DNA from: a candidate division WOR-1 bacterium RIFOXYB2_FULL_36_35 | GTDB taxonomy: Bacteria; Margulisbacteria; WOR-1; XYC2-FULL-46-14; XYC2-FULL-37-10 | DNA: 64,000 nt | NCBI GenBank assembly: GCA_001771505.1 | Contig: MEUA01000040.1 | Coordinates: 1 to 64,000, forward strand | Reading direction: 5' to 3' | Part shown: in pieces, positions 1-64,000 of the stretch | Layout: each line of letters starts with the position of its first letter | How positions within the stretch are numbered: position 1 is the stretch's first letter | Made by a program: the position numbers and the translations under genes | Notes under the pieces: model-generated | Seen by the model: only the letters and a program-made list of their open reading frames with translations | What the model was told of the DNA's origin: nothing | Database searches by the model: none

Positions 1-64
1 CTCCAACATAATATCTCCCCATCTTTTCACTTTGAATTATATATAAGTAATACATAAAAAATTT

Positions 65-137
<73 letters not shown>

Positions 138-166
138 ATATTAGCTTATGGCCTATGGCTTATAGC

Positions 167-688
167 TTATGGCTTATGGATAAGCTCTGATTTTCTAAAA
201 ATCGGATCAAAATCATAGCGTTTAAAAGCCTCGGAAGCCCCTTCCTCCCTATCAACAACAGATATAACTTTCACAACCTTAGCCCCGACAGCCTCGACTG
301 CTTCTATCGCTTGCAAAGCAGATCCTCCAGTAGTTGAAACATCTTCCACTATTAAAACATTAAAACCTGCTTCAATAATACCTTCTATTTTTTGTCCTGT
401 TCCATGAGTCTTCTCTTTTTTACGAACTATAAAACCCGGAATATCAGAAAGAGTTATAACCGCCCCAATTATAGGATCGGCCCCCAGTGTCATCCCTCCA
501 ACCGCATCTATTTTCATCCCTTTTATCTTTTCAAGGATAATCTTGCCAATCAGCTTTGCTCCTTGAGGATGAAGAGTAATCCTGCGGCAGTCAATATAGA
601 AATTGCTTTTTTTGCCGGAAGATAAAGTAAATTCTCCCGTTTTAAACGCTCCCGTCTCTCTTAGCAATTTCTTAAGTTCATTTAACAT
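167..688 (-). CDS. pyrE: Orotate phosphoribosyltransferase
   Basis: Converts orotate and PRPP to orotidine 5'-phosphate, the fifth step of UMP synthesis, in the cytoplasm. The protein is about 173 residues, normal for PyrE. The PRPP-binding signature VLIVEDVSTTGGSALQAI is intact, and the early segment GEFTLSSGKKSNFYIDCR matches the family. I start at the ATG at 688 because AGAGGT lies just upstream of it. An in-frame TTG 21 bases further upstream is possible but has a poorer context. Other de novo pyrimidine genes lie elsewhere in the window (pyrK, pyrD, half of carB), so the pathway is scattered. A short direct-repeat tract built on CTTATGG lies between the stop codon and tRNA-Thr. Confidence 0.95.
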   Translation of the reverse strand: MLNELKKLLRETGAFKTGEFTLSSGKKSNFYIDCRRITLHPQGAKLIGKIILEKIKGMKIDAVGGMTLGADPIIGAVITLSDIPGFIVRKKEKTHGTGQKIEGIIEAGFNVLIVEDVSTTGGSALQAIEAVEAVGAKVVKVISVVDREEGASEAFKRYDFDPIFRKSELIHKP

Positions 689-744
689 ACTATTTACCTC
701 TTTTGCCAACTACTACCCACACTAATTTCCTCTCAGAGTGAGGA

Positions 745-1425
745 CTATAAAATCTCCTCCAATCCGTAAACTAAACCTTTTTGATCTCCAACTTTACGGA
801 TAGCAAGAATAACTCCAGGCATAAATGATTCTCTATTAATTGTATCATGACGAATCGTTAAAGTTTGACCCAAGCCTCCAAATATAACCTCTTGATGCGC
901 CACAAGTCCGGGCAATCTGACAGCATGAATCGGTATCTCTCTCTCCTTACCAATAACATCCTGAATCATTTTTGCCGTTTTAATGGCGGTCCCGGACGGT
1001 TTATCAACTTTATGCTGATGATGAAATTCGATTACTTCAACATCTTTCATATATTTTGCAGCCTCTTTTGCAAATTGCATCATAAGGACAGCTCCTATCG
1101 CAAAATTAGGGGCTACTATACAATTTCTTTTAGTCTTTTTACAAAAATCCTCCATGTTTTTCAAGTTATTAATTGTAAGCCCTGTTGTGCCGACAACAGC
1201 ATGCGCGCCAGCTTCCAAAATATTTTTTACATTCTGAAAAGCAGCTTTTGGATGAGTAAAATCGACAACTACTTCCGCTTTTTTTTCTTTTATAGCTTTA
1301 ACAAGATCATCGCCAAGGTCAATTTGAGCGACAAGATCTAAATCGCTTTCATTTAAAACAGCTTTAACTGTCTCTATCCCCATTTTCCCGCGGGCTCCAT
1401 TGACTACAACTTTTATTTTTGACAT
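745..1425 (-). CDS. dapB: 4-hydroxy-tetrahydrodipicolinate reductase
   Basis: Reduces the DapA product with NAD(P)H in the diaminopimelate/lysine pathway, feeding peptidoglycan synthesis. At 226 residues it is slightly shorter than typical DapB (about 240-270). Visible motifs in order are the dinucleotide-binding GARGKMG (residues 9-15), VVDFTHP, the VVGTTGL loop, APNFAIGAVLM, and the catalytic/substrate segment EFHHQHKVDKPSGTA. Start ATG is preceded by AGGAGGAAATGGT, a strong ribosome binding site. The partner dapA lies about 22 kb away. The gene follows the same direction as pyrE, about 57 bases upstream of it, and may be co-transcribed. Confidence 0.95.
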   Translation of the reverse strand: MSKIKVVVNGARGKMGIETVKAVLNESDLDLVAQIDLGDDLVKAIKEKKAEVVVDFTHPKAAFQNVKNILEAGAHAVVGTTGLTINNLKNMEDFCKKTKRNCIVAPNFAIGAVLMMQFAKEAAKYMKDVEVIEFHHQHKVDKPSGTAIKTAKMIQDVIGKEREIPIHAVRLPGLVAHQEVIFGGLGQTLTIRHDTINRESFMPGVILAIRKVGDQKGLVYGLEEIL

Positions 1426-1474
1426 ACCATTTCCTCCTAATCCCTGTTACGTTAGCTCCTTCTACTCGTATAAT

Positions 1475-1617
1475 GGGCTTGTTACGTAATGACAGTTTTT
1501 GCAATTTGTCATCCCCGCAAAAGCGGGATCCATCTTAACCCCGATTATTATAATCGGGGTTGTTTTACGAGAAATAGATTCCCGTTTTCACGGGAATGAC
1601 CATTTCGCAACAGTCCC
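1475..1617 (+). mobile_element. MITE-like element, family B, full-length copy
   Basis: 143-bp non-coding element. Its ends are imperfect inverted repeats: the left end reads GGGCTTGTTACGTAATGA, and the right end read on the other strand is GGGACTGTTGCGAAATG. Inside are a hairpin ATCCCCGC/GCGGGAT, a copy of the CCCCGATTA palindrome (1537-1562) and a second hairpin ATTCCCGT/ACGGGAAT. ATAAT flanks both sides and may be a 5-bp target duplication. A second full-length copy in inverted orientation lies at 57845-57988. Confidence 0.75.
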
Positions 1618-1698
1618 ATAATATCACCTGAAATTTTCTAAACTGTCTTGCGACATCATTATACCAAAGCCCGTGTAATAGGGCAAAGGAGTTGGATT

Positions 1699-2448
1699 GT
1701 GAAAATAAATACAATCAATGAACTCCGAGTTCCAAAGAGACCCCAAGCAACAAATGGCTTTTCAATGCGACACAGTTGTAATCAACTGCGTCTACTTTTA
1801 ACCACTGCTATTTTTATTCTAAAAACTTTTATGCCGATAACAGCATTATCAATGTTTGGATGTGAAACAGAAGAAGATCAAAAAAACTCCCCCACCCCTG
1901 CACAAACTCCTTCGACGGAAACAACTCCATTAACTCTAAATTGCGAAGAAAATGCTGACTGTTATGTTGAAAAGAAATATGAAGATCAAGGGATATGTTT
2001 TGTTGATACTGATAAAAAATCAAATACAATAGGAATAAAATGCGAAAACATGATGGAATATAATTATACTTTTTTAATATTTGCGCTTCAAACTCCAATA
2101 GAAATCACAAAAAAGGCAACTGTGCATCTTAAAGTAAAGGACTTGAATGGAATAGATTTAAACCTTTCCGGCCAAAGTTTTAGTTTTAGAATGCAGCAGA
2201 ATTTTTTATCTGTTAGAGCAGCTGGGGCTTATGCAATTGAAGTGGGAAAAGATATTCAAACCCCCGGAGGTTTTAATTATTCTTACAATTTCTTGACTTT
2301 TGAAGATGATACCGCTTTTGAAGGATCACACGCTATAGATGTTTCCGCAACAGATTATCCTATCTCCATCGCTTATCTTGCAGTAGAATTCATGAGCCCA
2401 TCTGATTTCTTTTTTGCAGAATTTGAATCTATAAAATTTATCTTTTAG
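1699..2448 (+). CDS. Predicted lipoprotein, function unknown
   Basis: I do not recognise a family. The N-terminus holds a hydrophobic stretch ending in SMFGC, a plausible lipobox, followed by a Pro/Thr-rich linker (PTPAQTPSTETTP). This suggests an exported, lipid-anchored protein. The mature part has several cysteines (CEENADC, GICF, GIKCEN) and a beta-rich C-terminus. Start choice is uncertain. GTG at 1699 has AAAGGAG 7 bases upstream but gives a long n-region before the signal segment. ATG at 1765 gives a more usual signal peptide but has no visible ribosome binding site. The gene is flanked by a MITE upstream and dut (convergent) downstream. Confidence 0.6.
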   Translation: MKINTINELRVPKRPQATNGFSMRHSCNQLRLLLTTAIFILKTFMPITALSMFGCETEEDQKNSPTPAQTPSTETTPLTLNCEENADCYVEKKYEDQGICFVDTDKKSNTIGIKCENMMEYNYTFLIFALQTPIEITKKATVHLKVKDLNGIDLNLSGQSFSFRMQQNFLSVRAAGAYAIEVGKDIQTPGGFNYSYNFLTFEDDTAFEGSHAIDVSATDYPISIAYLAVEFMSPSDFFFAEFESIKFIF

Positions 2449-2496
2449 TTCTTCCGTCCTTTTGTTTTTTCCGTTTCTTCATTTGACACCGATTGA

Positions 2497-2940
2497 TCAC
2501 CCTGTATGCCCAAACCCCCCCACACCACGGTCTGTCGATGAAAGATCAGAGACCTCTTCAAACTCAATTCGCTCTATTTTATTTACAATCATCTGCGCAA
2601 TACGGTCGCCGCGTTTAACAACAAGATCCTGTTTACTGTGGTTCATAAGGATAACACCAACCTCTCCACGATAATCGGCATCGACAGTTCCGGGAGTATT
2701 TAATACTGAAATACCCTGTTTTAGAGCGAGTCCGGAACGCGGCCTAACTTGAGCTTCATACCCTTCTGGAAGAGCAATCGCAAGCCCTGTCGGTATTAAT
2801 TTCCAGCCGCCAGGCGGAATTGCAAGATCTTCCGTAACTGCAGCATAAAGATCCATCCCCGCCGCATGATCACTCATATACTTAGGAAGAGGTAAATCTT
2901 CTCCATGGGCTAATCGTTTCACTTGCACTTTTATGTTCAT
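2497..2940 (-). CDS. dut: dUTP diphosphatase
   Basis: Hydrolyses dUTP to dUMP and PPi, preventing uracil incorporation into DNA and supplying dTMP synthesis. The 147-residue protein carries the trimeric dUTPase motifs in order: AGMDLYA, RPRSGLALK, the catalytic NTPGTVDADYRGE, and GDRIAQMI. It ends with DRGVGGFGHTG, the Gly-rich C-terminal arm that closes over the active site. Start is ATG at 2940 with GGAG seven bases upstream; an upstream in-frame start would add nine residues without such a site. Its 3' end converges on the lipoprotein gene. Confidence 0.96.
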   Translation of the reverse strand: MNIKVQVKRLAHGEDLPLPKYMSDHAAGMDLYAAVTEDLAIPPGGWKLIPTGLAIALPEGYEAQVRPRSGLALKQGISVLNTPGTVDADYRGEVGVILMNHSKQDLVVKRGDRIAQMIVNKIERIEFEEVSDLSSTDRGVGGFGHTG

Positions 2941-3010
2941 CAAATTGCTCCTTTTTTTAATAATCAATTATAACAAATTTAACCTTGATTATTCACAGTA
3001 AAACCAGAAA

Positions 3011-3039
3011 TTAACCCCGAGTATCATAATCGGGGTTAA
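3011..3039. repeat. Short palindrome P1 (CCCCGA/TCGGGG family)
   Basis: Near-perfect inverted repeat with arms TTAACCCCGA and TCGGGGTTAA, in the promoter-side gap between dut and the DUF362 gene. It is one of about twenty copies or half-copies in the window. Confidence 0.8.
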
Positions 3040-3118
3040 CTTTGTATATGAAATTCCAACCTATTTTTGCCGATAAATATTTAGGAAATAGTAAGAAAAT
3101 TCTACTGGAGGAAATAAA

Positions 3119-4717
3119 ATGTTTTCACAAAAAATATTCGCCGCAAAAAGTCTTCAATATCCATCAAGGGAGGCTCTTCACACAACAATAACAAGAGGAT
3201 TGCAGGGAATTGGAATAACCTCTGAAACAATGCGAGGTAAAAAAGTTTTAATAAAACCGAACTTGGCAGGGCCAAGCTCTGTTCCACATCAATATTCTAT
3301 GACAAGCAGGGATCTGATGATTGCAATGGCTAGATTCGCGCAAGAAGGCGGGGCATCTGAAGTCATAATCGCAGACCATTGTGCAGGTTATACAAACCAG
3401 CTTTATCACGTTCCAGACTATATCCCATTTTTTAGCGCTGATATTGGTTTAGAATCTTTGGCTCAACAGCATAATATAGCTTTTTACGATTTACATCGCG
3501 TCAATTTTGAAGAAAGAGAGGGACTATTCTTCCCCGCTCTTTTAAATGATCCAAATTTATTAATAATCAACATGACACTTCCAAAAACCCATCATCAGGA
3601 CTTTTTATCTCTTTGCCTTAAAAACCTTGGGATGGGGTTAACAGATAACAGAGATAATATGCATCAAAATTTAAGCAAATCAATAATAAGGGCAAACAAT
3701 ATTATAAGATATGGGATGAAAATTCCGGTTATTGACATTGTAGACGGAAGATTTGGTCAGGATGGAATGGGCCCTCATTTTGGGAATCCTGTCGATCCGA
3801 CCTCTCCTTTTATTTTATTTGGCACTGATCCTGTAGCGGTCGATGCGACAGCCGCAAGACTTATGGGATTTGATCCATACAATATCAATACAATAAGATT
3901 AGGGCATAATACAATTTTAGGACATATTGACAGATCTGTATTAGGAGACATTAACGAACTAACTCCAACAAAATTTACACCATCTCCCGCATGGGAATTT
4001 AGCATAACAGAAGATAGAAGAGCTATACTCTTTTGGCTTGATGAAGACGGCATTGGGCGTTTAAGGATCTACACACTAAATGAAAGACTTCACCAATTTA
4101 TCTTAAACAGGGAAAAAAGGATCCTCTTCAGAGAAAATATAACAAAAGATGAGGCTGATGATATTGTTTTCGGAGAAAACCATTCGGATATAATAAACGA
4201 CCCTGATTTTGTATATTACGCGGATCCTGCTGTCGAATTTTTCACTGAGTCAGATAACAACACACAAACATTAAGTGGATTAAGAGGATGGATAAGCCCT
4301 TCAACTTATAATTTAGGTTGTACCATTGCAGCCGCGGCAAAAAACACCAGGCTGGAAGTGACTGTTGCATATAATGAACCCCAATTTCCTAATCGGGGTG
4401 AAGCAAGCTCAAGTTATTTTCTAACTTATAATGATGAATCTCAACAAACTAATTACTCTCCTAACCAGAACATCATTATCCCCGGATCTTCTTCTTTAGC
4501 AAGAAAACTTTATATGGCAGGTATCAGAAGAATGAATATCTTAAAAGGGATAAGAGCTATGGATTTTGAAACAGCGGTAAAACAAACCCTATACAATGAT
4601 ATGACAAGAAAGGAACAGCTAATAGCAGCAGGAATGTCTATCGCGGCAATAGGATCAATTTATACTGCCGCAAGATCTGGTTTGTTTTATTTAATGCAAT
4701 CATTTCTTGGCTTTTGA
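3119..4717 (+). CDS. DUF362 domain protein with extra C-terminal region
   Basis: Residues about 1-280 match the DUF362 family, proteins of unsettled function sometimes linked to iron-sulfur maturation. Recognisable segments are KVLIKPNLAGP, EVIIADHCAG, INMTLPKTHHQDFLSLCLKNLGMG, and PVIDIVDGRFGQDGMGP followed by FGTDPVAVDATAARLMGFDP. The cysteine cluster of ferredoxin-fused members is absent. The C-terminal 250 residues, 532 in all, resemble nothing I recognise; they end in a hydrophobic segment. At 4377-4400 a P1 palindrome is inserted in frame and translated as NEPQFPNRGEA. Start ATG has TGGAGG nine bases upstream. Function is unknown. Confidence 0.8.
   Translation: MFSQKIFAAKSLQYPSREALHTTITRGLQGIGITSETMRGKKVLIKPNLAGPSSVPHQYSMTSRDLMIAMARFAQEGGASEVIIADHCAGYTNQLYHVPDYIPFFSADIGLESLAQQHNIAFYDLHRVNFEEREGLFFPALLNDPNLLIINMTLPKTHHQDFLSLCLKNLGMGLTDNRDNMHQNLSKSIIRANNIIRYGMKIPVIDIVDGRFGQDGMGPHFGNPVDPTSPFILFGTDPVAVDATAARLMGFDPYNINTIRLGHNTILGHIDRSVLGDINELTPTKFTPSPAWEFSITEDRRAILFWLDEDGIGRLRIYTLNERLHQFILNREKRILFRENITKDEADDIVFGENHSDIINDPDFVYYADPAVEFFTESDNNTQTLSGLRGWISPSTYNLGCTIAAAAKNTRLEVTVAYNEPQFPNRGEASSSYFLTYNDESQQTNYSPNQNIIIPGSSSLARKLYMAGIRRMNILKGIRAMDFETAVKQTLYNDMTRKEQLIAAGMSIAAIGSIYTAARSGLFYLMQSFLGF
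4377..4400. repeat. P1 palindrome inside the DUF362 coding sequence
   Basis: The sequence AACCCCAATT, a 4-base gap and AATCGGGGTG lies in frame within the DUF362 gene, around residues 420-428. Outside genes the same palindrome is non-coding, so this is a tolerated in-frame insertion. Confidence 0.75.
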
Positions 4718-4752
4718 GGAAAGCATAGATAAGATAAATCATAAAAAAGGGA

Positions 4753-5358
4753 TCAAGAATGAAAGTCTCTTCTCCCCTCAAAAGATTTTGACAGCGTAGC
4801 TTCGTCCACGTAATCCAAGTCCCCTCCAATTGGCAACCCGTAAGCTATCCGAGTCACCCTGACTCCTAAAGGAGACAAAAGTTTTGTAATATACATAGCA
4901 GTAACCTCTCCCTCTGTCGTTGGGTTCATCGCAAGGACAACTTCGGAAATCTTTAAAGCAACAATCCTTTGAAGAAGTTCCTTTATTCTTAAAGCATCCG
5001 GACTTACACCGTCCAAAGGAGAGATAACCCCACCCAAAACATGATAAACCCCCTTAAAACTTCTGCTTCTCTCTATTGCCATCAAATCTTTTGGCTCTTC
5101 AACAACACAAATAATATCCTTTTCCCGAGACTCATCAATACATATTTCACAAGGGTCCTTATCCGTTATATGAAAACATTGAGAACAATTTTTGATATTC
5201 TTTTTTGCCTCCACAATTGTCCTGGCAAGCTCTTCTACTTCCTGTTCTGTCACCCCAAGAATATAAAAAGCAAGCCTCTGTGCAGACTTAGGCCCAACGC
5301 CGGGAAGACGCTTTAAAACTTCTATCAAGTTATTCATTGCTGAAGAATATCGGCTCAT
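4753..5358 (-). CDS. recR: Recombination mediator RecR
   Basis: RecR acts with RecF/RecO to load RecA at gaps in DNA. The 201-residue length is standard. Domains in order are the N-terminal HhH (RLPGVGPKSAQRLAFYIL), the zinc-binding CSQCFHITDKDPCEIC, and the Toprim domain from about residue 80. The latter holds VVEEPKDLMAIE, YHVLGGVISPLDGVSP and VVLAMNPTTEGEVTAMYI, then GLPIGGDLDYVDEATL. Start ATG has AAAGG upstream. It is the third gene of the conserved dnaX-ybaB-recR arrangement, but a 90-bp repeat has entered between ybaB and recR. Confidence 0.97.
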   Translation of the reverse strand: MSRYSSAMNNLIEVLKRLPGVGPKSAQRLAFYILGVTEQEVEELARTIVEAKKNIKNCSQCFHITDKDPCEICIDESREKDIICVVEEPKDLMAIERSRSFKGVYHVLGGVISPLDGVSPDALRIKELLQRIVALKISEVVLAMNPTTEGEVTAMYITKLLSPLGVRVTRIAYGLPIGGDLDYVDEATLSKSFEGRRDFHS

Positions 5359-5422
5359 TTCAGATTTCCTTTAAGTTTAAATCAGGTTCAGAAAAAAGAA
5401 TCCTGACTCCTGTACCCTGTAG

Positions 5423-5512
5423 GGCTTGTTGCGTAATGACAGTTTTTGCAATTTGTCATCCCCGCAAAAGCGGGGATCCATCTTAACCCCGATTTATGAT
5501 AATCGGGATTAA
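5423..5512 (+). repeat. Half MITE-B plus P1 palindrome between ybaB and recR
   Basis: The left 60 bp of MITE family B (GGGCTTGTTGCGTAATGA through the CCCCGC/GCGGGG hairpin to GGATCCATC) is followed directly by a P1 palindrome (5483-5512). The palindrome edge supplies the TAA stop codon of ybaB at 5509-5511. The right half of the MITE is missing. Confidence 0.75.
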
Positions 5513-5817
5513 GTCAAGCCTGGAATAGACATCCCTCCAGTAATATTTTTTAATTTACCCGCAGCATCATCTTTTGCTTTTTTTAATGCTTTATTGACAG
5601 CCTTTTTAACTGTATCTTCAAGCCTTCTTTCGTCAATTCCAGTTGGTATTTTTATTTCTTGAATTTCCATGTCTCCATTTACAACAACACTTACCCCCCC
5701 CTCTTCAGAATCATATCTTGCATGCTTCAGTTCATCTTTTATCCTTTTTAAGTTTTTCTGCATCTCCATAGCCTGTTTCATCATATTTCCCATATTACCT
5801 AAATTGCCAAATACCAT
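5509..5817 (-). CDS. YbaB/EbfC family nucleoid-associated protein
   Basis: Small DNA-binding protein of the YbaB/EbfC family, usually encoded between dnaX and recR, as here. The 102-residue product has a Gly/Met-rich N-terminus (FGNLGNMGNMMKQAMEMQ). The family core follows, with VVVNGDMEIQEIKI and a Lys-rich helix, EDTVKKAVNKALKKAK. AAAGGAG lies upstream of the ATG. The last residues and the stop codon run into a repeat element, so the original C-terminus may have been slightly altered. The homodimer is thought to compact or mark DNA; the precise role is not established. Confidence 0.93.
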   Translation of the reverse strand: MVFGNLGNMGNMMKQAMEMQKNLKRIKDELKHARYDSEEGGVSVVVNGDMEIQEIKIPTGIDERRLEDTVKKAVNKALKKAKDDAAGKLKNITGGMSIPGLT

Positions 5818-5876
5818 TTCAAATCAGCTCCTTTTTGCGTAATTTTCTCTCTTCCTGCTATGACAGCTTCTCTTAG

Positions 5877-7391
5877 TCAAACAAGCTCCCCTTCAAAAAT
5901 CTCTTTTACGGTACCAACTGTAACTTGAGGCTTTTTTGTCTCTACACTTACATCTACACTACACTTAACCTTTAAAGGCTCGCCCATAACTTCTGAAATA
6001 ATCGACTCAACCACTTCTTTGTTTCTTGTCTCTTCCAGACGATCTTTATGGAAAGAATATCCTTTCTTAAAAGATATGATGAGCTCATTGTTAGAAGTAA
6101 CATCGACAGGCTGTCCCTCATGTAAAGAGACAAACCCGTACAAACTCTTCTTCTTGACTTTATCCAATATAACAGGCCAATTAGCTTTTAGCTTGTTAAA
6201 AGTAGAATTTCCAACAACCTCAGAATCATTAATATTAACAGAGCTCTCTTCCTTTACCACTAAAGATTTTGGCGGATGGGACTTGCTTACAACTTCTTTA
6301 AGGTTAAGATCATCAGCTTGTAACACATCCAAAAGGCCGACTTCAAATACAAGCCTCGGATAAGGATGCCATTTCATGTCCAGTTCTGTTTTAGCTAAAA
6401 TTTTAATTATACGATTAACATCGCCAAGACTAAAAAGATCAGACTGTTTTTTTAACTTTTCAAGATGATCATTTGTCAATTCCAAAACTTCATCCGCTTT
6501 AAACTTTAAAAACAAAATATTTCTAAAATGCATTACAAGATCCCTTAACATCTGCAAGGAACTGCGACCATGGTCAATTCCGAGGCTTATAACATTCAAA
6601 AGTCCGGCCGCGTCTTTTTTGGCTATTGCATCAGCCAAAGAGAACAACATCTCTTCATCAGCACAACCCAAAAGTAAAACAACATCATCTAAAGTGATTT
6701 TATTTCCCGCATAAGCAGCCAACTGATCTAATAGAGAGACCGAATCCCTCATACTTCCCTCCCCCAAACGGGCAATAATATCAATGGCTTTATCTTCAAT
6801 GTCAAAATTTTCTGAAAGGGCAATATTCTTTAAATGATTTTTAACCTCTTCAAGAGATATTCTGGAAAAATCAAGTCTTTGACATCTACTTTTAATTGTT
6901 GCAGGAACCCTGGATGCTTCTGTTGTAGCCAAAACAAAGATTACATGTTGAGGAGGTTCTTCAAGAGTCTTTAATAAAGCATTAAACGCCTCGGTTGTTA
7001 ACATATGAACTTCATCAATTATGTAAACCTTATATTGCCCCTCTACAGGCATATAGCGAACCTTTTCGCGTAAATCTCTTATTTCATCAATCCCTCTATT
7101 ACTTGCGGCATCTATTTCTATAACATCGACTGAATGGCCATCACGAATTTTGGCGCAACTGTCACATTTACCGCAAGGAGAAACAGTAATCCCTTCTCTA
7201 CAATTCAAAGACTTAGCAAAAATTCTGGCAATTGAAGTTTTGCCGGTTCCACGTGGTCCACAAAAAAGATAAGCATGGGCAATGCGTTTTTGAAGTATTG
7301 CGTTTTTAAGCGTTTGAACAATATGCTTCTGTCCAACAATTTCATCAAAATTTTGTGATCGCCACTTACGATAAAGAGAAATATAGGTCAT
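5877..7391 (-). CDS. dnaX: DNA polymerase III subunit gamma/tau
   Basis: Clamp-loader ATPase that loads the beta clamp and links polymerase cores. From the ATG at 7391 the protein is 504 residues and opens with MTYISLYRKWRSQNFDEIVGQ, matching usual DnaX N-termini. An in-frame ATG 15 codons upstream exists but would add an unusual leader. The AAA+ module has Walker A GPRGTGKTS, the zinc-binding CREG...CGKCDSC, the Walker B region YIIDEVHML and the sensor-1 region LATTEASRVP, followed by the arginine-finger SRC motif. Domain III follows, and the C-terminal 150 residues are divergent. I see no obvious programmed-frameshift slippery site. First gene of dnaX-ybaB-recR. Confidence 0.95.
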   Translation of the reverse strand: MTYISLYRKWRSQNFDEIVGQKHIVQTLKNAILQKRIAHAYLFCGPRGTGKTSIARIFAKSLNCREGITVSPCGKCDSCAKIRDGHSVDVIEIDAASNRGIDEIRDLREKVRYMPVEGQYKVYIIDEVHMLTTEAFNALLKTLEEPPQHVIFVLATTEASRVPATIKSRCQRLDFSRISLEEVKNHLKNIALSENFDIEDKAIDIIARLGEGSMRDSVSLLDQLAAYAGNKITLDDVVLLLGCADEEMLFSLADAIAKKDAAGLLNVISLGIDHGRSSLQMLRDLVMHFRNILFLKFKADEVLELTNDHLEKLKKQSDLFSLGDVNRIIKILAKTELDMKWHPYPRLVFEVGLLDVLQADDLNLKEVVSKSHPPKSLVVKEESSVNINDSEVVGNSTFNKLKANWPVILDKVKKKSLYGFVSLHEGQPVDVTSNNELIISFKKGYSFHKDRLEETRNKEVVESIISEVMGEPLKVKCSVDVSVETKKPQVTVGTVKEIFEGELV

Positions 7392-7500
7392 ATTAAAAAT
7401 TCCAGTATTAGCTAATAGATTTTGATATTTTATCATATTCTACTCATATTGCATATTTACACACCAATAATACGGAGTTTTCATCTCTTTAAAAAACCTA

Positions 7501-7506
7501 TATAAT
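7501..7506 (+). promoter_or_regulatory. Candidate -10 box close to a start codon
   Basis: TATAAT ends eight bases before the ATG at 7515, and TTTCAT sits 17 bases further upstream as a weak -35. Transcription would start at about 7513, giving an essentially leaderless mRNA. No ribosome binding site is visible. Confidence 0.45.
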
Positions 7507-7514
7507 AAAAAGAT

Positions 7515-8057
7515 ATGATAAAATTTTTAAGGTCTTTATTTGCAAGAGGGAAAAATCCTTCAATAATAGAAATTGACGACAGTGGCTCCGGCTCTTTATA
7601 CGGCGGAATAATGATTCTTTTAAATGACGGGGAAAACATTTCTTATGGTGAAGTATCCTTAAAAACTTTTAGGATAAAGGACAAAAAGAAAAGATCTGCT
7701 GTCGTACAAAAAGAGATTTTTAAAATAATAAAAAAAGGGTTAAAAAACCTGAGCGCAAGCCCGCAAAAAACCATCTTAAAAATTTGCCAGGGAAGTCTTT
7801 TTAATTTTTCTGAAAAAGAGCTGGAAAAGAAAAAATTTACGGTTCAAAGAGTTCAAATAAGAGGAGAGACAAATGACAAAGCGGAAAACCTATTCCATAA
7901 AATATTAAAAGACAAATTCAACATAACAACCAAAGATCCAAAAGATTATAAAGGAGAAAATTTAAGACAATTTGCCATTTTAAAAAAACGGAGAGACTTT
8001 AAAAATGTTAAGAGGTTTGTAAATGGAGTAGAAAAGATCATCCAAAGTTCACCGTGA
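7515..8057 (+). CDS. Hypothetical basic protein
   Basis: I do not recognise this 180-residue protein. It is Lys-rich throughout, with no signal peptide or membrane segment, so it is probably cytosolic. Its first third has alternating hydrophobic strands (PSIIEIDD, GGIMILLNDGENISYGEVSL), suggesting a beta-rich N-terminal fold. A helical charged middle (KKRSAVVQKEIFKIIKKGLKNL) and a basic C-terminus follow. It is divergent from dnaX with only 123 bases between the two starts. There is no Shine-Dalgarno sequence; a TATAAT just upstream suggests a leaderless message. The 3' end is followed by a fragment of the P1 repeat and the end of a MITE-C inverted repeat (ATTGACACTATCAA). Confidence 0.65.
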   Translation: MIKFLRSLFARGKNPSIIEIDDSGSGSLYGGIMILLNDGENISYGEVSLKTFRIKDKKKRSAVVQKEIFKIIKKGLKNLSASPQKTILKICQGSLFNFSEKELEKKKFTVQRVQIRGETNDKAENLFHKILKDKFNITTKDPKDYKGENLRQFAILKKRRDFKNVKRFVNGVEKIIQSSP

Positions 8058-8123
8058 GTAATCGGGTTGAAATTGACACTATCAAAAAATATATTGTAGA
8101 ATAATTTTAAAAAGGAGCTATTT

Positions 8124-8558
8124 ATGAAGAAAGAAGAAATGTTTGAATTGATGAATGCGAATCCGGCTTTTCATTTGGCCACTGTTGAAGGAGATCAGCC
8201 ACGTTGTAGAGGAATGTTTCTTTTTCGTGCTGATGAAAACGGGATTATCTTTCATAGCGGGATAATGAAGGACGTTCACAAACAAATAAGCAAAAACCCC
8301 AAAGTTGAACTTTGTTTTAACGATTTTAAAAAAGGGATTCAAGTCAGAGTTTCAGGCAAACTGGAAATTTCAGAAGATAAAGTGTTCAAAGATGAGATTT
8401 GTGAACATCCATCACGAAAATTTCTCAAATCCTGGAGAGAATCAGGCACTTTGGCTAACTTTTACGATAGCTTTAAAGTTTACTGTTTAAAGGGGGGAAA
8501 AGCTGTTTATTGGACAATGGAAACAAACTTTGCTCCAAAAGTAGAAGTTGTTTTATAA
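8124..8558 (+). CDS. Pyridoxamine 5'-phosphate oxidase family (FMN-binding split barrel) protein
   Basis: Small split-barrel flavoprotein of the PNPOx-like superfamily, 144 residues. Family features include the opening helix followed by FHLATVEGDQPRCRGM, then FLFRADENGIIFHSG, KDVHKQISKNPKVELCF and QVRVSGKLEI. Members bind FMN or F420 and act on diverse substrates, so the specific reaction cannot be named; true PdxH activity is unlikely at this length. Start ATG has AAAGGAG upstream. The stop codon lies four bases before the start of the radical SAM gene, so the two are probably translationally coupled. Confidence 0.82.
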   Translation: MKKEEMFELMNANPAFHLATVEGDQPRCRGMFLFRADENGIIFHSGIMKDVHKQISKNPKVELCFNDFKKGIQVRVSGKLEISEDKVFKDEICEHPSRKFLKSWRESGTLANFYDSFKVYCLKGGKAVYWTMETNFAPKVEVVL

Positions 8559-8562
8559 AATA

Positions 8563-9273
8563 ATGGACATCGAAATAAAAGGCTTTATAGAAACTTCCTT
8601 CTTGGATTGGGATGGGAAAGTTGTATCAACTATATATATCCCCTACTGTAATTTCAGATGCCCTTTTTGCCACAATTCAGGATTGGTTGAAAACCCGGAA
8701 GGTTACGAAACAATTTCCGTCGACAGGATAGAAAAATTTCTAATTGAACACAAAGATTTTTTAGATGGAATTTGTCTGACAGGAGGAGAACCATCTCTTC
8801 ACAAAAACAAAGGCCTTTTTGAATTTATGAAACGGATAAAAGATCTGGGTTTTCAAATTAAACTTGATACAAACGGAAATGAACCTGATGTTCTAAAAAA
8901 AGTTATCGATGAAAAATTAGCCGATTATATAGCAATGGACATAAAAGGTCCTTTGAATGAAAAATATTCAAAACTTTGCGGGACAAGTGTCAATTTAGAC
9001 AACATAAAAGAGAGCATAAAGCTCATTATGGAAAGCCAAATCCCATACGAGTTTCGAACAACAGTCGTACCTACCCTTTTGGACAAAAAAGATATTGAAG
9101 AGATAGCAAAAGAGATTCCTAATGCTCAAAAATTTATCCTTCAACAATTTGTGGCTCAGCATACATGGGATGAGAATCTAAGATCAGTTAAACCTTACTC
9201 AAAAGAAGAGCTTGAAGAGATGGTTCAATTAGCAAAAGTTTATGTTAAAAATACATCTATTAGAGGAGTGTAA
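8563..9273 (+). CDS. Radical SAM glycyl-radical-enzyme activating protein (NrdG/PflA-like)
   Basis: The motif CNFRCPFCHN gives the CxxxCxxC that binds the 4Fe-4S cluster for S-adenosylmethionine cleavage. CLTGGEPSLH and IKLDTNGN follow as in the anaerobic ribonucleotide-reductase and pyruvate-formate-lyase activase group. The protein is 236 residues from ATG at 8563. By family it should install a glycyl radical on a partner, but no glycyl-radical enzyme gene lies in the window. Similar standalone activases are common in anaerobes, and this supports an anaerobic lifestyle. Neighbours are a PNPOx-like flavoprotein and an FAD oxidoreductase in the same direction. Confidence 0.85.
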   Translation: MDIEIKGFIETSFLDWDGKVVSTIYIPYCNFRCPFCHNSGLVENPEGYETISVDRIEKFLIEHKDFLDGICLTGGEPSLHKNKGLFEFMKRIKDLGFQIKLDTNGNEPDVLKKVIDEKLADYIAMDIKGPLNEKYSKLCGTSVNLDNIKESIKLIMESQIPYEFRTTVVPTLLDKKDIEEIAKEIPNAQKFILQQFVAQHTWDENLRSVKPYSKEELEEMVQLAKVYVKNTSIRGV

Positions 9274-9282
9274 AACAAACAA

Positions 9283-10362
9283 ATGATAATAATTATCGGC
9301 GGAGGGATAGTTGGAGCTGCAATAGCATATTATCTCTCTTCTGCCTCTTTAAATAATATCATCTTGATCGAAAAGGAGAAACTCCTGGGAACAGCTGTTA
9401 CCCAGTATTGTTCCGGTGGAGTCCGACATCAATTTACAACAGAAATTAATTGTAAGTTCTCTATCGAATCAATGAAAAAAATAAACGCCCTTGCAAAAGA
9501 GATAGATTATAAAAAATACGGGTATTTAATTTTGGATATGAAAGAAGGGATGTCCGTCCCTCGAGTTAAAATGCAAAATTCTCTGGGGATAAGAAGTGAA
9601 GCCCTATCTGTGAAACAAATAAAAGAGAGATTCCCCTTTTTAAATCTTAAAGGGGTAAAAAGCGGGAGTTTTTTCGCGGAAGACGGAGTTGCCGATCCCG
9701 CGGCGCTCCTTGCCTATTATGAAAAAGGGGCAAAAGCAAACGGAGTCAAATTCTTAAACGAAACAACTGTTTTATCAATAACAAAAAAAGAAGGAAAAAT
9801 CACAGGAATAAAAACTGACAAAGGCTATTTTCAATCAGAAACAGTTATCCTCTCTGCCGGGGTACAATCAAGAGAACTTGGAGCAACAATTGGGATCGAT
9901 ATCCCGATTGTACACAAAAGAAAATATATTCTGGTTATTGAAAGCTTCAAGTTTGATTATCCCCTTATCATGGAAATTCCAACTGGCTGGTATATCAAAA
10001 AAGAAGGAGACGATGCGCTGGTGGGGATGTCTGGAAAAGCAGAAGAAAAAGATTTTGAAAGACAGTCAGAGGCGGTCGATGAAACAATTGAAGCAAGTAT
10101 CAACAGAATCCCGGAACTTGAAAAATCCGGCATTAAGAAAATTTTAACGAGTTTAAGTGATGAAACGCCCGATAAGCATGCGATAATCGACGCGCCAGTT
10201 CCAGGATTAATAATCGCAACAGGGTTTTCCGGTCATGGCTTTATGCATTCTCCAGCTACCGGACAAATTGTAACATCATTAGTCAAAAAAGAACCCCCTA
10301 TCATCGACATTTCAGAACTTAAGTTGGATAGAAAACATATCAAAGAGACGATTGCTATTTGA
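9283..10362 (+). CDS. FAD-dependent oxidoreductase, DAO/glycine oxidase type
   Basis: A 359-residue member of the D-amino-acid-oxidase (DadA/sarcosine oxidase) superfamily. The Rossmann FAD motif is at the very N-terminus (IIIIGGGIVGAAIAYYL). An Arg/Gly-rich active-site region (YCSGGVRHQF) follows. The mid-protein AEDGVADPAALL and SETVILSAGVQSREL and the C-terminal IATGFSGHGFMHSPATGQ complete the FAD site. The substrate is not determinable; imino-acid oxidation is typical. GAGGAG lies upstream but rather far (14 bases). The TGA stop is immediately followed by a degenerate P1 copy (CCCCAATT...). It is likely in a transcriptional unit with the two genes before it. Confidence 0.85.
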   Translation: MIIIIGGGIVGAAIAYYLSSASLNNIILIEKEKLLGTAVTQYCSGGVRHQFTTEINCKFSIESMKKINALAKEIDYKKYGYLILDMKEGMSVPRVKMQNSLGIRSEALSVKQIKERFPFLNLKGVKSGSFFAEDGVADPAALLAYYEKGAKANGVKFLNETTVLSITKKEGKITGIKTDKGYFQSETVILSAGVQSRELGATIGIDIPIVHKRKYILVIESFKFDYPLIMEIPTGWYIKKEGDDALVGMSGKAEEKDFERQSEAVDETIEASINRIPELEKSGIKKILTSLSDETPDKHAIIDAPVPGLIIATGFSGHGFMHSPATGQIVTSLVKKEPPIIDISELKLDRKHIKETIAI

Positions 10363-10387
10363 ACCCCAATTAGGATCATCGAGGTGA
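10361..10387. repeat. Degenerate P1 palindrome at a stop codon
   Basis: AACCCCAATTAGGATCATCG followed by AGGTGAA is a worn copy of P1 whose first bases overlap the TGA stop of the FAD oxidoreductase gene. Confidence 0.5.
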
Positions 10388-10437
10388 ATAAGAAACCTTG
10401 ATCCCTTACCCTTTTTTTATGCTAAAATATATAAAGG

Positions 10438-11220
10438 ATGCGCCAAGAAAAAGTTAAAATAGTAGCCCACAAACATATCGCTCCCCATTTTTTCAAATTA
10501 ACACTTCAATCAAAACATATCGCAGAAAATGCCCTTCCCGGCCAATTCGTAAATGTCAGGGTTTCAACTGAAACATCCCCCCTTCTTAGGCGACCTATTT
10601 CAATCCATAAAATAAACAGGCAGAATCAAACTATTGAATTGCTGTATGAAATCATAGGAAAAGGGACAACAATCTTATCTCAAAAAAAAGAGGGGGAAAC
10701 AATCAATATTCTGGGTCCTTTGGGAAAAGGTTTTTCTGTAAGGTCAGATAAAACGTCGGCAATTTTAGTTGGGGGCGGCATGGGGATCGCACCCCTATTT
10801 GCGCTTGCTGAAGTTTTGATTAAAAATCCGATCGATGTAAATGTTTTGATAGGCGCAAAATCAAAAAGGTTAATAATCTGCGAATCAGATTTAACTACTC
10901 TAGGTATAAAAGTAAAAACCTCAACTGAAGACGGATCATGCGGAACAAAAGGACTTGTATCCGATATATTACAAAATCTGATAAAAGCTTTAACAGACAA
11001 ACAATCAGCCTCAATCTTTGCTTGTGGTCCCAAAGCTATGCTTAAGGCCGTCTCTGAAATTGCAATTAAAGAAAATATCCCATGTCAATTATCACTTGAA
11101 GCTTACATGGCTTGCGGGATTGGAGCCTGCAAAGGGTGTGCGGTATCAACCATAAGTGGATATAAAATGGCATGTAAAGACGGTCCAGTCTTTGATTCCA
11201 AGGAGATTATATGGAATTAG
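10438..11220 (+). CDS. pyrK: Dihydroorotate dehydrogenase B electron-transfer subunit
   Basis: Binds FAD and a 2Fe-2S cluster, and passes electrons from dihydroorotate to NAD+ together with PyrD. The 260-residue protein has the ferredoxin-reductase fold: FAD-binding LLRRPISIH, NAD-binding GGGMGIAPLFALAE and FACGPKAML. The C-terminal CGIGACKGCAVSTISGYKMAC provides the cluster cysteines. Its end overlaps pyrD by 10 bases, which implies coupled translation of the heterotetramer. Upstream, TATGCTAAAAT forms an extended -10 about nine bases before the ATG, with TTGATC 19 bases further up. The mRNA leader would therefore be nearly absent. Confidence 0.94.
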   Translation: MRQEKVKIVAHKHIAPHFFKLTLQSKHIAENALPGQFVNVRVSTETSPLLRRPISIHKINRQNQTIELLYEIIGKGTTILSQKKEGETINILGPLGKGFSVRSDKTSAILVGGGMGIAPLFALAEVLIKNPIDVNVLIGAKSKRLIICESDLTTLGIKVKTSTEDGSCGTKGLVSDILQNLIKALTDKQSASIFACGPKAMLKAVSEIAIKENIPCQLSLEAYMACGIGACKGCAVSTISGYKMACKDGPVFDSKEIIWN

Positions 11221-12086
11221 CAGGCATTAAACTTAAAAACCGAGTAATGGTCGCGTCCGGTACTTTTGGATACGGCGAAGAGTATTCACAACTAGTTGAC
11301 CTTAATAAACTTGGAGCCGTAATAACTAAAAGCCTCTCTTTAAATAAAAAAGAAGGCAATCCCCCACCCCGTATATGCGAAACCCCATCAGGGATGTTAA
11401 ATACTATCGGCCTGCAAAACGACGGGTTAAAAGAATTCATCGAAAAACAATTGCCGTTTTTATCAAAGTTTGATACGGCAGTTATTGTAAATATCGCGGG
11501 AGAAAACGCTAAAGAATTTTCCGAACTCGCAAAAACCTTATCAAAAGAAAAAAAAGTCAAAGGTTTAGAAGTAAATATTTCTTGTCCAAACGTTCAAAAA
11601 GGCGGAATGCAATTTGGCTGCTCAGTACTGGGAACCCAAGAAATCATAAAAACAGTAAGGGATTCAACTGATCTCCCTTTAATCGCAAAACTCTCTCCAA
11701 ATGTAACAGACATAACCGAAATCGCTCTTACAGCACAAAAAGCAGGAGCCGATGCTATCTCTTTAATTAATACCGTTATGGGGATGGCTATCGATATTAA
11801 GAAAAAAGAATTTAAATTGTCAACAAAAACCGGAGGATTATCAGGCCCTGCTATAAAGCCAATTGCGGTCAGAATGGTTTGGCAAGTCGCTCAAGCCATA
11901 AAAATACCAATTATCGGACTTGGAGGGATTATGACGGCAGAAGATGCCCTGGAATTTTTTATGGTTGGGGCAGAAGCTGTTCAAGTAGGCACTGCTAATT
12001 TTGTGGATGCAAATTCCGCAATCGATATTATAAATGACATGGAAAAATACGATCTTGAAAAATTAATCGGCTGCTTAAATAAATAA
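11211..12086 (+). CDS. pyrD: Dihydroorotate dehydrogenase B catalytic subunit
   Basis: FMN-dependent oxidation of dihydroorotate to orotate (class 1B). The 291-residue TIM-barrel protein shows the opening KLKNRVMVASGTFGYGEEY, NTIGLQNDGLKEF, VNISCPNVQKGG, and SLINTVMGMAIDI. The closing FMN-phosphate segment is IIGLGGIMTAEDALEFFMVGA. The catalytic base is expected at the Cys of EVNISCPN, as in class 1B enzymes. AAGGAG sits upstream of the ATG inside the end of pyrK. Cytosolic, working with PyrK. pyrE and half of carB are elsewhere in the window. Confidence 0.95.
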   Translation: MELAGIKLKNRVMVASGTFGYGEEYSQLVDLNKLGAVITKSLSLNKKEGNPPPRICETPSGMLNTIGLQNDGLKEFIEKQLPFLSKFDTAVIVNIAGENAKEFSELAKTLSKEKKVKGLEVNISCPNVQKGGMQFGCSVLGTQEIIKTVRDSTDLPLIAKLSPNVTDITEIALTAQKAGADAISLINTVMGMAIDIKKKEFKLSTKTGGLSGPAIKPIAVRMVWQVAQAIKIPIIGLGGIMTAEDALEFFMVGAEAVQVGTANFVDANSAIDIINDMEKYDLEKLIGCLNK

Positions 12087-12113
12087 TAAAAATATTAGTC
12101 TTTTTTAATCAAG

Positions 12114-12839
12114 TCATTCTTCTTTTATTACAAACTCACTGTCAGGGATCCCTTTATTAACCCTGATATCTTCAAGCTTCATAACAACATCCATCTTGCC
12201 TCCCGGAACATTCAACCAAGACTTATTTTGAGAAAGAACCCAGATATCGCCTATCTTTTTATACTCTACTTCAGACTTAGTTAGAAGCTTATTATCAGTA
12301 TCATAAACTTCAAGTTTTGTAGGTACATAGCTAGAAGCATCCACATAAAATTTTACCTTTCCAAAAAGCGAGTTTGTATCTTTTGGCACTCCGGTAATTA
12401 TATAAGATTTTTTAAAAATCCCTTTTTCCTCAAGAGAAAGATAAAAAGTGTCCAAAATTTTTGTCTGATCAAGCGGATCTCCTCCTATATTTTTTTGTCC
12501 TGTTTTCTCCCTGATCTTTTGTAAATCCTGAACAAATTTTTGGCCCGTATCCTTATTTTCAATATACATTTTATTGCCATTGGTAATGGTAAGTTGTCTC
12601 ATGGGAGTTTCCATCATTATACGAACCTTATCTTTACCTTTAGTCAAGATAACTCCCTTTTGCTCAAGAGCCTTCCCCTCTTTGTCCGATTTTATTATAG
12701 TAACAACCTTCGCAGACATATCTTTAATTTTATCCTGGTTTTGGCGGATTTTAGAAATAATATCCTGAGCTGACGGAGCAGCAAAAACAACCGATGTAAA
12801 AAACAAAAAAAACAACAAGCAACTAAAAATTCTTTTCAC
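12114..12839 (-). CDS. LolA-like outer-membrane lipoprotein-sorting protein
   Basis: About 241 residues with a clear signal peptide (SCLLFFLFFTSVVFAA) and a LolA/LolB-fold mature part. Typical segments are AKVVTIIKSDKEGK, GVILTKGKDKVRIMME, NKMYIENKDTGQ, and the late KLEVYDTDNKLLTKSEVEYK. By family it is a periplasmic carrier that binds acylated lipoproteins in a half-barrel, implying an outer membrane. I start at GTG 12839, which has AAGGGG eight bases upstream. Its 3' end converges on pyrD, and it is divergent from the giant gene at 12950. It could belong to the broader COG2834 family rather than being true LolA. Confidence 0.8.
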   Translation of the reverse strand: MKRIFSCLLFFLFFTSVVFAAPSAQDIISKIRQNQDKIKDMSAKVVTIIKSDKEGKALEQKGVILTKGKDKVRIMMETPMRQLTITNGNKMYIENKDTGQKFVQDLQKIREKTGQKNIGGDPLDQTKILDTFYLSLEEKGIFKKSYIITGVPKDTNSLFGKVKFYVDASSYVPTKLEVYDTDNKLLTKSEVEYKKIGDIWVLSQNKSWLNVPGGKMDVVMKLEDIRVNKGIPDSEFVIKEE

Positions 12840-12949
12840 AAAAAACACCCCTTATTTAATATTTAACTATTTATACTAACATTCAAATTATCATACACAA
12901 GCACAAAATTCAATCTGAAACTTATAACCCTTCCAATCGATAGTAAAAA

Positions 12950-15900
12950 ATGCAAGCTCAAGTTAGAACGCAAAGAAAACCTATAAACTTTTTAAGGCTA
13001 TGCTATGCCGTAAATACAAACACCCCTCCTATCTCGGACGCAAATAGAAATAATGCCGCATTTCTGTTAAATCCGTATATTACATCTCAATCATTGATAT
13101 CTTCCAAAAAGGCAAGGAGATTATATGGAAAATGCAATCAAATATTAAATAATCTACTTACTGTAACAGGTTTACCAAGAGAGACATTTAAACTCCACAT
13201 AATAAAAGAAGAAATTCCTAATGCTTATATTTTTACAGGGAGTAGAGAGATCTACACGACTACAGCCCTTTTAGAAGGAAAAGATATGTCCGAAGGGGAA
13301 TACGCGGCGATTTTAAGCCATGAAATAGCGCATTACCTAAAATCTTCAAAAATTAAACCTCAATCTCAAAAAAATAAAACCTACAAATTATATGAAGTTT
13401 GGGCTAAATTAGCTCAAAGACAATTTGAGGAATTTGAAGCGGATGAACTGGCATTAATAATTATGGATGCAGCAGGTTATTCAGTAAACGAGGCTTTAAG
13501 TATCACCAAAAAATTATCTTTAAATACAAATCCAAATAGTACCGATACAAGATGGTTAGACCCAACAAGCACCCATCCCGACTGGGGAGCAAGGCTCGCA
13601 AAGACTGAATCAAATATTGAAAATCTAAAATTTTTATGGAAGAACATAAACAACGTCAAAAAACAACTGTTAAACACAAAAGAAAAATCGCAACTTTACA
13701 CCCATTCTTTATTAGAATCCTCTATTGCAAAAATAAAAAAAATCGCCCTGCCAACAGAATTAGATCTTCCATCATCTGTAAGATTAATTAAGTTTCATAA
13801 ATTAAATATACATTTATTCCCTGTTTTTTGGGAAAGATTGAAAAAAATGGCAAGGGATCCAAGTTTAAGAGACCCTTTTAATCTTGAAACGGTAGACTAT
13901 CTTTCACAAAAATACTCTTTTAAAAAAGATTTTATTGTATTTGTATTTTATTATATTTTGCATAAACAAAAGATCGAACTTTCTGATCAATTAAGCAATT
14001 TCATATTACAATTAAAAAAACGCGAATTACAAGGAGACTTTGTATCAACCCTATATCTTAAAGCATTAATATGTGTTATATGCTCAAAATCCTGCACGGG
14101 GAAAACTCTTATCCAAAAGATAAAGTGGCTTAGAGAAAAATGTAATATAAAACAAGAAGAAATCCTCTTGGCGCTAATGGAGTTGCTTGATAATGTATCT
14201 TTTTTATTTTTTGAGGATTTCAACCTTGAAGAAGCAAGCCCCCTCTTTCTTTATTACATTAATAAATTACTCCCTTTCAATTATAACCTTGAAGAGATTC
14301 TCGCCCCTTTTTCGTATTCAGACTTAAGAGATTTATTTTTGCTTAAAATATTAAGTGTCCACACAATAATCCCGGACGCAGAAAGATATGTGGATCTATC
14401 ACTTGACAAATTTTTTAAAAAAAAGCTGTCTACTAAAGAATTAGTGGCAAGATTAAAACCAGACGCAATAAGATTATTCAATGCTCCGCCATCTGATGAT
14501 ATCTACAAACCCACAGAACGACTTGGTGAATATCCCTATGATCAAGATATGATGGAGATGCATGACTTAGATTACTTTATACTAGAGGAAGGTTTTCCTT
14601 ATAGCATAAAAAAATTCGAAGCCTCTTTTAGAGAAGAAAATACAACAGCAAAAATATTGGCAGTTCATACACAAGAAAGTATTATAGAAGCTTATCTAAA
14701 AAGAAAAAAAACAGCAGAGAAACACACCAGCAAAACAATAAAAAAGAGAGCTTTAACTTATAGCAGACTGATTCTAGCTAAAAAATTAGAAAAAATTCCC
14801 GCTGACCAATGGAACAACCATACAATTAAATTTATTGAGGCGCTTCCTCCTTCAAATGAAAAGAACCTTTTAGTAATATTAATGGCAAAAGCAGGAAGGA
14901 GGAACGTTTTAGACTCGGAATTAAAATTTGAAACAGTTAAAATGAAAACATCCTCCGCATCATTTTTAGATTTTTTTGGATTTGTCGACACTGACGCGAC
15001 AGAAGAGATATATCCTACAGGACAAAGGATGCTGGATAGTTTTCTTGCTGAAAGATTGCCAAAAACCGGAACGATAGAACTTAAAACCGCCTGCAGTTTA
15101 ATTCCACGCCCAAGTCCGGGAAGAGACAAAATTTTAGATCGCGTCGAGTCCGAAGATTTAAAAGAGGCCGAACTTTTACTTAATGCCTATTTTAGTCCGC
15201 CTGCCGCGTACGCAAAAGCCTATCAGATTTCAAAGGGATGGATCAATTCTCCTTCAGGACAAGAGACAAAAACATTTGAAGATATATTTAAACTGACAAA
15301 AAAATACCCATCACTAAAAAGAAGGATGACAAAAGAATGGACAAATAGATTTGGAGTATCAAAAACTATCTACCCTAAAGCAGTAAAAGCTTATTCAGAA
15401 GTAGACGCGACAGATATTTTAAAAGGAATTACGTTCTCCGAAACAAAAAAAGCAAGTGTTGCCTCCAAAATAGCAATATGCTTGGGCACGTTTACTCCGG
15501 CAATTACTAAAGAAGATTTCTCTTTTTTAAGCATACAAAGACAAGATTCCGAGACTTCTCCCGAAACTTATGAAGAAGAAGATGATGATGAAAGTAGTTA
15601 TGAGCAAAGAGAAGACCCTATCGGAAGATATTATGATCCAAAAGAAATGCTTGCAATATCCAACTATTACCCGCTCTTACCGTCAAGTATTCTTATGGTA
15701 TCTCAAATAATACAAGAAAGGATCCCTTTTTCAATACACACAATACCGATGGTCGATGATATGCCGAGACCTCAACCGTTCTTCAAAAAAAGTTCAATAG
15801 AAGAAGAGATTTCCCAAGAAATAAAAGAGATGAAACAATGGGACATTACTAAATCATTTTTCAGTTTTATGAGCGCGGTAGGCTGGGAAGAATCCTCAGC

Positions 15901-17548
15901 TTTTTATGAAGAGGCTTTAATAGATTTGTCGGAAGACAAAGAAATTTTAGCTCGACTTGAAAAAATATTCTTAAAAGGAATAGGGCTTATTCTTCAGACA
16001 GAAAAAGTCTCTTTAAGCGCCGCAAAAGCCACAGAAAATGGGCTGGAAAATCTTCTGAAAAATCAAAACTTGCGGACCAGAATAAAAATATGGGCAAAAA
16101 TATTAGCCGGAATAGCGCAAAAACAACCTATAGAAGAAATAACCAGGGAGGCTGTAAAACCGCTAGGAATAGACGGGAAAAAACTTATGCAGCCAATCCA
16201 TTCCTTAACATCAGGAGTTGAACCAAAACTTGAACAGGCAACAAGACTCTCTTTAAGTGACACATCCTCTTTGGATCTTTTAGACGGTATAAAATTTTTG
16301 GCCTTTAGGGGACTTGACCCTTTTGCCATACACGAGAAATATTCCCTTCTAGGATCAGGATCCATAAGGACAGCTATATCAGGCGAAAACGGAAGGATAC
16401 ATGATGAAGCATTCCTCATAGTACACGCTCCCGCAATGGATGTAACTACAAGAGATGGAATATACATGTTTATTACAGATATGAGAAAGAAAGAAATATA
16501 TTTCCCGCTTACTCCGGAACAATATATCATAGGATCAAGGCAGGCTGAAGACGAAAGGAGAAATGGCTTTTTAAACCACAATGGATTTGGAGAATTCTTC
16601 GGCTGGAAACTTGGAAATTTAACTATTCCTAAAATACTAGAAGCACATCCGGAACTTGGTTACGCAAGGATGGAATGGGTAAAAGGAAAATCATTTAATG
16701 CTCTAACAAAAGATGAAAAAGATAAATTTTCTCCTTTGGTTATTGAAGGAGTAACAGCACAATTTATGAACCCTACACCCAAAGGAGTTTTCTTATTCAA
16801 CCCGGAATTTCATGAAGGGAATCTAACTCTTAGCATGGATAATAAGTTATATCTTACAGATTGCGGACTTACTACCTTTGTCACAGCAAGCGAATTACTC
16901 TCTTTTATCTCAACCATTTCCTCTTTCAGGGGAGAAGGATTGCCTGGAGCAGCCGCAATGCTGTTGCAGCAAGGAAATATACAACATCTCTCCCAACTAA
17001 GAAAAGGAAAGGAATCACAACTTATATCAGCGTTAAAAGTAATATCCCAAAAAAGAGAAATTGTTTCCTCTCCAGAATCCCTCCTTTCCGAAGTAGCAGC
17101 AATAGCAGCAAAAACATCAGATTTTAAGATCACTTCAGGCTTTGACTCACTCTCAAGAGGGTTTCAATATCTCGCCCCATACATAAGACGATCTGGACAA
17201 ATTCCCTCTTTAGCGTTTATACCTCAAATACAAAAAATGCCTTTGGCAGATGAAATAAAAGAAAAACTAGCGCCATCTTCGGATGATAAAACAAGCAAAA
17301 CTTTTCTCCCCTCAGGAATGGAAATAGGAAAAAAACTAAGAGACGGAAGCATAAATACGTTGGGAGTAATTACAACCCCAACCACTCTTTTCACCTTTAA
17401 AACAGAATTAGGAGGAAAAGAGATCCAAACAACACTTGTAGAATGCCAGTTAGGGGAAGGAACTGTCTCAAAAGTGCCTCCATCTCTTTTAATGGTAAAA
17501 AAACAAGGGGGATGGGTATCTTATGAAGATTTTTTAAAAACACAATAA
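12950..17548 (+). CDS. Giant protein: N-terminal M48-type zinc peptidase, C-terminal kinase-like domain
   Basis: 1532 residues, no signal peptide. Residues about 80-230 look like an M48/Ste24 peptidase: ILSHEIAHYLK puts the zinc HEIAH at 124-128, and the third ligand is expected in EFEADELALIIMDAAGY (about 161-177). A long unrecognised middle (about 240-1130) includes acidic DDDESS runs. Near residue 1134, LGSGSIRTA resembles a glycine-rich loop. MEWVKGKSF looks like a hinge region. FHEGNLTLSMDNKLYLTDCGL (written in parts: HEGN at about 1288, DCG at about 1304) resembles the catalytic loop and metal motif of ABC1/UbiB or APH-type kinases. The 3' end overlaps convergent maf by 15 bases. A peptidase fused to a kinase-like module is unfamiliar to me; both activities are inferred from motifs only. 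Confidence 0.7.
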   Translation: MQAQVRTQRKPINFLRLCYAVNTNTPPISDANRNNAAFLLNPYITSQSLISSKKARRLYGKCNQILNNLLTVTGLPRETFKLHIIKEEIPNAYIFTGSREIYTTTALLEGKDMSEGEYAAILSHEIAHYLKSSKIKPQSQKNKTYKLYEVWAKLAQRQFEEFEADELALIIMDAAGYSVNEALSITKKLSLNTNPNSTDTRWLDPTSTHPDWGARLAKTESNIENLKFLWKNINNVKKQLLNTKEKSQLYTHSLLESSIAKIKKIALPTELDLPSSVRLIKFHKLNIHLFPVFWERLKKMARDPSLRDPFNLETVDYLSQKYSFKKDFIVFVFYYILHKQKIELSDQLSNFILQLKKRELQGDFVSTLYLKALICVICSKSCTGKTLIQKIKWLREKCNIKQEEILLALMELLDNVSFLFFEDFNLEEASPLFLYYINKLLPFNYNLEEILAPFSYSDLRDLFLLKILSVHTIIPDAERYVDLSLDKFFKKKLSTKELVARLKPDAIRLFNAPPSDDIYKPTERLGEYPYDQDMMEMHDLDYFILEEGFPYSIKKFEASFREENTTAKILAVHTQESIIEAYLKRKKTAEKHTSKTIKKRALTYSRLILAKKLEKIPADQWNNHTIKFIEALPPSNEKNLLVILMAKAGRRNVLDSELKFETVKMKTSSASFLDFFGFVDTDATEEIYPTGQRMLDSFLAERLPKTGTIELKTACSLIPRPSPGRDKILDRVESEDLKEAELLLNAYFSPPAAYAKAYQISKGWINSPSGQETKTFEDIFKLTKKYPSLKRRMTKEWTNRFGVSKTIYPKAVKAYSEVDATDILKGITFSETKKASVASKIAICLGTFTPAITKEDFSFLSIQRQDSETSPETYEEEDDDESSYEQREDPIGRYYDPKEMLAISNYYPLLPSSILMVSQIIQERIPFSIHTIPMVDDMPRPQPFFKKSSIEEEISQEIKEMKQWDITKSFFSFMSAVGWEESSAFYEEALIDLSEDKEILARLEKIFLKGIGLILQTEKVSLSAAKATENGLENLLKNQNLRTRIKIWAKILAGIAQKQPIEEITREAVKPLGIDGKKLMQPIHSLTSGVEPKLEQATRLSLSDTSSLDLLDGIKFLAFRGLDPFAIHEKYSLLGSGSIRTAISGENGRIHDEAFLIVHAPAMDVTTRDGIYMFITDMRKKEIYFPLTPEQYIIGSRQAEDERRNGFLNHNGFGEFFGWKLGNLTIPKILEAHPELGYARMEWVKGKSFNALTKDEKDKFSPLVIEGVTAQFMNPTPKGVFLFNPEFHEGNLTLSMDNKLYLTDCGLTTFVTASELLSFISTISSFRGEGLPGAAAMLLQQGNIQHLSQLRKGKESQLISALKVISQKREIVSSPESLLSEVAAIAAKTSDFKITSGFDSLSRGFQYLAPYIRRSGQIPSLAFIPQIQKMPLADEIKEKLAPSSDDKTSKTFLPSGMEIGKKLRDGSINTLGVITTPTTLFTFKTELGGKEIQTTLVECQLGEGTVSKVPPSLLMVKKQGGWVSYEDFLKTQ

Positions 17549-18097
17549 TCTTTTTAATTTTTCTACCGGCAAGCCAACTACATTGTCATAATCACCGTCT
17601 ATCCATTCTATAAAAGGATCTTCTATTTCTTGAATGCCGTAGGCTCCGGCTTTATCTAGCGGTTTCCCCGTATCTACATATTCAATAATTTCTTTTTCAT
17701 CTAATTTTTTCATTTTAATTTTTGTTATCTCAAAATCTGATTTTACTTCTAAAGTGTCGGCGTCAACAAGGGCTATTCCTGTTATAACCTGATGAATAGT
17801 ATCAGACAAACTCTTTAACATATAAATTGCATCTTTCTTAGAACTAGGTTTCCCGAGAATTTTATCTTTTAGCACAACAATAGTATCCGCCCCTATAACA
17901 ATAGCGTTGCTAAGTTGTAAAGCGACCTCTTTTGCTTTAAGAATTGCTGCAGAAACAGCAAATTCGTCGGGACTAGAAAGTTGTATTTTGGATTCATCAA
18001 CACCACTTGTAATTACTTCAAAATCTGTAATAATTTTTTTTAAGAGTTTTTTCCTGCGAGGAGAAGCTGAAGCAAGTATAATCCTTTTATTTTTCAT
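17534..18097 (-). CDS. maf: Maf-like nucleoside triphosphate pyrophosphatase
   Basis: House-cleaning enzyme that hydrolyses non-canonical NTPs (dTTP/UTP or m7GTP types) and is linked to septum inhibition. The 187-residue protein has the Maf hallmarks: ILASASPRRKKLL at the N-terminus, SGVDES, AIVIGADTIVVL, GKPSSKKDAIYMLKSLS and VITGIALVD. The C-terminal GAYGIQEIEDPFIEWIDGDYDNVVGLPV completes the fold. Its last 15 bases overlap the end of the convergent giant gene. It shares orientation with the small Lys-rich gene and alr upstream. Confidence 0.95.
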   Translation of the reverse strand: MKNKRIILASASPRRKKLLKKIITDFEVITSGVDESKIQLSSPDEFAVSAAILKAKEVALQLSNAIVIGADTIVVLKDKILGKPSSKKDAIYMLKSLSDTIHQVITGIALVDADTLEVKSDFEITKIKMKKLDEKEIIEYVDTGKPLDKAGAYGIQEIEDPFIEWIDGDYDNVVGLPVEKLKRLLCF

Positions 18098-18152
18098 ATC
18101 AATTCTACCGGATCAAAAGTTAGCATTTTATTTCCTGAGAACTATCCCTTTC

Positions 18153-18299
18153 TCACCATTTAAGGTTATAGCCTAAAAACCAATAATCTTTGTACGGTTT
18201 GGTTTTTGTTATTTTCTTAACATTACTCTTCCCCTTACTTTTTTTAACCTTCACAATCTTCTTTTTTTTCTTATCACTCTTTTTTTTCTTTTTTACCAT
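18153..18299 (-). CDS. Small Lys-rich protein (48 residues)
   Basis: A short gene between alr and maf. The ATG at 18299 has AGGTGA eight bases upstream, a good ribosome binding site, and the frame runs 48 codons to TGA at 18153-18155. The product is extremely basic for 35 residues (MVKKKKKSDKKKKIVKVKK, then SKGKSNVKK). It ends in the aromatic segment PYKDYWFLGYNLKW. The tail, which is not low-complexity, argues against chance. Composition suggests nucleic-acid binding or a ribosome-associated role, but there is no family match I recognise. It starts six bases after the alr stop codon and is probably in the same operon. Confidence 0.6.
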   Translation of the reverse strand: MVKKKKKSDKKKKKIVKVKKSKGKSNVKKITKTKPYKDYWFLGYNLKW

Positions 18300-18305
18300 G
18301 ATTTA

Positions 18306-19397
18306 TCACCTATATATCCTAGGGACTCTCTTTCCAATTCCACATATTATCTCATAACTTATAGTTCTATCAAGTCTTGCTATTTCATCTGCGGTAATTG
18401 ACTCAAGTCCTTGAGCTCCTATTAAAACAACATCTTCTCCAATTTCAACATTCATATCTCCTACATCAACCAAGGTCATATCCATGCTTATAGAGCCAAC
18501 AACAGGACATCTTTTGCCTCTTATTAAAACATGGCTGCGGTTGCTTAAACTACGGCTATATCCATCAGCATAGCCTACTGGAATGGTCGCAATCGCAGTC
18601 TCTTTTGATGTAACATATGTCCCCCCATAAGACAGCATAGTACCTTCCGGAACACGTTTCAAATAAACTATTCTCGTTTTAAAAGAGAGAGCCGGCCTTA
18701 AAGTAATAAAACGATGCGTCCCACCTGAAGGATATAACCCATACATCATAAGGCCAATTCTAACCATGTCAAGGTGAGTATCAGGATGAAAAAGTGTGGC
18801 AGCAGAATTGGCAGCGTGCTTAATAGGAATATTATTAAAACGAATAATAATATTTTTAAATTTATCAAACTGCTCTTTAGTATAGTTGTCTCCGTGTTCT
18901 TCGGCTTTTGCAAAATGGGTAAACAATCCTTCCACAATTAAATTAGGCAGTGAAGAAATTTTGTTATAAAGAGCTACCGCTTCCGATGGAGCAACGCCAA
19001 CTCTCCCCATACCTGTATCTATTTTTATATGTATATTTGATTTTCTGTCTCTTTTAACAGATTCATCAGAAAGAGCTTTTGCCTCTGAAAAGGAATAGAC
19101 TGTTTGAGTTAAACGATAATGTACAATTTCATCAACAACAGAAGTCGGAGATTCCGTAAGAATCAATATAGGAAGCCTTGTCCCTGCTTCTCTAAGTTCT
19201 AAAGCTTCCCTTAAATTTGCAACTGCAAGATAAAAAACCCCAGCTTCCATAGCCGCCCGTGATACAGCCACTACCCCATGTCCATAGGCATTTGCTTTAA
19301 CAACTGCCATAAAACGTGTTTTATCCGGAATAATTTTTTTTACTTCATTTATGTTATGCTTTATGGCTTCTAAATCAATTTCTGCGTAAGTATTCAC
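18306..19397 (-). CDS. alr: Alanine racemase
   Basis: PLP enzyme that makes D-alanine for peptidoglycan. The 363-residue protein starts YAEIDLEAIKHNI. The PLP-binding lysine is in MAVVKANAYGHG (about residue 34). Other conserved segments are HIKIDTGMGRVGV, HAANSAATL, VRIGLMMYGLYP, the second catalytic Tyr in LSYGGTY, IPVGYADGY, and SISMDMTLVDV. The GTG start at 19397 has AGAGG close upstream and lies inside the end of the PHP gene (23-base overlap), so the two are translationally coupled. Cytoplasmic. Confidence 0.96.
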   Translation of the reverse strand: MNTYAEIDLEAIKHNINEVKKIIPDKTRFMAVVKANAYGHGVVAVSRAAMEAGVFYLAVANLREALELREAGTRLPILILTESPTSVVDEIVHYRLTQTVYSFSEAKALSDESVKRDRKSNIHIKIDTGMGRVGVAPSEAVALYNKISSLPNLIVEGLFTHFAKAEEHGDNYTKEQFDKFKNIIIRFNNIPIKHAANSAATLFHPDTHLDMVRIGLMMYGLYPSGGTHRFITLRPALSFKTRIVYLKRVPEGTMLSYGGTYVTSKETAIATIPVGYADGYSRSLSNRSHVLIRGKRCPVVGSISMDMTLVDVGDMNVEIGEDVVLIGAQGLESITADEIARLDRTISYEIICGIGKRVPRIYR

Positions 19398-20205
19398 TTA
19401 AACCTCTTAATTTTAAAACCGTTTCATCTGGAACAGTAATGCCTCCGAGAGAAATTTGCCTTCCTGAATTGGAACCGTGAAAATCTGTCCCCCCCGTAAC
19501 TAACAATCCCTCTTTTTGAGCAATTGCTTTATAACGTTCAACTTGCTCTGCTTTATGTGATGGGTAAAAAACTTCCAGACCTCTAAGCCCTACCGATATT
19601 AATTCGGGTATAATGTTATCACAATTTGAAAGCCCGGGATGCGCGAAAACGGCAACCCCACCCGCATCAACTATAACTTTAATAGTATCAACAGGAGTAA
19701 GTTTATAATGAGAGACATAGGCAGGACCATTAAACCCAATGTATCGGTCAAAAGCTTCTTTAAAATTTAACACAGCGGCATTTTTTATTAAAATTCTGGC
19801 CACATGAGGCCGCCCCGGAGAATCATTTCCTGCAAGATTAAAAACATCTTCAGAAGCAATCTTTAATCCAAGAGCGTTAAGCTTTTCAACCATAGTACAA
19901 ATACGATCTCTCCTTCCCTGTTGAATCTTGCTTAACAAATTCAAAAGAGAATAATCGTTAATATCAAAGAAATAACCTAATATATGAACTTCTGTTTTTG
20001 GTATCTCCGTGGTAAACTCAATTCCGGGAATAATATCCACCCCTATTTTATCCCCCTCTTCAACCGCCCTCAAAACCCCTGCTACTGTGTCATGATCTGT
20101 AATCGCAATAGAGGTAAGCCCTGAGGCTTTCGCTAATTTTACTACATCTTCAGGTGAATCTGTGCCATCAGAGAGGTTTGTATGAATATGCAAATCTGCG
20201 GGCAT
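19375..20205 (-). CDS. PHP-domain phosphatase (TrpH/YciV-like)
   Basis: 276-residue PHP metallophosphoesterase. Metal-binding motifs are in order: DLHIHTNLSDGT, IAITDHDTVAG, IIPGIEFTTE, ARPH-like GRPHVARILI, VAVFAHPGLSN, and the closing GGTDFHGSNSG. Known relatives hydrolyse 3',5'-nucleoside bisphosphates or degrade RNA 5'-to-3' (RNase AM). Upstream, GATAAT lies eight bases from the TATAAT-rich start context, with no ribosome binding site, so the message may be leaderless. Coupled to alr downstream by overlap. Confidence 0.88.
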   Translation of the reverse strand: MPADLHIHTNLSDGTDSPEDVVKLAKASGLTSIAITDHDTVAGVLRAVEEGDKIGVDIIPGIEFTTEIPKTEVHILGYFFDINDYSLLNLLSKIQQGRRDRICTMVEKLNALGLKIASEDVFNLAGNDSPGRPHVARILIKNAAVLNFKEAFDRYIGFNGPAYVSHYKLTPVDTIKVIVDAGGVAVFAHPGLSNCDNIIPELISVGLRGLEVFYPSHKAEQVERYKAIAQKEGLLVTGGTDFHGSNSGRQISLGGITVPDETVLKLRGLSEYLRRN

Positions 20206-20249
20206 ATAATTATATTATCAAATTTTTGCTGAATTTTCAATAAAAAATA

Positions 20250-20310
20250 AGATGGATCCCCGCTTTCGCGGGGATGACAAATTGCAAAAACTATCATTAC
20301 GCAACAAGCC
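20250..20310 (-). repeat. Half copy of MITE family B
   Basis: GGATCCCCGC/GCGGGGATGAC hairpin followed by TTGCAAAAACTATCATTACG and CAACAAGCC. It is the left half of MITE-B in inverted orientation, in the gap between the PHP gene and the next minus-strand gene. The remaining bases to 20406 show no gene. Confidence 0.75.
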
Positions 20311-20406
20311 TAAAAGGGAAAAGAACGGAAGAGAAAAATTGGGGCTGTGGCAAATTTAGGGGATTTAGAGGACAGAATTTAGTAAATTTATTATAAGTAA
20401 AGCTTC

Positions 20407-20435
20407 TTAACCCCGATTATAATAATCGAGGTTAA
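20407..20435. repeat. P1 palindrome at a stop codon
   Basis: Arms TTAACCCCGATTAT and ATAATCGAGGTTAA. The right edge supplies the TAA stop (20432-20434) of the minus-strand gene that follows. Confidence 0.8.
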
Positions 20436-21001
20436 TTTTTAAAATCAGACATAAACATAATATAAATCAAATAATTAAAAACCTGAGGAGAAAATTTAAT
20501 GTCTAAAAGTTTAACAGCAAAAGCTATTGCCGCGATATCAGAAAGGCTCTTTATATAAAACCCAAAATTAAATTTTCTTTTAAATTTATATCTCTTATAT
20601 ATAAATCCGGTTTTAACTTTCTCTAAATGATGAAACAATTCAAGAGAGACCAAAAGACCAAGCATCTTAGGCGCAAGCTCCGGTATAACTATTTCTGAAC
20701 ATAACCTGTCTAAAGCATCCCTATATATTATTATCTCTTTTTCTTTAAATCTATATTCACTTCTCTTAAAATTTCCGCTATCTATACCAACTATATTTGC
20801 TCCTAATTTTAAAGCAATTTTCCTGGGATCACTATCTCCAAACTCAGACAATACCCAATCTGCTATTTCGTAACCTAAAGAAATAACATCAAAAACAACT
20901 TCCAATCTTTTATCTACGGAAAGATTTAGATACATCTTATCTTTAGCAAGCAAAAGCATCGCAAAAGAAATTAAATTACGTTTTTCTATTTCAGTAATCA
21001 T
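20432..21001 (-). CDS. Hypothetical protein with degenerate HExxH-like motif
   Basis: Unrecognised, about 189 residues. A segment LLVSLELFHHLEKVK sits in a helical context like that of HELFH metalloproteins, but the first His is replaced by Leu, so zinc peptidase activity is doubtful. The C-terminal half is helical and hydrophobic (SLSDIAAIAFAVKLLDIKF). I take the ATG at 21001 with AAGGA upstream; an in-frame TTG at 21013 is the alternative. It lies directly after the metallophosphoesterase gene. Its stop codon lies in the P1 palindrome, so the C-terminus may have been reshaped by repeat insertion. Confidence 0.6.
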   Translation of the reverse strand: MITEIEKRNLISFAMLLLAKDKMYLNLSVDKRLEVVFDVISLGYEIADWVLSEFGDSDPRKIALKLGANIVGIDSGNFKRSEYRFKEKEIIIYRDALDRLCSEIVIPELAPKMLGLLVSLELFHHLEKVKTGFIYKRYKFKRKFNFGFYIKSLSDIAAIAFAVKLLDIKFSPQVFNYLIYIMFMSDFKN

Positions 21002-21018
21002 TTGATCCTTCAATCATT

Positions 21019-21765
21019 CTAATATATTTTCACAGTTTCATCTACAACCTTATTATCTTTAACAGTAACTTTTATATAATGGTGAAAACCACCCGCAAAA
21101 AGAGGAAGATGCAAGGGAGAGCCTGCTCCTCCGCTTACTATATAAACAACTCCTTCTCTTTCGGCCCTGCCATAAGCATGAAGATGCCCGGAAAAAACAT
21201 ATTTTACAGTATATTTTTTAAAAACTTTCATCATTAGATCCCCCATCTGCCTACTATCCATTAAAAAATCAGGGAAAAAAGTTGTGCTATCAAAAACAGG
21301 CTTATGGAAAAAAACAAAAATATGATCTTTGCTATTCTTTTTAAAATCTTCAAGCATAAAGTCATACTGGTATTTTGTAAAATTATTCTTTAAGGCGTTA
21401 TCCAAAACAATAAAATGTGCATTTTCATAATCAAAAGAATAATATGATCTCCCAAAAAAATCCTTGAAATATTTATAGCCTAAATGTACGGCATCATGAT
21501 TGCCTTTCACATGATAGATTGGAACATTTAAAAGTTTATTCATTTTTATATGCTTATTATATTCTTTTAATTTTCCCTCTTCCGCAAAATCCCCCAAATG
21601 GATACAGAACTTTATATCTTTATCAGAATTTATTTTTTCGATAAGTCTTTTATATGTCGAATCCCCCTTCAAACTATCGCCAAAAACAGCAAATGAAAAA
21701 GGATAAGCTGGCAGAGGTAAAATTAAAAAAGACAAGAAAATTACCCAAAATAATATCTTATACAT
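21019..21765 (-). CDS. Exported calcineurin-like metallophosphoesterase
   Basis: About 248 residues with an N-terminal signal peptide (ILFWVIFLSFLILPLPAYPF), so it acts in the periplasm or is membrane-tethered. The metal-binding motifs are ordered as in the family: FAVFGDSL, CIHLGDFAE, VKGNHDAVH, FVFFHKPVF and FSGHLHAYGR. The substrate is unknown; relatives dephosphorylate nucleotides, phosphoproteins or phospholipids. The ATG at 21765 is chosen over an upstream in-frame TTG; neither has a strong ribosome binding site. The stop is about 17 bases from the next gene, suggesting an operon. Confidence 0.85.
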   Translation of the reverse strand: MYKILFWVIFLSFLILPLPAYPFSFAVFGDSLKGDSTYKRLIEKINSDKDIKFCIHLGDFAEEGKLKEYNKHIKMNKLLNVPIYHVKGNHDAVHLGYKYFKDFFGRSYYSFDYENAHFIVLDNALKNNFTKYQYDFMLEDFKKNSKDHIFVFFHKPVFDSTTFFPDFLMDSRQMGDLMMKVFKKYTVKYVFSGHLHAYGRAEREGVVYIVSGGAGSPLHLPLFAGGFHHYIKVTVKDNKVVDETVKIY

Positions 21766-21809
21766 ATTTTCGAGGTTCAAAATATCGAGGCAAAATAAAC
21801 AGGCATAAT

Positions 21810-22442
21810 TTATTCTTCTTCAGTCACAACAATATCATCAATCGCAACTCTGTATTCTTTTATCGCTTTAGACAATAATTTAATGTTTTTCCCTAAAACA
21901 ACATCAGTCAAAATAAGGCCCTTAACTCCCGTATCCCAAATTATAGAAACCTCAGAAACTTTTATGCTGCGTTGAGTAGGAATAATAACAGGCAAATTGG
22001 AAGACAAGGCTATTGCAATGTAATTTTGAAGATCTCCTACAAGCAGATCTTTCCCCTTCTGGCGAATGGGAATTATCGCCGCATTTATTGCGTCAATATT
22101 TTTAGCAGTAATAGACATCAACTTATCAAGCGTATAATAGTCATCAAGAATTATAACCTTGGTATTTTTAAAATTTGCATAATTATCCAAGGCATTGTGA
22201 TTGAAATTTATAAAATCAAAGCCAGAAAGAGACTCAATGTCTTTGGGGGCGGAGAGAGACAAATCCAATCCAACGGGGATAGAAACCTCTTTTGGTATTT
22301 TATCTGCTTCTTTATCATATGAAACAATCAAAACATCCGCGCCGGATGATTCTGCGGCCTTTGCAAGATCGACCACATTTTCAGGAATATGGACAATAAG
22401 TGTTAAAGTTTTTGATTTCATTGCATCAAGCAGGCGACTCAT
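21810..22442 (-). CDS. Hypothetical protein, probable TIM-barrel
   Basis: 210 residues, no family recognised. The pattern of short hydrophobic strands alternating with helices looks like a (beta/alpha)8 barrel: LIVHIPE, ADVLIVSYD, VGLDLSL, DFINFNHN, KVIILDD, AAIIPI, LPVIIPTQ, VKGLILTDV. The second half contains GKDLLVGDL and ends acidic. AGGAGG precedes the ATG, and the first 17 bases overlap the end of queH, so translation is coupled to it. No catalytic signature can be assigned. No signal peptide, hence cytosolic. Confidence 0.65.
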   Translation of the reverse strand: MSRLLDAMKSKTLTLIVHIPENVVDLAKAAESSGADVLIVSYDKEADKIPKEVSIPVGLDLSLSAPKDIESLSGFDFINFNHNALDNYANFKNTKVIILDDYYTLDKLMSITAKNIDAINAAIIPIRQKGKDLLVGDLQNYIAIALSSNLPVIIPTQRSIKVSEVSIIWDTGVKGLILTDVVLGKNIKLLSKAIKEYRVAIDDIVVTEEE

Positions 22443-22947
22443 TTTTTCCTCCTTTAGTTTTAATGCTTACTGAACAACCGCAATGTTTTTGACGGTACAA
22501 ATTATACATTCTGGCCAAATCCCTTCCTTTATAATAATCAGGCCTAAAATCCAAATATAAAAAATCAATACCGACAACTTTGGCAATATCATTTCCAATT
22601 GATTTAATTAAATCATGTTTTTGATATGGACTAATCAGCAATGTAGTTGTAAAACAGTCAAACCCCCTGCTTTTAGCAAAGTGAGCTGTCTTTTCAAGAC
22701 GCATTTTATAACAAAAGTTACAATTCCCCGACTTATGATCCAAATCATTTTCGATATAAATCATCGGCAATTCTACTATGCTGCAATAACGTTCCATAGC
22801 CGACTTTCGCTCATAATATTCTTTTTCAGGAAAAATATTAGGGTTATAAAAAAAACCTGCGGCGGCATATCCCGCACAGACAAGATTAACATGTACCTGC
22901 GTAGTACAAGGAGCACAACAAGTATGTAATAAAACCTTTTTCTTCAC
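22426..22947 (-). CDS. queH: Epoxyqueuosine reductase QueH
   Basis: Non-orthologous replacement of QueG that reduces epoxyqueuosine to queuosine in tRNA. The 173-residue protein carries the QueH (DUF208) pattern. An N-terminal LLHTCCAPCTTQV is followed by the second cysteine group CNFCYKMRLEKTA. TTTLLISPYQKHDLI and the C-terminal HCGCSVS complete it; these cysteines bind the iron-sulfur cluster. The GTG start overlaps the dapA stop by four bases (GTGA), a classic coupled arrangement. Why it is paired with dapA is not clear. Its end overlaps the next orphan gene. Confidence 0.92.
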   Translation of the reverse strand: MKKKVLLHTCCAPCTTQVHVNLVCAGYAAAGFFYNPNIFPEKEYYERKSAMERYCSIVELPMIYIENDLDHKSGNCNFCYKMRLEKTAHFAKSRGFDCFTTTLLISPYQKHDLIKSIGNDIAKVVGIDFLYLDFRPDYYKGRDLARMYNLYRQKHCGCSVSIKTKGGKNESPA

Positions 22948-23828
22948 TTAATTAATCCCAACCCTGTTAAAGCTTTTTTTATGATCTCCTTCTCCTGCTT
23001 ATTTACGGAGATAAGAGGCAATCTAGGAATGCCAACAGACATTCCAATCATTTCAAGCGCAGCCTTTACCGGAGTAGGATTGGCAGTGATAAAAAGGGCT
23101 TTAAAAATTGGAAGAAGCCTTAAGTGTATCTCTTTTGCCTTTTTATTATTTCCGGAATGATACGCGGCTATCATTGATGCTATTTCATTCCCCACAACAT
23201 GGGAAGCAACCGATATAACACCTACCGCCCCAACAGACATCATAGGAAGAGTAAGACTGTCATCTCCGCTCCAAACAACAAAGTCAGGAGGACAAAGATT
23301 AATAACAGCAGATGTCTGGTCAATATTTCCCGCGGCATCTTTAAGCCCGACATAGTTTTTTATTTTGGAAATACGCGCAACTGTTTCAGGAAGCATATTT
23401 ATCCCGGTCCTTCCCGGAATATTATAAATGATAAGAGGGAGCTTCGTATTATCAGCAATTGCTTTAAAATGTTGATAGAGTCCCTCCTGCGATGGTTTAT
23501 TGTAATAAGGAACAACAATCATAGCCCCATCCACCCCGATCTTTTCAGCCTCTATTGTTGATTTTACAGACGTTGCGGTAGAATTAGACCCCGTTCCCGC
23601 TATAACTTTACATTTTGTCCCCACAACCTTTTTTACAACTCTATAAAGTTCATATTCTTCATCGTGAGAAAGAGTAGGAGATTCTCCCGTCGTCCCATGA
23701 AGTAAAATTGCATCCGAACCATTCTTTAACAAATAAAGAGCAAGTTTCGCCGTCTTGTCAAAATCAATTGACATATCATCTTTAAAAGGGGTAACCATAG
23801 CAGTAATCAATCTTCCAAAACCAGCCAT
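22944..23828 (-). CDS. dapA: 4-hydroxy-tetrahydrodipicolinate synthase
   Basis: Condenses pyruvate with aspartate semialdehyde at the lysine/DAP branch point. The 294-residue TIM barrel shows LITAMVTPFKDD, LLHGTTGESPTL, VIAGTGSNST, VVPYYNKPSQEGLYQHF and YNIPGRTGINM. The Schiff-base lysine is in VGLKDAAGN. The ATG at 23828 has GGAGG nine bases upstream. First gene of a tight dapA-queH-orphan cluster. With dapB in the window it covers two consecutive pathway steps. Confidence 0.96.
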   Translation of the reverse strand: MAGFGRLITAMVTPFKDDMSIDFDKTAKLALYLLKNGSDAILLHGTTGESPTLSHDEEYELYRVVKKVVGTKCKVIAGTGSNSTATSVKSTIEAEKIGVDGAMIVVPYYNKPSQEGLYQHFKAIADNTKLPLIIYNIPGRTGINMLPETVARISKIKNYVGLKDAAGNIDQTSAVINLCPPDFVVWSGDDSLTLPMMSVGAVGVISVASHVVGNEIASMIAAYHSGNNKKAKEIHLRLLPIFKALFITANPTPVKAALEMIGMSVGIPRLPLISVNKQEKEIIKKALTGLGLIK

Positions 23829-23882
23829 TTGTCTACCTCCAAATCTTTTTTTATATTCTACCACAAAAATGTTGTACAAACT

Positions 23883-25865
23883 CTACTCAACATCAAATCC
23901 AAATGATTTTTTAATCGCTACGATTTTATCTCTCAATTCTGCGGCCTTCTCAAAATTAAGCTCAGTTGAAGCTATAATCATCTCATCTGACAACTGTTTA
24001 ATTAAAGAAGGTATCTCCTCTTTCGGCACAAATGCCTTTATTTGATTAACCTCTTCAAGCTTAGCTTCCCTTATTTGGTCAGAAATATCCGCAATTTCTT
24101 TTACGATTGTCTTTGGTTCTATCCCATATTTTTTGTTGTATGCCATCTGCAATTTGCGTCGGCGGTTTGTTTCACTTATAGCTTTTATAATAGAATCTGT
24201 CATTTTTTCAGCATAAAGAATAACTTTCCCGTTTGCGTTCCTCGCAGCTCTTCCTATTGTTTGAATAAGAGACCTTTCCGCCCTTAAAAAACCTTCTTTG
24301 TCAGCATCCAAAATTGCAACCAAAGAGACTTCAGGCAGGTCAAGCCCCTCCCTAAGTAAATTAATCCCCACCAAAACATCAAACTTTCCAAGACGGAGAT
24401 CCCTTAAAATTTGTATACGATCTAAAGTTTTAATATCAGAATGTAAATACCTTACTTTCAAATCTTTTTCATTTAAATATTCCGCAAGATCTTCCGCCAT
24501 TCGTTTTGTGAGAGTTGTAATAAGAACTCTCTCTTTTTTAGAAACCCGTTTTCTTACCTCTTTTTCAATGTCTTCCACCTGACCTTTTATGGGACGAATA
24601 ACAACTTCAGGATCAACAAGTCCGGTAGGCCGAATAATTTGTTCCACAATTTTTTTGCTCTTTTTAATCTCCCAATCGGCAGGAGTCGCAGAAACAAATA
24701 TTATTTGATTTAATCTCTCTTCAAACTCATCAAATTTTAAAGGCCTATTATCATAAGCAGAAGGAAGTCTAAATCCATAATTTATAAGAGCGTCTTTACG
24801 TGATTTATCGCCAAAATACATTGCGCGAATCTGAGGGATGGTAACATGAGATTCATCAATAAACATTAAAAAATCATCAGGGAAATAATCTATTAAAGTC
24901 GAAGGGGGTTCCCCCTCTTTTCGCCCTTCCATATGCCTGGAATAATTTTCAATCCCGGAACAATAACCGAGTTCCCTTATCATTTCTATATCATATTTAG
25001 TCCTCTCCTCCAATCTCTGGGCTTCAACAAGTTTTTTGTGTTTTTTAAGGTGTGCTATTCTTAACTTGCACTCTTCCTGAATGGATTTAAGGGCAAAATC
25101 CAGTTTATCTTTAAAAGTCACAAAATGAGTCGCAGGATAAATTCCGGCAAAATCAAGCTTTTTAAGAGGTTTTTTTGTTATCGGGTCTATTTCAAAGATA
25201 CTCTTTATAACATCATATTCATCAATTTCTATTCTTAAAATACGTTTTTCATAAGCCGGTTGTATCTCTATAACATCTCCCCTTGCTCTAAACTTGCCGC
25301 GATTTAGTTCAATATCGTTGCGTTCATATTTTATGGCCACAAGTTTTTTTAACATCGTTTCCCTGTCAAGGGCCTCTCCCACTCTTAAAGAGACCATCGC
25401 TTCCAAATAACTTTCCGGCGCACCAAGCGAATAAATGCAAGAGACAGACGCAACAACAATTACATCTCTGCGAGAAATAAGTGACATCGTCGCAGAATGA
25501 CGCAAACGATCAATCTCCTGATTTATAGAAGAATCCTTTTCTATGTAGGTATCTGTCGATGGAAGATAAGCCTCCGGCTGATAATAATCATAATAAGAGA
25601 CAAAATATTCAACCGCATTTTCAGGAAAATAAGATCTAAATTCCTGGCAAAGCTGGGCTGCCAATGTTTTGTTGTGAGATATAATAAGTGTCGGCTTCTG
25701 AATAGCATGAATAATATTAGCCATGGTAAAAGTTTTACCGGACCCCGTAACACCAAGAAGGGTTTGAAAATCAAATTTCTTCTTAATACCCTCAACAAGA
25801 GTCTTTATTGCTTTGGGCTGGTCCCCGTCTGGTTTATAATCTGAAATTAGCTTAAATTTTGGCAT
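23883..25865 (-). CDS. uvrB: Excinuclease ABC subunit B
   Basis: Damage-verifying helicase-like subunit of nucleotide excision repair. The 660-residue length is standard. Motifs include Walker [13 protein letters not shown], the beta-hairpin segment [20 protein letters not shown], the DEAD-like [50 protein letters not shown], and QTIGRAARN. The C-terminal UVR domain (about 620-655, [22 protein letters not shown]) binds UvrC. The start overlaps the end of coaE by 14 bases. Confidence 0.97.
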
Positions 25866-26430
25866 TAAATTTTGATTTACCCCAACACCTAAATACTCCT
25901 AATATTTCACTTTTAAATTGATTGAAATCCCCTTCATTTATTATAATTTTATCAGCTATTTTTATATAATCTTTTTTCGAAGGCTGAGACTTCATAATCT
26001 GAAGAATCTTCTTTTTTTTAAACCCTCTTTTCAAAAGCCTTTTAACTCTATTTTTTTTCGAAGCCCAAACAACCCATACTTCATCGACTAATTTTTCAAA
26101 CAAACATGGCAACGCGGCATCTATAACTATAAGTCTGTTTTTTTCTTTTTTATGTACACTTTCGACTGCATACTGTATACGTTCTATAATGTTTGGGTGC
26201 AAAAGCAAATTAAGTTTTTTTAATCTCTTCAAATCAGCAAAGACAATATCACTTATTTTTTTTCTGTTTGCTGTTTTAAACTCATCAAGTAATTTTTTTT
26301 CAAACAACGGATCGGCCAATATTTTATGACCGACAAGATCCGCTTCTATTATATAGGCGCCAATTTTTTTAAAGATTTTTGCGGCTTCTGTCTTCCCTGA
26401 TCCGACAGGACCTGTTAACCCAATAATCAT
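25852..26430 (-). CDS. coaE: Dephospho-CoA kinase (stand-alone)
   Basis: Last step of CoA synthesis: phosphorylates dephospho-CoA. The 192-residue protein has P-loop [37 protein letters not shown]-like [22 protein letters not shown], and a basic lid ([11 protein letters not shown]). It is quite divergent: the LID-region sequence and Lys-rich composition differ from the second CoaE domain in the fusion protein at 59547-61583. One of the two may have another substrate. It overlaps uvrB by 14 bases, so the pair is co-transcribed. Confidence 0.85.
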
Positions 26431-26472
26431 AACAAACCTTCTTATTTAGAACAACAGTTACAATTTACCATC

Positions 26473-26500
26473 TTGACAAAAATTAAACATAATATATTAT
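26473..26500 (+). promoter_or_regulatory. Promoter of the outer-membrane operon
   Basis: TTGACA (26473-26478), a 16-base spacer and TATTAT (26495-26500). The expected start of transcription is at about 26507, two bases from the ATG at 26509, with no ribosome binding site, so the message appears leaderless. Confidence 0.55.
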
Positions 26501-26508
26501 AGTCCACA

Positions 26509-28428
26509 ATGCACTTTAAAAAAACAAAAATAATTATAATATTAATATGTTTACTTATTTTTGCTTCAGGAGCTTTTGGTCTACAATATTTCCCCTACAT
26601 TACAGGGACACTAGCGCTCCCTGGGATTGACAATCCTTATCCGGGACTGGGCACAAATTACTCTTCTTTAGGTAAAGGGATCCGCACTATATTATGGAAT
26701 CCTGCAAGTCTTGCAAAAACAGAGAAAGCCGAAGCATATCTAGGGTTAAGTTCAACAATGTTTTCTTCTCAAGTGACAAAGAACTATCAGGTTGAAGATC
26801 AAACATTTACCATGGGAGGAGACATAGACGAAAACATGACAAATAAAGTCTTGTTTACAGACGATGTAACAGAAACAAATGCAACAACACGCGAATTTGC
26901 CGCCCCCGGAACATACTCTCCATCAAGCGCCAAGATGAATTATAATCAGGCGATTAAAATAGGAGATTTTTTGTCGCTGGGGATATCATCAAGAGGAGAT
27001 ACTAACATGTCTTTTGCGATGGGAGGAAATTTTCCGACTCAATATTTATCTGAAATGAATCTCTATAACTCTAATGATCTATTTGGATCGGGGATATCTG
27101 TCGGATCAGATGGAAAATTAACTTTTACGCAAACTTCTCCCGCTCCATTTGTTTATACAAGTGAAGCATCTGCCTGGAGCGGGTTTCTTAGTCAATCCCA
27201 ACGGATCCCTTTTTCAGTCATATCAGACATGAGAAATGACGTAAAGGTTGATTCAAATTTGACTTTTTCAGGCGCTACAAAATGGAATGATCTCTCCATA
27301 GGGATAAATTTTACTCCCATATCCGCAGGATTCAATGTAAACAACACAGCAAAAGCAATAGTAAATTCCGGCACAAGCAATCCATATTTTTATACTCCTA
27401 ATTTCAATCCAACAAATGAAGCAGATGTCGCAGCATGGGTATCAGACCCAACCAAATATGGAACTGAATCGGGATACAACAAAAGCTACATAGAAGTTCC
27501 TGCCGGCGAATCCATAGGAGAAGCAAAGTACACCGGATTTTATAATGCCTCAACAATCAGAACGGATATAGGAATGATGTACGATTTTGGAGATATACTA
27601 ACTTTTGGGGCCGCCTTAGAAAATGCCGGCGCCGCAAGTTTAAACATGAAAGGGACAGGACAAGTAGCATACGTTTATCATCGTATTAATACAAATGAAA
27701 GCATCTCTATAGATCCAACAAACAACCAAATAAACTGGAACTTATTTTCAGATACGTTTCTTAAAATGGAAGGGACAGAAAACATAGGAATGTTATCAGA
27801 AATAGGTTTCGATCTTCCTCAACGAACAAAACTAGGAATTACCTTTCACAAGCCTATACTTATTTCATTAGATTATGAACTCCAAAAAAATCCTATAAAA
27901 ATCAGATACCAAAATCAAAACGGAGAATATGTTGACGCGGAGTTTTCAAATATCCAAACAATAAGATGCGGATTAGAAACACAAGTCTTTGCTTTCCCCG
28001 TTTGGTTGAGAGGTGGAATCTCTCTTCTTTTAAAACCAACGGCATCAGGATTGGATTCCACCTCTCAATCAACCTATAACAATACCTTTTCATACGGTTT
28101 ATTGCCCCTTTCATTAGATTTAAACATGATTACAAATCTTTGGGGTTACAAGTTGGGAGGGACAATGGGATTTGATGCGAGCACAGTCCTTTCTGCCCTT
28201 CAAATGGATACTCTTAATTCTAACTTTGGCAAAACCATGTACTATAGCATATCCCTTAACAAAGATAACTGGCACTGTGTAATGCAAAACAACCTGGATA
28301 TTATATCTACCTCCACCGCATATTCAAACGCAAAGACCGCAGGAACAATCACTGAAAAATCGGAATGGACAAATTATATAACCTTGCTCAAATGGACATC
28401 AACATTAACATTTGGCTTTGATTTTTAG
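26509..28428 (+). CDS. Outer-membrane beta-barrel protein, PorV-related
   Basis: 639 residues with signal peptide (IIIILICLLIFASGAFG). The mature start, GLGTNYSSLGKGIRTILWNPASLAKTEKAEAYLGL, resembles the PorV/PorQ/UPF0164 family opening, where a WNPA motif is typical. Many alternating amphipathic strands follow, ending in an aromatic TLTFGFDF, a usual barrel C-terminus. It likely sits in the outer membrane as a channel or secretion-linked barrel. It is the first of three tightly spaced genes (9-base gap to the next) that together look like an envelope module. Confidence 0.72.
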   Translation: MHFKKTKIIIILICLLIFASGAFGLQYFPYITGTLALPGIDNPYPGLGTNYSSLGKGIRTILWNPASLAKTEKAEAYLGLSSTMFSSQVTKNYQVEDQTFTMGGDIDENMTNKVLFTDDVTETNATTREFAAPGTYSPSSAKMNYNQAIKIGDFLSLGISSRGDTNMSFAMGGNFPTQYLSEMNLYNSNDLFGSGISVGSDGKLTFTQTSPAPFVYTSEASAWSGFLSQSQRIPFSVISDMRNDVKVDSNLTFSGATKWNDLSIGINFTPISAGFNVNNTAKAIVNSGTSNPYFYTPNFNPTNEADVAAWVSDPTKYGTESGYNKSYIEVPAGESIGEAKYTGFYNASTIRTDIGMMYDFGDILTFGAALENAGAASLNMKGTGQVAYVYHRINTNESISIDPTNNQINWNLFSDTFLKMEGTENIGMLSEIGFDLPQRTKLGITFHKPILISLDYELQKNPIKIRYQNQNGEYVDAEFSNIQTIRCGLETQVFAFPVWLRGGISLLLKPTASGLDSTSQSTYNNTFSYGLLPLSLDLNMITNLWGYKLGGTMGFDASTVLSALQMDTLNSNFGKTMYYSISLNKDNWHCVMQNNLDIISTSTAYSNAKTAGTITEKSEWTNYITLLKWTSTLTFGFDF

Positions 28429-28437
28429 GAGAAAAAA

Positions 28438-29163
28438 ATGGTAAAAGACAAAAAACAAAATATCAGAAAGAAACAAAATTATAAAAATATCCTTATATGC
28501 TTTTTATTTCTTTTATTACTTATAGTATCTAAATCATATAGCCGTCCCAGTATTTCAATCGAAGCAGGAGGCCAAACACTTTTAAGCGGAGATCCTATTT
28601 CAAGTCAACCTTCTTTTGAAATTACCGTAATAAGTTCACAAGGAGTTACTACTTCTTCAATCCAAGCTTCTATGGACAACAACACCTTTGAAACTCTAAC
28701 TAAAATAATTTCTACCGATAATCCCACAATAACAAAAGCCTTTTTTAATCCGGCAACACTATCAGAAGATATACATTCTCTAAAAATAGTAGCTATAGAT
28801 GCTAATAGCAGCATCACCACAAAAGAGGTAATAGGTCTTATTGTCCAAGGACAAAAAGAGATCGCAACCCAAGGGATCCCACTATGTTATCCTAATCCAT
28901 ATAATGGAACAGGAAATCTTTCTCTAAGCTATATTTTATCTAAATCTGGCAACGTAACCCTAACCATTCACGATTTAATGGGAAACCAATTAACCAAAAA
29001 AACATATACCTCTTTGCAAAACGGCGGGACAGCAGGTTATAACGAAATCACATGGGACGGAAAAACCGATAACGGGAATGCTTTAGGCAACGGCATTTAT
29101 ATATTTTTAATCGTAGCAGATGGCAAAGTCATCGGAAAAGGAAAGATAGCTGTAGTAAAATGA
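28438..29163 (+). CDS. Exported protein with FlgD-like/C-terminal sorting-type domain
   Basis: 241 residues. A hydrophobic segment (ILICFLFLLLLIVSKSYS) is the export signal. An N-terminal Ig-like half is followed by a C-terminal FlgD Ig-like domain: PLCYPNPYNGTG, LSYILSKSGNVTLTIHDLMG, NEITWDGKTDNGNALGNGIYIFLIVADG and KIAVVK. Such domains occur at the ends of exported proteins in Bacteroidetes-like secretion systems and in many candidate phyla. AGGAG precedes the ATG, and its stop overlaps the next start (ATGA). The role is likely structural, at the cell surface. Confidence 0.78.
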   Translation: MVKDKKQNIRKKQNYKNILICFLFLLLLIVSKSYSRPSISIEAGGQTLLSGDPISSQPSFEITVISSQGVTTSSIQASMDNNTFETLTKIISTDNPTITKAFFNPATLSEDIHSLKIVAIDANSSITTKEVIGLIVQGQKEIATQGIPLCYPNPYNGTGNLSLSYILSKSGNVTLTIHDLMGNQLTKKTYTSLQNGGTAGYNEITWDGKTDNGNALGNGIYIFLIVADGKVIGKGKIAVVK

Positions 29164-31238
29164 AAAAAATAAAATTACAAACATCAAATAAAGGGATTTG
29201 GATTTTATCATTTATCATTTGTATTGTTTTTTCGTCTTTCGCTTTTGCAGGCACGTCTGTCGATCCTTCTCAAACAATCTATATGGGCAAAACACTTGGC
29301 ATGGGAGGAGCACATGTAGCGCTCTCAAACGACGGAGAAGGATTGTTTTCTAATCCATCAGGCTTAAGTAATATAAAATATCCCAAAATAACAGGAGTCG
29401 CCAGAAATATTTTTCTTGATGAAACAACTTATTCCATATTAAGTTTTATCGTCCCAACAAATTATGGCAGTCTTGGAGTAGGTTATGCAAAGGCAATGAC
29501 CGGAGGAAGTTATGCAACAACAAGAGATAATAACAATAGAATTTCAATAGAGCCAAGTTTAGAAGTTATGTCTTATAACAATAATGTCATACTTTTAAGT
29601 TATGCAAATTCTTTTTCACAACTACAAAATTCAATGTTCAGTAATTTGTCGTTAGGCGGCAACCTTAAACTTTTCAACCAATCAATATCTGGAGGAGGAA
29701 TTGACTCTTCTGGAAGCGGCACTAGTTTAGATGTTGGAGCAACCTACAAAATGTCATCATGGCTTACAGTCGGAGGCAATCTGCAAAATGTACTAGGAGG
29801 TGTAATTAACTGGAATTCCTCCTCAACAGATAAAATAGGAGGATTTTACAAGTTAGGTATAGCTGCAAATTTATTAGGCCCCTCAAACGAAGCCTATAAA
29901 GAATACCACCAAAAATTAATTGCAGTTTTTGACTATGATTTGCCACATGACACATTACAAGGGTCATCACTTATGCATTTAGGGTTTGAATGGTCTCCTT
30001 TGAATTTTTTGGCTATAAGAGGCGGTTTAAACCAGGAATCAGGAGGAACCGGTCTAACCTTGGGTGTAGGGATTGAAAAAGAAGGCTTTAGGTTTGATTA
30101 TGCTTATGCTGCACGTCCAGGAATAATAGGAGATAATCCTCACTATTTCTCATTATCTTATATAGGAACTGAAATTATAAATACAAATAAAAAATTAAAG
30201 AAAAAAGAGAGCGCTTTAAAAATTTTAACTCCTTCAAACCGCCTGATAACGACTTTCGAAGCTGTTTTAGTTTCCGCTACTGCAAAATATACAGCAACAT
30301 ATGAGCAAAAAACCACTTGGACAACTCCTTTAATTTCAAGCTCATCGGAAACAAAAGAGATTCAAGAGTCATATGATCTTGCGGATATCTATATCAACAA
30401 TAAAAAAATAGGCCAGACTGGCGATATAAAGGATTTTACAGAACCTTTAGCATATGGAAGACATGTTATAAAAGTTATCGGAATGATTACGCCCGAAGCA
30501 ACGCCTGTAACCTCAGAAGTTGTAATTTTAAGATTTAAACCTTTTAGTGACACAACAATGACCCACTGGGCAATAGAGGCAATTGCCTTAGATTCTGAAT
30601 TAGACCTTATAAAAGGATTTCCAGACAATACCTTTAAACCAGATGCAGGAATAACCAGAGCTGAACTTATTTCTATTTTAGTCAGAACCTTGGAAATTCC
30701 ACCTCAAGGATCAGAAGAGGCAAATAATGATCGAACTTTTACAGATGTCAGTGAAAAACATTGGGCCAAAAATTATATCAATCAAGGGGTAAAATTAGGT
30801 TTGGCAGAAGGATACCCTGATAATACATTTAAACCAAATAAGATATTAAACAGAGCAGAAGGGATATCTATAATTACAAGATATGCCAATCTTCCTGAAA
30901 AGAATGCTATAGTCTTCTCTGATCTAAAAGAAGATTTTTGGGCTAATAAATTTATAGCCTCAGCAAAAGATGGCGGTTTAATCAACTATATAAAAGAGGA
31001 AGCATTTAAACCTGATGAAGATTTTTCAAGAGCTGAAGCCTCTGAAGTGTTATACAGAACAAAACAGGTTCAAAAAATGGTCGATGATTTCTGGAAACAA
31101 GGCGCCACACAAGAAAAAGGAAAAGTTCCTGATTGGATGCTTGAAGACAAGGAAGCAGTAACAGATAAAACCAATCAAGAACCTGTTACACGGGAAGGAG
31201 AAGCGCCAGCAAAAAACGTCGAATCTACACAGGATTAA
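29160..31238 (+). CDS. PorV-type barrel protein with three C-terminal SLH domains
   Basis: 692 residues. After a signal peptide (ILSFIICIVFSSFAFA) comes a PorV-like barrel of about 310 residues (MGKTLGMGGAHVALSNDGEGLFSNPSGLSNI). A linker region (about 340-460) carries short beta segments reminiscent of PEGA-like repeats (DIYINNKKIGQTGDIKDF). Three SLH repeats then follow: THWAIEAIALDSELDLIKGF, KHWAKNYINQGVKLGLAEGY and DFWANKFIASAKDGGLINYI, each with a following FKP..xxRAE. The tail is charged. Barrel plus SLH implies a protein joining outer membrane and peptidoglycan or secondary cell-wall polymer. Start overlaps the previous stop by four bases. Confidence 0.82.
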   Translation: MKKIKLQTSNKGIWILSFIICIVFSSFAFAGTSVDPSQTIYMGKTLGMGGAHVALSNDGEGLFSNPSGLSNIKYPKITGVARNIFLDETTYSILSFIVPTNYGSLGVGYAKAMTGGSYATTRDNNNRISIEPSLEVMSYNNNVILLSYANSFSQLQNSMFSNLSLGGNLKLFNQSISGGGIDSSGSGTSLDVGATYKMSSWLTVGGNLQNVLGGVINWNSSSTDKIGGFYKLGIAANLLGPSNEAYKEYHQKLIAVFDYDLPHDTLQGSSLMHLGFEWSPLNFLAIRGGLNQESGGTGLTLGVGIEKEGFRFDYAYAARPGIIGDNPHYFSLSYIGTEIINTNKKLKKKESALKILTPSNRLITTFEAVLVSATAKYTATYEQKTTWTTPLISSSSETKEIQESYDLADIYINNKKIGQTGDIKDFTEPLAYGRHVIKVIGMITPEATPVTSEVVILRFKPFSDTTMTHWAIEAIALDSELDLIKGFPDNTFKPDAGITRAELISILVRTLEIPPQGSEEANNDRTFTDVSEKHWAKNYINQGVKLGLAEGYPDNTFKPNKILNRAEGISIITRYANLPEKNAIVFSDLKEDFWANKFIASAKDGGLINYIKEEAFKPDEDFSRAEASEVLYRTKQVQKMVDDFWKQGATQEKGKVPDWMLEDKEAVTDKTNQEPVTREGEAPAKNVESTQD

Positions 31239-31255
31239 TCCTTCTCTTTCTCTTT

Positions 31256-31313
31256 GATGGATCCCCGCTTTCGCGGGGATGACAAGTTGCAAAAACCATC
31301 ATTACGCAACAAG
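31256..31313 (-). repeat. Half copy of MITE family B
   Basis: GGATCCCCGC/GCGGGGATGAC hairpin and CATTACGCAACAAG end, between the SLH gene and convergent comEC. No T-run follows, so a terminator role is possible only as a hairpin. Confidence 0.7.
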
Positions 31314-31317
31314 TTCT

Positions 31318-33186
31318 TTACCTAATCCAAAATCCCCTCCCATCCGTTAAAACCGTCACAGTTCCGCTTAAATCGGTTCTAAAAACAGAAATTCTTCTCT
31401 CCTCTAGCTTGCTAAGTGTCGATTTATGAGGATGATGGAATTGATTCTTTTTTCCAACTGAAATAATTGCAATGCTTGGATCTACAACCTTTAAAAAATC
31501 ATATGAACTTGCTGTATTGCTTCCATGATGGCCGATTTTTAACACATCAGACTTTATCAACTCGTTAGAAAATGTCGCTAAAACTTGATCCTCTCCCTCT
31601 TTTTCCAAATCCCCGGTAAGCATCATTGCAAATTTACCGTAAGTAAGTCTCATAACAACGGAATTATTATTTAGCGCCGATTCTTCAATAAATTTATCTG
31701 TCGGATGTAAGATTTCGCCCAGAACCCCTCCTCCCAAATCTATTTTTACGCCTCTTCTTGCTAACATATAAGAAATGTTTTTTCTCTCTACATATTCTAA
31801 AAAACTCATATATCTTTTACTCGTATGGAGCTGTCCAGAATCCAAGATCAGGCCAACCTGTAATTCTTTTAAAATTGAAGGCAAGCCGCCTACATGGTCA
31901 TCATGAGGATGAGTTAAAACAACCACATCTATTTTATTAATTCCCTGTTTATATAAAAATGGCAAGACAAAATATCTTCCTGCATCCCCGTTTTTAAAAC
32001 AAGGCCCCCCATCAATGAGCATAGTCTTGCCGGATGGGCTTCTTATAAATATAGAATCCCCCTGTTTTACGTCTATTACGGATATCTGCAGTTTATCTTT
32101 TGGAAATTTTTCAGAATCGCCAAAAGCCCCGTTCCATACAAAGAGAGAGATAAACAAAAGCAAAAGCGTAACTCCCTTTCTTTTATCAAAAACAAACTTC
32201 TCTCCCCGTTTCCAAACCTCAGCTATGTATATCAGACCCGCATAATAAGACAAAACAAACAAAAATCCAGGTTGTTGCAAATAAACAGCAGAAAAAGAGA
32301 TATCACAAAAAACATAAACTATCCCATTTAATATTTTAAGGATTAAAGACAATGAATAATTTAAGATTTCAGCTATTGGAAGAAAAAAACTCCCTAAAAT
32401 TGTTGAAATAAAACCTATGACAGTTAAAGTTTCAATCCATGGAACAACAAGGACATTTACTAATAACGCAACAACCGAGAACTGGTTAAAGTTATAAAGT
32501 ATTATCGGCATTGTAACAAGTATAGGGGCTAAGGAAACAGAAACAATGGAAGGAATCCCTTTTTTTTCAAGTATAGGACAGAAATAGACAAGGGCCCATG
32601 TCGCGGCAAAGGTCAGTTGAAATCCTATATTAAATATAATCAGAGGATCAATTATCATCAATATAAGGGCCGCAATTCCAAGAGAATTATAGATATCGCC
32701 TCTCCTATCAAGCAATAAACCAAGAAGGCTTATCTCCCCCATCACCGCAGCCCTTATCATCGAAGGGCCGCAACCCGTCATAATCGTAAAGATAATATTA
32801 AATATAGAAACAAAAACAATTCCTATATTTAGAGGTATTCTTAAATTTCTTACAATCATTAAGCTAAATCCTATAAGAATAGAAACCTGTGTCCCCGACG
32901 CAACAAGAAGATGGGCAAGCCCAACTTTTTTATATTTATCTTTAAGATCAGGATCAAGGGGAGACATCCCTGAGCCAAAAACAACACTTGCCAAAAGCAA
33001 GTCATAAGGTTTTTCTGTGGTTTTAGAGATAACATCAACAAAGTGACGGCTTAAAGGAGAGATAATCGGAATTTCAGGCTGACTTTGCGTATGAAAATCA
33101 GAGGCTGGGAGAGGAATCCACGGCCGCAAGATTATGATTATCAATGCGTAAAATATTGCAATGGCTAAAAACGGACGACTAAACAT
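31318..33186 (-). CDS. comEC: ComEC/Rec2 DNA-uptake channel
   Basis: Inner-membrane channel that moves transforming single-stranded DNA into the cytoplasm. 622 residues from the ATG at 33186. A hydrophobic N-terminus is followed by SVVFGSGMSPLDPDLKDKY and the competence-domain signature KVGLAHLLVASGTQVSIL. MTGCGPSMIRAAVMGEISLLG and about ten membrane segments come next. The C-terminal metallo-beta-lactamase domain has VIDVKQGDSIFIRSPSGKTMLIDGG, LTHPHDDHVGG and KIGHHGSNTASSYDF. The N-terminal OB-fold of longer ComEC proteins is short or missing. The ATG overlaps the comEA stop (TGATG). Supports natural transformation. Confidence 0.93.
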   Translation of the reverse strand: MFSRPFLAIAIFYALIIIILRPWIPLPASDFHTQSQPEIPIISPLSRHFVDVISKTTEKPYDLLLASVVFGSGMSPLDPDLKDKYKKVGLAHLLVASGTQVSILIGFSLMIVRNLRIPLNIGIVFVSIFNIIFTIMTGCGPSMIRAAVMGEISLLGLLLDRRGDIYNSLGIAALILMIIDPLIIFNIGFQLTFAATWALVYFCPILEKKGIPSIVSVSLAPILVTMPIILYNFNQFSVVALLVNVLVVPWIETLTVIGFISTILGSFFLPIAEILNYSLSLILKILNGIVYVFCDISFSAVYLQQPGFLFVLSYYAGLIYIAEVWKRGEKFVFDKRKGVTLLLLFISLFVWNGAFGDSEKFPKDKLQISVIDVKQGDSIFIRSPSGKTMLIDGGPCFKNGDAGRYFVLPFLYKQGINKIDVVVLTHPHDDHVGGLPSILKELQVGLILDSGQLHTSKRYMSFLEYVERKNISYMLARRGVKIDLGGGVLGEILHPTDKFIEESALNNNSVVMRLTYGKFAMMLTGDLEKEGEDQVLATFSNELIKSDVLKIGHHGSNTASSYDFLKVVDPSIAIISVGKKNQFHHPHKSTLSKLEERRISVFRTDLSGTVTVLTDGRGFWIR

Positions 33187-33776
33187 CAAATAACTACCAA
33201 GTCTTTTAATTGGTCAAACTTTTTCTTCCCAAATCTGGGAATTTTAAGTAAATCATCAATTTTCGAAAATGGCCTCGCCTCTACAATCTTTTTAGCAGTT
33301 ATAGCGCCAATCCCAGGCAATGATTCCAATTCCTGCAAAGAAGACAAATTCAGATTAACTTTATTTAAAACGCGTGTCTTATTATCTGTACTCTGTAGGC
33401 TACTATCTGTAGCCTGGCCAGTTCTTTGTTGTCGATAGTCTGTGGCAGGAACAACAATTTTCCTTCCATCTTCAACCTTTTCAGCTAAATTAATTGACGA
33501 AAAATCAGCGCCTGGCAATGTTCCGCCTGCCAGGTTTATAACATCGCAAACTTTATCAGAATCTTTTACTTTATATACCCCTTCACGTTTAACTGCGCCG
33601 GATATATGGACAAAAACAGAATTTTCCCCATTTTTTCGGGTAAGAGGAGGATCAATAATCAAATTTTGAGGGGATTCAGGGATAAATAGATGATTATAAA
33701 TATAATATCCGGAACCAATTATGATGGCAATTATAAGGCCAATTATCGTCAATCGCTGATTAGAATCCAATTGCAT
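33186..33776 (-). CDS. comEA: ComEA-type DNA receptor
   Basis: 196 residues: one N-terminal membrane anchor (LTIIGLIIAIIIGSGYYIY), a SLBB-type domain (FVHISGAVKREGVYKVKDSDKVCDVINLAGG), a low-complexity linker, and a C-terminal helix-hairpin-helix DNA-binding domain. The latter includes VNLNLSSLQELESLPGIGAITAKKIVEAR and FSKIDDLLKIPRFGKKKF. It binds incoming double-stranded DNA in the periplasm and passes it to ComEC, whose gene overlaps directly downstream. The linker (RQQRTGQATDSSLQSTDNK) derives from a repetitive CTGTAG-type tract. The ATG at 33776 is preferred over a start six codons earlier. Confidence 0.92.
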   Translation of the reverse strand: MQLDSNQRLTIIGLIIAIIIGSGYYIYNHLFIPESPQNLIIDPPLTRKNGENSVFVHISGAVKREGVYKVKDSDKVCDVINLAGGTLPGADFSSINLAEKVEDGRKIVVPATDYRQQRTGQATDSSLQSTDNKTRVLNKVNLNLSSLQELESLPGIGAITAKKIVEARPFSKIDDLLKIPRFGKKKFDQLKDLVVI

Positions 33777-33797
33777 ATGCCAAAAACATAGCAATTT

Positions 33798-34688
33798 TCA
33801 TTCCAAATCCGCAAAACCCCTCATGACAGTCACAAAATCTTCAAAAAACAGTTTAAGATCAAAAAATCCCGTGGTTAAAAAGTTTATACCGTGTTTTTCA
33901 GCGAATTCCAAGCCTATTCTAACTGCAACATCCGAAAAACTAAGCCGTTTGGAAAAAGCAATAAAAGAATTTTTATGAGATTCAAAATCACTTGATTTAC
34001 AAAAAGGGATTACCAACATCAAGGCTAAATGAATTATTTCTGTTATGCCGGCAAAGTCATCTATAATTTTATCTTTTTCAGTAAAATACCCCTCGTAATC
34101 ATGTCTGTTGTAACTAATATCCAACAAAACGCTCTCTCTTTGCCCCCATAAAGATATCTGCCTGTAAAACAATCTGCAATCAGTCAATGCCGCCAGAAAA
34201 GAATCAATCACACAAAAGACAAGATCTTCTCTGTTATGTGTTTTAAACTTTGCAAGATCCAAATCATCAGGAAATTCCATCTTTTCTCTTATATGGCCAA
34301 ATTCATGCAACATTATAACTTCCTGTTGTTTAGATTCATGAATTTCAAAGAAATCCTCATAAACATATAAAAGAAAAGAGATAACGCTTTTATCGGCTAT
34401 TGTATCTAAATGCTTTATGTCATTCCCAACCCCTATTTCAATGGGGGTTACACCAATAAGACCGCCTTTATCATGAGGCAAATTTCTTACGGTCAAAATA
34501 GTAACCTCTTCCACTTTTAAAGCAATAATAGCCTCCATTATTTTCATTGATTGAAACAATCTGTTTATTCCGTTTCTAAACTCCATAGGAACATCGCTTG
34601 TAAAAGCAACATGAATGTTTATTGTTTTTCTGGGAACTCTCAACAAACTACTACAATCTGTAGGTTTCCCCGATGATAAAACACGCAT
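33798..34688 (-). CDS. Hypothetical protein with HEFGH zinc-peptidase motif
   Basis: 296 residues. The sequence VIMLHEFGHIREKMEFPD contains a canonical HExxH at about residue 127, in a helix as in gluzincin peptidases; a third ligand could lie in the following DSFLAALTDCRLFYR helix. No signal peptide, so likely cytosolic. No named family recognised. AGGAGG is upstream of the ATG. It lies just upstream of comEA in the same direction, but nothing shows a competence role. It is one of several small HExxH-type orphans in this window (20432-21001, 41106-42596, 48731-49438). Confidence 0.65.
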   Translation of the reverse strand: MRVLSSGKPTDCSSLLRVPRKTINIHVAFTSDVPMEFRNGINRLFQSMKIMEAIIALKVEEVTILTVRNLPHDKGGLIGVTPIEIGVGNDIKHLDTIADKSVISFLLYVYEDFFEIHESKQQEVIMLHEFGHIREKMEFPDDLDLAKFKTHNREDLVFCVIDSFLAALTDCRLFYRQISLWGQRESVLLDISYNRHDYEGYFTEKDKIIDDFAGITEIIHLALMLVIPFCKSSDFESHKNSFIAFSKRLSFSDVAVRIGLEFAEKHGINFLTTGFFDLKLFFEDFVTVMRGFADLE

Positions 34689-34714
34689 TACAATAAAACC
34701 TCCTGAATATTATC

Positions 34715-34775
34715 AGATGGATCCCCGCTTTCGCGGGGATGACAAATTGCAAAAATTGCTATTATGCAACAAGCC
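34715..34775 (-). repeat. Half copy of MITE family B
   Basis: GGATCCCCGC/GCGGGGATGAC hairpin followed by an end reading ATGCAACAAGCCC. It is the first of three repeat elements filling the 350-base gap upstream of the HEFGH gene; no gene is visible in the gap. Confidence 0.7.
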
Positions 34776-34874
34776 CAACATTCATTCCCTAACAAAAACA
34801 ATCTTGATTTTCCTATAGTTCCTATAGTTTATTATCGCAAAAAAAACAAAGATATTTCAGGATTATTTAACGAT

Positions 34875-35042
34875 TTAACCCCGATTAGGATAATCGGATG
34901 GTGTATAAATAGTTGTGTAAATTGTCATTCTGACGAAAGTCAGAATCCATTTCTCTAGTAAAACATAGATTCCTGCTTCCGCAGGAATGACATAAATAGA
35001 ATTTACACAACATTCTTGACACTATCGATAATATCGGGGTTA
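34875..35042. mobile_element. MITE family C (34897-35026) inserted in a P1 palindrome
   Basis: A 130-bp element whose ends are GATGGTGTATAAATAGTTGTG and, on the other strand, GATAGTGTCAAGAATGTTGTG, with two inner hairpins (ATTCTGAC/GTCAGAAT and ATTCCTGC/GCAGGAAT). Flanking octamers GATAATCG and GATAATAT are a worn target duplication. P1 arms (TTAACCCCGATTA on the left, ATCGGGGTTAA on the right) surround it, and the right arm provides the stop codon of the lytic transglycosylase gene. A matching inverted copy lies at 49653-49782. Confidence 0.8.
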
Positions 35043-35678
35043 AATTTTTCGGCAAAGAGTATATATGTCTTCTATATATCTTTTGGATGCAGTCCAAAAA
35101 CCACCCTTGTTCTTAACAGCGTTAGGCCCCTCCAGATAGCTTGCTAACGCATAACTTAGCCTGTCACTCCCACTAAATCTGTCAAGTAATGATCTTATAT
35201 AACGGGTAGTCCCCATGATATTCTGCTCTATATTAAACGGATCTATAACTCCCAGCCCTTGGGCAGTAGAAGGTATGAGTTGTCCCAACCCCTGAGCCCC
35301 CGTTGAAGAGACAGCAAATTTATTAAATTTTGATTCTCTGGCAATAAGAGCCGCTATAACTTTCGGATTCAAATTATAATACTTGCAATACTTAAATAAA
35401 TTATATGATATTTCATCTGCGTCTGCTTCTGAGATATTATTCCCATAATTGATAACAAAATTTCTCACCTTATATCTTTCCTCAGGATCACAAGAAGAAA
35501 AATCTTCTCCCGGAGAGTCAAGATCAACCTGGGTACAAAGAGTAGTAGAACTTTCTTTCGAAGAAGAAAGAGAGACTGAACTTCCAGACGAAGGGATGGC
35601 ATTTTTATTCCCTCCGACTGTACTAAAAATAGAGAGGGTAAAAACAAGTATTACAATTGTTGCTATGGTACTTTCCAT
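35040..35678 (-). CDS. Lytic transglycosylase (SLT domain)
   Basis: 212 residues. A hydrophobic N-terminal signal (IATIVILVFTLSIF) and Ser-rich linker lead to an SLT/lysozyme-like domain from about residue 95. The catalytic Glu is in IAALIARESKFNKFAVS, followed by STGAQGLGQLIPSTAQGLG, NIEQNIMGTTRYI and LASYLEGPNAV. It cleaves peptidoglycan glycan strands to 1,6-anhydro products in the periplasm. The AGGTGA ribosome site precedes the ATG. The stop codon is supplied by the P1 repeat next to a MITE-C insertion. Confidence 0.9.
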   Translation of the reverse strand: MESTIATIVILVFTLSIFSTVGGNKNAIPSSGSSVSLSSSKESSTTLCTQVDLDSPGEDFSSCDPEERYKVRNFVINYGNNISEADADEISYNLFKYCKYYNLNPKVIAALIARESKFNKFAVSSTGAQGLGQLIPSTAQGLGVIDPFNIEQNIMGTTRYIRSLLDRFSGSDRLSYALASYLEGPNAVKNKGGFWTASKRYIEDIYTLCRKI

Positions 35679-35746
35679 TTTTTCACCTACAACCGACTTT
35701 ATTGACTACCAACTTCCAACTGTAATCCGTAGTTTGTAGCCTTTAA

Positions 35747-37918
35747 TCATCTTATCGCCCCAAAGTACTCTTTTGATAATTTACTAACAAGGAGATCTAC
35801 AATTTTATTCCCTTTGTGCTGAATTATATATTTTTTGCCCTGAACTTTTCCCAATATCTTAAAAGGGACTTTAAGCAACATACAAATATCAGAAATTGCA
35901 AAAATATTTTCAGGATCAATAGTCAACAAAATTCTTGACTGCGTTTCTGAGAACAACAATGAATGAGATGCGATCTCTTCCTCAAAATGAACGGCAGCGC
36001 CAATATTTCCCAAAATACAACACTCGGCAAGAGCAACCCCTATTCCCCCTTCAGATAAATCGTGGGCAGATTTTACAACCCCAACATCTATGGCCGTATG
36101 GCAAGCAGCTTGAATTTTCTTTTCCAATTCTATATCAAGCAAAGGGGGGAGCCCTTCCTCTTTTTTATGAATAAAACTGAGATACTCCGAGCCTCCAAGC
36201 TCGTCTTTATTTTCTCCCAGCAGAATAACCAAGTCCCCGATATCTTTAAAGGCTGCTGTACATCGCTTGCTAAAATCCTTTAAAATTCCTACCATCCCAA
36301 TAGTAGGAGTGGGTAAAATAGGTCCTTTTGGATTTTCATTATAAAAAGAGACGTTTCCAGAAATAATAGGCAATTCAAATTCCTCGCAAGCTTTTACCAA
36401 TCCTTCAATACAACGTTTAAAATAATAAAAACGATCAGGTTTTTCAGGATTTCCAAAATTCAAACAATCTGTAAGGGCGGCAGGATCCCCACCTGTCACA
36501 ACAATATTTCTTGCAGCTTCAGCTACGGCTATTTGCGCGCCAATATAAGGGTCAAGCTTACAATAAAGCCCATTACAATCGGAAGTTACCGCAAGTCCCC
36601 ATTTTTTATTCTTCATCCTGAGGACAGTAGCATCGCCCCCCGGATAAACAGAAGTATTTACCTGAACCATATGATCAAACTGCTCATATACAGCACGTTT
36701 GCTTGCAATATTTGGGGATGATAGCATTTGAAGCATAAGCTTATTAAAATCTTTAGGTGTTTTAAAGTTTTGGATTTTGGATTTTGGATTTTGGATTTCT
36801 TCCCAAGGCATATCATAAATCGGAGCATTAGCCAATTCTTCAACCGGAATATCGGCAACAAGAACATCTCCGTTGTAAACTTTAACAAGCTTATCTAAAA
36901 GAACTTCCCCTATTTTAACAGCTTCCAAACCCCATTTATTAAATATATTTATAATTTTATCCTCTTTGCCAGCTTCAACACAAAGAAGCATCCTCTCCTG
37001 AGATTCTGACATCATAATTTCGTAAGGTTCCATCCCCTCTTCCCTTAAAGGAACTTTTTGCAGATCAATAGCAACGCCAACACCTCCGGCAGCCGCCATT
37101 TCAGAAGATGAACATGTAAGCCCAGCCGCCCCCATATCTTTTATCCCAAGGACAACATCTGTCTGCAACGCCTCAAGGGTAGCCTCTATTAAACATTTTT
37201 CAGTAAAAGGATCTCCAACCTGAACAGTGGGACGTTTTTCCTCCTCACCTTCTTTAAACTCAGCTGAAGCAAGAACTGAACAGCCCCCTATCCCGTCACG
37301 TCCCGTTTTAGATCCGGCATAAATTATGGAGTTGCCGATTCCAACAGCTTTAGCCCGCGCAATTTTATCCTTAGGACAAACCCCCACACACATAACATTA
37401 ACAAGGCAATTCCCTTCATACGCATCATTAAAATAGATCTCACCCCCAACTGTAGGAACACCGACACAATTGCCATAAAACTGAATGCCGTCTATCACAC
37501 CGTCAAAAATATATTTATTAAAAGGCTTTGATATGTTGCCAAATCTTAAAGAATCCAAACACGCAATAGGACGGGCTCCAGCAGTAAAAATATCACGAAT
37601 GATACCCCCTACCCCAGTTGCAGCTCCTTGTTTTGGCTCAATTTGAGACGGATGGTTATGTGATTCCATCTTGAAAATTATAGCTGTATCATCATAGACA
37701 AAACCACCGGCATCTTCACCGACCAATGTTTCATATTTACCCTTTTGAGGAAAAAGTTTTAAGTATTTTCGCGATCGCGGATAACCGCAATGTTCCGACC
37801 ATTCAACGGAGAACATTGCAACTTCTGTAGGAGACGGGTCTCGCCCCAAAATACCAAGGATTCTCTGGTATTCTTTAGAGGTCAAACCCAATTTTTGATA
37901 AACTTCAGGTTCTATCAC
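35747..37918 (-). CDS. purL: Phosphoribosylformylglycinamidine synthase subunit II
   Basis: ATP-dependent synthase of the fourth purine step, working with PurS and PurQ (not in the window). The 723-residue small-form PurL shows MFSVEWSEHCGYPRSRKYLK, VGEDAGGFVYDDTAIIFKMESHNHPSQIEP, ATGVGGIIRDIFTAGARP, GGCSVLASAEF and SHDLSEGGIGVALAE. In the middle, at about residues 373-387, an extra EIQNPKSKIQNFKTPK is encoded by a tandem repeat of ATTTTGG-type units (36766-36800), a known kind of in-frame insertion between domains. The start is GTG with no ribosome site; TTAAAAT lies nine bases upstream. Confidence 0.95.
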   Translation of the reverse strand: MIEPEVYQKLGLTSKEYQRILGILGRDPSPTEVAMFSVEWSEHCGYPRSRKYLKLFPQKGKYETLVGEDAGGFVYDDTAIIFKMESHNHPSQIEPKQGAATGVGGIIRDIFTAGARPIACLDSLRFGNISKPFNKYIFDGVIDGIQFYGNCVGVPTVGGEIYFNDAYEGNCLVNVMCVGVCPKDKIARAKAVGIGNSIIYAGSKTGRDGIGGCSVLASAEFKEGEEEKRPTVQVGDPFTEKCLIEATLEALQTDVVLGIKDMGAAGLTCSSSEMAAAGGVGVAIDLQKVPLREEGMEPYEIMMSESQERMLLCVEAGKEDKIINIFNKWGLEAVKIGEVLLDKLVKVYNGDVLVADIPVEELANAPIYDMPWEEIQNPKSKIQNFKTPKDFNKLMLQMLSSPNIASKRAVYEQFDHMVQVNTSVYPGGDATVLRMKNKKWGLAVTSDCNGLYCKLDPYIGAQIAVAEAARNIVVTGGDPAALTDCLNFGNPEKPDRFYYFKRCIEGLVKACEEFELPIISGNVSFYNENPKGPILPTPTIGMVGILKDFSKRCTAAFKDIGDLVILLGENKDELGGSEYLSFIHKKEEGLPPLLDIELEKKIQAACHTAIDVGVVKSAHDLSEGGIGVALAECCILGNIGAAVHFEEEIASHSLLFSETQSRILLTIDPENIFAISDICMLLKVPFKILGKVQGKKYIIQHKGNKIVDLLVSKLSKEYFGAIR
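36766..36800. repeat. Short tandem repeat in purL
   Basis: Units of GGATTTTGGATTTTGGATT encode NPKSKIQN on the minus strand. The run is in frame and lies in a linker of PurL, so it does not break the enzyme. Confidence 0.8.
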
Positions 37919-38003
37919 AAAGAGATTTTAACATGTTTTTGGAAACTATTCCAGATTAGCAGGATAGGAAAATTTCATCCTCTCTCCTGATCAGGTTAGT
38001 TTT

Positions 38004-38375
38004 TTATTTCGGACAATGAATTCTATAACGCCCTTCAGTTAAAACGACCAAAACACTTTTGCAGTCAAGAAGTTTTTTCTCTTCATTCTTTAACATTTCC
38101 ATGAATTCCGATACAATCTTTTGTATATTAATCAACGTATAACGAAACAAAACAACTTTCCCTTTGCCAAACAAACAACCAAACTCCAACAGTCCTCCAA
38201 AGTCTTTGTCGCCTGTTAACAGAATAAATCCCCTCTTCTGACAATATTCCAAAATCTCATAATCTTTACGCCCTGCTAACGCAGCATCAAATACAGTCAT
38301 TATATCAAGGCTTTTTTCACGTAAAGAAGAAATTATTTCGGAATGAACATTTTCATCTGCAAAAAACTTTAGCAT
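38004..38375 (-). CDS. DUF5615 PIN-like toxin
   Basis: 123 residues. The opening KFFADENVHSEIISSLREK carries the first acidic residues of the PIN-like nuclease fold. The next conserved block is FILLTGDKDFGGLLEFG. This family (Mut7-C-like/DUF5615) is almost always next to a DUF433 gene, as here: the DUF433 stop codon TAA is directly followed by this ATG. By family it is an RNase toxin of a type II toxin-antitoxin pair. The start codon adjacency suggests coupled translation. Confidence 0.85.
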   Translation of the reverse strand: MLKFFADENVHSEIISSLREKSLDIMTVFDAALAGRKDYEILEYCQKRGFILLTGDKDFGGLLEFGCLFGKGKVVLFRYTLINIQKIVSEFMEMLKNEEKKLLDCKSVLVVLTEGRYRIHCPK

Positions 38376-38606
38376 TTATACATTCTCCAATATCCTTACT
38401 TCTTCCCCCGCCATTTGAAAAGCCGCAAATTCCAGCGCCGCCAATACTCCTTCCCTTGTTAAACTGGGATATCCTTTAAGAATTTCATCTATAGTCATTC
38501 CGGAAGCAATTGCCTGTAAGATAACAGCGACGGAAATACGTGTTCCTTTTACTATAGGTTTACCTGAAAAAATATCCTTGTCACAAACTATCCACTCTTC
38601 AGCCAT
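38376..38606 (-). CDS. DUF433 antitoxin
   Basis: 76 residues. DUF433 features include VCDKDIFSGKPIVKGTRISVAVILQAIASGMTIDEIL and YPSLTREGVLAALEFAA. The first half is the conserved GKPxxxGTRI region, and the second is a small helix-turn-helix. As antitoxin it should neutralise the DUF5615 protein and repress the operon. GAGGTGA precedes the ATG. Confidence 0.88.
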   Translation of the reverse strand: MAEEWIVCDKDIFSGKPIVKGTRISVAVILQAIASGMTIDEILKGYPSLTREGVLAALEFAAFQMAGEEVRILENV

Positions 38607-38665
38607 ATAAAATCACCTCATATATAAATTATATCATTTATTGAATATTTTGACCCAACAAAACC

Positions 38666-41026
38666 CTATCCCAGAATCACCTCAACATGATGATCGCCAT
38701 TTTCAAATATAGGGATAAGATTCCCTGCTATTTTTTTACCATCAACAACTATCTCCTTAACACCCCGCGATATATGATTTGGATTTCTTACAACTATATA
38801 ATAATTGGTCCCGCGATAATTCTTTTTTATCTCAAATCCCTTCCATTTTTTGGGAATACACGGATCAATTCTCAATCCATCATATTCCGGCCTAACACCT
38901 AATATATATTGTATCCATGAAACATAAGCCCATGCAGCAGTCCCGGTAAGCCAGGAATTGCGCCCCAAACCAAATTGGGGATGCTCTTTCCCCAAAATAT
39001 TTTGACAATAGACATAAGGCTCTACTTCATATTGATCCGCAATTTCATTTTTTGCCGAAGGAAGAATTTGCCTCCCATACTGATACGAACGGTCGCCATC
39101 ACCTGCCAAAGCCTGAGCAATAACCTGCCACGGATTAGTTTGCAAAAAAATTCCCCCGTTCTCTTTTGCCCCGGGAGGATAAGTAGTAGTCCCCCCTATC
39201 CGCCAATCAAATCCATTGTAAGCCGGCCAAATTAGAACAAGCCCGTACTTTGTATTCAAATGCTCATGCGCGGAATCAAGCGCAATCTTTGATCTTTTGC
39301 TATCCGCAAAACCTGCCATTACCGCCCAACTCTGAACCAAAAGATAGATTTTAGCTTTATCATTTTTTGACGCGCCGACTTTTTTCCCTTCATCCGTATA
39401 AGCTCTTAAATACCATTTGCCATCCCATCCTGATTTATTGACCGCCTTTTTAAATTTTTCATGAATCTCTTTATATTTTTTAACAAGCGCGGGCTTATTA
39501 ATAAATTTGCAAAGCCCCATCATTTCAAGCAGGGCAACCCCAAGCAACATCGATGTCCAGACAGATTCAGCCTCCCCCTTCCCCGTATCCAGATTTAAAG
39601 TGTCATCCCAATCCGCCCAACCAGCCAATGTTAAACCATGTTTACCCACATGATTATTTGAAAAGTCTATTGCCGCTTGAAGATGATCTAAAACAGTCCC
39701 CTCACCATCCAGGAAAGGGATATTTTCCTTTAAGAAATCAAAATCTCCCGTCTCTTTTAAGTAAGAACAGACTGAAAGTATAATCCATAAATGGTCATCA
39801 CTATACCATTTAGCGCTCTTTTTAGTCCCCTCCGCGGCATCTCCAACATCAATCTCCCCCGTTAACGGATAGAACTGGTGGGCGGCATACCCTTTTTTAT
39901 ATTGTATTTTCAAAAGCTTTTTTATCGTCTCTTTTGCTTCCTGTGGAATCGTATGCATAACCCCCAGAGTATCTTGAGCTGTATCACGGAATCCCATTCC
40001 GCGATTTACCCCAAGCTGGTACAAAGAGACAAAACGTGACCAGTTAAATGTAGATTTGCATTGATATTGATTCCAAAGGTTCAACATCTGATTTACTTCT
40101 TTATCAGGAGTTTTAACCTGAACATTGCTTATATAATCATTCCAGTAATTTCTTAAATTTTCAAAGCTTTCATGCACAACTTTTAAATCCCTGTACTTTT
40201 CAATAGAAGGAAGGGCAGCTTCCGGCGTCTCATCCACGCCTAAAATAAATACAATCTCCTTCTCTTCTTGTGGCGCAAGATTCACTTCGACACAAAGAGA
40301 ACCTACTCCATTGCCCCTCAAAACCTCTGAGTTTGAACATTTTCCATTTATTAAGGCCTGAGGATTCGTAAGACTTCTATAATTTCCGATAAATTTCTCC
40401 CTATCTGTATCAAAACTGTGTATCTTCGCATTGGTTGAAAAGAAAGTATATCCAAGAGTCTTCATAAAAGGGGCCCAAAAGATTGAATTATCTTCAAAAA
40501 TGGCCTGATTTATCTGCTGGCACCAATCGACGTTTGTCTGATCTTTTACTGCGTCATAAAAACTAAATTCCGCGTAAGTGAAAAGTTTTAATTTTTTAGG
40601 TTTAGAGCTCTTATTTTTTATTTTTAAAGCCCAAAGTTCCAAAGGCTCTTCACCGGGAACAAAATACTTAACTTCCGTTTCAACATCACAAAAAGAAGCA
40701 CTGATTTTGGTATATCCCATTCCGTGACGGCATTCATAACTATTAAGTTTAGTCATAGTCGGCTGCCAGGTAGCTGACCAGAAATTTTTCGATTCCTCAT
40801 CTCTCAGATATATATACCTCCCCGGTTGATCAACAGGAACAGAATTATATCTATACCTCAAAACTCTTTTATTTTTCGGGTCTCTGTCAAAACTATATCC
40901 GCCACCGGTATTTGAAACTATCCCCCCGTACTTTCCTCCTCCTATATAATTAATCCAGGGAGTCGGGGTATCAGGGCGCTTTACAACATATTCATTATTT
41001 TCCATATCAAAATAACCATATCTCAT
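38666..41026 (-). CDS. GH94 glycoside phosphorylase (cellobiose phosphorylase-like)
   Basis: 786 residues, close to cellobiose phosphorylase in length and layout. The N-terminal RYGYFDMENNEYVVKRPDTPTPWINYIGGG and GGYSFDRDPKNKRVLRYRYN are typical of the family. The (alpha/alpha)6 barrel holds NRGMGFRDTAQDTLGVMH, WYSDDHLWII and the catalytic-acid region GWADWDDTLNL (about residue 470). It cleaves beta-glucosides with phosphate to glucose-1-phosphate and a shorter sugar; cellobiose is the likely but unproven substrate. No signal peptide, so cytosolic. AAAGGAG precedes the ATG. No transporter or regulator is adjacent. Confidence 0.88.
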   Translation of the reverse strand: MRYGYFDMENNEYVVKRPDTPTPWINYIGGGKYGGIVSNTGGGYSFDRDPKNKRVLRYRYNSVPVDQPGRYIYLRDEESKNFWSATWQPTMTKLNSYECRHGMGYTKISASFCDVETEVKYFVPGEEPLELWALKIKNKSSKPKKLKLFTYAEFSFYDAVKDQTNVDWCQQINQAIFEDNSIFWAPFMKTLGYTFFSTNAKIHSFDTDREKFIGNYRSLTNPQALINGKCSNSEVLRGNGVGSLCVEVNLAPQEEKEIVFILGVDETPEAALPSIEKYRDLKVVHESFENLRNYWNDYISNVQVKTPDKEVNQMLNLWNQYQCKSTFNWSRFVSLYQLGVNRGMGFRDTAQDTLGVMHTIPQEAKETIKKLLKIQYKKGYAAHQFYPLTGEIDVGDAAEGTKKSAKWYSDDHLWIILSVCSYLKETGDFDFLKENIPFLDGEGTVLDHLQAAIDFSNNHVGKHGLTLAGWADWDDTLNLDTGKGEAESVWTSMLLGVALLEMMGLCKFINKPALVKKYKEIHEKFKKAVNKSGWDGKWYLRAYTDEGKKVGASKNDKAKIYLLVQSWAVMAGFADSKRSKIALDSAHEHLNTKYGLVLIWPAYNGFDWRIGGTTTYPPGAKENGGIFLQTNPWQVIAQALAGDGDRSYQYGRQILPSAKNEIADQYEVEPYVYCQNILGKEHPQFGLGRNSWLTGTAAWAYVSWIQYILGVRPEYDGLRIDPCIPKKWKGFEIKKNYRGTNYYIVVRNPNHISRGVKEIVVDGKKIAGNLIPIFENGDHHVEVILG

Positions 41027-41105
41027 GCAAAAACTCCTTTCTTTCTCAAATTAAATAATATCATATGGTCTTATCGCGCACAATATTGTTAATGGCGCTG
41101 ACATT

Positions 41106-42596
41106 TTACAATGCTTGAACAAACTCCGTGGTTTTCGAAATAAGAAGGGTTCCGACAGTTTCACCCGGACGATTAAGCCTTTTAATCACATCATATTTAA
41201 GTTCGGTCTCCATCTTCTTTAAGAAACTTAAGGCCTTATTGCAGCCAGACTTTGAAAACTGTTTTAAATAGTTAAAAACCTCACTCCAATATGTAACCTG
41301 GTAATCTTCATCATTTAAATTTTTATTTTTGTTTTTGATTTTATCGTTAATATAAAGAGAGATAGTACGGAAATTAATAGACCGATCAACTAAAACAAAT
41401 TCTGATTCCTCAACAATCTTTTTTAATTCCAAAGCTATCTTCTCAAAATACTCACAATAAAGTCCCATTAACGTTTTATCGCCCAAATCATAAATCTCGG
41501 AGTTTAAAGCGTTCCAGTCAAAGTTTCCTTCTTTAAAGTTATAAAAAAGAGGGATTAAACAAAGCGCGGAAAATATCTCCATTTCAGGAAAACTGGAATC
41601 AAAAAACCAGTTGTCGGCTACATATAACGAAAGCTGGTCAAGTTTTTTATTTTTAAACATTTCACCAAGAGGGCTTTTTGTCTCGTCACCCGGGAGCCAA
41701 TCGGTAAAAACCTCAAGCAGATGAGACAAAATATTTTCATCAAGCACAGTAGAAGCCTTTGCTATACTCAAAAGCTCCTTATCTTTTATGTATTTTTCAG
41801 CGCTATTATGATTTAACTCATGCAGAAAGAGATTATCCATAAAAGATGAAATAAACTTTTTTGATTTTGTCTTAAAATCTTTTTCGGTTTTAATTTCAAA
41901 CTGGTTAAGCGTTACTCTTTTTATCTTATCAATTAATTTCTGATCAGGTTCACCCCGATTATTCACACCGATTAAGAAATCGGGGTTGATTTCTGGTTTT
42001 ACCGTGAATAATCGGGGCTCACTGCTTTGAAAAAAGTCTCGCCATTTTTGGTAGAATAGAAAACGGGCGGAGGTTTCGCGTAAGAATATATTTTTGCCGC
42101 TGACCATGGCAGCAACCAGAAGATGGCAACCGGGAGTTACGGCAACTTCACTCTTAAAACGATAGACAAGATAATCTTTTACTTTTTTACAGGAGGCCTC
42201 ACCAAAAATAAAAAATTTGTGCTCGCCGTAAAAACCGCTGCACAATCTTAAATTTGAGCCCTCCTCTTCTAATAACCTGTTTATCGTCGAACAATCACTT
42301 ACAGGATAATCCTGACCCCCAAGAGTCAGCCTGAACTCTTTTTCGAGTCTTTTTAATTCAGCTATCTCAGTCGGCAGATTGTAGCTCTTTATCAACTCGG
42401 TCAACTTAACATTTAATATTCCAAATGCCAGGTTGCTAAGCTTATCTTCAAGCGGCACCTTCATTAAGTGGTAACAAAAAGAGATCTGAACTGCCTGCCA
42501 ATTAATACCTTCCGGCAGTTTATTCTGCCAGATAAGATATTGCATTACAGACAGCTTCCTGATCTGCTCCTCAATTGACTTTTCAATTTCTACCAC
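41106..42596 (-). CDS. Unknown protein with HELNH motif, last gene of the ClpB-like operon
   Basis: 496 residues, family unknown. FMDNLFLHELNHNSAEKYI has HELNH at 259-263, a possible zinc site; a later ligand is not obvious. The start is GTG with AAGG seven bases upstream. At residues about 192-218 the protein contains SEPRLFTVKPEINPDFLIG followed by VNNRGEP, encoded by a composite P1 repeat (41943-42023); a closely similar peptide appears in the IMPase at 58021. The gene lies 36 bases after the 115-residue gene and is the fourth of a run of minus-strand genes. Cytosolic by absence of a signal peptide. Confidence 0.6.
   Translation of the reverse strand: MVEIEKSIEEQIRKLSVMQYLIWQNKLPEGINWQAVQISFCYHLMKVPLEDKLSNLAFGILNVKLTELIKSYNLPTEIAELKRLEKEFRLTLGGQDYPVSDCSTINRLLEEEGSNLRLCSGFYGEHKFFIFGEASCKKVKDYLVYRFKSEVAVTPGCHLLVAAMVSGKNIFLRETSARFLFYQKWRDFFQSSEPRLFTVKPEINPDFLIGVNNRGEPDQKLIDKIKRVTLNQFEIKTEKDFKTKSKKFISSFMDNLFLHELNHNSAEKYIKDKELLSIAKASTVLDENILSHLLEVFTDWLPGDETKSPLGEMFKNKKLDQLSLYVADNWFFDSSFPEMEIFSALCLIPLFYNFKEGNFDWNALNSEIYDLGDKTLMGLYCEYFEKIALELKKIVEESEFVLVDRSINFRTISLYINDKIKNKNKNLNDEDYQVTYWSEVFNYLKQFSKSGCNKALSFLKKMETELKYDVIKRLNRPGETVGTLLISKTTEFVQAL
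41943..42023. repeat. Composite P1 repeat in frame inside a coding sequence
   Basis: Contains CACCCCGATTATTCAC, ACCGATTAAGAAATCGGGGTT and GAATAATCGGGG as inverted units. It is translated on the minus strand as EPRLF and NPDFLIGVNNR. Confidence 0.8.
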
Positions 42597-42632
42597 TAAT
42601 GTACCTTAGTTTAAAGCTTAAAGCGCCAGAAA

Positions 42633-42980
42633 CTATGCTCTAGCTTGTGCAATAAAACTGTCTCTATCCAATCCGGGACTAAGCTGTACCAATTCATCAA
42701 CACTCAACAATTGTGCGGTGTTAGGACCGGTAAGACCTTCAAAAGCTATGTACACTTTATTCGGATCATCAGGAACCTTACTGGCAAGCTCCTGCATTGC
42801 AGCTGGATTTGCTGCAAGTAAAGCGTTAAATTTAGTATCATTTATAGCATCCTTAGGACCTAACCCTGAAAGGCGCTCATTTACAGGCTGAATCTGTCCT
42901 ACGGTCAAAGGCCGTCCAACTAATTGTCCTCCTATTTTTCTGACCCCTAAACTTACTGGAATCTGAACTTGTTGTGGCAT
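42633..42980 (-). CDS. Hypothetical 115-residue protein of the ClpB-like operon
   Basis: No family recognised. It is Gln/Leu/Pro-rich at the N-terminus (PQQVQIPVSLGVRKIGGQLVG). A helical C-terminus follows, with NAQLLSVDELVQLSPGLDRDSF-like text (written as TAQLLSVDELVQLSPGLDRD). There is no signal peptide or membrane segment. AGGAGGTGA precedes the ATG, the strongest ribosome site in the operon, so it may be made in excess over its neighbours. It lies 37 bases after the giant AAA+ gene. Could be an adaptor or substrate of the unfoldase; this is a guess from position only. Confidence 0.6.
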   Translation of the reverse strand: MPQQVQIPVSLGVRKIGGQLVGRPLTVGQIQPVNERLSGLGPKDAINDTKFNALLAANPAAMQELASKVPDDPNKVYIAFEGLTGPNTAQLLSVDELVQLSPGLDRDSFIAQARA

Positions 42981-43017
42981 ATTATTTCACCTCCTGTTAT
43001 TATAATACTAAACTTAT

Positions 43018-46000
43018 TTATTGCAACTCTGCCTCAAAAACCTTGGGAGAGCCGGCCCTTTTTCCTGTCACAGAAACATTTAAAATTCTACCACTACCAG
43101 TCTCTCTTACTGCCAACATAATCACAGCCCCTCCAGCCCTTTGGAAGAAAGAATCATTATTTAAAAGGGCCCCAAGAGTAACATCACTTGAGCTCCCAGT
43201 GCTCCCATTCATTACTAAGGTAAATTTATCATCATTTCTATTTATTGCTCCTTCCAAAAGAGCACAAACGCTCTCCAAAACAGGACGATTATCTGCTAAA
43301 AGCGCCAATGTGTCAACCGCACCCTGAGGTCCACCGGAACCACTTTGATACCCAAGCAACTGATTTGACCCTTCAGTAAATTTTTTCATAGAAGGCGCCC
43401 TTTTGGCAATTACTTTTTTCAAAGCGTCGGTCTTTCCTTGTGTTTCTCTCTCCAACAACAATGCCATAGCAATAAAAGGTCCAGGATTTTCTTTGGCAAT
43501 TTGATCCTCCATAAGCGATTCTAAGGCTGCTTTAAGCTGACCTACACGTTCAGGCGTATTTGCCAATTTTACTAGGCTATCAAATTCTGTCTTTAACCAA
43601 TTAATCATCTTTGGTTTTAATTCATTATTATCCCGATATGTTTGAGCAAGTTGAGATATAAAATCAAAGGCTTGATAAGCCTGATCATAATTGACCTCAT
43701 AAGCTTTTTTAGCGCTAACAACAATCTCAAAAACTGAAGGGAATATAGTATCTCTAAAAGAGTCATCATTTAAGACTTTCTCGGAAATACCTTTTAACAA
43801 ATTAAGATCAATTTCTTTAAAAAGATTCTCAAACACAGTTTCCCAAAAGCCAAACTGATCTTGACTTGTAAAAGCTGAGCAGTTGACATCCATTAGCGCC
43901 ATTAGATGGTAGCCATTGGTTCGAGCTCTCTCCGCTTTTTGCTTTATTCTATAATTAGCGCGAGTTGAAGTTCTAATATCTCTTAAAAAATTACGTCCTG
44001 CGTCAGTACTAGGCTGTGACATATTATGTAAAAAATCATACATAACAAAAACCAACCCACTATCTCCTCTTGAAGAAATATCTTCCAAGATACTTACCAT
44101 AGTATCTAAATCGTTTGGCATCTCCATCTCTGTCACAGCTTCAAAGTTTTGATACAGCTTTAACCAAAACTCCCTAGCCGATCTAGCAGTGCCAATAAAA
44201 TCAAGTTGTGCAGTTGGATCAGAAAGACCACTTCCTATACTCCCCGTCATTCTGTTGCTAATTGCATTTTGTAATAAATTTAATGGGCCTCCCGAAATTG
44301 CCACATGCTTTATTAATCTACTAATAAAAACGTCCTGTTTTGGAGAACTGTTTATATCCCTCATAAGCTGTGCTGCTTCAGTAAAACCTAATCTTTCGGG
44401 CACAACATTAGATATTGGAACATCAAATTCTCTTATAAAATCAGAAACCCGATTATTTAAAGCTTCTTCTTCAGCCTGTGATACGCTTACACCTTCATTT
44501 GTATTAAAAACAAAATTAGCAGTATAGCCTCCTGTTACTTTAACTTCAAAACGAACACGATTGCCCTCTTCAGAAGAAGCTAGAATAGTAGAATCCTCTC
44601 GTTCTAATAATCTGCACAAATAAGGATCAGCAGCAATTTTAGGCTTTATCCCGTTAAGTTTAACACCATCCATCCCACCAGCATAGCGAATAGCATTTCT
44701 ACGTTGTAATGTTGCAAAAGTATCTGTAACTGTTGATAAATCTAATTGTTGTTTATCAATCCTGAGTTTAGATGCCAGTTCAGAAATGTTATTCCTAATG
44801 CCACCTTGCGCAATCATCATTTCTGCTGTTCTATATTCCGACATAAAACTCATATCACTCGCGCGCAAGGCATCACGCAACAACACATTAACACTAACAT
44901 TTTGCAACAGAGGGGACCCCTGAGGAAAAATCAACTTAAAACCATCTCCAATATATGTAGCATAATCATCATTAGTAACATCTCCGCTATCCTCAGCAAC
45001 CCCTTTCTGTTCAGCTACATAAGCGCTTAAAGCTTTTCTTACTGAGCCAACAATAGGATCTGTCTCCAAGAAAGAAGCAGGCTGAACTTCCCATCCCGCA
45101 ACATGAGAAGACAAGAACTCTCGCATATAATCTGTATTTTTTGTATATCCCCCGTCATTATTCCATCTGGTTATATCAAATATTTCAGTATTAAGCTCAA
45201 TAGGAGCTCCCACTGGAGAAGAACTGCTAGGCAAGGCAACTTGAGGATATACAAAAGGAGCTTCCATCCAGTAACTAATATTCCCCTCTTCAATATAAAA
45301 GCCAATTCTAGCTTCAGGCCCTGCTATATCTATTAGTTTACCAAGCCCTATCAGTAGAGACTCGTTTACCACCACTCCCTCCGCATTAGCAGCTTCCACA
45401 ATCCTTCGCGCAGCTGCTGAATTACTTACAGCCTTTTCAGAGTAAAGTTTCATCAGTTTTAACTCCCTATCTGTCAATTTACACGGGATAGAAATTTTAA
45501 AACGAACTTTATCTCCAGATAAAAGATCCCATTCACAGAGGCTGTTTGTAGCTTTTTTCGCTGTTATAACCCTATTAATAAAAACTTCATCCCCATTGCC
45601 TCTTCTAGCCAAAGAATCAAAGCTTTCCTGTTTTTTGCCAAAATCGGTCCTAAGACTATAATCAAACAGGGTTTTGGCCGCCATGCTTACTAAACCTTTA
45701 GCAACGTCTTGCGCCGCTGTAGCAAAGTCATCTGTAACACCAATATCCCCTAAGTGCTGACTGAATAATTTTAATCCAATAGAAGCAGCTGTCTTTCTAA
45801 AGTTAACCGTCGTCTTTTCAACAGCGGTAATAAGTTTTCCTCCCTGAGCTATTTCCGATGGCTCAAAGTCAAGGGATGTTCCACGATCAACAATTTTTTC
45901 TCCGTTTAACAAACGTCTTATCTCTTCCATAGATACATCATAACTGGCATAAACCTGATTAAGTGCGACGGCCTGATCATGAAAATGCTTAACCAATCCA

Positions 46001-48726
46001 CCTGCTTCACCCTCCTGATCGGGAAGAAGAGACAAATCAGGATCTCCTAATTCAACAATATCTACTTCAATGGCTTCATTATCAACAGATACAACAACTC
46101 TTGTATTGCTTGGTGATTTAGAGCTAGACTCAAAAGCTTTAACCAGTCTATCGCTTACTTCATTGCCAAAAATCTCTTCAATACCACGTCCGCCACGATC
46201 TTCTAAGTCAGGAACCTTTTTTATGAGTAAATCATAAACCTCATCAGCAATTTCCACATCACAGTTTTTCATCTTCTTCTGTTCTTCTATAAATTTTCTG
46301 GCCGTTATCCGTATAATCGCCTGTGCCATCTCCATGCTAATACTATTAAAAGCAAAAATTCCTCCACCAACCATAATACGAGCTAAAAACTCAGGCCTAT
46401 AGCCTGCAACTTGATATGCCTCTCGAATTATCTTAGCATTTTCCTTTTCTATTCTTTTGAGTTCTGCAGCCCTTTCTTCAACAATACGACGACGTTCAGC
46501 CAATGCATTATCACTCTCTGCCCGATCATTTAACCATCCTCTTATTTCAGCTAATTCACTTACAGCAGAAAGAGTATCTAAATGATAATCTCCTTTAGAA
46601 ATATTCTCCTTAGAACTACTAAGATATGTATCCAATGCTTTAAGAGAGGGAGCTTTTTCATCCCCTTCACCAGGGCTACCTATCCCAACAGCAAACAACT
46701 CCCTTTTTTCCTTCAACTCTTCTAACACCAGCCTACGATGAGAAGATAACAACTTATCATATCTTTCAGACCCTGAAAGATTAACAGCTGCAAAAACCTC
46801 TTTATCTCCACGGCTACGCGCATCCAAAAGAGTATCAAGTTGGGCTAAGCCTGTCTTGTCTCCTTCAGGAAAAACACCTCGTTGCAGATCATCAGTATGC
46901 TCAGTTAAAAACCTTCTAACCAAAGCTTCCTTTTCAGAAACTTTCGCTGCTTCATCAAATCTGGTTTCCTGTTGCAAAATTTCACTATCGCGCGCAAATC
47001 TTATTGCAAGCGCCTCTATAACAGAAACGGTCTCTCTTCGAAACCCTAACAATTCATCAAACCCCTCATCAATTTCACCCATACCTGTATATATTAATCT
47101 CTCACTTCCAAGATTACTTGTAAGAATAACAGCTGTCTCTCTAAAATCAATGACTTCACCCTTTCCTGTTTCAGCCGTAGCCGTATCCAAAATTCCAAGC
47201 AAAACCTTCTGAGCATCAGGATGCATTTTTTCAAATTCATCAATCAAAAATACACACTGACCTCCTTTTGCTTTAATTCTATCAAAAACACAAGGATCCC
47301 CATATCCAATCCAAGTTGCCGTCGCACCTGTCAATTTAGTCAAATTTTGCTTTTCAGCATATTCTCCACCATTTATTTCAACTAAATTATCTGCGTTTTT
47401 ATATAATACCCGAGCTAAACATTTTGCAGTTTGAGTTTTACCGGTACCTGTTTTCCCTGCAAAAAGGCCAACAAAAAGAGGTTTTTTGGGGTCTGAAAGT
47501 CCCAGTTTTGCCCTTTTAATACGAGTAGATAAAGTCTCCATAACCACATCCTGCCCCACAACCTCCTTTTTCAATTCATCAACTAAAGAGTCCAGTAATT
47601 TTCTGTCTAAAGCCTCAAAATCTTTAGAGGGGAGTCCTGTCAAAACAGCAAGCGCTTCATAAACAATATCTTCCGTTAACACCAACGCCCCTTCCTGTTC
47701 AGCTGTTTTTTTATCTTTTAAAAACTTTTTAATATTCTCTGACAAATAATCCAAACAGTCTTTTGCTGATCTCTCATCTTTCTGTTCCAATGCCCTTAAA
47801 TATTCATTAAATATCCTTAATAAATTATTACAAGTCATCCTAAAACTAACATTCAACATATTACTTTTTGTCGTCAACCTAGAAACAGACTGTTCCAAAA
47901 GTTTAATTGAACGAGAAGGGTTATATCCACTCCGCTGAGCATCAATATATCTTACAGCCAACTCAACTATAAGATTTACCATGGCATCAGGAACTTCAAG
48001 AGTAACAGGTAGCGCAGCATATTTTGATCTTGCCAACATAGTCTTTCTATGCTGGCGCAAGATTAACTTTGTCAAACTCGGTGTAGCCTCTGGAATCGGC
48101 ACAATAGTCCAACGCCTATCCATAGCAGGAATTATAGATAAATATTTTTTATGTTCCTCAACTGTTGTCGCAAAAATAAAATGGCTATTAGGATCATTCA
48201 ACATCGGCTTCATAAGTTCAATAATTGGAGAAGAATCTCCAACTTCTGTCTTCCCTAAGCAATGTGCTTCATCAACAAAAATCAATGTATTAGGCTTTTT
48301 CTTTAAATATGCTTTTAACTGTTTTATTTTTTCAGCAGCACTCCCATTCGTAGCAGACAGGTCTCCAGCATCCATATACATTATTTCAATTGTAGAATTA
48401 GCCTCTCCAGTGATAAAAGCAGGATCCATCTGTTTTTCCATAAACTCTTTTGCAATATATTTTGCTAAAACAGTCTTTCCTGTCCCGGGAAAACCTAAAA
48501 GCATTACATTCCCATTGCTGTCAGTTGCCAAAATAGACAATATATCCTCTATCTGTTTATCACGTGCAATAACAGGATCTACTTCTTCAAGGTTAAACAT
48601 CTCTTGAAATGGAGTTAAAAATTCAGGTATTTCAACATCCCCCGCACCATTTGCAGCAGAAGGAACATTCTGTATGTTAGCAGAGACAATTTTATTATAA
48701 AGAAAATATAATCTGTTTTTCAGCAT
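43018..48726 (-). CDS. Giant ClpB-like double AAA+ protein with long unknown C-terminus
   Basis: 1902 residues. Residues 50-300 are a first AAA+ module: Walker A LLGFPGTGKT (78-85) and Walker B TLIFVDEAH. Residues about 375-860 are a Clp-type D2: EVVGQDVVMETLSTRI, Walker A GKTGTGKT (424-431), CVFLIDEFEK, and sensor 1 TSNLGSE (536-542). A charged insertion of about 230 residues (545-775) separates this from the sensor-2 side (GYRPEFLARI, DRGGRGIEE). No Clp N-domain is present, and the M-domain is short or absent. The last 1040 residues are unrecognised, with two beta-rich stretches that look alike (GDKVRFKISIP, GNRVRFEVKV). It should be an ATP-driven unfoldase. The ATG follows the previous stop by four bases. 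Confidence 0.8.
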   Translation of the reverse strand: MLKNRLYFLYNKIVSANIQNVPSAANGAGDVEIPEFLTPFQEMFNLEEVDPVIARDKQIEDILSILATDSNGNVMLLGFPGTGKTVLAKYIAKEFMEKQMDPAFITGEANSTIEIMYMDAGDLSATNGSAAEKIKQLKAYLKKKPNTLIFVDEAHCLGKTEVGDSSPIIELMKPMLNDPNSHFIFATTVEEHKKYLSIIPAMDRRWTIVPIPEATPSLTKLILRQHRKTMLARSKYAALPVTLEVPDAMVNLIVELAVRYIDAQRSGYNPSRSIKLLEQSVSRLTTKSNMLNVSFRMTCNNLLRIFNEYLRALEQKDERSAKDCLDYLSENIKKFLKDKKTAEQEGALVLTEDIVYEALAVLTGLPSKDFEALDRKLLDSLVDELKKEVVGQDVVMETLSTRIKRAKLGLSDPKKPLFVGLFAGKTGTGKTQTAKCLARVLYKNADNLVEINGGEYAEKQNLTKLTGATATWIGYGDPCVFDRIKAKGGQCVFLIDEFEKMHPDAQKVLLGILDTATAETGKGEVIDFRETAVILTSNLGSERLIYTGMGEIDEGFDELLGFRRETVSVIEALAIRFARDSEILQQETRFDEAAKVSEKEALVRRFLTEHTDDLQRGVFPEGDKTGLAQLDTLLDARSRGDKEVFAAVNLSGSERYDKLLSSHRRLVLEELKEKRELFAVGIGSPGEGDEKAPSLKALDTYLSSSKENISKGDYHLDTLSAVSELAEIRGWLNDRAESDNALAERRRIVEERAAELKRIEKENAKIIREAYQVAGYRPEFLARIMVGGGIFAFNSISMEMAQAIIRITARKFIEEQKKMKNCDVEIADEVYDLLIKKVPDLEDRGGRGIEEIFGNEVSDRLVKAFESSSKSPSNTRVVVSVDNEAIEVDIVELGDPDLSLLPDQEGEAGGLVKHFHDQAVALNQVYASYDVSMEEIRRLLNGEKIVDRGTSLDFEPSEIAQGGKLITAVEKTTVNFRKTAASIGLKLFSQHLGDIGVTDDFATAAQDVAKGLVSMAAKTLFDYSLRTDFGKKQESFDSLARRGNGDEVFINRVITAKKATNSLCEWDLLSGDKVRFKISIPCKLTDRELKLMKLYSEKAVSNSAAARRIVEAANAEGVVVNESLLIGLGKLIDIAGPEARIGFYIEEGNISYWMEAPFVYPQVALPSSSSPVGAPIELNTEIFDITRWNNDGGYTKNTDYMREFLSSHVAGWEVQPASFLETDPIVGSVRKALSAYVAEQKGVAEDSGDVTNDDYATYIGDGFKLIFPQGSPLLQNVSVNVLLRDALRASDMSFMSEYRTAEMMIAQGGIRNNISELASKLRIDKQQLDLSTVTDTFATLQRRNAIRYAGGMDGVKLNGIKPKIAADPYLCRLLEREDSTILASSEEGNRVRFEVKVTGGYTANFVFNTNEGVSVSQAEEEALNNRVSDFIREFDVPISNVVPERLGFTEAAQLMRDINSSPKQDVFISRLIKHVAISGGPLNLLQNAISNRMTGSIGSGLSDPTAQLDFIGTARSAREFWLKLYQNFEAVTEMEMPNDLDTMVSILEDISSRGDSGLVFVMYDFLHNMSQPSTDAGRNFLRDIRTSTRANYRIKQKAERARTNGYHLMALMDVNCSAFTSQDQFGFWETVFENLFKEIDLNLLKGISEKVLNDDSFRDTIFPSVFEIVVSAKKAYEVNYDQAYQAFDFISQLAQTYRDNNELKPKMINWLKTEFDSLVKLANTPERVGQLKAALESLMEDQIAKENPGPFIAMALLLERETQGKTDALKKVIAKRAPSMKKFTEGSNQLLGYQSGSGGPQGAVDTLALLADNRPVLESVCALLEGAINRNDDKFTLVMNGSTGSSSDVTLGALLNNDSFFQRAGGAVIMLAVRETGSGRILNVSVTGKRAGSPKVFEAELQ

Positions 48727-48730
48727 CTAA

Positions 48731-49438
48731 TTATCTTCCGTTAGATTGTGAACCAGGCTTAGAAGTTGGACTTCCGCCAACTTTCTTTCCTCCAGAAACA
48801 CTAGAGGTTGCCTTTGGAGGAACAGCAAGAGCCTTTTCTCTTGAGAACGCTTCAACTTTTGAATAGAGATCAAGCATCTTGTTAGCCAGATGACCAACAA
48901 CGCCATCTGAAGCCAGTTTTTTGTCCAATGCCTTTATATGTCTTTGATCTTCTGGATTAGCAGCTTCTAATCCAATATGATCTCTCAATAATGCTTTTAA
49001 TGCATCAACTTGCGCTTTGTCAGATAATCTTGATAGATCTGCGGCTTCAAACCAATCTTCAAAAGCATGGGATATTTCATGTTCATCCAAGTTAAAATCA
49101 ACCGCATCAACTCCCATCTCTCTCTTTAACTCCGTGACCAACTTCGATATAAACCCATTAACTAAACCTTTAATACTATCAATTTCAGCTTCAAATTTCT
49201 GTGCTAACTCTCTATCATGCCCCTCAAGTCCTGTAATAACAGCCCCTAAATTTGCAAAAATAATTTCTTTCGTATTACATGTTGCAACCATAAGTGTCTG
49301 AGGAGGATCAATAAATAAAAACTGCGCGCGGGCCGCGATAACGCCAACAGATAAAGATGCTTTCTTTGCGGCAGCAGAGACCACCCTTCTTGCCAAACCG
49401 CCTACTACAAACCTAACTAAATTTACACTCGTATTCAT
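48731..49438 (-). CDS. Hypothetical protein with HEISH motif, first gene of the ClpB-like operon
   Basis: 235 residues, no recognised family. The middle reads NLDEHEISHAFEDWFEAADL, with HEISH matching HExxH, though the acidic surroundings may make it fortuitous. The N-terminus has a long Ala/Val stretch (RFVVGGLARRVVSAAAKKA) that is amphipathic rather than a signal peptide. The C-terminus is Ser/Gly/Lys-rich and probably disordered. AGGAGG is upstream of the ATG, and the stop lies four bases before the giant AAA+ gene. It therefore likely functions with that protein. Confidence 0.65.
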   Translation of the reverse strand: MNTSVNLVRFVVGGLARRVVSAAAKKASLSVGVIAARAQFLFIDPPQTLMVATCNTKEIIFANLGAVITGLEGHDRELAQKFEAEIDSIKGLVNGFISKLVTELKREMGVDAVDFNLDEHEISHAFEDWFEAADLSRLSDKAQVDALKALLRDHIGLEAANPEDQRHIKALDKKLASDGVVGHLANKMLDLYSKVEAFSREKALAVPPKATSSVSGGKKVGGSPTSKPGSQSNGR

Positions 49439-49497
49439 TTTTGTTTCCTCCTATTTTTAATGACCGATTTCCAATGAATCAAAACTAATTTGGAAGC

Positions 49498-49524
49498 CGT
49501 CCCGATAAAGATAATCGGGATTTA
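49498..49524. repeat. P1-like half palindrome
   Basis: CCCGATAAAGATAATCGGGA upstream of the ClpB-like operon. It lies between the promoter region and a MITE-C copy. The rest of the 395-base gap to 49833 holds only the MITE and AT-rich sequence. Confidence 0.6.
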
Positions 49525-49652
49525 GTCGTATGTTTGCAAAAACTTATCTGTTTCAACACTTCCATAGTTTTTTATCGTATGAAAAAAATTAGAATTTCAA
49601 TGTTTTTTTAAATTCAAAAAAACAAAACAAAAATACTTGAGACAAATAAATT

Positions 49653-49782
49653 GATAGTGTCAAGAATGTTGTGTAAATTCTATTTATGTCATTCCTGCGG
49701 AAGCAGGAATCTATGTTTTACTAGAGAAATGGATTCTGACTTTCGTCAGAATGACAATTTACACAACTATTTATACACCATC
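49653..49782. mobile_element. MITE family C with perfect 8-bp target duplication
   Basis: 130 bp; ends read GATAGTGTCAAGAATG and, on the other strand, GATGGTGTATAAATAG. Two inner hairpins are ATTCCTGC/GCAGGAAT and ATTCTGAC/GTCAGAAT. The octamer AATAAATT occurs exactly on both sides (49645-49652 and 49783-49790), the signature of transposition. End sequence and duplication length fit the IS256 family as a source; no transposase is in the window. Confidence 0.88.
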
Positions 49783-49833
49783 AATAAATTGGCAAGATAC
49801 ACGTTCATAAAAAATGTTGTATAATAAAAGCAT

Positions 49834-50151
49834 ATGGAACTAAAAAAAGATAAAAATGTAAGGGAGTTTTTAGTTAATGTAAAAGATTATTTTGGCAAGC
49901 GCTTAAAAAAAATCCTTTTTTTTGGGTCAAGAGCAAGAGGAAATGCTTCTCCTGAATCAGATTATGATTGTATTTTATTGGTTGACGAAATAGGAAGCCA
50001 AGATGAAAAATTTATTGATGAAATTGAAATTAAACTGTTATTGGAAAAGAACATCCTATTTTCAACCTTCTTGACAGAAGAATACAAGTTTAATCAAAGA
50101 AAATATGAACCTTTTTTAATGAACGCCAAAAAAGAAGGAATATATCTATAA
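49834..50151 (+). CDS. MNT-type nucleotidyltransferase (antitoxin or modifier)
   Basis: 105 residues. The minimal nucleotidyltransferase motif IFFGSRARGNASPESDYDCILLV has the GSxxRG and DxD pattern. The following helix/strand segments complete the fold. Directly followed by a HEPN gene (TAA then ATG), the standard MNT-HEPN toxin-antitoxin layout; in known pairs MNT modifies and silences the HEPN RNase. The TATAAT at 49820-49825 is nine bases from the ATG and there is no ribosome site, so it is likely leaderless. Confidence 0.88.
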   Translation: MELKKDKNVREFLVNVKDYFGKRLKKILFFGSRARGNASPESDYDCILLVDEIGSQDEKFIDEIEIKLLLEKNILFSTFLTEEYKFNQRKYEPFLMNAKKEGIYL

Positions 50152-50547
50152 ATGAATGAAGAACTTTCTCTCCAGATATCTTTAATGATTGAAAAATCAG
50201 AAAGAGCGTTAGAAGATGCTAAAGCTTTGCTTGATATAGGAAGCTATGGAGCTTCAGCCTCTCGTTCTTATTATGCCGTCTTTCATATACTGCAATCTGT
50301 TTTATTGACTAAAAATCTTTCCTTTTCAAAACATTCAGGTGTCATAGGTGGATTTTCAAAAAGTTTTATTAAAGAAGGGGTTTTCCCCTCTGATTTTGCA
50401 AATAAAATCAAGAAACTTTGGAAAAATAGAGAAATAGGTGATTATGATTATGAAAAAAAAGTTTCAAGAGATGATGCTGTAAAATGTATAGATGATGCTT
50501 CATTAATTTTAGATTCTATAAAAAAATATATTGAAAGAAGAAAATAA
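50152..50547 (+). CDS. HEPN-domain protein
   Basis: 131 residues, all-helical. SASRSYYAVFHILQSVLL contains the R-x6-H motif used by HEPN RNases. A helical C-terminus with GDYDYEKKVSRDDAVKCIDDASLIL follows. Paired with the MNT gene; the start codon directly follows the MNT stop. By family it is the RNase toxin partner. Confidence 0.88.
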   Translation: MNEELSLQISLMIEKSERALEDAKALLDIGSYGASASRSYYAVFHILQSVLLTKNLSFSKHSGVIGGFSKSFIKEGVFPSDFANKIKKLWKNREIGDYDYEKKVSRDDAVKCIDDASLILDSIKKYIERRK

Positions 50548-50566
50548 GCCTTATTTAAGAACCACC

Positions 50567-50860
50567 ATGAAAAGAAAGCAATCTTTCAACATAAAAACAC
50601 TTTACATTATATTGTCAGGGATTATTTTATGTTTAATCCTGCTACATTTATATATATATACAAAAAATATAACCATAAAGTATGAAGTGGCAAATTTAAA
50701 AATCAAACAAAAAGAGCTCAAAAGTAAAAACAGGATACTTAAAAGTAACTTCGCATCTGAAAAATCCCTTCAAAAAATAGAAAAAACAGCAAAAGAAGAA
50801 TTAAATATGGACTATCCTAAAGATGTTCATTATATAATATTAAAGGGGGAAGAGAAATGA
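50567..50860 (+). CDS. FtsL/FtsB-like cell-division protein
   Basis: About 97 residues from the ATG at 50567. One membrane segment (TLYIILSGIILCLILLHLYIY) precedes a coiled-coil (ANLKIKQKELKSKNRILKSN). The last part (EKSLQKIEKTAKEELNMDYPKDVHYI) has the look of FtsL/DivIC proteins. A small division scaffold with the coil in the periplasm is the likely role, but such proteins are hard to separate by sequence. Its stop overlaps gltX (ATGA). Confidence 0.7.
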   Translation: MKRKQSFNIKTLYIILSGIILCLILLHLYIYTKNITIKYEVANLKIKQKELKSKNRILKSNFASEKSLQKIEKTAKEELNMDYPKDVHYIILKGEEK

Positions 50861-52317
50861 CAGTCCGCACAAGATTCGCGCCAAGCCCAACAGGAGCGCT
50901 TCATGTTGGAGGAGCCCGCACAGCTCTGTTTAATTGGTTGTTTGCAAGAATTCAGGGAGGAAAATTCATCCTGAGGATTGAAGACACAGACAAAATAAGA
51001 TCAACAAACGAAGCTATAAAAGCAATTTATGATGGTATGGGCTTTTTAGGATTGGACTGGGACGAAGGGCCAAAAACAGGAGGAGATTTAGGCCCTTACA
51101 TGCAAACAGAAAGATTAAACATCTATAAAGAATATACCGAAAAACTTTTAAAAGAGGGGAAAGCTTATTATTGTTTCTGCACGACAGAAGAACTTAACAG
51201 ACAGCGCAAAGAAGCGGCAGAGAAAAAAGAGGCTCCAAAATACAACCAAAACTGCAGAAGGTTGACAACAGAAGAGGCGTTGGAAAGAATAAAAAACAAT
51301 CTTCCTTATGTTATAAGATTTTCTATGCCCCCCTCTATAAAAATAGAGATAGACGATTTAATACGGGGAAAAGTTGTCTTTGACAGCGATCTGCTCGATG
51401 ATTTTGTCATCATGAAATCGGATGGTTTTCCAACTTATAATTTCGCAGCTGTAGTAGATGACCACTTAATGAAAATAACTCATATTATTAGAGGAGACGA
51501 CCACCTGTCAAACACGCCGAGACAGATAGTTTTGTATGAAGCGTTCGGGTTTAAATTGCCAAAATTCGCGCATATTCCCATGATTTTAGGAAATGATAAA
51601 AAAAGATTATCCAAGCGCCATGGGGCAACATCTGTAATTGATTACAAAGATATGGGATATCTGCCGGAAGCTATGATTAATTATTTGGCTCGTCTCGGGT
51701 GGGGACACAAAGATGAGGAGCTATTTTCAAGGGATGAACTCTTAAAAATGTTCTCTTTGGAAGGGGTCACCAAAAACCCCGCCATATTTGATATGGAAAA
51801 ATTAAACTGGTTAAATGGCCAATATATAAGGAAGGCCATTCCTGAGAGGATTGTTGACCTTTGCGAACCCCTTTTAATAAATGCATATGAAAACCATGAT
51901 ATAAGATATATATCAAAAATAGTAGCTCTCTTTTTGGATAGGCTTGTTGTTATTCCCGACATTGTAGGACTAACTGAATATTTCTTTAAAGATGATTTCA
52001 GCTTTACGGAAAAAGGGCTGGATAATCTAAAAAAAGAAGGGGCTATCGAAATTTTAAAAGAATTGAGAGAAAAAATTCCAAAAGTCGAACCTTTCAACAA
52101 AGAGGAACTCGAAAAGACTTTTAAGGGTCTCGCAGCAGAAAGAGGAGTAAAACTCGGCGTAATTATCCACCCCTGCCGCGCCGCCCTAACCGGCCGCACG
52201 GAATCTCCGGGTATTTATGATGTTATCGAAGTTTTAGGCAAAGAAAAAACAGTAAAAAGGATTGACAAGACGCTTTCAACAACAAGTCTTGTTAACCCCG
52301 ATTATTCACCCCGATAA
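50857..52317 (+). CDS. gltX: Glutamyl-tRNA synthetase
   Basis: Charges tRNA-Glu. 486 residues, normal length. HIGH-type motif RFAPSPTGALHVGGARTALFN at the N-terminus, LRIEDTDKIRS, VVDDHLMKITHIIRGDDHLSNTPRQ, and KMSKS-type KKRLSKRHGATSV. The C-terminal anticodon-binding part is ordinary until the end, where the last residues NPDYSPR and the stop come from a P1 palindrome. Whether it also charges tRNA-Gln cannot be judged. GGGGAAGAG precedes the ATG. Confidence 0.96.
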   Translation: MTVRTRFAPSPTGALHVGGARTALFNWLFARIQGGKFILRIEDTDKIRSTNEAIKAIYDGMGFLGLDWDEGPKTGGDLGPYMQTERLNIYKEYTEKLLKEGKAYYCFCTTEELNRQRKEAAEKKEAPKYNQNCRRLTTEEALERIKNNLPYVIRFSMPPSIKIEIDDLIRGKVVFDSDLLDDFVIMKSDGFPTYNFAAVVDDHLMKITHIIRGDDHLSNTPRQIVLYEAFGFKLPKFAHIPMILGNDKKRLSKRHGATSVIDYKDMGYLPEAMINYLARLGWGHKDEELFSRDELLKMFSLEGVTKNPAIFDMEKLNWLNGQYIRKAIPERIVDLCEPLLINAYENHDIRYISKIVALFLDRLVVIPDIVGLTEYFFKDDFSFTEKGLDNLKKEGAIEILKELREKIPKVEPFNKEELEKTFKGLAAERGVKLGVIIHPCRAALTGRTESPGIYDVIEVLGKEKTVKRIDKTLSTTSLVNPDYSPR

Positions 52318-52332
52318 AAATAATCGGGGTCA
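52292..52332. repeat. Composite P1 palindrome shared by two convergent stop codons
   Basis: TTAACCCCGATTATTCACC, CCGATAAAAATAATCGGGG and TCA. It holds the TAA stop of gltX and, on the other strand, the TGA stop of carB, thirteen bases apart. It may serve as a bidirectional terminator. Confidence 0.75.
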
Positions 52333-53901
52333 AGAATGATAATCCTGCAAAGCCTTTACGCCAAAACCTTTTTTCTTGAAGGATTCCAGACCGTTTACGG
52401 TCGCGCGGGCGCCTGATAGAGTGGTGACAATGGGTATCATCCGCATTATAACTTCTGAACGTATTTTGGTCTCATCAACCTTTGTCTTTTTGTCTCCTGG
52501 AGTGTTTATAACAAGTTTAATCTCATTGTTTTTGATAAGATCTAAAATATTAGGCCTCCCTTCCCCAAGTTTTTCTACAACCTCAACCTCCAAACCATTT
52601 TTACGCAAAACATCAGCAGTACCGGATGTCGAAACAATTTTGTATCCCAAAGTGTCAATCCTTTTTGAAAGTCCGACTATTGATCTTTTATGTTTATCGT
52701 CAACGGAGATAAAAATTTTACCTTCCATAGGAAGTTTCTGCCCCGCGGCAATTTGAGCCTTCATGTAAGCAAGCCCTAAATCAGAGTCTATCCCCATAAC
52801 TTCTCCCGTCGATTTCATTTCAGGTCCAAGGACAGGATCAACTCCGGGAAAGCGATTAAAGGGAAATACCGCCTCTTTTACCGAAAAATAAGGAGGAATA
52901 ACCTCTTTTTCAATTCCAAGTTCCTTTAATGTCTTCCCAACCATAACTTTTGTGGCGATTTTTGCCCATGGAATGCCAGTTGCCTTACTTACAAAGGGGA
53001 CGGTTCGAGATGCTCTAGGATTTACCTCCAAAACATACAAGATATCGCCTTTAACAGCATATTGAATATTCATCAAGCCTACAACTTCAAGCTCTTTTGA
53101 TAAAGCATGTGTAGCCTTGCGAATTTTATCAAGCATCGTTTTTGACAGAGAAAAAGTCGGTATAACACAAGCAGAATCTCCGGAATGAATGCCCGCTTCT
53201 TCAATATGCTCCATAATTCCACAAATTATAGAGTCCTTCCCGTCTGATACGCTATCAACATCAACTTCAATCGCGTCTTCAATAAACTTATCAACTAAAA
53301 TCGGCTTTTTGGGCGATGCGATAACAGCCTTGTTCATATACTCTTCAAGATCAGCATCATCATAAACAATCATCATTGCGCGACCGCCTAAAACATATGA
53401 AGGACGAACAACAACAGGATATCCAACCTCCTGGGCGACGTTTTTTGCCTCTTCCGCGGAAACAGCTGTTCCGTTAGGAGGTTGTGTAAGCTTTAATTTT
53501 TTAAGAAGGGCCTGGAAAAGTTTTCTGTCTTCCGCCCGATCAATTGAATCAACAGAAGTTCCAAGGATCGGAACATCCGCCTCTTTTAATTTCCAGGACA
53601 AATTAAGGGGAGTTTGACCGCCAAATTGAACAATAACTCCGATAGGTTTCTCTCTTTTTACCACGTGTAAAACATCTTCACAAGTTAAAGGCTCAAAATA
53701 GAGTCGGTCTGATGTATCAAAGTCAGTAGAAACGGTCTCGGGGTTTGAATTTATCATTATAGCTTCATACCCCTCCTCTTTTAATGCAAAAGAGGCATGA
53801 CAACAACAATAATCAAATTCAATCCCCTGCCCTATACGATTAGGGCCTCCACCCAATACAATAACCCTCTTACCTGTTTCAATTAAGGGATCAACAGACA
53901 T
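52330..53901 (-). CDS. carB: Carbamoyl-phosphate synthase large subunit, C-terminal half only
   Basis: 523 residues, only the second half of a normal CarB (about 1070). It opens at the point where the second ATP-grasp half starts: VIVLGGGPNRIGQGIEFDYCC, EAIMINSNPETVSTDFDTSDRLYFEPLT, FGGQTPLNLSWKL. VVVRPSYVLGGRAMMIV, LEVNPRASRTVPFVSKATG and the C-terminal allosteric MGS-type domain (STSGTADVLRKNGLEVEVV) follow. No N-terminal half is adjacent: the sequence upstream is a promoter and a divergent gene. Split CarB is known in some archaea and thermophiles. TTGACT/TAGGAT lies immediately upstream with a near-leaderless start. Confidence 0.9.
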   Translation of the reverse strand: MSVDPLIETGKRVIVLGGGPNRIGQGIEFDYCCCHASFALKEEGYEAIMINSNPETVSTDFDTSDRLYFEPLTCEDVLHVVKREKPIGVIVQFGGQTPLNLSWKLKEADVPILGTSVDSIDRAEDRKLFQALLKKLKLTQPPNGTAVSAEEAKNVAQEVGYPVVVRPSYVLGGRAMMIVYDDADLEEYMNKAVIASPKKPILVDKFIEDAIEVDVDSVSDGKDSIICGIMEHIEEAGIHSGDSACVIPTFSLSKTMLDKIRKATHALSKELEVVGLMNIQYAVKGDILYVLEVNPRASRTVPFVSKATGIPWAKIATKVMVGKTLKELGIEKEVIPPYFSVKEAVFPFNRFPGVDPVLGPEMKSTGEVMGIDSDLGLAYMKAQIAAGQKLPMEGKIFISVDDKHKRSIVGLSKRIDTLGYKIVSTSGTADVLRKNGLEVEVVEKLGEGRPNILDLIKNNEIKLVINTPGDKKTKVDETKIRSEVIMRMIPIVTTLSGARATVNGLESFKKKGFGVKALQDYHS

Positions 53902-53907
53902 TCTTTT

Positions 53908-53937
53908 ATCCTATCAGATGGTACTATCCAGAGTCAA
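53908..53937 (-). promoter_or_regulatory. Promoter of the carB half gene
   Basis: On the minus strand: TTGACT, an 18-base spacer and TAGGAT, six bases before the ATG. The RNA would start at or next to the ATG. Confidence 0.6.
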
Positions 53938-53972
53938 GATTTTAAAAAGTACAATGTCAGTGTTGTCAAATG

Positions 53973-54053
53973 TTCAAAATAAAAGTTTTTGTTGTCATCC
54001 GAAAAGTTTGTTTGTTACGAACTTTTCTCCTGCCAAAAAAACTTTATTTTGAA
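53973..54053. other. Nested inverted repeat between two divergent promoters
   Basis: Outer arms TTCAAAATAAAAGTTTTTG and AAAAAAACTTTATTTTGAA. Inner arms GAAAAGTT (54001-54008) and AACTTTTC (54020-54027). A long hairpin about 81 bases overall in the 216-base gap between the carB half and the 28-residue-repeat gene; it could be a regulatory structure or a degenerate mobile element. Confidence 0.6.
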
Positions 54054-54089
54054 AAACTTAAAAAGAAAAGTCTTCACCTGTCAGTCACC

Positions 54090-54119
54090 TTGACAAAATC
54101 AACATAACAAACATATAAT
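54090..54119 (+). promoter_or_regulatory. Promoter of the secreted repeat-protein gene
   Basis: TTGACA (54090-54095), an 18-base spacer and TATAAT (54114-54119), both consensus. A normal leader with AAAGGAGG follows before the ATG at 54154. Confidence 0.8.
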
Positions 54120-54153
54120 GAGTAACCAAATCAATAAAGGAGGAAAGGTTTTT

Positions 54154-54651
54154 ATGAATAGCAAAAAATTAACCGCGCTTTGTGTTGTATTCTGTTTTGT
54201 AATCTTTGCAATGGCAGCATCCGCTCAAAAAAGCCCAAGAGGGAGATCAGGCAGGGCAGATGACAGAAGAACCGTAGGAAAAGAGGTTGTTAAACAATCG
54301 GGCAAAACAACAGAAGATATTCGTGGGGTTGAAGGGAGACAGGATACCAGAAGGACTGTAGGAAAAGAAGCGCTCAAAGCATCAGGCAAAACAGTGGAAG
54401 ATTATAGAGGTAGATCGGGCAGGACTGAAACCAGGAGAGCGGTAGGAAAAGAGGCCGTTAAACAATCAGGGAAAACAAAGGAAGATATCCGTGGGGTTGA
54501 AGGGAGACAGGATACCAGAAGGACTGTAGGAAAAGAGGTTGTCAAACAATCAGGGAAAACAAAGGAAGATATCCGCGGGGTTGAAGGAAGAGAAGAATTC
54601 AGAAAAGATGTCGGCAAAGCTGTCTATGATGAATCAACAAAAAGTGAATAA
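54154..54651 (+). CDS. Secreted protein with 28-residue tandem repeats
   Basis: 165 residues from the ATG at 54154 (AAAGGAGG upstream). A signal peptide (LTALCVVFCFVIFAMAASA) is followed by about four and a half tandem repeats of 28 residues. The core is RRTVGKEVVKQSGKTTEDIR followed by G-x-x-G-R. The unit is rich in Arg, Lys, Gly and Glu, so the mature protein is highly basic and probably disordered or a repetitive helix-loop. Nucleotide repeats are 84 bp and nearly identical, pointing to recent expansion. No family recognised; an exported surface or envelope protein is likely. Confidence 0.82.
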   Translation: MNSKKLTALCVVFCFVIFAMAASAQKSPRGRSGRADDRRTVGKEVVKQSGKTTEDIRGVEGRQDTRRTVGKEALKASGKTVEDYRGRSGRTETRRAVGKEAVKQSGKTKEDIRGVEGRQDTRRTVGKEVVKQSGKTKEDIRGVEGREEFRKDVGKAVYDESTKSE

Positions 54652-54704
54652 GAAAAAATAATTTCACCCCGATTATCATAATAGGAGTTCATATTGTTTA
54701 TTTT

Positions 54705-54736
54705 AAAGGCCAGATTAAAACCCTGGCCTTTTTTTT
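54705..54736 (+). terminator. Rho-independent terminator
   Basis: AAAGGCCAG, loop ATTAAAACC, CTGGCCTTT and a run of eight Ts. It lies 53 bases downstream of the repeat-protein gene. Confidence 0.9.
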
Positions 54737-54755
54737 GTCGAGGAAACCTGCGACT

Positions 54756-54862
54756 GAACCCCGATTATAATTATGAGATTGTTGCGTAATGACAGTTTTT
54801 GCAATTTGTCATCCCCGCGAAAGCGGGGATCCACACGGGAATGACCATTATGCAACAGTCCC
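54756..54862 (+). repeat. P1 half plus shortened MITE-B
   Basis: AACCCCGATTATAATTATG at 54757 is a worn P1. From 54779 to 54862 is a MITE-B copy lacking its centre: the hairpin CCCCGC/GCGGGG is joined directly to ACGGGAATGACC and the right end ATGCAACAGTCCC. No gene lies in this gap. Confidence 0.7.
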
Positions 54863-54931
54863 ATAATCGGGATGAATTTTTCTGGTTAGTCTGTAAATAA
54901 TCAGGGTTAAGTGATATAATTATTTATAATT

Positions 54932-55561
54932 ATGAAAAGATCAGCTGCTTTATTATTAATTTTATTAAATTTAATCTCAACAGGTTTTGCGTTAAGCCCA
55001 CAGGAAAATCAATATGTTAACGAGCTTAATTACAAGCGAAATAAAATTGAGATTTTAGTAAAAAAACGCCTGGTCAACGAAAATACAGGTTATAGTAAAA
55101 CAGATTTTTACACTACAACATACACACAAGAAGCTTACTCCTCCACATGGGGATATGGATCCACGTTATCAAACCAAAGGTCAGAAGTAAAAGAGATAGA
55201 AGACTGGATAATTGTTAAAGGGGGCATTAAGACCCTTTCTGATAACGAATTTCTCTCATTGGTAGAAGATTATAAATTGGCCGCTGAAATAAAAGAAAAA
55301 GAAAATAACAAAGACAAAATGAGATTTATTGGCAATGTTATAAGCCTCGGAGGGATAGGATATATGTTACTATCGGCAGGAACGGATAATTCTTCCTATT
55401 CTGTAACAACAGGAGGGATAATAACAGCTGTGGGATTTTTACTTAGCGCGTTTAATTCTCCTCAAAAACACTATATAGATCCGGACATGGCGCAAGAAAA
55501 AGCCGATGCTTATAACATCAAGTTAAAACAAGCTCTTGGATTGCCTATCACTTTTGAATAA
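54932..55561 (+). CDS. Exported hypothetical protein
   Basis: 209 residues. Signal peptide (SAALLLILLNLISTGFA), then a charged helical region (ENQYVNELNYKRNKIEILVKK), a Tyr/Thr/Ser-rich stretch, and a hydrophobic hairpin (FIGNVISLGGIGYMLLSAGT and IITAVGFLLSAF). It may be membrane-associated with the N-terminal part in the periplasm. No family recognised. TATAAT at 54915-54920 gives a short leader. The stop TAA runs into a half P1 (AACCCCGATT). Confidence 0.7.
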   Translation: MKRSAALLLILLNLISTGFALSPQENQYVNELNYKRNKIEILVKKRLVNENTGYSKTDFYTTTYTQEAYSSTWGYGSTLSNQRSEVKEIEDWIIVKGGIKTLSDNEFLSLVEDYKLAAEIKEKENNKDKMRFIGNVISLGGIGYMLLSAGTDNSSYSVTTGGIITAVGFLLSAFNSPQKHYIDPDMAQEKADAYNIKLKQALGLPITFE

Positions 55562-55595
55562 ACCCCGATTAGAGGCTTAAAGTTTCTTCCCCAAA

Positions 55596-56003
55596 TTATT
55601 TTTTTGATATGGAGATGAAACCGCACCAAGGTAAAAGTTTTGGTTTATCAAAGTAATCTAAAATCGGATAATTCCTGCAAATCGAAGGCCTCCAAAAATA
55701 GTTCTGGCATTTTCCATCTTTCCCCCTGTGTTTACATGAAAATGCCAAGTAATTTTTTTCATAATCCACATATAAAATATAAAAACCATAAAGCCAGGAT
55801 ATAAAGGAAATTGCTATATTTCTAAAAAGCTTGTTATTTATCTGCCTATTTGTCCCACGAAGAAGTATCTCCTCACAACATCTGCCGCATCGCTTGCATT
55901 TACCGCCTATTTTATGTCGAGCAGGAAATATATGCCGTAAAGATTGTACAACCAGATTATCAAAAAGCATAAATGAAATTATAAAGCGTTTTAATAAAAT
56001 CAT
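55596..56003 (-). CDS. YkgJ family cysteine-cluster protein
   Basis: 135 residues with CKRCGRCCEE, the CxxCxxCC signature of this metal-binding family. Further Cys are CKHRGKDGKCQNY and SICRNYP, which complete the usual eight-cysteine pattern. It probably binds iron-sulfur or zinc. Between the cysteine groups is an aromatic hydrophobic segment. AGGGTG is upstream of the ATG. It is divergent from the arsR operon. Confidence 0.85.
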   Translation of the reverse strand: MILLKRFIISFMLFDNLVVQSLRHIFPARHKIGGKCKRCGRCCEEILLRGTNRQINNKLFRNIAISFISWLYGFYILYVDYEKNYLAFSCKHRGKDGKCQNYFWRPSICRNYPILDYFDKPKLLPWCGFISISKK

Positions 56004-56057
56004 AATTTACACCCTAATGATACCAAGCCAAGCAGACAGAGCGCAAGAACAATAAGC

Positions 56058-56099
56058 ATGTCAACACATATTGACATAGATAAAAATTAATGTTATTAT
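56058..56099 (+). promoter_or_regulatory. Promoter and candidate ArsR operator
   Basis: -35 TTGACA (56071-56076), 17-base spacer, -10 TATTAT (56094-56099), start expected at the ATG (56107). A perfect inverted repeat ATGTCAA/TTGACAT with a 6-base gap (56058-56077) covers the -35 box, the right place for an ArsR-family repressor. Confidence 0.65.
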
Positions 56100-56106
56100 A
56101 TATATA

Positions 56107-56403
56107 ATGAATAAAGGACCGAGGTGCTGCGACATAAATCTAACCCCGCTTGTAAAAGCGTTAAAGGCTCTTTCAGAGGAAAACAGGCTAAAAATCATCT
56201 GCTTGCTTAAAAAATCAGAAAAGTGTGTTTGCAAGATAGGAGAGTTTCTAAATCTCCCTCACAACCTGATATGCCACCATTTAAAAAAACTCACAAAAAT
56301 CAAAATATTAATATCAACAAAAAAAGGAAACTTTACATATTACAAAATTAACAATAAAGAATATAAAAAGCTTTTAAAAGAGATAAACTGCTTACTAAAT
56401 TAA
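56107..56403 (+). CDS. ArsR/SmtB family metal-responsive repressor
   Basis: 98 residues, winged helix. ALSEENRLKIICLLKKSEKCVCKIGEFLNL holds the helix and the metal box (KCVCK, the usual ELCVCDL site). LICHHLKKLTKIKILISTKKGNFTYYKI is the DNA-binding wing. Metal or arsenite should release it from DNA. It heads the operon of zinc-ribbon protein and permease, and an inverted repeat lies over its own -35 box, so it likely autoregulates. No ribosome site, as expected for a leaderless start. Confidence 0.9.
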   Translation: MNKGPRCCDINLTPLVKALKALSEENRLKIICLLKKSEKCVCKIGEFLNLPHNLICHHLKKLTKIKILISTKKGNFTYYKINNKEYKKLLKEINCLLN

Positions 56404-56420
56404 AAAGGGAGGAATAAAAA

Positions 56421-56645
56421 ATGCCAACATATAAATTTTTATGTAAAAGTTGCAACTCTAAGTTTGAAATCAACGCGTCTATTAAAGAAAAAGAGGAAAA
56501 AGATCCTAAGAAGTTTTTTTGTCCAAAATGCAAATCAACAAACATAAAACAAAAGTTTTCTTTTGCAACACTTTTGGGCCTAGGAAATAAAGAAAGCAAC
56601 TGTTGCAGTGGAAAAAGCAGCGGTTGCTGTTGCAAGGAGAAATAA
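56421..56645 (+). CDS. FmdB-type zinc ribbon with Cys-rich tail
   Basis: 74 residues. FLCKSCNSKFE and FFCPKCKSTNI form a two-knuckle zinc ribbon of FmdB type. The last 17 residues, ESNCCSGKSSGCCCKEK, are unusually Cys-rich and may bind a soft metal. It lies between the arsR repressor and the permease, so a chaperone or sensor for arsenic or another metal is plausible. GGAGG precedes the ATG. Confidence 0.8.
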   Translation: MPTYKFLCKSCNSKFEINASIKEKEEKDPKKFFCPKCKSTNIKQKFSFATLLGLGNKESNCCSGKSSGCCCKEK

Positions 56646-56647
56646 AA

Positions 56648-57586
56648 ATGTTTCAATATATAGCGGATATTATATCTTTTGGTCTGTTTAAGCTTAATCC
56701 CGCATCTACTTTGGGTCAAAGTGTCAATTTTTTTATATACGATTCACTAAAAATAACTTTTTCTATAATTATAATAATAACAATTATCAGTTTTTTAAGA
56801 ACATATCTTTCATCTCAAAATATAAAACAAATCCTCTCGAAAGAGAAATTCGGCTTAAGTTACCTTATTGCCTCTTTATTTGGCGCTATATCTCCTTTTT
56901 GTTCATGTTCATCCGTTCCGATATTTATAGGCTTTGCAAAAGCAGGAGTCCCAATAGGAGTCGCTTTTGCTTTTCTTATCACATCCCCCCTTGTAAACGA
57001 AATAGTATTTGTTTTAATGATTGGAACCTTTGGATTAAAAACAGCGTTACTATATTCTTCTTTTGGAATATTGCTTGGCATTGTAGGCGGAATGATTTTA
57101 CAAAGGACTGGATTAGATAAAGATATAATAGGCGTTGATAAAAAAGCCGAAGAAGAATATCTGCCTAAAACCTTATCTGGCAAACTAGAATATGCAATTT
57201 CTGAAACAGCTTCGATTTTAAAAAGAATCTTTCCATATATTCTAATAGGAATAGCAATCGGAGCTTTTATCCATGGCTATGTACCAACTGATTTTATAAC
57301 AACACATATAAAATCAAAGTCTCTTTTTGCCGTCCCCATAGCGGTATTAATCGGAGTGCCACTCTATGCTGGGTGCTCAACTCTTGTCCCGATAATTTTC
57401 GCATTTACTCAAAAAGGGATAGCAACCGGAACCGCTTTAGCGTTGATGATGGCTGTAGCGGGGCTCTCATTCCCTGAAGCTGTGATGCTAAAAAGTGTCA
57501 TGAAAACAAGACTATTGCTGATCTTCTTTAGCATAGTCACAATTGGAATAATTTGTATTGGATATTTCTTTAATCTGATATATTAA
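56648..57586 (+). CDS. Permease, ArsP/YraQ type (metal or metalloid efflux)
   Basis: 312 residues with about eight membrane segments. Signatures of the permease (DUF318) family are FCSCSSVPIFIGFAKAGVP and the second repeat GVPLYAGCSTLVPI, which place pairs of Cys in the membrane. Relatives export arsenite or methylarsenic or protect against metals. In the operon with arsR and a Cys-rich zinc ribbon, the substrate is likely a thiol-reactive metal(loid). AAGGAG precedes the ATG. Its TAA stop is followed immediately by P1 (ACCCCGATTATC). Confidence 0.88.
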   Translation: MFQYIADIISFGLFKLNPASTLGQSVNFFIYDSLKITFSIIIIITIISFLRTYLSSQNIKQILSKEKFGLSYLIASLFGAISPFCSCSSVPIFIGFAKAGVPIGVAFAFLITSPLVNEIVFVLMIGTFGLKTALLYSSFGILLGIVGGMILQRTGLDKDIIGVDKKAEEEYLPKTLSGKLEYAISETASILKRIFPYILIGIAIGAFIHGYVPTDFITTHIKSKSLFAVPIAVLIGVPLYAGCSTLVPIIFAFTQKGIATGTALALMMAVAGLSFPEAVMLKSVMKTRLLLIFFSIVTIGIICIGYFFNLIY

Positions 57587-57595
57587 CCCCGATTA

Positions 57596-57694
57596 TCAAA
57601 AAGGAGACGGCGCCTGATTGCACCCGATAAACACCAGTGCCGCAACAAAATACAATAATACTACTAGAACAGAGACAAAGGTTGCATATCTCAA
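57596..57694 (-). CDS. Small lipoprotein (32 residues, entericidin-like size)
   Basis: A short gene. The TTG start at 57694 has GGGGAGG nine bases upstream, and the frame runs 32 codons to TGA. The product starts with a long hydrophobic signal (FVSVLVVLLYFVAALVF) ending in the lipobox VFIGC, then NQAPSPF. A signal-peptidase-II site this near the C-terminus leaves an eight-residue lipopeptide. TTGACT and TATACT lie upstream (57735-57762). Resembles bacterial small lipoproteins, but no named family can be claimed. Confidence 0.7.
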   Translation of the reverse strand: MRYATFVSVLVVLLYFVAALVFIGCNQAPSPF

Positions 57695-57734
57695 AGTATG
57701 TCGCCTCCCCTATCTTATACCTAATTTTATAAGG

Positions 57735-57762
57735 AGTATATACCCACACATACAAAAGTCAA
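57735..57762 (-). promoter_or_regulatory. Promoter of the small lipoprotein
   Basis: On the minus strand: TTGACT (57757-57762), a 16-base spacer, TATACT (57735-57740). Confidence 0.65.
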
Positions 57763-57844
57763 GCGCTACTGCTACAAAGTACATGCTATTACATAAATCC
57801 CGACTATCATTATCGGCGCTTAAAATTTCGTATGAATAATCGGG

Positions 57845-57988
57845 GGGTCTGTTGCATAATGGTCATTCCCGTGAAAACGGGAATCTATTTTTTATAAAAC
57901 AACCCCGATTATAATAATCGGGGTTAAGATGGATCCCCGCTTTTGCGGGGATGACAAATTGCAAAAACTATCATTACGCAACAAGCCC
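57845..57988 (-). mobile_element. MITE family B, full-length copy (inverted)
   Basis: 144 bp, matching the copy at 1475-1617 but reversed. Ends GGGTCTGTTGCATAATGG and, on the other strand, GGGCTTGTTGCGTAATGA. It contains the CCCCGATTATAATAATCGGGG palindrome at its centre and hairpins at both sides. Confidence 0.82.
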
Positions 57989-58020
57989 TCAGGATAAATG
58001 CGTTATGATATAATAAAATC

Positions 58021-58896
58021 ATGAAGGAATTAAAGAAAAGATCTGAACCCCGATCATTCATGGACAAACAGAATTCTAGTAGGCTGCTCAGAAAATCCTT
58101 AGGCATGAACCCCGATTCCCTAATCGGGGTGAATAATCGGAGTAAAATTGCAATTTATGCGGCAAAAAAAGCCGGAAAAATGCTTGCGGAAAACTTTCAA
58201 AAAAAAACAAAGGTATCAACAAAAAAAGATGGCAGTTTGGTTACCCAGTTTGATTTAAAATCAGAAAAAATAATAATAGATATTATAAAAAAAAGGTTTC
58301 CGACAGATAATATTCTGTCAGAAGAGAGCGACAATTTAAACTTCAACTCAAATTTTACATGGATAATAGATCCAATCGATGGAACACACAATTATATCCG
58401 CAACATAGAGATATTCGGAGTTTCCATAGGGATTCAATACAAAGAGGAGATTGTCGCAGGCGTAATATTTATCCCACTCACAAATGAGCTTTATACAACA
58501 GAAAAAGGGAAAGGCGCATTTAAAAACGGAAAAAGATTAAAAGTTTCAAATAAGGATTTAAAAAATTCAACAATGATATATGACAGCACAATAAAACTAG
58601 CTCCTAAAAAAATGTCAAAAGCATTAAAAAAATTATCCCTAAAAACCTTTAATCTCAGAATGCTCGGTTCAACCGTAAGAAGTTTGACATATATAGCTGA
58701 AGGAAAAGCTGAAATAGAGATTGAATTTAATGATAAAATCTGGGATTTTGCGGCAGGAATGTTGCTTGTAAGAGAAGCCGGAGGAATTTTCACGGATTTT
58801 AAAGGAGACAAAAACCTCAGGGTAAAACAAACTTATATAGCTTCAAATAAAAAAGTTTATAAAGAGGCATTAAAAATACTTGAAAATCTGGGTTAA
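58021..58896 (+). CDS. Inositol monophosphatase family phosphatase (SuhB-like)
   Basis: 291 residues, a Mg2+-dependent sugar-phosphate phosphatase. ILSEES, WIIDPIDGTHNYI and WDFAAGMLLVREAGG are the three metal-site motifs. The first about 42 residues are unusual: SEPRSFMDKQ and MNPDSLIGVNNRSK derive from P1 repeats (58045-58143), and family proteins normally begin around IAIYAAKKAG. Either the gene uses a repeat-derived start, or the true start is the internal ATG at 58105. TATAAT (58009-58014) six bases before the ATG would make the message leaderless. Substrate undetermined. Confidence 0.87.
   Translation: MKELKKRSEPRSFMDKQNSSRLLRKSLGMNPDSLIGVNNRSKIAIYAAKKAGKMLAENFQKKTKVSTKKDGSLVTQFDLKSEKIIIDIIKKRFPTDNILSEESDNLNFNSNFTWIIDPIDGTHNYIRNIEIFGVSIGIQYKEEIVAGVIFIPLTNELYTTEKGKGAFKNGKRLKVSNKDLKNSTMIYDSTIKLAPKKMSKALKKLSLKTFNLRMLGSTVRSLTYIAEGKAEIEIEFNDKIWDFAAGMLLVREAGGIFTDFKGDKNLRVKQTYIASNKKVYKEALKILENLG
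58045..58143. repeat. P1 repeats at the start of the IMPase gene
   Basis: GAACCCCGATCATTCATGG (58045-58063) and GAACCCCGATTCCCTAATCG plus GGGTGAATAATCGG (58108-58140). They are read in frame as SEPRSFM and NPDSLIGVNNR. Confidence 0.75.
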
Positions 58897-58907
58897 ACAA
58901 ATAAACA

Positions 58908-59465
58908 CTATTTGATACTAATTTCATTTTTTGCCAAATAATCCGCAAAATGTTCTATTCTCTTTAAAACATTTAAAAGTAAATTCATCGCAGATTCATC
59001 AGAAAAACCACTGGTGATAGAAAATTTCCCCCAAACCTTTGAGAATTCCAATCCGGGAATACCTTCGGTCTCTCCAACAAAGCTAAAAGATAAAACCCCT
59101 TTATGCACAGGCCAAACTGCAGTGTTCTTATACAAAAGGCTAAGATCAGATACAAGCTCTCGACTTACCAGCCTTTCAATATCAAACAACCATTTATCTC
59201 TAATTTCTAAAAAATCATCATTTGATATGATCACAGGTTTAGAATAAAAAACAAGGTATAAAAAACGACCAAACTGCTTTGCATCAAAAGCTGAAATATA
59301 GACAGGAGGCTGTAAGGCATTATCAAGATTCCTATACGCATAAAAAATACCTGATTTATAAGCTACATCATATCGAGTGTTTCCCCCATTGCAAGAGATT
59401 CTCCTCGGAAAAGAGTCTCCAACCTTTAAATATCGAATAAACGGAGTTCCTATTATAACAGACAT
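58908..59465 (-). CDS. Hypothetical protein downstream of the MBL-CoaD-CoaE fusion
   Basis: 185 residues, no recognised family and no signal peptide. It begins with beta strands (SVIIGTPFIRYLKVGDSF) and continues mixed, with FGRFLYLVFYSKPVIISNDDF in the middle and a helical C-terminus. AAGGGG is upstream of the ATG. It follows the fusion gene in the same direction, separated by 81 bases containing a P1 element, and may belong to the same transcript. Confidence 0.6.
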   Translation of the reverse strand: MSVIIGTPFIRYLKVGDSFPRRISCNGGNTRYDVAYKSGIFYAYRNLDNALQPPVYISAFDAKQFGRFLYLVFYSKPVIISNDDFLEIRDKWLFDIERLVSRELVSDLSLLYKNTAVWPVHKGVLSFSFVGETEGIPGLEFSKVWGKFSITSGFSDESAMNLLLNVLKRIEHFADYLAKNEISIK

Positions 59466-59510
59466 TAAAATATTACCCCTTTTTCCTTTTCAACTATATA
59501 CTTTCTCGGC

Positions 59511-59550
59511 AACCCCAATTATTCACCCCGATTAGGATATTCGGGGTTAA
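59511..59550. repeat. Composite P1 repeat at a stop codon
   Basis: AACCCCAATTATTCACCCCG, then ATTAGGATATTCGGGGTTAA. The right edge supplies the TAA stop of the MBL-CoaD-CoaE fusion (59547-59549). Confidence 0.8.
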
Positions 59551-61583
59551 CGTACTACTTTTGCTCGTTTCCCATATTCAAAAAACAACAAATCATAAAT
59601 ATTTTCAACATTAAAAGAATGCTCGCCTTCTAAGGTCACAAACAAACGATCATATTCTCCTTTTTGCATAATTTTTCCACGTTCAACCCGTTCACTCCCT
59701 GTTAATTGGCTTGATATCCTGTGTTCAATCTGATCGGCATCAAAACCCCTTTCAGATAATCTCTTTCTTTGAAGACTCAAAGGGAGATTAATAATTATAA
59801 GATTGTTATCCACTAGCTCGGTTAATTCCCTCTCAATGAAAATTGCCCCCTCCACCAAAACAATCCCCGGTCCAATCCCTCTTAACTCTCTGGAAAAAAG
59901 ATACAAAAGAGCTTCTAGCATCATGTCAGTCAACTCTTTTAATAAGTTTCTGTCATCAAAAACAATCTCTCCCAATTTTTTATGATTGATAGTATCATCA
60001 ACATTTAAAACACTTCTTCCAAACCTGTCGACAATTTTCTGTCTGATACCAAAATACAATGGGACATTATCCTTGCTTCCTAAAATTATTCGCGTAAACT
60101 TGTCAAAATTTATAAAATGAATTTTTAAGTCTTTTTTCTGGCCAAAAGAAGACAACTCTTTACAAAAAGTCGACTTTCCGGAAGCGATTCCTCCTGTCAC
60201 ACCTATTAACATCTGCCCCATATTACGTATCCGTAAAGACTCTCTGACTAAAGACGTAGCATAAGTATTAAGGTTTATCCCCAAAGAAATCAACATCTTC
60301 AGGTTGCTTGAACTGACACTTGTCAAAGAAGGATCTGTTTGCGGAACAAGTAAAGTTATCGGCTCACCGCTCAACCTGCTGTTTAAAGCAGCGAGTGTCG
60401 ACTCATAAACAAAATCAGCCTCATCTCTTACCCCTTTAATAAAAGCTGGAATCGTATTCTCATATAAATAGTCGGCTATAACACCGTCATCACTCCTGAC
60501 CTCCACCCTATCTCGAAGATTAACGGGAATACTGTTTTTTATAAGAAAAATTCTTTCGTCAGGAGAAAAAACCGGTTTTTTCCTGGGGTTAGTCCCCGTC
60601 ATAATACATAATTTAGCCTTGGGATAACGCTCTAAATAACGCGTTACAATATCAAGATGTCCATAAGTAAACGGATCAAAAGTCCCGGGATAGACTGCGT
60701 CAGCCTTAAAAAACTCCTTGAGCCCTTTCGCTCCAACTGACTGAACTAAATGCTCCGGCATAAAATCATCAGCGATCCTAAGGGATGAATCCTTTGCTAC
60801 TATCTCCCTTCTTAAATCGTCTTCCAAGACTTCAGGAATATGACATAAGACCATTCTCTTTTGAATATTTGCCGACAATGTGAAAAGTTGGGAAAAATGT
60901 GTATGAGCTGAGCTTAAAGGCCTATATGCCCCAGCCTCATGAAAAATAACGCCACCAGGTTGCGCAAGAAAAGATATCAGCTCTTCATCAAAAGGAGTAT
61001 CGCTCGAAAAGCCGGCAATGATTTTATCTTTTTGGTCATATAAACAAAAAGCCAACGTATCAAAATGCAAAGAATGTTTAGTAGATCGATTAAACACCCT
61101 AATTGAACCAAATCCTGGAATAAAACTCTTTGCCCCCCACTTGACCGGGAAAAAATTAATATAATCACCAAAAACCTTAGGAGATAAAGACCCTTCCATG
61201 CGATCATGGCCAAATGCGCCTTTTAATCTATCCCACAATAAATCGCGTATACTGGGGAGTGTAATCAAATTTAATTTAGATTGCTCGCCAAAATATTTTG
61301 CCCACAATAAAGTATCAAGGCCACCTATATGATCCGCATCAATATGAGTAACAACAAGATAATCCAATCTGGTCAAACGTGATTCGGAGACTAGCCCAGA
61401 ATCATTTGCAAGGGCAGGATAAATATATGAAGGAGCGTCAACCGCCAATGTCTTTCCATTATTACAAACAACAATTAATGTCTCTCTATGATTAGAAGCA
61501 CGATCTAAAGCAAATGTATCGTGATAACCATAAGCTTTAATCTTCCAACTTTTAGTCTCCATATTATTATAAATCGCAGCCAC
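59547..61583 (-). CDS. Triple fusion: metallo-beta-lactamase fold, CoaD and CoaE domains
   Basis: 678 residues. Residues 12-280 form an MBL-fold domain: VVTHIDADHIGGLDTLLW holds a THxDxDHxGG metal site, and FSSDTPFD and IFHEAGAY supply further candidate ligands. Residues 295-450 are phosphopantetheine adenylyltransferase: VYPGTFDPFTYGHLDIV with the TxGH motif, MTGTNPRKKP, FIKGVRDEADFVYE and VSSSNLKMLISLG. Residues 457-678 are dephospho-CoA kinase: GVTGGIASGKSTFCKEL, VLVEGAIFIERELTELVDNNLIIINLP and QRKRLSERG. CoaD-CoaE fusion resembles eukaryotic COASY; the MBL addition is new to me. GTG start with AGGAG nine bases upstream. A separate coaE exists at 25852. Confidence 0.85.
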   Translation of the reverse strand: MAAIYNNMETKSWKIKAYGYHDTFALDRASNHRETLIVVCNNGKTLAVDAPSYIYPALANDSGLVSESRLTRLDYLVVTHIDADHIGGLDTLLWAKYFGEQSKLNLITLPSIRDLLWDRLKGAFGHDRMEGSLSPKVFGDYINFFPVKWGAKSFIPGFGSIRVFNRSTKHSLHFDTLAFCLYDQKDKIIAGFSSDTPFDEELISFLAQPGGVIFHEAGAYRPLSSAHTHFSQLFTLSANIQKRMVLCHIPEVLEDDLRREIVAKDSSLRIADDFMPEHLVQSVGAKGLKEFFKADAVYPGTFDPFTYGHLDIVTRYLERYPKAKLCIMTGTNPRKKPVFSPDERIFLIKNSIPVNLRDRVEVRSDDGVIADYLYENTIPAFIKGVRDEADFVYESTLAALNSRLSGEPITLLVPQTDPSLTSVSSSNLKMLISLGINLNTYATSLVRESLRIRNMGQMLIGVTGGIASGKSTFCKELSSFGQKKDLKIHFINFDKFTRIILGSKDNVPLYFGIRQKIVDRFGRSVLNVDDTINHKKLGEIVFDDRNLLKELTDMMLEALLYLFSRELRGIGPGIVLVEGAIFIERELTELVDNNLIIINLPLSLQRKRLSERGFDADQIEHRISSQLTGSERVERGKIMQKGEYDRLFVTLEGEHSFNVENIYDLLFFEYGKRAKVVR

Positions 61584-61670
61584 TTAAGACAACTCCTATT
61601 TTACTTATTTTCTTATAATCTTTTATCCCCCATTTATCTTGAAAATTTCAACAATCCTTCCACTTGAACC

Positions 61671-61707
61671 ACGATTATTCACCCCGATTATCTTTATCGG
61701 GGTAAAC
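61671..61707. repeat. P1 repeat upstream of the fusion gene
   Basis: ATTATTCACCCCGATTATC and TTTATCGGGGTAAAC, about 90 bases before the GTG start of the fusion gene. Confidence 0.6.
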
Positions 61708-61798
61708 AGGGTCAAAAAAACTTGCAAGTCAAAGCCTTGCAAAATATGTTAAAATATTAAATATCTATCTTCTAATTTCTACTTTCTAATCTTTAAAT

Positions 61799-61872
61799 TG
61801 CGGGATCGTCTAATGGTAGGACGCATGCCTCTGGAGCATGCTATCTAGGTTCAAATCCTAGTCCCGCAGCCA
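61799..61872 (+). tRNA. tRNA-Gln (anticodon CTG)
   Basis: Acceptor TGCGGGA pairs with TCCCGCA. The D arm is GTCTAATGGTAGGAC, the anticodon stem CATGC/GCATG has loop CTCTGGA, and the T arm has AGGTTCAAATCC. G73 and an encoded CCA follow. U1-A72 and G73 are typical Gln identity elements. The anticodon CTG reads CAG. Confidence 0.95.
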
Positions 61873-61905
61873 ACTATTTAAAGGCCCATTTTTAATAGTT
61901 GGCTG
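61867..61905. other. Inverted repeat overlapping the 3' end of tRNA-Gln
   Basis: CAGCCAACTATT (61867-61878) and AATAGTTGGCTG (61894-61905) form a perfect 12-bp stem with a 15-base loop, covering the encoded CCA end. No T-run follows, so it is not a standard terminator. Confidence 0.6.
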
Positions 61906-62350
61906 ACTGCATTTGAAAATTGTTGCAAACCAATAGAGCCATTAAATCTCAAACCATTTCTATTATACGACCTAATAACATTCGGCTGTAAAAAAATGAA
62001 TATAAGCCAATCAAATAAGTCTAGTACTATCCCTCTAAGATCTATTAATATACACGCATTGTTTTGCTCTTATACTGTTCTTCTCTTGTCTTTTGAAGTT
62101 TTATATTAAAAGAAAAAGAAGATTGTATTATGTAAGATTTTAATTTTATTAGGAGAAAGTTTTTCTTTTTATATGAGAAAGTTTTTACTTTCGAGAAAAC
62201 CCACAAAGAAAAAGCTTCTGTTATTTTCTATTATTTTGTCGTTTTTTAAGAGAAAAAATCCTCTTTAAAATGGAGTTATATCCTCTATCATAAAGGAACA
62301 AGCAACCTCAGGTATTTTTTAACGATATATGTATAGGTTAAATCAATAAT
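61906..62350. other. Gap with no recognisable gene
   Basis: About 445 bases, AT-rich, between tRNA-Gln and the giant gene. It has a pair of similar stretches (AGGAGAAAGTTTTTCTTTTTA and ATGAGAAAGTTTTTACTTT at 62151-62195). A 37-codon frame at 61996 has no ribosome site. I see no promoter that is clearly better than background. Confidence 0.4.
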
Positions 62351-64000
62351 ATGAAAGCTAATATCACATCACCTGTTATAAGAGGACTTTTGCCAGATGC
62401 AAGACCTGTTACTATGCCACAAAGAGTCCGTAGATTCTTTGACACCTACAATTTTATAATGCAAATTGCGCTTAGAGAAACTTTTCAAGTGACACCCTCA
62501 GTTTTTAACCACAGAAGTCTTGAGCGGCTTAATGAAAATTTATCAACTCTATTGAGGTTACAAAATTTATCTCCTTCTCAAATATCTTTTCTAAACCTTG
62601 GAAACCTAGATTCTCCTAATATCGAACCAAGTGACATGGGAAGAGCAACAGAATTATACCTATGCCAATACAGAGTTCGCTACTTTGCAAATCTACTGGA
62701 TATTCGCTTCGCATATAACAGAGATGAAAACCTAGTAATGGGAACGTCTAATGAGATACAAAGAGCCGTCGATTTAAAAACACTTAATCTTCAAAAACAG
62801 ATGGTTCAAGAATATCAACCGACAAAACCTTTAAATCTTCTATTGGATATTCAAGAAGGTGTTACTGGTCTTCCTACAATAATGCCTCCCCCACCAAGAA
62901 CTATTAGTCTTGTTCTACACAGGGAATTACCGCAAGAGTTTTTAAGTCCGAAAGTCAGAGTAGAAAGAGTAAAGACACTTGTCGCTCAAGGAGATATGGC
63001 TTCTGCCTCTCTTCTTCTTTTTGGAAGCGGAACATCTCCTCAATTTGCGGATGCAATTATTAATAATGAACATCTACAACCTGTGGTTGCAAAACTTTGC
63101 GAAGCTGGAGATCCTTCGGCAGTTTCAGATTATCTATACTGGACAGCTAGAAAAAAAGGAGCTAAAGAAGTCTTAGATATTATTCGCGGCCAAGTATTCG
63201 TTGGAACAACTCACGCTGGACATGTAGGAGGTTTTCAAGATCAACGGAAGGCAGCGATCATCCTTTTTAAATTATCCCTCAGGGAAAAGGGGTCTAACCT
63301 TTTAAATGCCCTTTTTAGAGTAGCTAAAGATGATGTCGAAAATAAGAAAATGATAGGCATACTTGGGGAACTTCATTCAGCACGACCAGATATTTTTGAA
63401 AATCCAAACGAATTCCAAAAAAATAAAAAATCTGTTTTCAAACCAAAGGCAAATGCTGAAATTCAAACACTAAGAATGGCAAGGCCGAGAATAGAAATTA
63501 TTGCAGAGACAACGGCTCCAGATATTGTTTCACAAAGAGAAGGATCTAAGGAAACTGCTATTGTCTTATATGATGGAGGATCACAAAGAGAATGGGATTT
63601 TGAATTTGGAGTGATGAATCCAGCCGAAACGCTTATAGCTTCGGCACAAAACTTATCGGCCCGAGGCGATTATGAATCAGCATGTGATTTAATCTTTGGA
63701 GTCTCGAGAACCATGACAGAAGTTGCGGCTGTTTTAAGATTGAGTCATCTTACCAGTTTTCAGATAGCAAGAATATTGGAACAGTTAGGAACCCAAAATC
63801 TAAGAAGGTTTCTTGCAGAAGCTGTTAGATATGGTAGAAAAGATGATCTCTTTTTTGATCTTTTCTTTGACGGGATACTCTTTGGCTTATCTAGAATTGA
63901 AACAGAAGATTTAGCAGATTTATTGGAACAAATGATTCATCACCAATTAGAAGATCAATCATCCGTATATCCCCAACGTGAAGCAGCATATTGTCTTTTA
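62351..64000 (+). CDS. Giant protein, first 550 residues, continuing past the window
   Basis: Open without stop from the ATG at 62351 to the last base. No family recognised, no signal peptide. The start is MKANITSPVIRGLLPDARPV. Two regions look like copies: about residues 200-300 (VAQGDMASASLLLFGSGTS, then PQFADAIINNEHL) and about 430-545 (SARGDYESACDLIFGVSRT, then EVAAVLRLSHL). Each is followed by an SL/helix-rich part ending in QRKAAIILFKLSL or QREAAYCLL. This gives a repeat of about 230 residues, suggestive of helical armadillo- or HEAT-type units. The ATG lacks a good ribosome site (weak AGG about 13 bases upstream). Confidence 0.75.
   Translation, partial: MKANITSPVIRGLLPDARPVTMPQRVRRFFDTYNFIMQIALRETFQVTPSVFNHRSLERLNENLSTLLRLQNLSPSQISFLNLGNLDSPNIEPSDMGRATELYLCQYRVRYFANLLDIRFAYNRDENLVMGTSNEIQRAVDLKTLNLQKQMVQEYQPTKPLNLLLDIQEGVTGLPTIMPPPPRTISLVLHRELPQEFLSPKVRVERVKTLVAQGDMASASLLLFGSGTSPQFADAIINNEHLQPVVAKLCEAGDPSAVSDYLYWTARKKGAKEVLDIIRGQVFVGTTHAGHVGGFQDQRKAAIILFKLSLREKGSNLLNALFRVAKDDVENKKMIGILGELHSARPDIFENPNEFQKNKKSVFKPKANAEIQTLRMARPRIEIIAETTAPDIVSQREGSKETAIVLYDGGSQREWDFEFGVMNPAETLIASAQNLSARGDYESACDLIFGVSRTMTEVAAVLRLSHLTSFQIARILEQLGTQNLRRFLAEAVRYGRKDDLFFDLFFDGILFGLSRIETEDLADLLEQMIHHQLEDQSSVYPQREAAYCLL

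Follow-up and report, generated by a model that had tools for sequence, protein, structure and literature searches.

A predicted soluble M48 peptidase joined in one chain to a UbiB-like pseudokinase domain in a candidate division WOR-1 bacterium

The window analysed in this work, a stretch of 64,000 nucleotides from candidate division WOR-1 bacterium RIFOXYB2_FULL_36_35, contains an open reading frame of 1,532 codons (12950..17548) that starts with ATG and has in-frame TAG TAA immediately 5' of the start. Judged from its conservation, this frame is a real gene, because full-length homologues, 41% and 31% identical to the window protein, occur in two other genera. The encoded protein is organised, from the N- to the C-terminus, as an M48 peptidase, a long helical middle, a UbiB-like pseudokinase and a small beta domain. 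The features of the locus are as follows:

12114..12848, minus strand: LolA-like neighbour
12950..17548, plus strand: whole gene, 1,532 aa, based on the open frame, Pfam matches and two full-length homologues
13106..13624, plus strand: M48 peptidase domain, aa 53-225 (Pfam PF01435; PDB 3c37)
13319..13333, plus strand: HEIAH, zinc-binding/catalytic motif, aa 124-128 (HExxH in all six one-chain members)
13430..13444, plus strand: EFEAD with the third zinc ligand Glu161, aa 161-165 (ExxxD in all six one-chain members)
13574..13594, plus strand: HPDWGAR, corresponding to the HPx4R plug of the active site, aa 209-215 (HPx4R in all six one-chain members)
13667..16069, plus strand: middle region, aa 240-1040, largely helical and assigned to no database family
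15104..15127, plus strand: PRPSPGRD motif, aa 719-726, common to subfamily B with two copies per B protein
16127..16984, plus strand: UbiB/ABC1-like pseudokinase domain, aa 1060-1345 (hhalign, Pfam ABC1, VIA-align)
16181..16192, plus strand: KLMQ, counterpart of UbiB KxGQ, aa 1078-1081, K and Q invariant
16352..16363, plus strand: GSGS, Gly-rich loop replacing the UbiB Ala-rich loop, aa 1135-1138
16811..16822, plus strand: HEGN, aa 1288-1291, with Asn1291 as the Mg-binding Asn
16859..16867, plus strand: DCG, counterpart of DFG, aa 1304-1306, invariant
17297..17545, plus strand: small beta domain at the C-terminus, aa 1450-1532, modelled as KOW/SH3-like
17534..18097, minus strand: Maf neighbour, with a 15-base overlap with the 3' end of the window gene
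18306..21013, minus strand: alr, PHP and a conserved 193-aa ORF, which also adjoin the subfamily B gene of genome G008

This domain anatomy is well supported; the mechanism discussed below is one that we infer. All M48 signatures (HExxH, ExxxD and HPx4R) are found by sequence within residues 53-225. The PF01435 match of the window protein (E 1.2e-12, 48.5 bits) lies above the curated cut-off of 20.3, and a profile built from the window protein and its two homologues, here termed subfamily A, matches PDB 3c37 with E 4.7e-10. HEIAH occupies residues 124-128 and EFEADELA begins at residue 161; Glu161 and Asp165 are invariant across subfamily A. The pattern scored in the six one-chain members was HExxH-x(30,140)-HPx4R plus ExxxD, and HPx4R is a conserved motif of the family according to the available part of an article that covers the defining motifs of M48 (PMC7950410). 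Hydropathy reveals no membrane segment (top 19-residue Kyte-Doolittle mean 1.51) and no signal peptide (top mean 0.32 for windows starting in residues 1-39), so that the window protein is probably cytoplasmic.

An M48-type peptidase devoid of membrane segments, as proposed in a first-pass annotation, is thus borne out by the Pfam match and by hydropathy. The same annotation placed it in the Ste24/HtpX type, which is correct as to M48 but not as to the subtype: the protein is closer to the soluble BepA/3C37 type, HtpX equivalogs score just 13-15 bits (cut-offs 341-369), and a membrane peptidase is ruled out by the lack of a transmembrane segment and the better match of soluble M48 proteins. The BepA NCBIfam equivalog scores 26 with a cut-off of 570. 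BepA and PDB 3C37-type peptidases likewise possess HExxH, the Glu ligand, the HPx4R plug and a soluble catalytic domain, and in BepA M48 is joined to helical repeats, a TPR domain used for substrates, as far as the accessible text of the source goes (PMC7950410). Unlike these proteins, the window protein adds about 1,300 residues including the UbiB-like domain and has no discernible signal peptide.

About 800 mostly helical residues separate the M48 and kinase-like domains of the window protein. A profile comparison with the PDB, taken to E 5, gave nothing for this middle region; it is helical in a predicted model of low confidence (mean pLDDT 43), for which no Foldseek match reached E 0.001, the best, at E 0.085, being to various alpha-solenoids. 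The small beta domain at the extreme C-terminus is absent from the earlier annotation. Its model, with 10-residue blocks at pLDDT about 45-85, is matched by Spt5 KOW at Z 6.3, and it is seen only in subfamily A, the contig of the third member stopping short of that region.

The kinase-like C-terminus had been described as a UbiB/APH-like domain on the basis of LGSGSIRTA, HEGN and DCG. These motifs lie at residues 1134-1142, 1288-1291 and 1304-1306, and their core residues, like those of HEIAH and EFEADELA, are invariant in both homologues. An hhalign comparison with six UbiB proteins gives the domain a score of 90.2 over 340 columns (E 4.4e-11); with six Hanks kinases from the same order the score is 35.7 over 78 columns, while 100 column-shuffled controls reach 27.2 at most and the reversed control gives 17.0. 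Pfam ABC1 (PF03109, cut-off 22.9 bits) matches the entire window protein with E 7e-5 and 22.5 bits and its C-terminal part alone with 24.4 bits; one homologue reaches 15.3 bits and the other shows no match up to E 1. Pkinase (PF00069) has no match in the window protein up to E 10. VIA-align was applied to the kinase model alone, a template-free model with a mean pLDDT of 52 and an N-lobe below 50, and its top three rows are all COQ8A (Z 8.4, 8.1 and 8.0), while MSMEG_1954 (6.7), Rv3197 (6.1) and ADCK3 (6.0) are interspersed with ordinary kinases, which score 6.3 and below; Foldseek gave nothing at E 0.001 or better for this model. On these profile scores and a low-confidence model of kinase/UbiB-like predicted fold, the domain resembles UbiB/ABC1 proteins specifically and not Hanks kinases, and a Hanks or APH kinase identity is rejected. 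The UbiB equivalog TIGR01982 (ubiquinone role, cut-off 487.55) scores 16 bits.

In common with UbiB/ABC1/COQ8 (ADCK) proteins the domain has a kinase-like fold, here predicted, the Lys and Gln of the N-terminal extension, HxGN and DxG. In all three subfamily A members K and Q of the KxGQ site are kept, with G replaced by M/L/M, as are the putative Mg ligands Asn1291 and Asp1304. Unlike its relatives, the domain is fused to a peptidase, has no discernible membrane anchor, carries GSG(S/T) throughout subfamily A instead of the Ala-rich loop and has ExE for ExD in all three members, although the alignment is uncertain there and hhalign places the motif otherwise. It also lacks the beta3 Lys (I/L/E), the alphaC Glu (G) and the catalytic Asp (N in 3/3, Asn1284 in the window protein), whereas K, E and D occupy these sites in 18/18 UbiB rows used. 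HExxH, Glu161, Asn1291 and Asp1304 are conserved. Of the two findings that the first-pass annotation would have held against its proposal, a predicted fold unlike a kinase is not seen in the low-confidence model, but catalytic residues are missing, which makes the domain a pseudokinase in this branch. The kinase-like part is nevertheless the best-conserved part of the protein (pairwise identities within subfamily A of 50/40/41%, compared with 43/38/38% for M48 and 37/26/29% for the middle) and is therefore under constraint; because this holds despite the lost catalytic residues, it is by all sequence indications a maintained pseudokinase and not debris.

The original idea of a peptidase with its own kinase-like domain is rescued by homologues of the same layout with intact catalytic residues. 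These form subfamily B, found in genomes G008, G036 and G046, with PF03109 scores above the cut-off (91.9, 102.1 and 113.8 bits) and a complete catalytic set K, E, D, N, D in all three; KxGQ reads KxAQ. In genome G040 the same layout is encoded by two overlapping ORFs, split at a homopolymer run. TIGR01982 gives 96-126 bits, below cut-off, for the three B proteins and the second G040 ORF. Counting the G040 pair, the layout occurs in 7/74 genomes of the phylum and is absent from about 309 searched genomes of other phyla. The genomes are drafts, some of them titled as MAGs. PF03109 had matches in eight of nine genomes of the order, and one ORF each from 10 of the 24 loci around these matches was scanned with Pfam. 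An expansion of ABC1 domains in the order was discarded as an explanation: nine of the ten ORFs are Hanks kinases cross-matched by the ABC1 model, and the remaining one, from G008, is a true M48-ABC1 protein. A standalone UbiB was not found in the window's own genome, whose four other PF03109 matches are all among those nine kinases. The Hanks-type giant kinases (Pkinase-AAA-TPR-GAF-HisKA) resemble the window protein in lineage, size and the presence of a kinase-like module in a very large protein, but differ in their N-terminal kinase, strong Pkinase match and lack of a peptidase.

A common origin of subfamilies A and B is suggested because their M48 domains align in hhalign (E 1.3e-9) and because they share one middle motif, one common neighbourhood and a branch of the kinase tree. 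It is possible, though we would not expect it, that the fusion arose more than once, with A, B and the G040 pair as independent joinings of M48 and kinase-like modules; the layout would then reflect a lineage fond of large fused proteins, not one conserved machine. In favour of this, neither A nor B finds the other in whole-protein profile or sequence searches at E 1e-3 or 1e-6, and giant kinase fusions of other kinds are encoded elsewhere in the order. The M48 tree, which included all 22 other M48 rows, one per place, sets A and B apart with weak support; a common origin is neither shown nor rejected by it (AU p 0.342). On the other hand, domain order and length are equal in A and B, and the kinase tree, for which 18/25 UbiB-length ORFs were used, groups A, B and G040 against the 18 UbiB proteins (unstarred branch, 91/87). 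When the three A proteins are scored for the B middle motif, the highest-scoring segment of each lies at one and the same aligned position (15.8, 9.9 and 6.2, the last within chance since 6.4 and 6.3 are attained by unrelated ORFs of the window). A_G002 and A_G004 each contain three looser versions, and the motif matrix picks out nothing in the G040 ORFs (best 0.5); we make no claim of a defined repeat family. Moreover, the alr, PHP and 193-aa ORF next to the window gene also adjoin the G008 gene, one of the three genes with an intact kinase.

Taken by its sequence, the window protein is most likely a soluble, nucleotide-sensing M48 peptidase. That a nucleotide-holding UbiB-like pseudokinase, linked to the peptidase by the helical middle in one soluble chain, controls it is a reading for and against which we see about equal weight. 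The M48-type zinc metallopeptidase domain would be active and the long helical middle would probably recognise substrate or transmit movement. The UbiB-like domain, its phosphoryl-transfer residues lost but its residues for Mg-nucleotide retained, would bind ADP or ATP without kinase action, and its nucleotide or ligand state would move the helical middle and thereby open or close the HPx4R plug; the small KOW/SH3-like barrel would be a fourth part of the same chain. Such a mechanism is reasonable by analogy, because plug control is known in M48 peptidases (PMC7950410, in the part available) and UbiB proteins bind Mg-nucleotide, trans-kinase activity not being demonstrated in the available portions of two further sources (PMC4718504, PMC7263595). 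In subfamily B and in the G040 pair, ATP hydrolysis seems within reach of the UbiB-like domain, which would make the ancestral form probably an ATPase-controlled peptidase.

Without the beta3 Lys and the catalytic Asp, the domain could also bind no nucleotide at all. With the alphaC Glu gone as well, it might be a mere structural or ligand-binding scaffold that binds no nucleotide, or a lipid or isoprenoid instead, and simply places the peptidase on its target, as the TPR domain does for BepA (PMC7950410, same portion); its relatives work in isoprenoid lipid metabolism, as stated in the portions at hand (PMC4718504, PMC7263595). We consider this rather unlikely, as all three members retain the Gly-rich loop, the Asn and Asp that bind Mg and the Lys and Gln specific to UbiB, which points to a preserved nucleotide site.

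An anti-phage or conflict protein, in which a sensor domain arms or releases the peptidase, appears improbable. The patchy spread over 7/74 genomes would fit, in the B proteins and in the G040 ORF the M48 part weakly matches Lit (phage exclusion; E 0.0002-0.007, far under cut-off), and the G040 ORF matches PADLOC peptidase_U41 with E 6.6e-6. However, the Lit matches may stem only from the HExxH...HPx4R motif, the window protein has no PADLOC match, searches of phages, plasmids and viral contigs gave no match, and the neighbours of the window gene are mostly housekeeping genes in a partly conserved locus. A chance juxtaposition, chimeric assembly or decaying gene, which the draft state of the genomes and the broken G040 version might suggest, is virtually inconceivable and is refuted by recurrence of the layout in six uninterrupted frames of 1,472 to 1,591 aa with the same domain order in six genomes (one ended by a contig edge), the kinase-like part being the most conserved.

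The new architecture postulated at the outset accords with our literature searches, which found no description of an M48 peptidase or metalloprotease fused to ABC1/AarF/UbiB; the available part of a protease survey of a parasite contains both terms, once each (PMC8621943). UbiB/ABC1/COQ8 proteins are widespread and their output is unsettled, according to the accessible sections of PMC4718504 and PMC7263595, and a natural fusion names a partner for a UbiB-like domain. Its recurrence in a small number of related genomes suggests that in these organisms a protease may be under the control of a kinase-like fold. Tentatively, and with more doubt than confidence, we propose a nucleotide-gated metallopeptidase in one chain with the UbiB fold as protease regulator, ATPase-competent and pseudokinase versions both being kept in one phylum. 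If true, this would be the first direct link of the UbiB family to proteolysis. If both ends communicate, nucleotide addition combined with peptidase activity would provide a simple readout of UbiB-like domain function, and the intact branch together with the branch that lacks the catalytic residues would constitute a natural experiment showing which features a UbiB pseudokinase retains.

The large ORF in the 1.95-Mb genome that carries the window (G000, contig C40) encodes what is most aptly described as a fusion of an M48 peptidase with a UbiB-like pseudokinase. The first-pass annotation had proposed an M48-type peptidase fused to a UbiB/APH-like kinase domain, and this observation is real.

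12950-17548, forward strand: ORF of 1,532 codons encoding the window protein

In Pfam, the protein matches M48 (E 1.2e-12, best stretch residues 63-139) and ABC1 (E 7e-5, residues 1223-1321) with nothing convincing in between. Matches in NCBIfam, BepA and UbiB included, and in PHROGs, there to families of unknown function, were weak, and neither PDB sequences (phmmer) nor PADLOC gave any match. Hydropathy analysis revealed neither a signal peptide nor a membrane segment. No description of an M48/UbiB-like fusion was found in the literature searched, outside which subscription papers mostly lay.

Two further full-length homologues, 41% and 31% identical to the window protein, were found in G002 and G004 when 95 genomes including its own were searched; the three are termed subfamily A here. 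A profile built from them retrieved a full-length protein in three of the 74 genomes of the phylum, and a profile search with the middle region returned the identical three. Pairwise identity within the subfamily is highest in the kinase-like part, followed by the M48 part and then the middle. The M48 end possesses the complete set of signatures, HExxH, ExxxD and HPx4R, and in the PDB the three-member profile found the M48 peptidase 3c37 (E 4.7e-10) as well as structures of BepA (E 0.02-0.05). According to PMC7950410, the zinc ligands of M48 peptidases are provided by HExxH, a glutamate and the histidine of the HPx4R plug, which is conserved across all M48 and has to move for function.

The kinase-like end (residues 1040-1532) was compared as a profile with six UbiB/ABC1 proteins, namely six ORFs read from the search of 383 genomes with this same profile; the resulting alignment (E 4.4e-11) spans 340 columns and takes in the region that precedes the kinase core. 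As controls, six Hanks kinases from the same order reached a score of 35.7 over 78 columns, 100 column-shuffled UbiB alignments a maximum of 27.2, and the reversed alignment 17.0. The search itself gave matches in 44 of the 383 genomes, three of them belonging to subfamily A and the others weak and in frames of 461-768 aa. UbiB proteins are characterized in PMC4718504 by an N-terminal extension with KxGQ, an Ala-rich loop, ExD and the full set of traditional catalytic residues; according to the same paper, ADP is the preferred nucleotide of ADCK3, and a single glycine restored in its Ala-rich loop reverses this preference and enables autophosphorylation. In subfamily A, Lys and Gln of KxGQ are retained while Gly is replaced by Met or Leu, GSG(S/T) takes the place of the Ala-rich loop, and HxGN and DxG persist. 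All three proteins have lost the β3 lysine (I, L or E) and the catalytic aspartate (N), and according to the MAFFT alignment, from which hhalign differs somewhat over that stretch, also the αC glutamate (G), with ExD appearing as ExE. On account of these differences in the defining features the domain is not classed as a member of UbiB; it is UbiB-like and probably UbiB-derived.

The AlphaFold model of the kinase-like end, made with three sequences, is poor (mean pLDDT 52, pTM 0.41). Foldseek ranked COQ8A first at a non-significant E of 0.025. VIA-align likewise placed COQ8A on top (Z 8.4, 8.1 and 8.0), with MSMEG_1954 at 6.7, Rv3197 at 6.1, ADCK3 at 6.0 and ordinary kinases from 6.3 down, bearing in mind that Z values under 8 possibly reflect just a common arrangement. 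MSMEG_1954 and Rv3197 are UbiB/ABC1 family members. Residues 1450-1532 form a small β domain in the model that is matched by Spt5 KOW domains (VIA-align, Z up to 6.3); the matched chain is stated to be the KOW part in one case and presumably is so in the others. For residues 1-1090 the model is of still lower quality (mean pLDDT 43) and mostly helical, and a structure search with it yielded no significant match.

The same layout also occurs with an intact kinase domain. A PF03109 search of nine genomes of the order revealed a 1,543-aa protein in G008 (M48 E 7.3e-6, ABC1 E 4.6e-26), and with this protein as query, two further full-length proteins were found among 383 genomes, in G036 (M48 E 3.5e-6, ABC1 E 3.4e-29) and G046 (M48 E 8e-7, ABC1 E 9.2e-33). 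The query matched 107 genomes, with the M48 part restricted to these three, termed subfamily B, and the ABC1 part alone matching in the others. Lys, Glu, Asp, Asn and Asp are all retained in all three proteins. A subfamily B profile search of the phylum added a pair of ORFs in G040.

L124, 3838-8245: M48 ORF (625 aa, E 4.4e-10) and ABC1 ORF (864 aa, E 7.5e-21) of G040, which overlap, each in its own frame, at a G5-A-C8 run

The second ORF matches the subfamily B profile over 453 columns (E 7.9e-24), extending well upstream of the ABC1 domain; a sequencing error, slippage or two real genes are possible explanations for the split. The layout is thus present in seven of 74 phylum genomes, in six as one chain, and none was found outside the phylum (383 genomes searched, about 309 of them non-phylum). 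A search of genome contigs limited to two peptide patterns returned the two known subfamily A loci and a Bacteroidetes locus that matched only in the M48 part.

Whether both subfamilies are of one descent was judged from several lines of evidence. Their M48 parts align at E 1.3e-9, their kinase modules at E 9.5e-4 only, and whole-protein searches did not link them. For a position matrix built from six motif instances of subfamily B, the top-scoring window of each of the three subfamily A proteins falls on one shared aligned site, PRPSPxRD, with scores of 15.8, 9.9 and 6.2; the highest score among 110,922 windows of other ORFs was 7.3. Since two unrelated ORFs of the window reach 6.4 and 6.3 and a second, unconserved site in the window protein 11.2, the shared place of the motif outweighs its scores. 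Both the G008 gene and the window gene are adjoined by PHP (55% identity), alr (73%) and a 193-aa ORF (48%).

20432-21013, reverse strand: 193-aa ORF of the window, 48% identical to the ORF beside the G008 gene
L069, 2429-2986, forward strand: its G008 counterpart, adjoining the subfamily B gene

The 193-aa ORF matches no Pfam family above cut-off, and its ELFHHLE stretch is conserved in the G008 counterpart. The stretches fetched for G036 and G046 contain no shared neighbours. In the kinase tree both subfamilies and G040 group against 18 UbiB proteins (support 91/87, unstarred, long branches); the M48 tree does not join the subfamilies, and joining them is not rejected (AU p 0.342). On balance, we regard a single origin as fairly probable.

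In G002, homologues of lolA, pyrD and pyrK also adjoin the subfamily A gene, in an order inverted relative to it; an ORF for a starch-synthase-like glycosyltransferase (L017, 5557-7185) lies there between pyrD and pyrK, with no counterpart at that position in the window. G001, of the same family and rated 100% complete, contains pyrK-pyrD-lolA...maf without the peptidase-pseudokinase gene; lolA and maf are 1,640 bases apart there, with an unrelated 516-aa ORF and no recognisable remnant in between. The gene is therefore dispensable at the family level. Since the other four PF03109 matches in the window's own genome are Hanks kinases, no standalone UbiB was found there. Other large or kinase-like ORFs were encountered as well: a 1,902-aa ORF in the window (43018-48726, reverse strand; AAA at 74-189, AAA_2 at 417-546, with another 1,350 or so residues past these domains); in G004, of the same order, very large Hanks kinases at L070 and L087 (Pkinase, AAA, TPR, GAF and HisKA within 1,597-1,665 aa) and at L074 (two adjacent kinase-like ORFs, about 1,690 aa); and in G029 two neighbouring ORFs (L126, 553-4940, reverse strand), one kinase-like (684 aa, one end open) and the other, of 773 aa, resembling PP2C phosphatases on visual inspection.

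The anatomy, the motifs, their conservation and the recurrence of the layout are established. Judging from the known families, the M48 end would perform zinc-dependent proteolysis restrained by the plug, and the UbiB-like domain would bind Mg-nucleotide, in subfamily A without phosphotransfer; the two ends may communicate via the helical middle. Such a regulatory reading fits better than that of a peptidase equipped with its own protein kinase, and in the sister proteins of the window protein the UbiB-like domain looks active.

What the first reader, a model, noticed from the sequence alone, without database searches (positions are those of the whole stretch)
41106..49438. Operon of a 1902-residue ClpB-like double AAA+ protein with HExxH-motif proteins
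Four adjacent minus-strand genes: a HEISH protein, a giant unfoldase-like ATPase with a 230-residue insertion in its second AAA+ domain and a 1040-residue novel C-terminus, a 115-residue protein with the best ribosome site, and a HELNH protein. Unfoldase plus possible metallopeptidases suggests a proteolytic or remodelling system not matched by known Clp or Lon types.
Basis: partly seen in the sequence, partly recalled or inferred. Interest (0 to 1): 0.75.

Follow-up and report, generated by a model that had tools for sequence, protein, structure and literature searches.

The report
Giant AAA+ machine with tagged partners
Some uncultured Saganbacteria carry a giant protein-remodelling motor and a companion protease, together with up to dozens of genome-scattered proteins that share one N-terminal tag and usually one promoter type, which looks like a new design of bacterial recognition-and-response system.

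Summary
The four genes are real, at the stated coordinates, and their order recurs in other Saganbacteria (WOR-1). g2 (1902 aa) is a ClpB-type double AAA+ protein with a conserved ~200-residue insertion and a ~1000-residue C-terminus without a known family. g4 is a probable gluzincin: H259, E260, H263 and E295 are invariant in 31 of 31 homologues. g1 is not a zincin: its glutamate is not conserved. g3 resembles the small diverging proteins found before 16 of 31 g4 homologues.

The main result lies outside the given coordinates. Of 57 genomes, the four with this cassette, and no other, encode 4 to 66 proteins with one ~70-residue N-terminal domain (M-x3-K-[LIV]-I-[SA]-F, then LRxxGxPxA). Behind it come varied modules: FGE/C-lectin, HEAT, WD40, LRR or unknown. 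A promoter-like motif, TGAAATT-N15-CGATA, precedes three of four cassettes and 30 of 37 heads of such genes, against 11 of 116 other heads.

Best reading: a ClpB-centred relative of the NTP-dependent, diversifying conflict systems of Kaur et al. 2020, with its own EAD-like docking domain. Docking, target and immune role are inferred. Structure prediction failed for g4 and the g2 C-terminus.

The parts
48731..49438 (-). g1, 235 aa: conserved partner with the motif D-x-H-x-[IL]-S-H-[AV]; not a zincin; function unknown
   Evidence: homologues directly upstream of g2 in G005, G025, G007 (two copies), G045 and G053; glutamate of HEISH kept in 3 of 7
43018..48726 (-). g2, 1902 aa: giant ClpB-type double AAA+ protein
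   Evidence: relatives 42% (G005), 34% (G025), 60% over the N-terminal part (G007) identical
48472..48495 (-). Walker A of AAA module 1 (GFPGTGKT, residues 78-85)
47434..47460 (-). Walker A of AAA module 2 (AGKTGTGKT, residues 423-431)
46417..47094 (-). about 200-residue insertion in AAA module 2, between sensor-1 TSN and RPEFLARI (approximate limits)
   Evidence: spacing 241 against 41-42 in four ordinary Clp proteins; also in three homologues
43021..46020 (-). about 1000-residue C-terminal region of g2 (residues 903-1902), no known family
42988..42995 (-). ribosome-binding site of g3 (AGGAGGTG)
42633..42980 (-). g3, 115 aa: small fast-diverging protein just before g4; proposed precursor or partner of g4
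   Evidence: counterparts of 107-112 aa in G005, G007, G025 and 101 aa in G018, G022; only the G007 one is found by BLAST (E 9e-6), the others rest on position and on likeness seen by eye
41106..42596 (-). g4, 496 aa: probable gluzincin metallopeptidase (HELNH, then Glu after 31 more residues)
41808..41822 (-). HELNH of g4 (residues 259-263)
   Evidence: H, E and H in 31 of 31
41712..41714 (-). Glu295 of g4, proposed third zinc ligand (EVFTDW)
   Evidence: E in 31 of 31
49572..49599 (-). promoter-like motif TGAAATT-N15-CGATAA, about 134 nt upstream of g1; the same motif stands before KLISF genes

Best explanation
The cassette is the core of a repertoire-based AAA+ recognition and response machine. 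Shown by sequence: a giant ClpB-type double AAA+ protein (g2); a conserved companion (g1); a small diverging protein (g3) next to a gluzincin-like peptidase (g4); a genome-wide set of proteins that share a strictly N-terminal ~70-residue domain ('KLISF') in front of varied modules (FGE/C-lectin, HEAT, WD40, LRR, unknown); and one promoter-like motif before three of four cassettes and most KLISF operon heads. Inferred: the KLISF domain docks these proteins onto g2, so that one motor serves many interchangeable recognition arms. When an arm binds its target, g2 remodels or unfolds the bound complex, and g4 is set to cut, its substrate being g3 or the target. By analogy with the MoxR-vWA systems of Kaur et al. 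2020 the likely purpose is defence against invaders or rivals. Several other giant ATPases in the phylum stand beside proteins with other shared N-terminal regions, so the pairing of motor and tag may be specific to the motor.
For: Co-occurrence: the KLISF profile hits 4 of 57 genomes (16, 4, 66 and 45 copies), exactly the four with this cassette, and 0 of 53 others (one-sided p 2.5e-6 if the genomes were independent, which they are not). A strict 30-base pattern for the tag gives 10, 3, 27 and 44 hits in these four, 11 hits in all in the other 70 of 74 genomes, and 1 for the reversed control.
Position: K and a Gly about 44 residues on are invariant in the alignment of 104 proteins, with a Met 2-8 residues before the K in 103 of 104. 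The 104 are those extracted of 131 profile matches.
Modules: FGE 27, HEAT_2 10, WD40 5, LRR_6 3 of 104; 37 groups of C-termini by BLAST.
Linkage: in G005 KLISF genes flank the cassette on both sides; in G007 and G025 they follow g4.
Shared control: motif at 30 of 37 KLISF heads against 11 of 116 other heads in the same loci (19 and 7 exact), spacer 15 in 29 of 30; exact before the cassette in G000, G005 (before the KLISF gene that leads it) and G025 (Fisher). In the window's own genome 14 of 16 KLISF genes have it within 250 nt, 6 exactly (no matched control at that distance).
Generality: neighbours of five other giant ATPases share N-terminal regions.
Peptidase: four catalytic residues in 31 of 31. 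Precedent: EADs, FGS modules and zincin plus small-protein modules in Kaur et al..
Against: In the window's own locus no KLISF gene adjoins the cassette. The full KLISF domain was not found on any core protein, although EADs by definition have a copy on the core (best hit E 0.43, only the KLISFN tag on G005 g2; window g2 E 51, no better than decoys). No MoxR or vWA in the cassette. No nuclease, TIR or other killing domain among the 25 Pfam families listed (of 66) for the KLISF proteins, so no evident effector. No diversity-generating reverse transcriptase of the G018 type in the four cassette genomes. The motif is genome-wide (33-38 sites even in four genomes without the cassette), so sharing it is weaker evidence than a private promoter; by the rule only 2 of 14 heads in G000 and 2 of 7 in G025 match exactly, G007's g1 has none, and allowing two mismatches the window has no excess over shuffles (9 against 5.7). 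Three giant ATPases (G001, G008, G007:C55) show no obvious tagged neighbours by eye. g4's fold could not be confirmed (pLDDT 48; no PDB match).
Confidence: 0.45

Rival explanations
1. A housekeeping quality-control or developmental proteolysis machine: KLISF proteins are adaptors that choose the cell's own proteins for remodelling by g2 and cutting by g4, switched on with a motility-type sigma regulon.
For: Hsp100 proteins work with adaptors (general knowledge). HEAT, WD40 and LRR are ordinary protein-binding scaffolds. The cassette sits among housekeeping genes (GH94 by Pfam; PurL-like and GltX-like by eye), and the motif recalls sigma-28 promoters in genomes that nearly all carry FlhA (11 of 12).
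Against: Copy number varies from 4 to 66 between relatives and the C-termini are very diverse, which suits a recognition or conflict role better than housekeeping. The cassette is patchy: neither g4 nor a g2 of this type was found in G001 and G002 of the same family.
Confidence: 0.25
2. An export system: the N-terminal KLISF region is a secretion signal, g2 is the unfoldase that feeds the exporter, and the KLISF proteins with HEAT, WD40, LRR or C-lectin modules are effectors sent to neighbours or hosts.
For: The tag is strictly N-terminal at a nearly fixed distance from Met; the promoter type resembles that of late flagellar genes (recalled) and FlhA is present in the four cassette genomes; such repeats are common in effectors of host-dependent bacteria (general knowledge).
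Against: No evident envelope component in the cassette. A tag-like start also stands on g2 itself in G005 (KLISFN) and, by eye, on MoxR and vWA-like proteins of G022 and G018, which does not fit a cargo signal. Conserved residues continue to about position 70, more than an export signal needs.
Confidence: 0.15
3. No physical machine: KLISF proteins are a lineage-specific paralogous family under the same sigma factor, and their co-occurrence with the cassette reflects shared ancestry of a few genomes.
For: Only four genomes carry both, two of them of one family. The motif is shared with dozens of other sites in the genome. No KLISF gene adjoins the cassette in the window.
Against: The four genomes lie in three families, and none of the other 53 has KLISF genes. 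KLISF genes adjoin the cassette in G005, G007 and G025. Five other giant ATPases show a similar arrangement.
Confidence: 0.12

Closest known systems
NTP-dependent diversifying conflict systems with MoxR-vWA cores and effector-associated domains (Kaur, Burroughs, Iyer, Aravind 2020, PMC7159879)
   Same: AAA+ core, small non-enzymatic domain repeated genome-wide on varied modules, FGE (FGS) modules, a zincin next to a small diverging protein; g3-g4 relatives stand beside a MoxR-type AAA+ protein with an FGE domain and a vWA-like protein in G022.
   Different: The core is a giant ClpB-type double AAA+ protein, not MoxR plus vWA; in that paper 'Clp' turned up only for ClpN, ClpS, Clp-like proteases and two references. 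Three copies of the docking domain matched no Pfam EAD up to E 1. Up to 66 copies per genome against the paper's record of 22 for EAD1.
ClpB / Hsp100 disaggregases
   Same: Two AAA+ modules with Walker motifs; best NCBIfam hits ClpB, ClpV1, ClpA.
   Different: 237 bits against a ClpB cut-off of 1232; only about 50 residues before module 1, so no room for a ClpN domain; ~200-residue insertion; ~1000-residue extra C-terminus.
DolB and PDC-M37B, ClpB-like proteins of (candidate) defence systems in PADLOC
   Same: Similar AAA+ module (E 8e-15 and 2e-24).
   Different: The match covers AAA+ parts only; g1, g3 and g4 have no PADLOC hit up to E 1.
DGR-diversified C-lectin sensors in ternary conflict systems (PMC10907252, passages seen)
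   Same: FGE/C-lectin modules on proteins tied to AAA+ conflict cores; what looks by eye like a DGR stands beside a g3-g4 pair in G018.
   Different: No such reverse transcriptase found in the four cassette genomes: variety there seems to come from many gene copies.
Sfum_1244 family (NCBIfam NF045620)
   Same: Weak match to g4 residues 89-327 (E 6e-6).
   Different: 25 bits against a cut-off of 150; role of that family unknown to me.

Membership tests
MoxR-vWA ternary conflict system | MoxR AAA+ and vWA proteins in the core | tested here: not met
   g2 is of the ClpB type; no vWA or MoxR hit in g1, g3 or g4
MoxR-vWA ternary conflict system | EAD-like domain in many copies across the genome on varied modules | tested here: met
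MoxR-vWA ternary conflict system | one copy of that domain fused to a core component | tested here: not met
   only the short tag on g2 of G005; the whole domain on no core protein
MoxR-vWA ternary conflict system | defence activity | not testable with these tools
   needs a bench test
ClpB/Hsp100 disaggregase | two AAA+ modules with Walker A and B | tested here: met
ClpB/Hsp100 disaggregase | score above the curated family cut-off and N-terminal ClpN domain | tested here: not met
   237 of 1232 bits; no ClpN among the 25 families shown of 43, and AAA+ matches begin near residue 50
gluzincin metallopeptidase (g4) | HExxH with a downstream third-ligand Glu, invariant in homologues | tested here: met
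   31 of 31 homologues of at least 350 aa from the loci in hand; shorter pieces and near-duplicates were dropped, none of that length lacked HExxH
gluzincin metallopeptidase (g4) | zincin fold | tested here: inconclusive
   pLDDT 48, no PDB match with E <= 0.001
HExxH zincin (g1) | conserved catalytic Glu | tested here: not met
   E in 3 of 7 homologues with the motif
sigma-28 type promoter | two-part motif with fixed spacer upstream of genes | tested here: met
   the sigma-28 consensus itself is recalled
sigma-28 type promoter | recognised by the FliA-like sigma factor next to flhA | not testable with these tools
   a 196-aa FliA-like protein lies beside flhA in G000; binding not testable

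The most novel reading that the evidence does not exclude
Saganbacteria and relatives run a motor-specific tag system: each giant ClpB-type ATPase has its own N-terminal docking domain, and up to dozens of genome-scattered recognition proteins carry it, so that one protein-unfolding engine with an attached peptidase module serves a large, quickly changing set of binders: an innate repertoire built from gene copies instead of hypermutation, expressed as one regulon.
Probability: 0.35. Interest if true: 0.88.

Novelty: new variant of a known kind. Interest (0 to 1): 0.72.

Why it matters
If true, it adds a second kind of AAA+ engine (ClpB-type, giant) to the diversifying conflict systems, gives a clean tag with which partners can be listed in any genome from sequence alone, and makes the open question of how such NTPase systems couple recognition to proteolysis testable with a few purified parts. 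It also shows a large, co-regulated protein set in an uncultured lineage near the Cyanobacteria.

Tried and rejected
Metallopeptidase role for g1: rejected, glutamate not conserved.

Virus or plasmid origin: no relative of g4 in viral contigs or plasmids, no relative of the g2 C-terminus in phages; each search covers only that collection.

Diversity-generating retroelement as the source of variety: relatives of the G018 reverse transcriptase were not found in the four cassette genomes (3 of 15 genomes hit, the G001 match being weak).

Structure prediction of g4 (mean pLDDT 48) and of the g2 C-terminus (56) with 4-row alignments gave no usable fold; Foldseek gave nothing at E <= 0.001. I treat the hits listed there as chance.

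Full KLISF domain on core proteins: sought and not found.

Sigma-70 promoter and terminator scan: no excess over shuffles (25 against 23.9; 8 against 6.4).

Family NF045620 for g4: below cut-off; no held paper has the name Sfum_1244.

In print: searches listed no paper that I recognised as describing this system; the library is open-licence PMC without preprints. Of papers I saw: PMC7159879 abstract, outline, sections 24 and 30 and passages; PMC10907252 passages; the others as search listings only.
Full report
What was checked. The window is contig 40 of a 1.95-Mb, 67-contig genome.

The genes. g2 has two AAA+ modules with Walker motifs, closest to ClpB, ClpV1 and ClpA but far below their family cut-offs. 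The insertion in module 2 is about 200 residues and is kept in three homologues. g1 keeps D-x-H-x-x-S-H in seven homologues but not the glutamate; four more distant neighbours lack the motif. g4 belongs to a family found in 38 of 74 genomes of the phylum; H259, E260, H263 and E295 are invariant in 31 of 31 homologues of at least 350 aa from the loci in hand (the loci cover the best 30 of the matches listed, and shorter pieces were dropped). Only four genomes have the close form (E below 1e-200). Directly in front of g4 homologues I count by eye a small (71-214 aa), poorly conserved ORF in 16 of 31 cases; of the other 15, five follow a tandem g4 copy, three lie at or near a contig end, two (G018, G022) have g3 one or two genes further up, and five have other neighbours or a doubtful ORF. 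No control was run for this count. It recalls the 'zincin plus small rapidly-diverging protein' module of Kaur et al. (section read). That g4 cuts g3 is inference.

Conservation of order. g1-g2-g3-g4 stands complete in G005 and G025; in G007 two contig ends hold g1 (twice) with the start of g2, and the end of g2 with g3 and g4. BLAST finds g3 only in G007 (E 9e-6); in G005 and G025 it rests on position and likeness by eye. More distant g1-g2 pairs stand in G045 and G053. In G018 and G022, g3 and g4 relatives stand beside a vWA-like protein and, in G022, a MoxR-type AAA+ protein fused to an FGE domain (the vWA reading is mine, Pfam gave no hit); in G018 a reverse transcriptase and a small Avd-like ORF lie alongside (names from my own reading). 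So the g3-g4 module appears with two kinds of engine.

The tagged partners. Genes around the cassette in relatives share an N-terminus: M-x3-K-[LIV]-I-[SA]-F-[NDE], then LRxxGxPxAxxxI within about 70 residues. In the window itself no such gene adjoins the cassette. A profile of it hits 4 of 57 genomes, with 16 (G000), 4 (G005), 66 (G007) and 45 (G025) copies: the genomes with this cassette and no other. G018 and G022, with g3-g4 but no g2 of this type, and G001, G008, G030, G045 and G053, with other giant ATPases, have none. A strict DNA pattern gives the same answer. I extracted 104 of the 131 matches; K is present in all and Met lies 2-8 residues before it in 103. Pfam sees FGE in 27, HEAT_2 in 10, WD40 in 5, LRR_6 in 3 (only 25 of 66 families were listed); the C-termini fall into 37 BLAST groups. 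In G000 the 16 copies are scattered over 14 contigs; in G025 and G007 many stand in tandem arrays. The whole domain was found on none of g1-g4; only the short tag is clear on G005 g2, which is against a strict EAD reading.

Other motors, other tags. Beside five other giant ATPases (G030, two in G007, G045, G053) two to four neighbouring genes share N-terminal regions that the KLISF profile does not hit in G030, G045 or G053. Those of G045 nevertheless begin with a KLISF-like tag, and those of G045 and G053 resemble each other by eye, so at least three kinds may be distinct, not five; they were not compared systematically. Ankyrin repeats are seen by Pfam in one G045 protein; HEAT and FGE in the others are read by eye. 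Three further giants (G001, G008, G007:C55) show no obvious tagged neighbours. A general rule of motor-specific docking domains is therefore a proposal.

Shared control. Upstream of KLISF genes I noticed TGAAATT-N15-CGATA. Within 150 nt, with at most one mismatch, it stands before 30 of 37 KLISF operon heads against 11 of 116 other heads in the same loci (exact: 19 and 7). By genome the exact figures are G000 2 of 14, G005 2 of 2, G007 13 of 14, G025 2 of 7. Without the operon-head filter and out to 250 nt, 14 of 16 KLISF genes of G000 have it with at most one mismatch and 6 exactly (no control at that distance). It stands exactly before the cassettes of G000 (134 nt), G005 (16 nt before the leading KLISF gene) and G025 (55 nt), and not before g1 of G007. 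Of 13 operon heads examined around giant or MoxR-type ATPases, these three included, 7 have it exactly, 2 with one mismatch and 4 not. Genome-wide, exact sites are far above the reversed control in all 8 genomes tested (33 to 188 against 0 or 1), more in the four cassette genomes (48 to 188) than in the four others (33 to 38). With two mismatches allowed the window shows no excess over shuffles (9 against 5.7). Of 48 exact sites in G000, 45 were fetched, one piece was too short, and 35 of 44 have a same-strand ORF start within 450 nt (no control); six of these are KLISF proteins. The motif recalls the sigma-28/SigD/WhiG promoter (recalled); FlhA is present in 11 of 12 genomes and a 196-aa FliA-like protein lies beside it in G000. 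The match of motif and sigma factor is inference.

How it probably works. Shown: parts, conservation, co-occurrence, strict N-terminal position, shared motif. Inferred: docking of KLISF proteins on g2, ATP-driven remodelling on target binding, activation of g4, and a role in defence. The nearest described systems are those of Kaur et al. 2020 (abstract, sections 24 and 30, and passages seen) and the DGR sensors in PMC10907252 (passages seen). It works like them; it is not a member by two tested features (no MoxR-vWA core, no full docking domain on the core).

Limits. Four genomes carry the close cassette, so the co-occurrence statistics rest on few independent events. Most genomes are fragmented. 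Structure prediction failed at the depth available. No expression data.

Noticed in passing
window 49834-50547 (+): A nucleotidyltransferase (PF01909) and HEPN (PF05168) gene pair, the make-up of a HEPN-MNT toxin-antitoxin pair, divergent from the cassette.
   Followed up: no
window 38004-38375 (-): DUF5615 PIN-like protein between PurL-like and GH94 genes.
   Followed up: no
window 12950-17548 (+): 1532-aa protein with an M48 peptidase match near its start and an ABC1-kinase-like match, just below its cut-off, near its end, an odd combination.
   Followed up: no
window 3049-3076 (+): Second exact copy of the TGAAATT-N15-CGATAA motif in the window, about 43 nt before the 532-aa ORF 3119-4717.
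   Followed up: no
L112 (G018:C83): A reverse transcriptase (657-1721) with a small upstream ORF and FGE ends at both contig ends beside g3, g4 and a vWA-like gene: looks by eye like a diversity-generating retroelement in a MoxR-vWA type locus.
   Followed up: partly
G007:C55, C115, C130 (L040, L042, L041); G030 L045; G001 L043; G008 L044: Further giant double AAA+ proteins (1043-1420 aa) with their own neighbours; G007 carries at least four giants with the one of this type.
   Followed up: partly
G043, G054, G056, G059, G064, G069, G052: Neighbouring pairs of g4-like matches; roles unknown.
   Followed up: no
G000:C38:3939 (L206): The motif also stands before a sigma-70-like gene (350 aa by eye; TIGR02479 hit at C38:4390-4995), a possible link between two sigma layers.
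   Followed up: no

Follow-up and report, generated by a model that had tools for sequence, protein, structure and literature searches.

The stretch analysed here (the window) comprises 64,000 nucleotides from a candidate division WOR-1 bacterium and carries, on its minus strand at positions 59547–61583, a single uninterrupted open reading frame of 678 residues. The frame opens with a GTG codon, which has an in-frame stop immediately 5′ of it and a Shine–Dalgarno-like AGGAG nine bases before it (61593–61597, minus strand). Three domains, all scoring above their Pfam cutoffs, are encoded on this one chain: an N-terminal metallo-β-lactamase (MBL)-fold domain (residues 1–288; 60720–61583, minus strand), followed by a CoaD (PPAT) domain (residues 295–451; 60231–60701, minus strand) and a CoaE (DPCK) domain (residues 458–638; 59670–60212, minus strand). 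The corresponding matches are Lactamase_B_2 at residues 68–248 (29.9 bits, cutoff 27), CTP_transf_like at 297–428 (48.4 bits, cutoff 21), and CoaE at 458–638 (67 bits, cutoff 27). A preliminary description of the locus had proposed the same three domains in one polypeptide at the same coordinates, leaving the strand unstated.

Among the NCBIfam models, the DPCK model TIGR00152 is exceeded (75 bits, cutoff 65.55), and the PPAT model TIGR01510 is narrowly missed (93.6 bits, cutoff 103.3). The CoaD part retains the SSS motif and the nucleotide-binding TxGH (residues 306–309; 60657–60668, minus strand), which forms the end of FDPFTYGH (residues 302–309) and is invariant in the family of CoaD–CoaE fusions described below. 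Where ordinary CoaD has RGLR the protein has KGVR, as does most of that family. The CoaE P-loop, GVTGGIASGKST (residues 461–472), includes the Walker A sequence GGIASGKS (residues 464–471; 60171–60194, minus strand). MBL and full-length protein were modelled separately, because MBL-only rows slid onto CoaD in the joint alignment. In the full-length model the CoaD fold is confident, with matching PDB and Foldseek hits, and Foldseek likewise recovers CoaE; the MBL part of that model is unreliable, and therefore no claim is made on the arrangement of the domains. Open reading frame, Pfam, and Foldseek agree on PPAT plus DPCK in one chain, and judged by its sequence the protein very probably has both activities.

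An assembly or gene-call artefact that merged separate genes is highly improbable. The MBL–CoaD junction was found in one genome, that of the window, among the 74 genomes of the phylum compared, which is what such an artefact could leave behind. Against it stand the single open frame, the Shine–Dalgarno-like sequence before the GTG, and uniform GC content (0.378 in the gene, 0.365 in the window). At the CoaD–CoaE junction a chimera or frameshift is unlikely, because that junction is common to many independent homologues. A frameshift or assembly error, which the preliminary description had named as a danger to its reading, is thus not what the sequence points to. The three-domain architecture is real and unusual and belongs to a real, apparently undescribed module; its anatomy is well supported, and its mechanism is treated below as a working hypothesis.

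The fusion is an additional CoA enzyme, since the same genome holds both a stand-alone canonical CoaE of 192 residues, located in the same window (25852–26430, minus strand), and a stand-alone CoaD on another contig (C51). One CoaB and one ACP are also encoded in the genome. Two CoaE are likewise present in each of five bacterial genomes that encode related fusions (G045, G053, G095, G130, and G175), and by sequence a CoaD–CoaE fusion of the same kind occurs in 2 of the 74 genomes of the phylum, the window's own and G045. The genes next to the fusion (58908–59465, minus strand, and 62351–64000, plus strand) have no Pfam or NCBIfam match. Sites resembling TTCACCCCGATTA number 29 in the window at up to two mismatches, against 1.6 expected, and are often paired as short palindromes; examples lie at 54663–54675 and, flanking the fusion gene, at 59522–59534 and 61678–61690.

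CoaD–CoaE fusions of about 375 residues proved widespread outside eukaryotes. Their hosts include large phages, a Pseudomonas silesiensis megaplasmid, DPANN archaea, Planctomycetota, one Kangiellaceae MAG, and one Anaeromyxobacter MAG; several phages carry coaD and coaE adjacent and unfused. A viral scan with the full-length window protein as query gave no match. One phage-labelled tblastn match, MT838720, was dropped, as it is a polA–coaE segment of bacterial appearance. The order of the two enzymes is reversed in two phage proteins (L043, 9341–10498; L044, 9428–10522). A further locus from the window's phylum (L172 in G053, 3–2012) has one frame of at least 670 residues in the order HD–CoaE–CoaD; its CoaD-like part reads GTFDLLNNETL at the expected TxGH and may be degenerate. 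Comparison of domain order across related genomes, which the preliminary description had recommended, shows the CoaD–CoaE order to be recurrent and the N-terminal MBL to be seen in one genome, with the closest relatives carrying a C-terminal HD domain instead.

Most CoaD–CoaE fusions are adjoined by, or fused to, an HD-family phosphohydrolase. Of nine distinct phage contigs, six have it directly next to CoaD–CoaE, as do six of the seven archaeal loci and Kangiellaceae; in four proteins (L003, L091, L188, and L189) it is fused to the C-terminus. In some phage and archaeal members (L027, L028, L083, and L095) no HD gene was found near CoaD–CoaE. The metal residues are conserved in an alignment of the HD partners, which presumably correspond to COG4339. 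A search centred on the HD protein, covering 279 genomes from a single DPANN phylum, gave the same association: on loci that included roughly 1.5 kb of flanking sequence, and among related genomes that are non-independent, 11 of 15 close homologues (E < 1e-40) were joined to CoaD, compared to 0 of 14 distant ones (Fisher p 4e-5). The 11 consist of five CoaD–HD fusions, two CoaD–CoaE–HD fusions, and four neighbours. By these sequence criteria, the CoaD–CoaE family is strongly linked to an HD phosphohydrolase through adjacency or fusion. The CoaD–HD fusions seen in DPANN archaea (L196, L197, L199, L201, and L205) are about 360–400 residues long; PF01121 CoaE is absent from four of the five genomes that encode them, and the fifth has only a sub-cutoff fragment. 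The preliminary description's CoA synthase with an added hydrolase is borne out in its domains, and three things go beyond it: the enzyme is an extra one, CoaD–CoaE fusions are common outside eukaryotes, and the usual partner is HD rather than MBL.

In a CoaD–CoaE tree, the window protein groups with L003 and L091 (support 100/100). L188 and L189, found later and outside that tree, are 45–46% identical to the window protein. All four relatives have HD and lack MBL. An HD protein of the CoaD–CoaE-linked family was not found in the window's genome, by a search that does find HD in G045 and G053, and no stand-alone homologue of the MBL was found in the 73 other genomes of the phylum. The simplest reading of these sequence comparisons is that MBL replaced HD, a reading drawn from a single case, the one genome in which the MBL fusion is known.

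The MBL domain is nearest by sequence to the phage nuclease Apyc1 (PDB 7t28, E 5e-11; 7u2r, E 1e-9). Its model (moderate confidence, mean pLDDT 71) was built from an alignment that contained Apyc1-like rows; with that limit, Foldseek ranks 7u2s (E 3e-15, TM 0.72), 7u2r, and 7t28 best, followed by YhfI and tRNase Z. Sequence and model together indicate a divergent class II phosphodiesterase. The domain is classed as Apyc1-like, not as Apyc1, because its metal motif, THIDADH (residues 79–85; 61329–61349, minus strand), has the form HxDxDH, with Asp in place of the second His, where Apyc1 uses HxHxDH (PMC9117128). Of the motifs that had been called intact in the preliminary description, CoaD TxGH and the CoaE P-loop merit the word; THIDADH is where it was placed, and "intact" is too strong for it.

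The variant motif could weaken metal binding, and, together with several diverged loop regions and the moderate confidence of the model, it raises the alternative that the MBL is catalytically impaired and acts as a scaffold or dimerisation domain. This alternative is improbable: the later motif positions (H170, D195, H215, H227, and H248) are present by alignment, and among the matches of the motif region are defence MBL families such as Avs1a. We consider it fairly likely that the domain is an active phosphodiesterase. Some MBL-fold proteins are thioesterases, and the preliminary description had suggested action on a CoA thioester or precursor. Action on a precursor may hold; the thioesterase role is very doubtful, since the closest relatives of the domain are phosphodiesterases such as Apyc1, and tRNase Z, and since an HD protein in the equivalent place is hardly a thioesterase.

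The kinship with Apyc1 allows another alternative, in which the MBL would be a cyclic-nucleotide phosphodiesterase and the fusion would link a nucleotide signal with CoA synthesis or counter a signalling defence, the tie to CoA enzymes being either regulatory or a legacy of a phage gene cluster. Apyc1, the top match in both sequence and fold, breaks down many cyclic mononucleotides (PMC9117128), and about 8 kb upstream of its HD and CoaD–CoaE one phage (L057) encodes a genuine Apyc1 homologue (PF23023, 132.6 bits, cutoff 50). However, a single phage co-occurrence may be chance, the HD partner is tied equally to CoaD in archaea, and in the window protein PF23023 reaches 19.6 bits, far under the same cutoff. 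Furthermore, the substitution H64A/H66A/H69A abolishes Apyc1 activity (PMC9117128), and the counterpart of the second of these histidines is Asp in the window MBL. Taken together, these points make a cyclic-nucleotide role unlikely. Genes resembling IGPS and Thg1 lie on the same phage segment (L057, 532–12484), as does one for a protein that weakly matches DFP (CoaB-like) and class II aldolase.

The best explanation overall, to which we give slightly less than even confidence, is that the protein combines, by fusion, an extra bifunctional CoA synthase with a metal-dependent phosphodiesterase, MBL being in the role of HD. That the MBL shares the role of HD is, taken by itself, a little better than an even proposition; it would have taken over the job by non-orthologous replacement, hydrolysing a phosphodiester or phosphoester that feeds or protects the two CoA steps. 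Hydrolases of Ppt arose in two folds without common origin, represented by AcpH (HD) and PptH (metallophosphoesterase) (PMC8557913), and release of 4′-phosphopantetheine is therefore attractive as the common job. As a leading guess, and a tentative one, the MBL would release 4′-phosphopantetheine from a phosphodiester, and CoaD and then CoaE on the same chain would convert it to CoA, in a salvage route running beside the housekeeping pathway. It is conceivable, though doubtful, that this describes a CoA salvage module common to bacteria, phages, and DPANN archaea, with a metal-dependent phosphodiesterase, usually HD and here MBL, supplying phosphopantetheine to the fused CoaD–CoaE.

The gene content of the archaeal hosts bears on the source of the substrate. 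In five of seven DPANN genomes tested that carry the module, neither ACP nor CoaB was detected, the MAGs being incomplete. Unless genes are missing from these MAGs, recycling of the organism's own ACP is excluded as the role there, and the idea of ACP recycling is weakened by this comparison. Mycobacterial PptH, moreover, showed no part in salvaging CoA in M. tuberculosis (PMC8557913). The missing CoaB suggests an external source of CoA precursors for these archaea, and a salvage module would therefore fit, whatever its substrate. The presence of the module where ACP was not found calls for a role other than ACP recycling, and repair or clearance would be one: HD and MBL would either rid CoA of aberrant phosphates, cyclic or at the 2′ position, or break down a phosphate by-product. 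In bacterial CCA-adding enzymes a fused HD domain acts likewise on tRNA ends, and phosphodiesterases occur in both folds. Against such a role, CoaD–HD fusions exist in some archaea without PF01121 CoaE; we regard repair as a rather remote alternative to salvage.

If the salvage reading is true, that hydrolase role would have its first MBL-fold member in the fusion gene. A change from HD to MBL, with the CoaD–CoaE core kept, would narrow the reaction to the common repertoire of the two folds, and the fusion offers one polypeptide on which to assay all three activities. The module also bears on the CoA supply of phages and of DPANN archaea without detectable CoaB.

Searches of the open-licence literature yielded no description of an HD or MBL partnership with CoaD–CoaE, no report linking the HD protein with CoaD/PPAT, and nothing for COG4339; the module of HD or MBL with CoaD–CoaE is apparently undescribed. 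Known before were COASY, the archaeal PPAT–DPCK fusion, and coaD and coaE of phages. COASY likewise joins PPAT and then DPCK in one chain, as the preliminary description had pointed out, and the comparison is confirmed by the retained motifs and by mouse CoA synthase (2f6r), which the CoaE part of the fusion matches. In contrast to COASY, the PPAT of the fusion is of the bacterial CoaD type, its best matches being bacterial CoaD, an MBL is added, and the genome also keeps separate enzymes. In archaea, PPAT is fused to the arCOG04076 DPCK, which is GTP-dependent in T. kodakarensis (PMC6650551); PPAT is again joined to a DPCK, whereas the DPCK family is unrelated, that of the fusion being the P-loop CoaE. 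Snow viruses carry coaD and coaE as auxiliary genes, placing the last two CoA genes in viruses, and the parts of that report consulted mention neither a hydrolase partner nor a fusion (PMC11097641). Apyc1 resembles the MBL domain as its top match in sequence and fold (PDB 7t28, 7u2r, and 7u2s; PMC9117128) and differs from it in that the MBL domain has the HxDxDH motif, scores below the PF23023 cutoff, and is fused to CoaD–CoaE. Finally, the likeness to AcpH and PptH (PMC8557913) is confined to the type of reaction as proposed here: the HD partner has no detectable homology to E. coli AcpH, compared as a single sequence by hhalign (probability 0.1%), and the MBL would add a third fold to the two in use.
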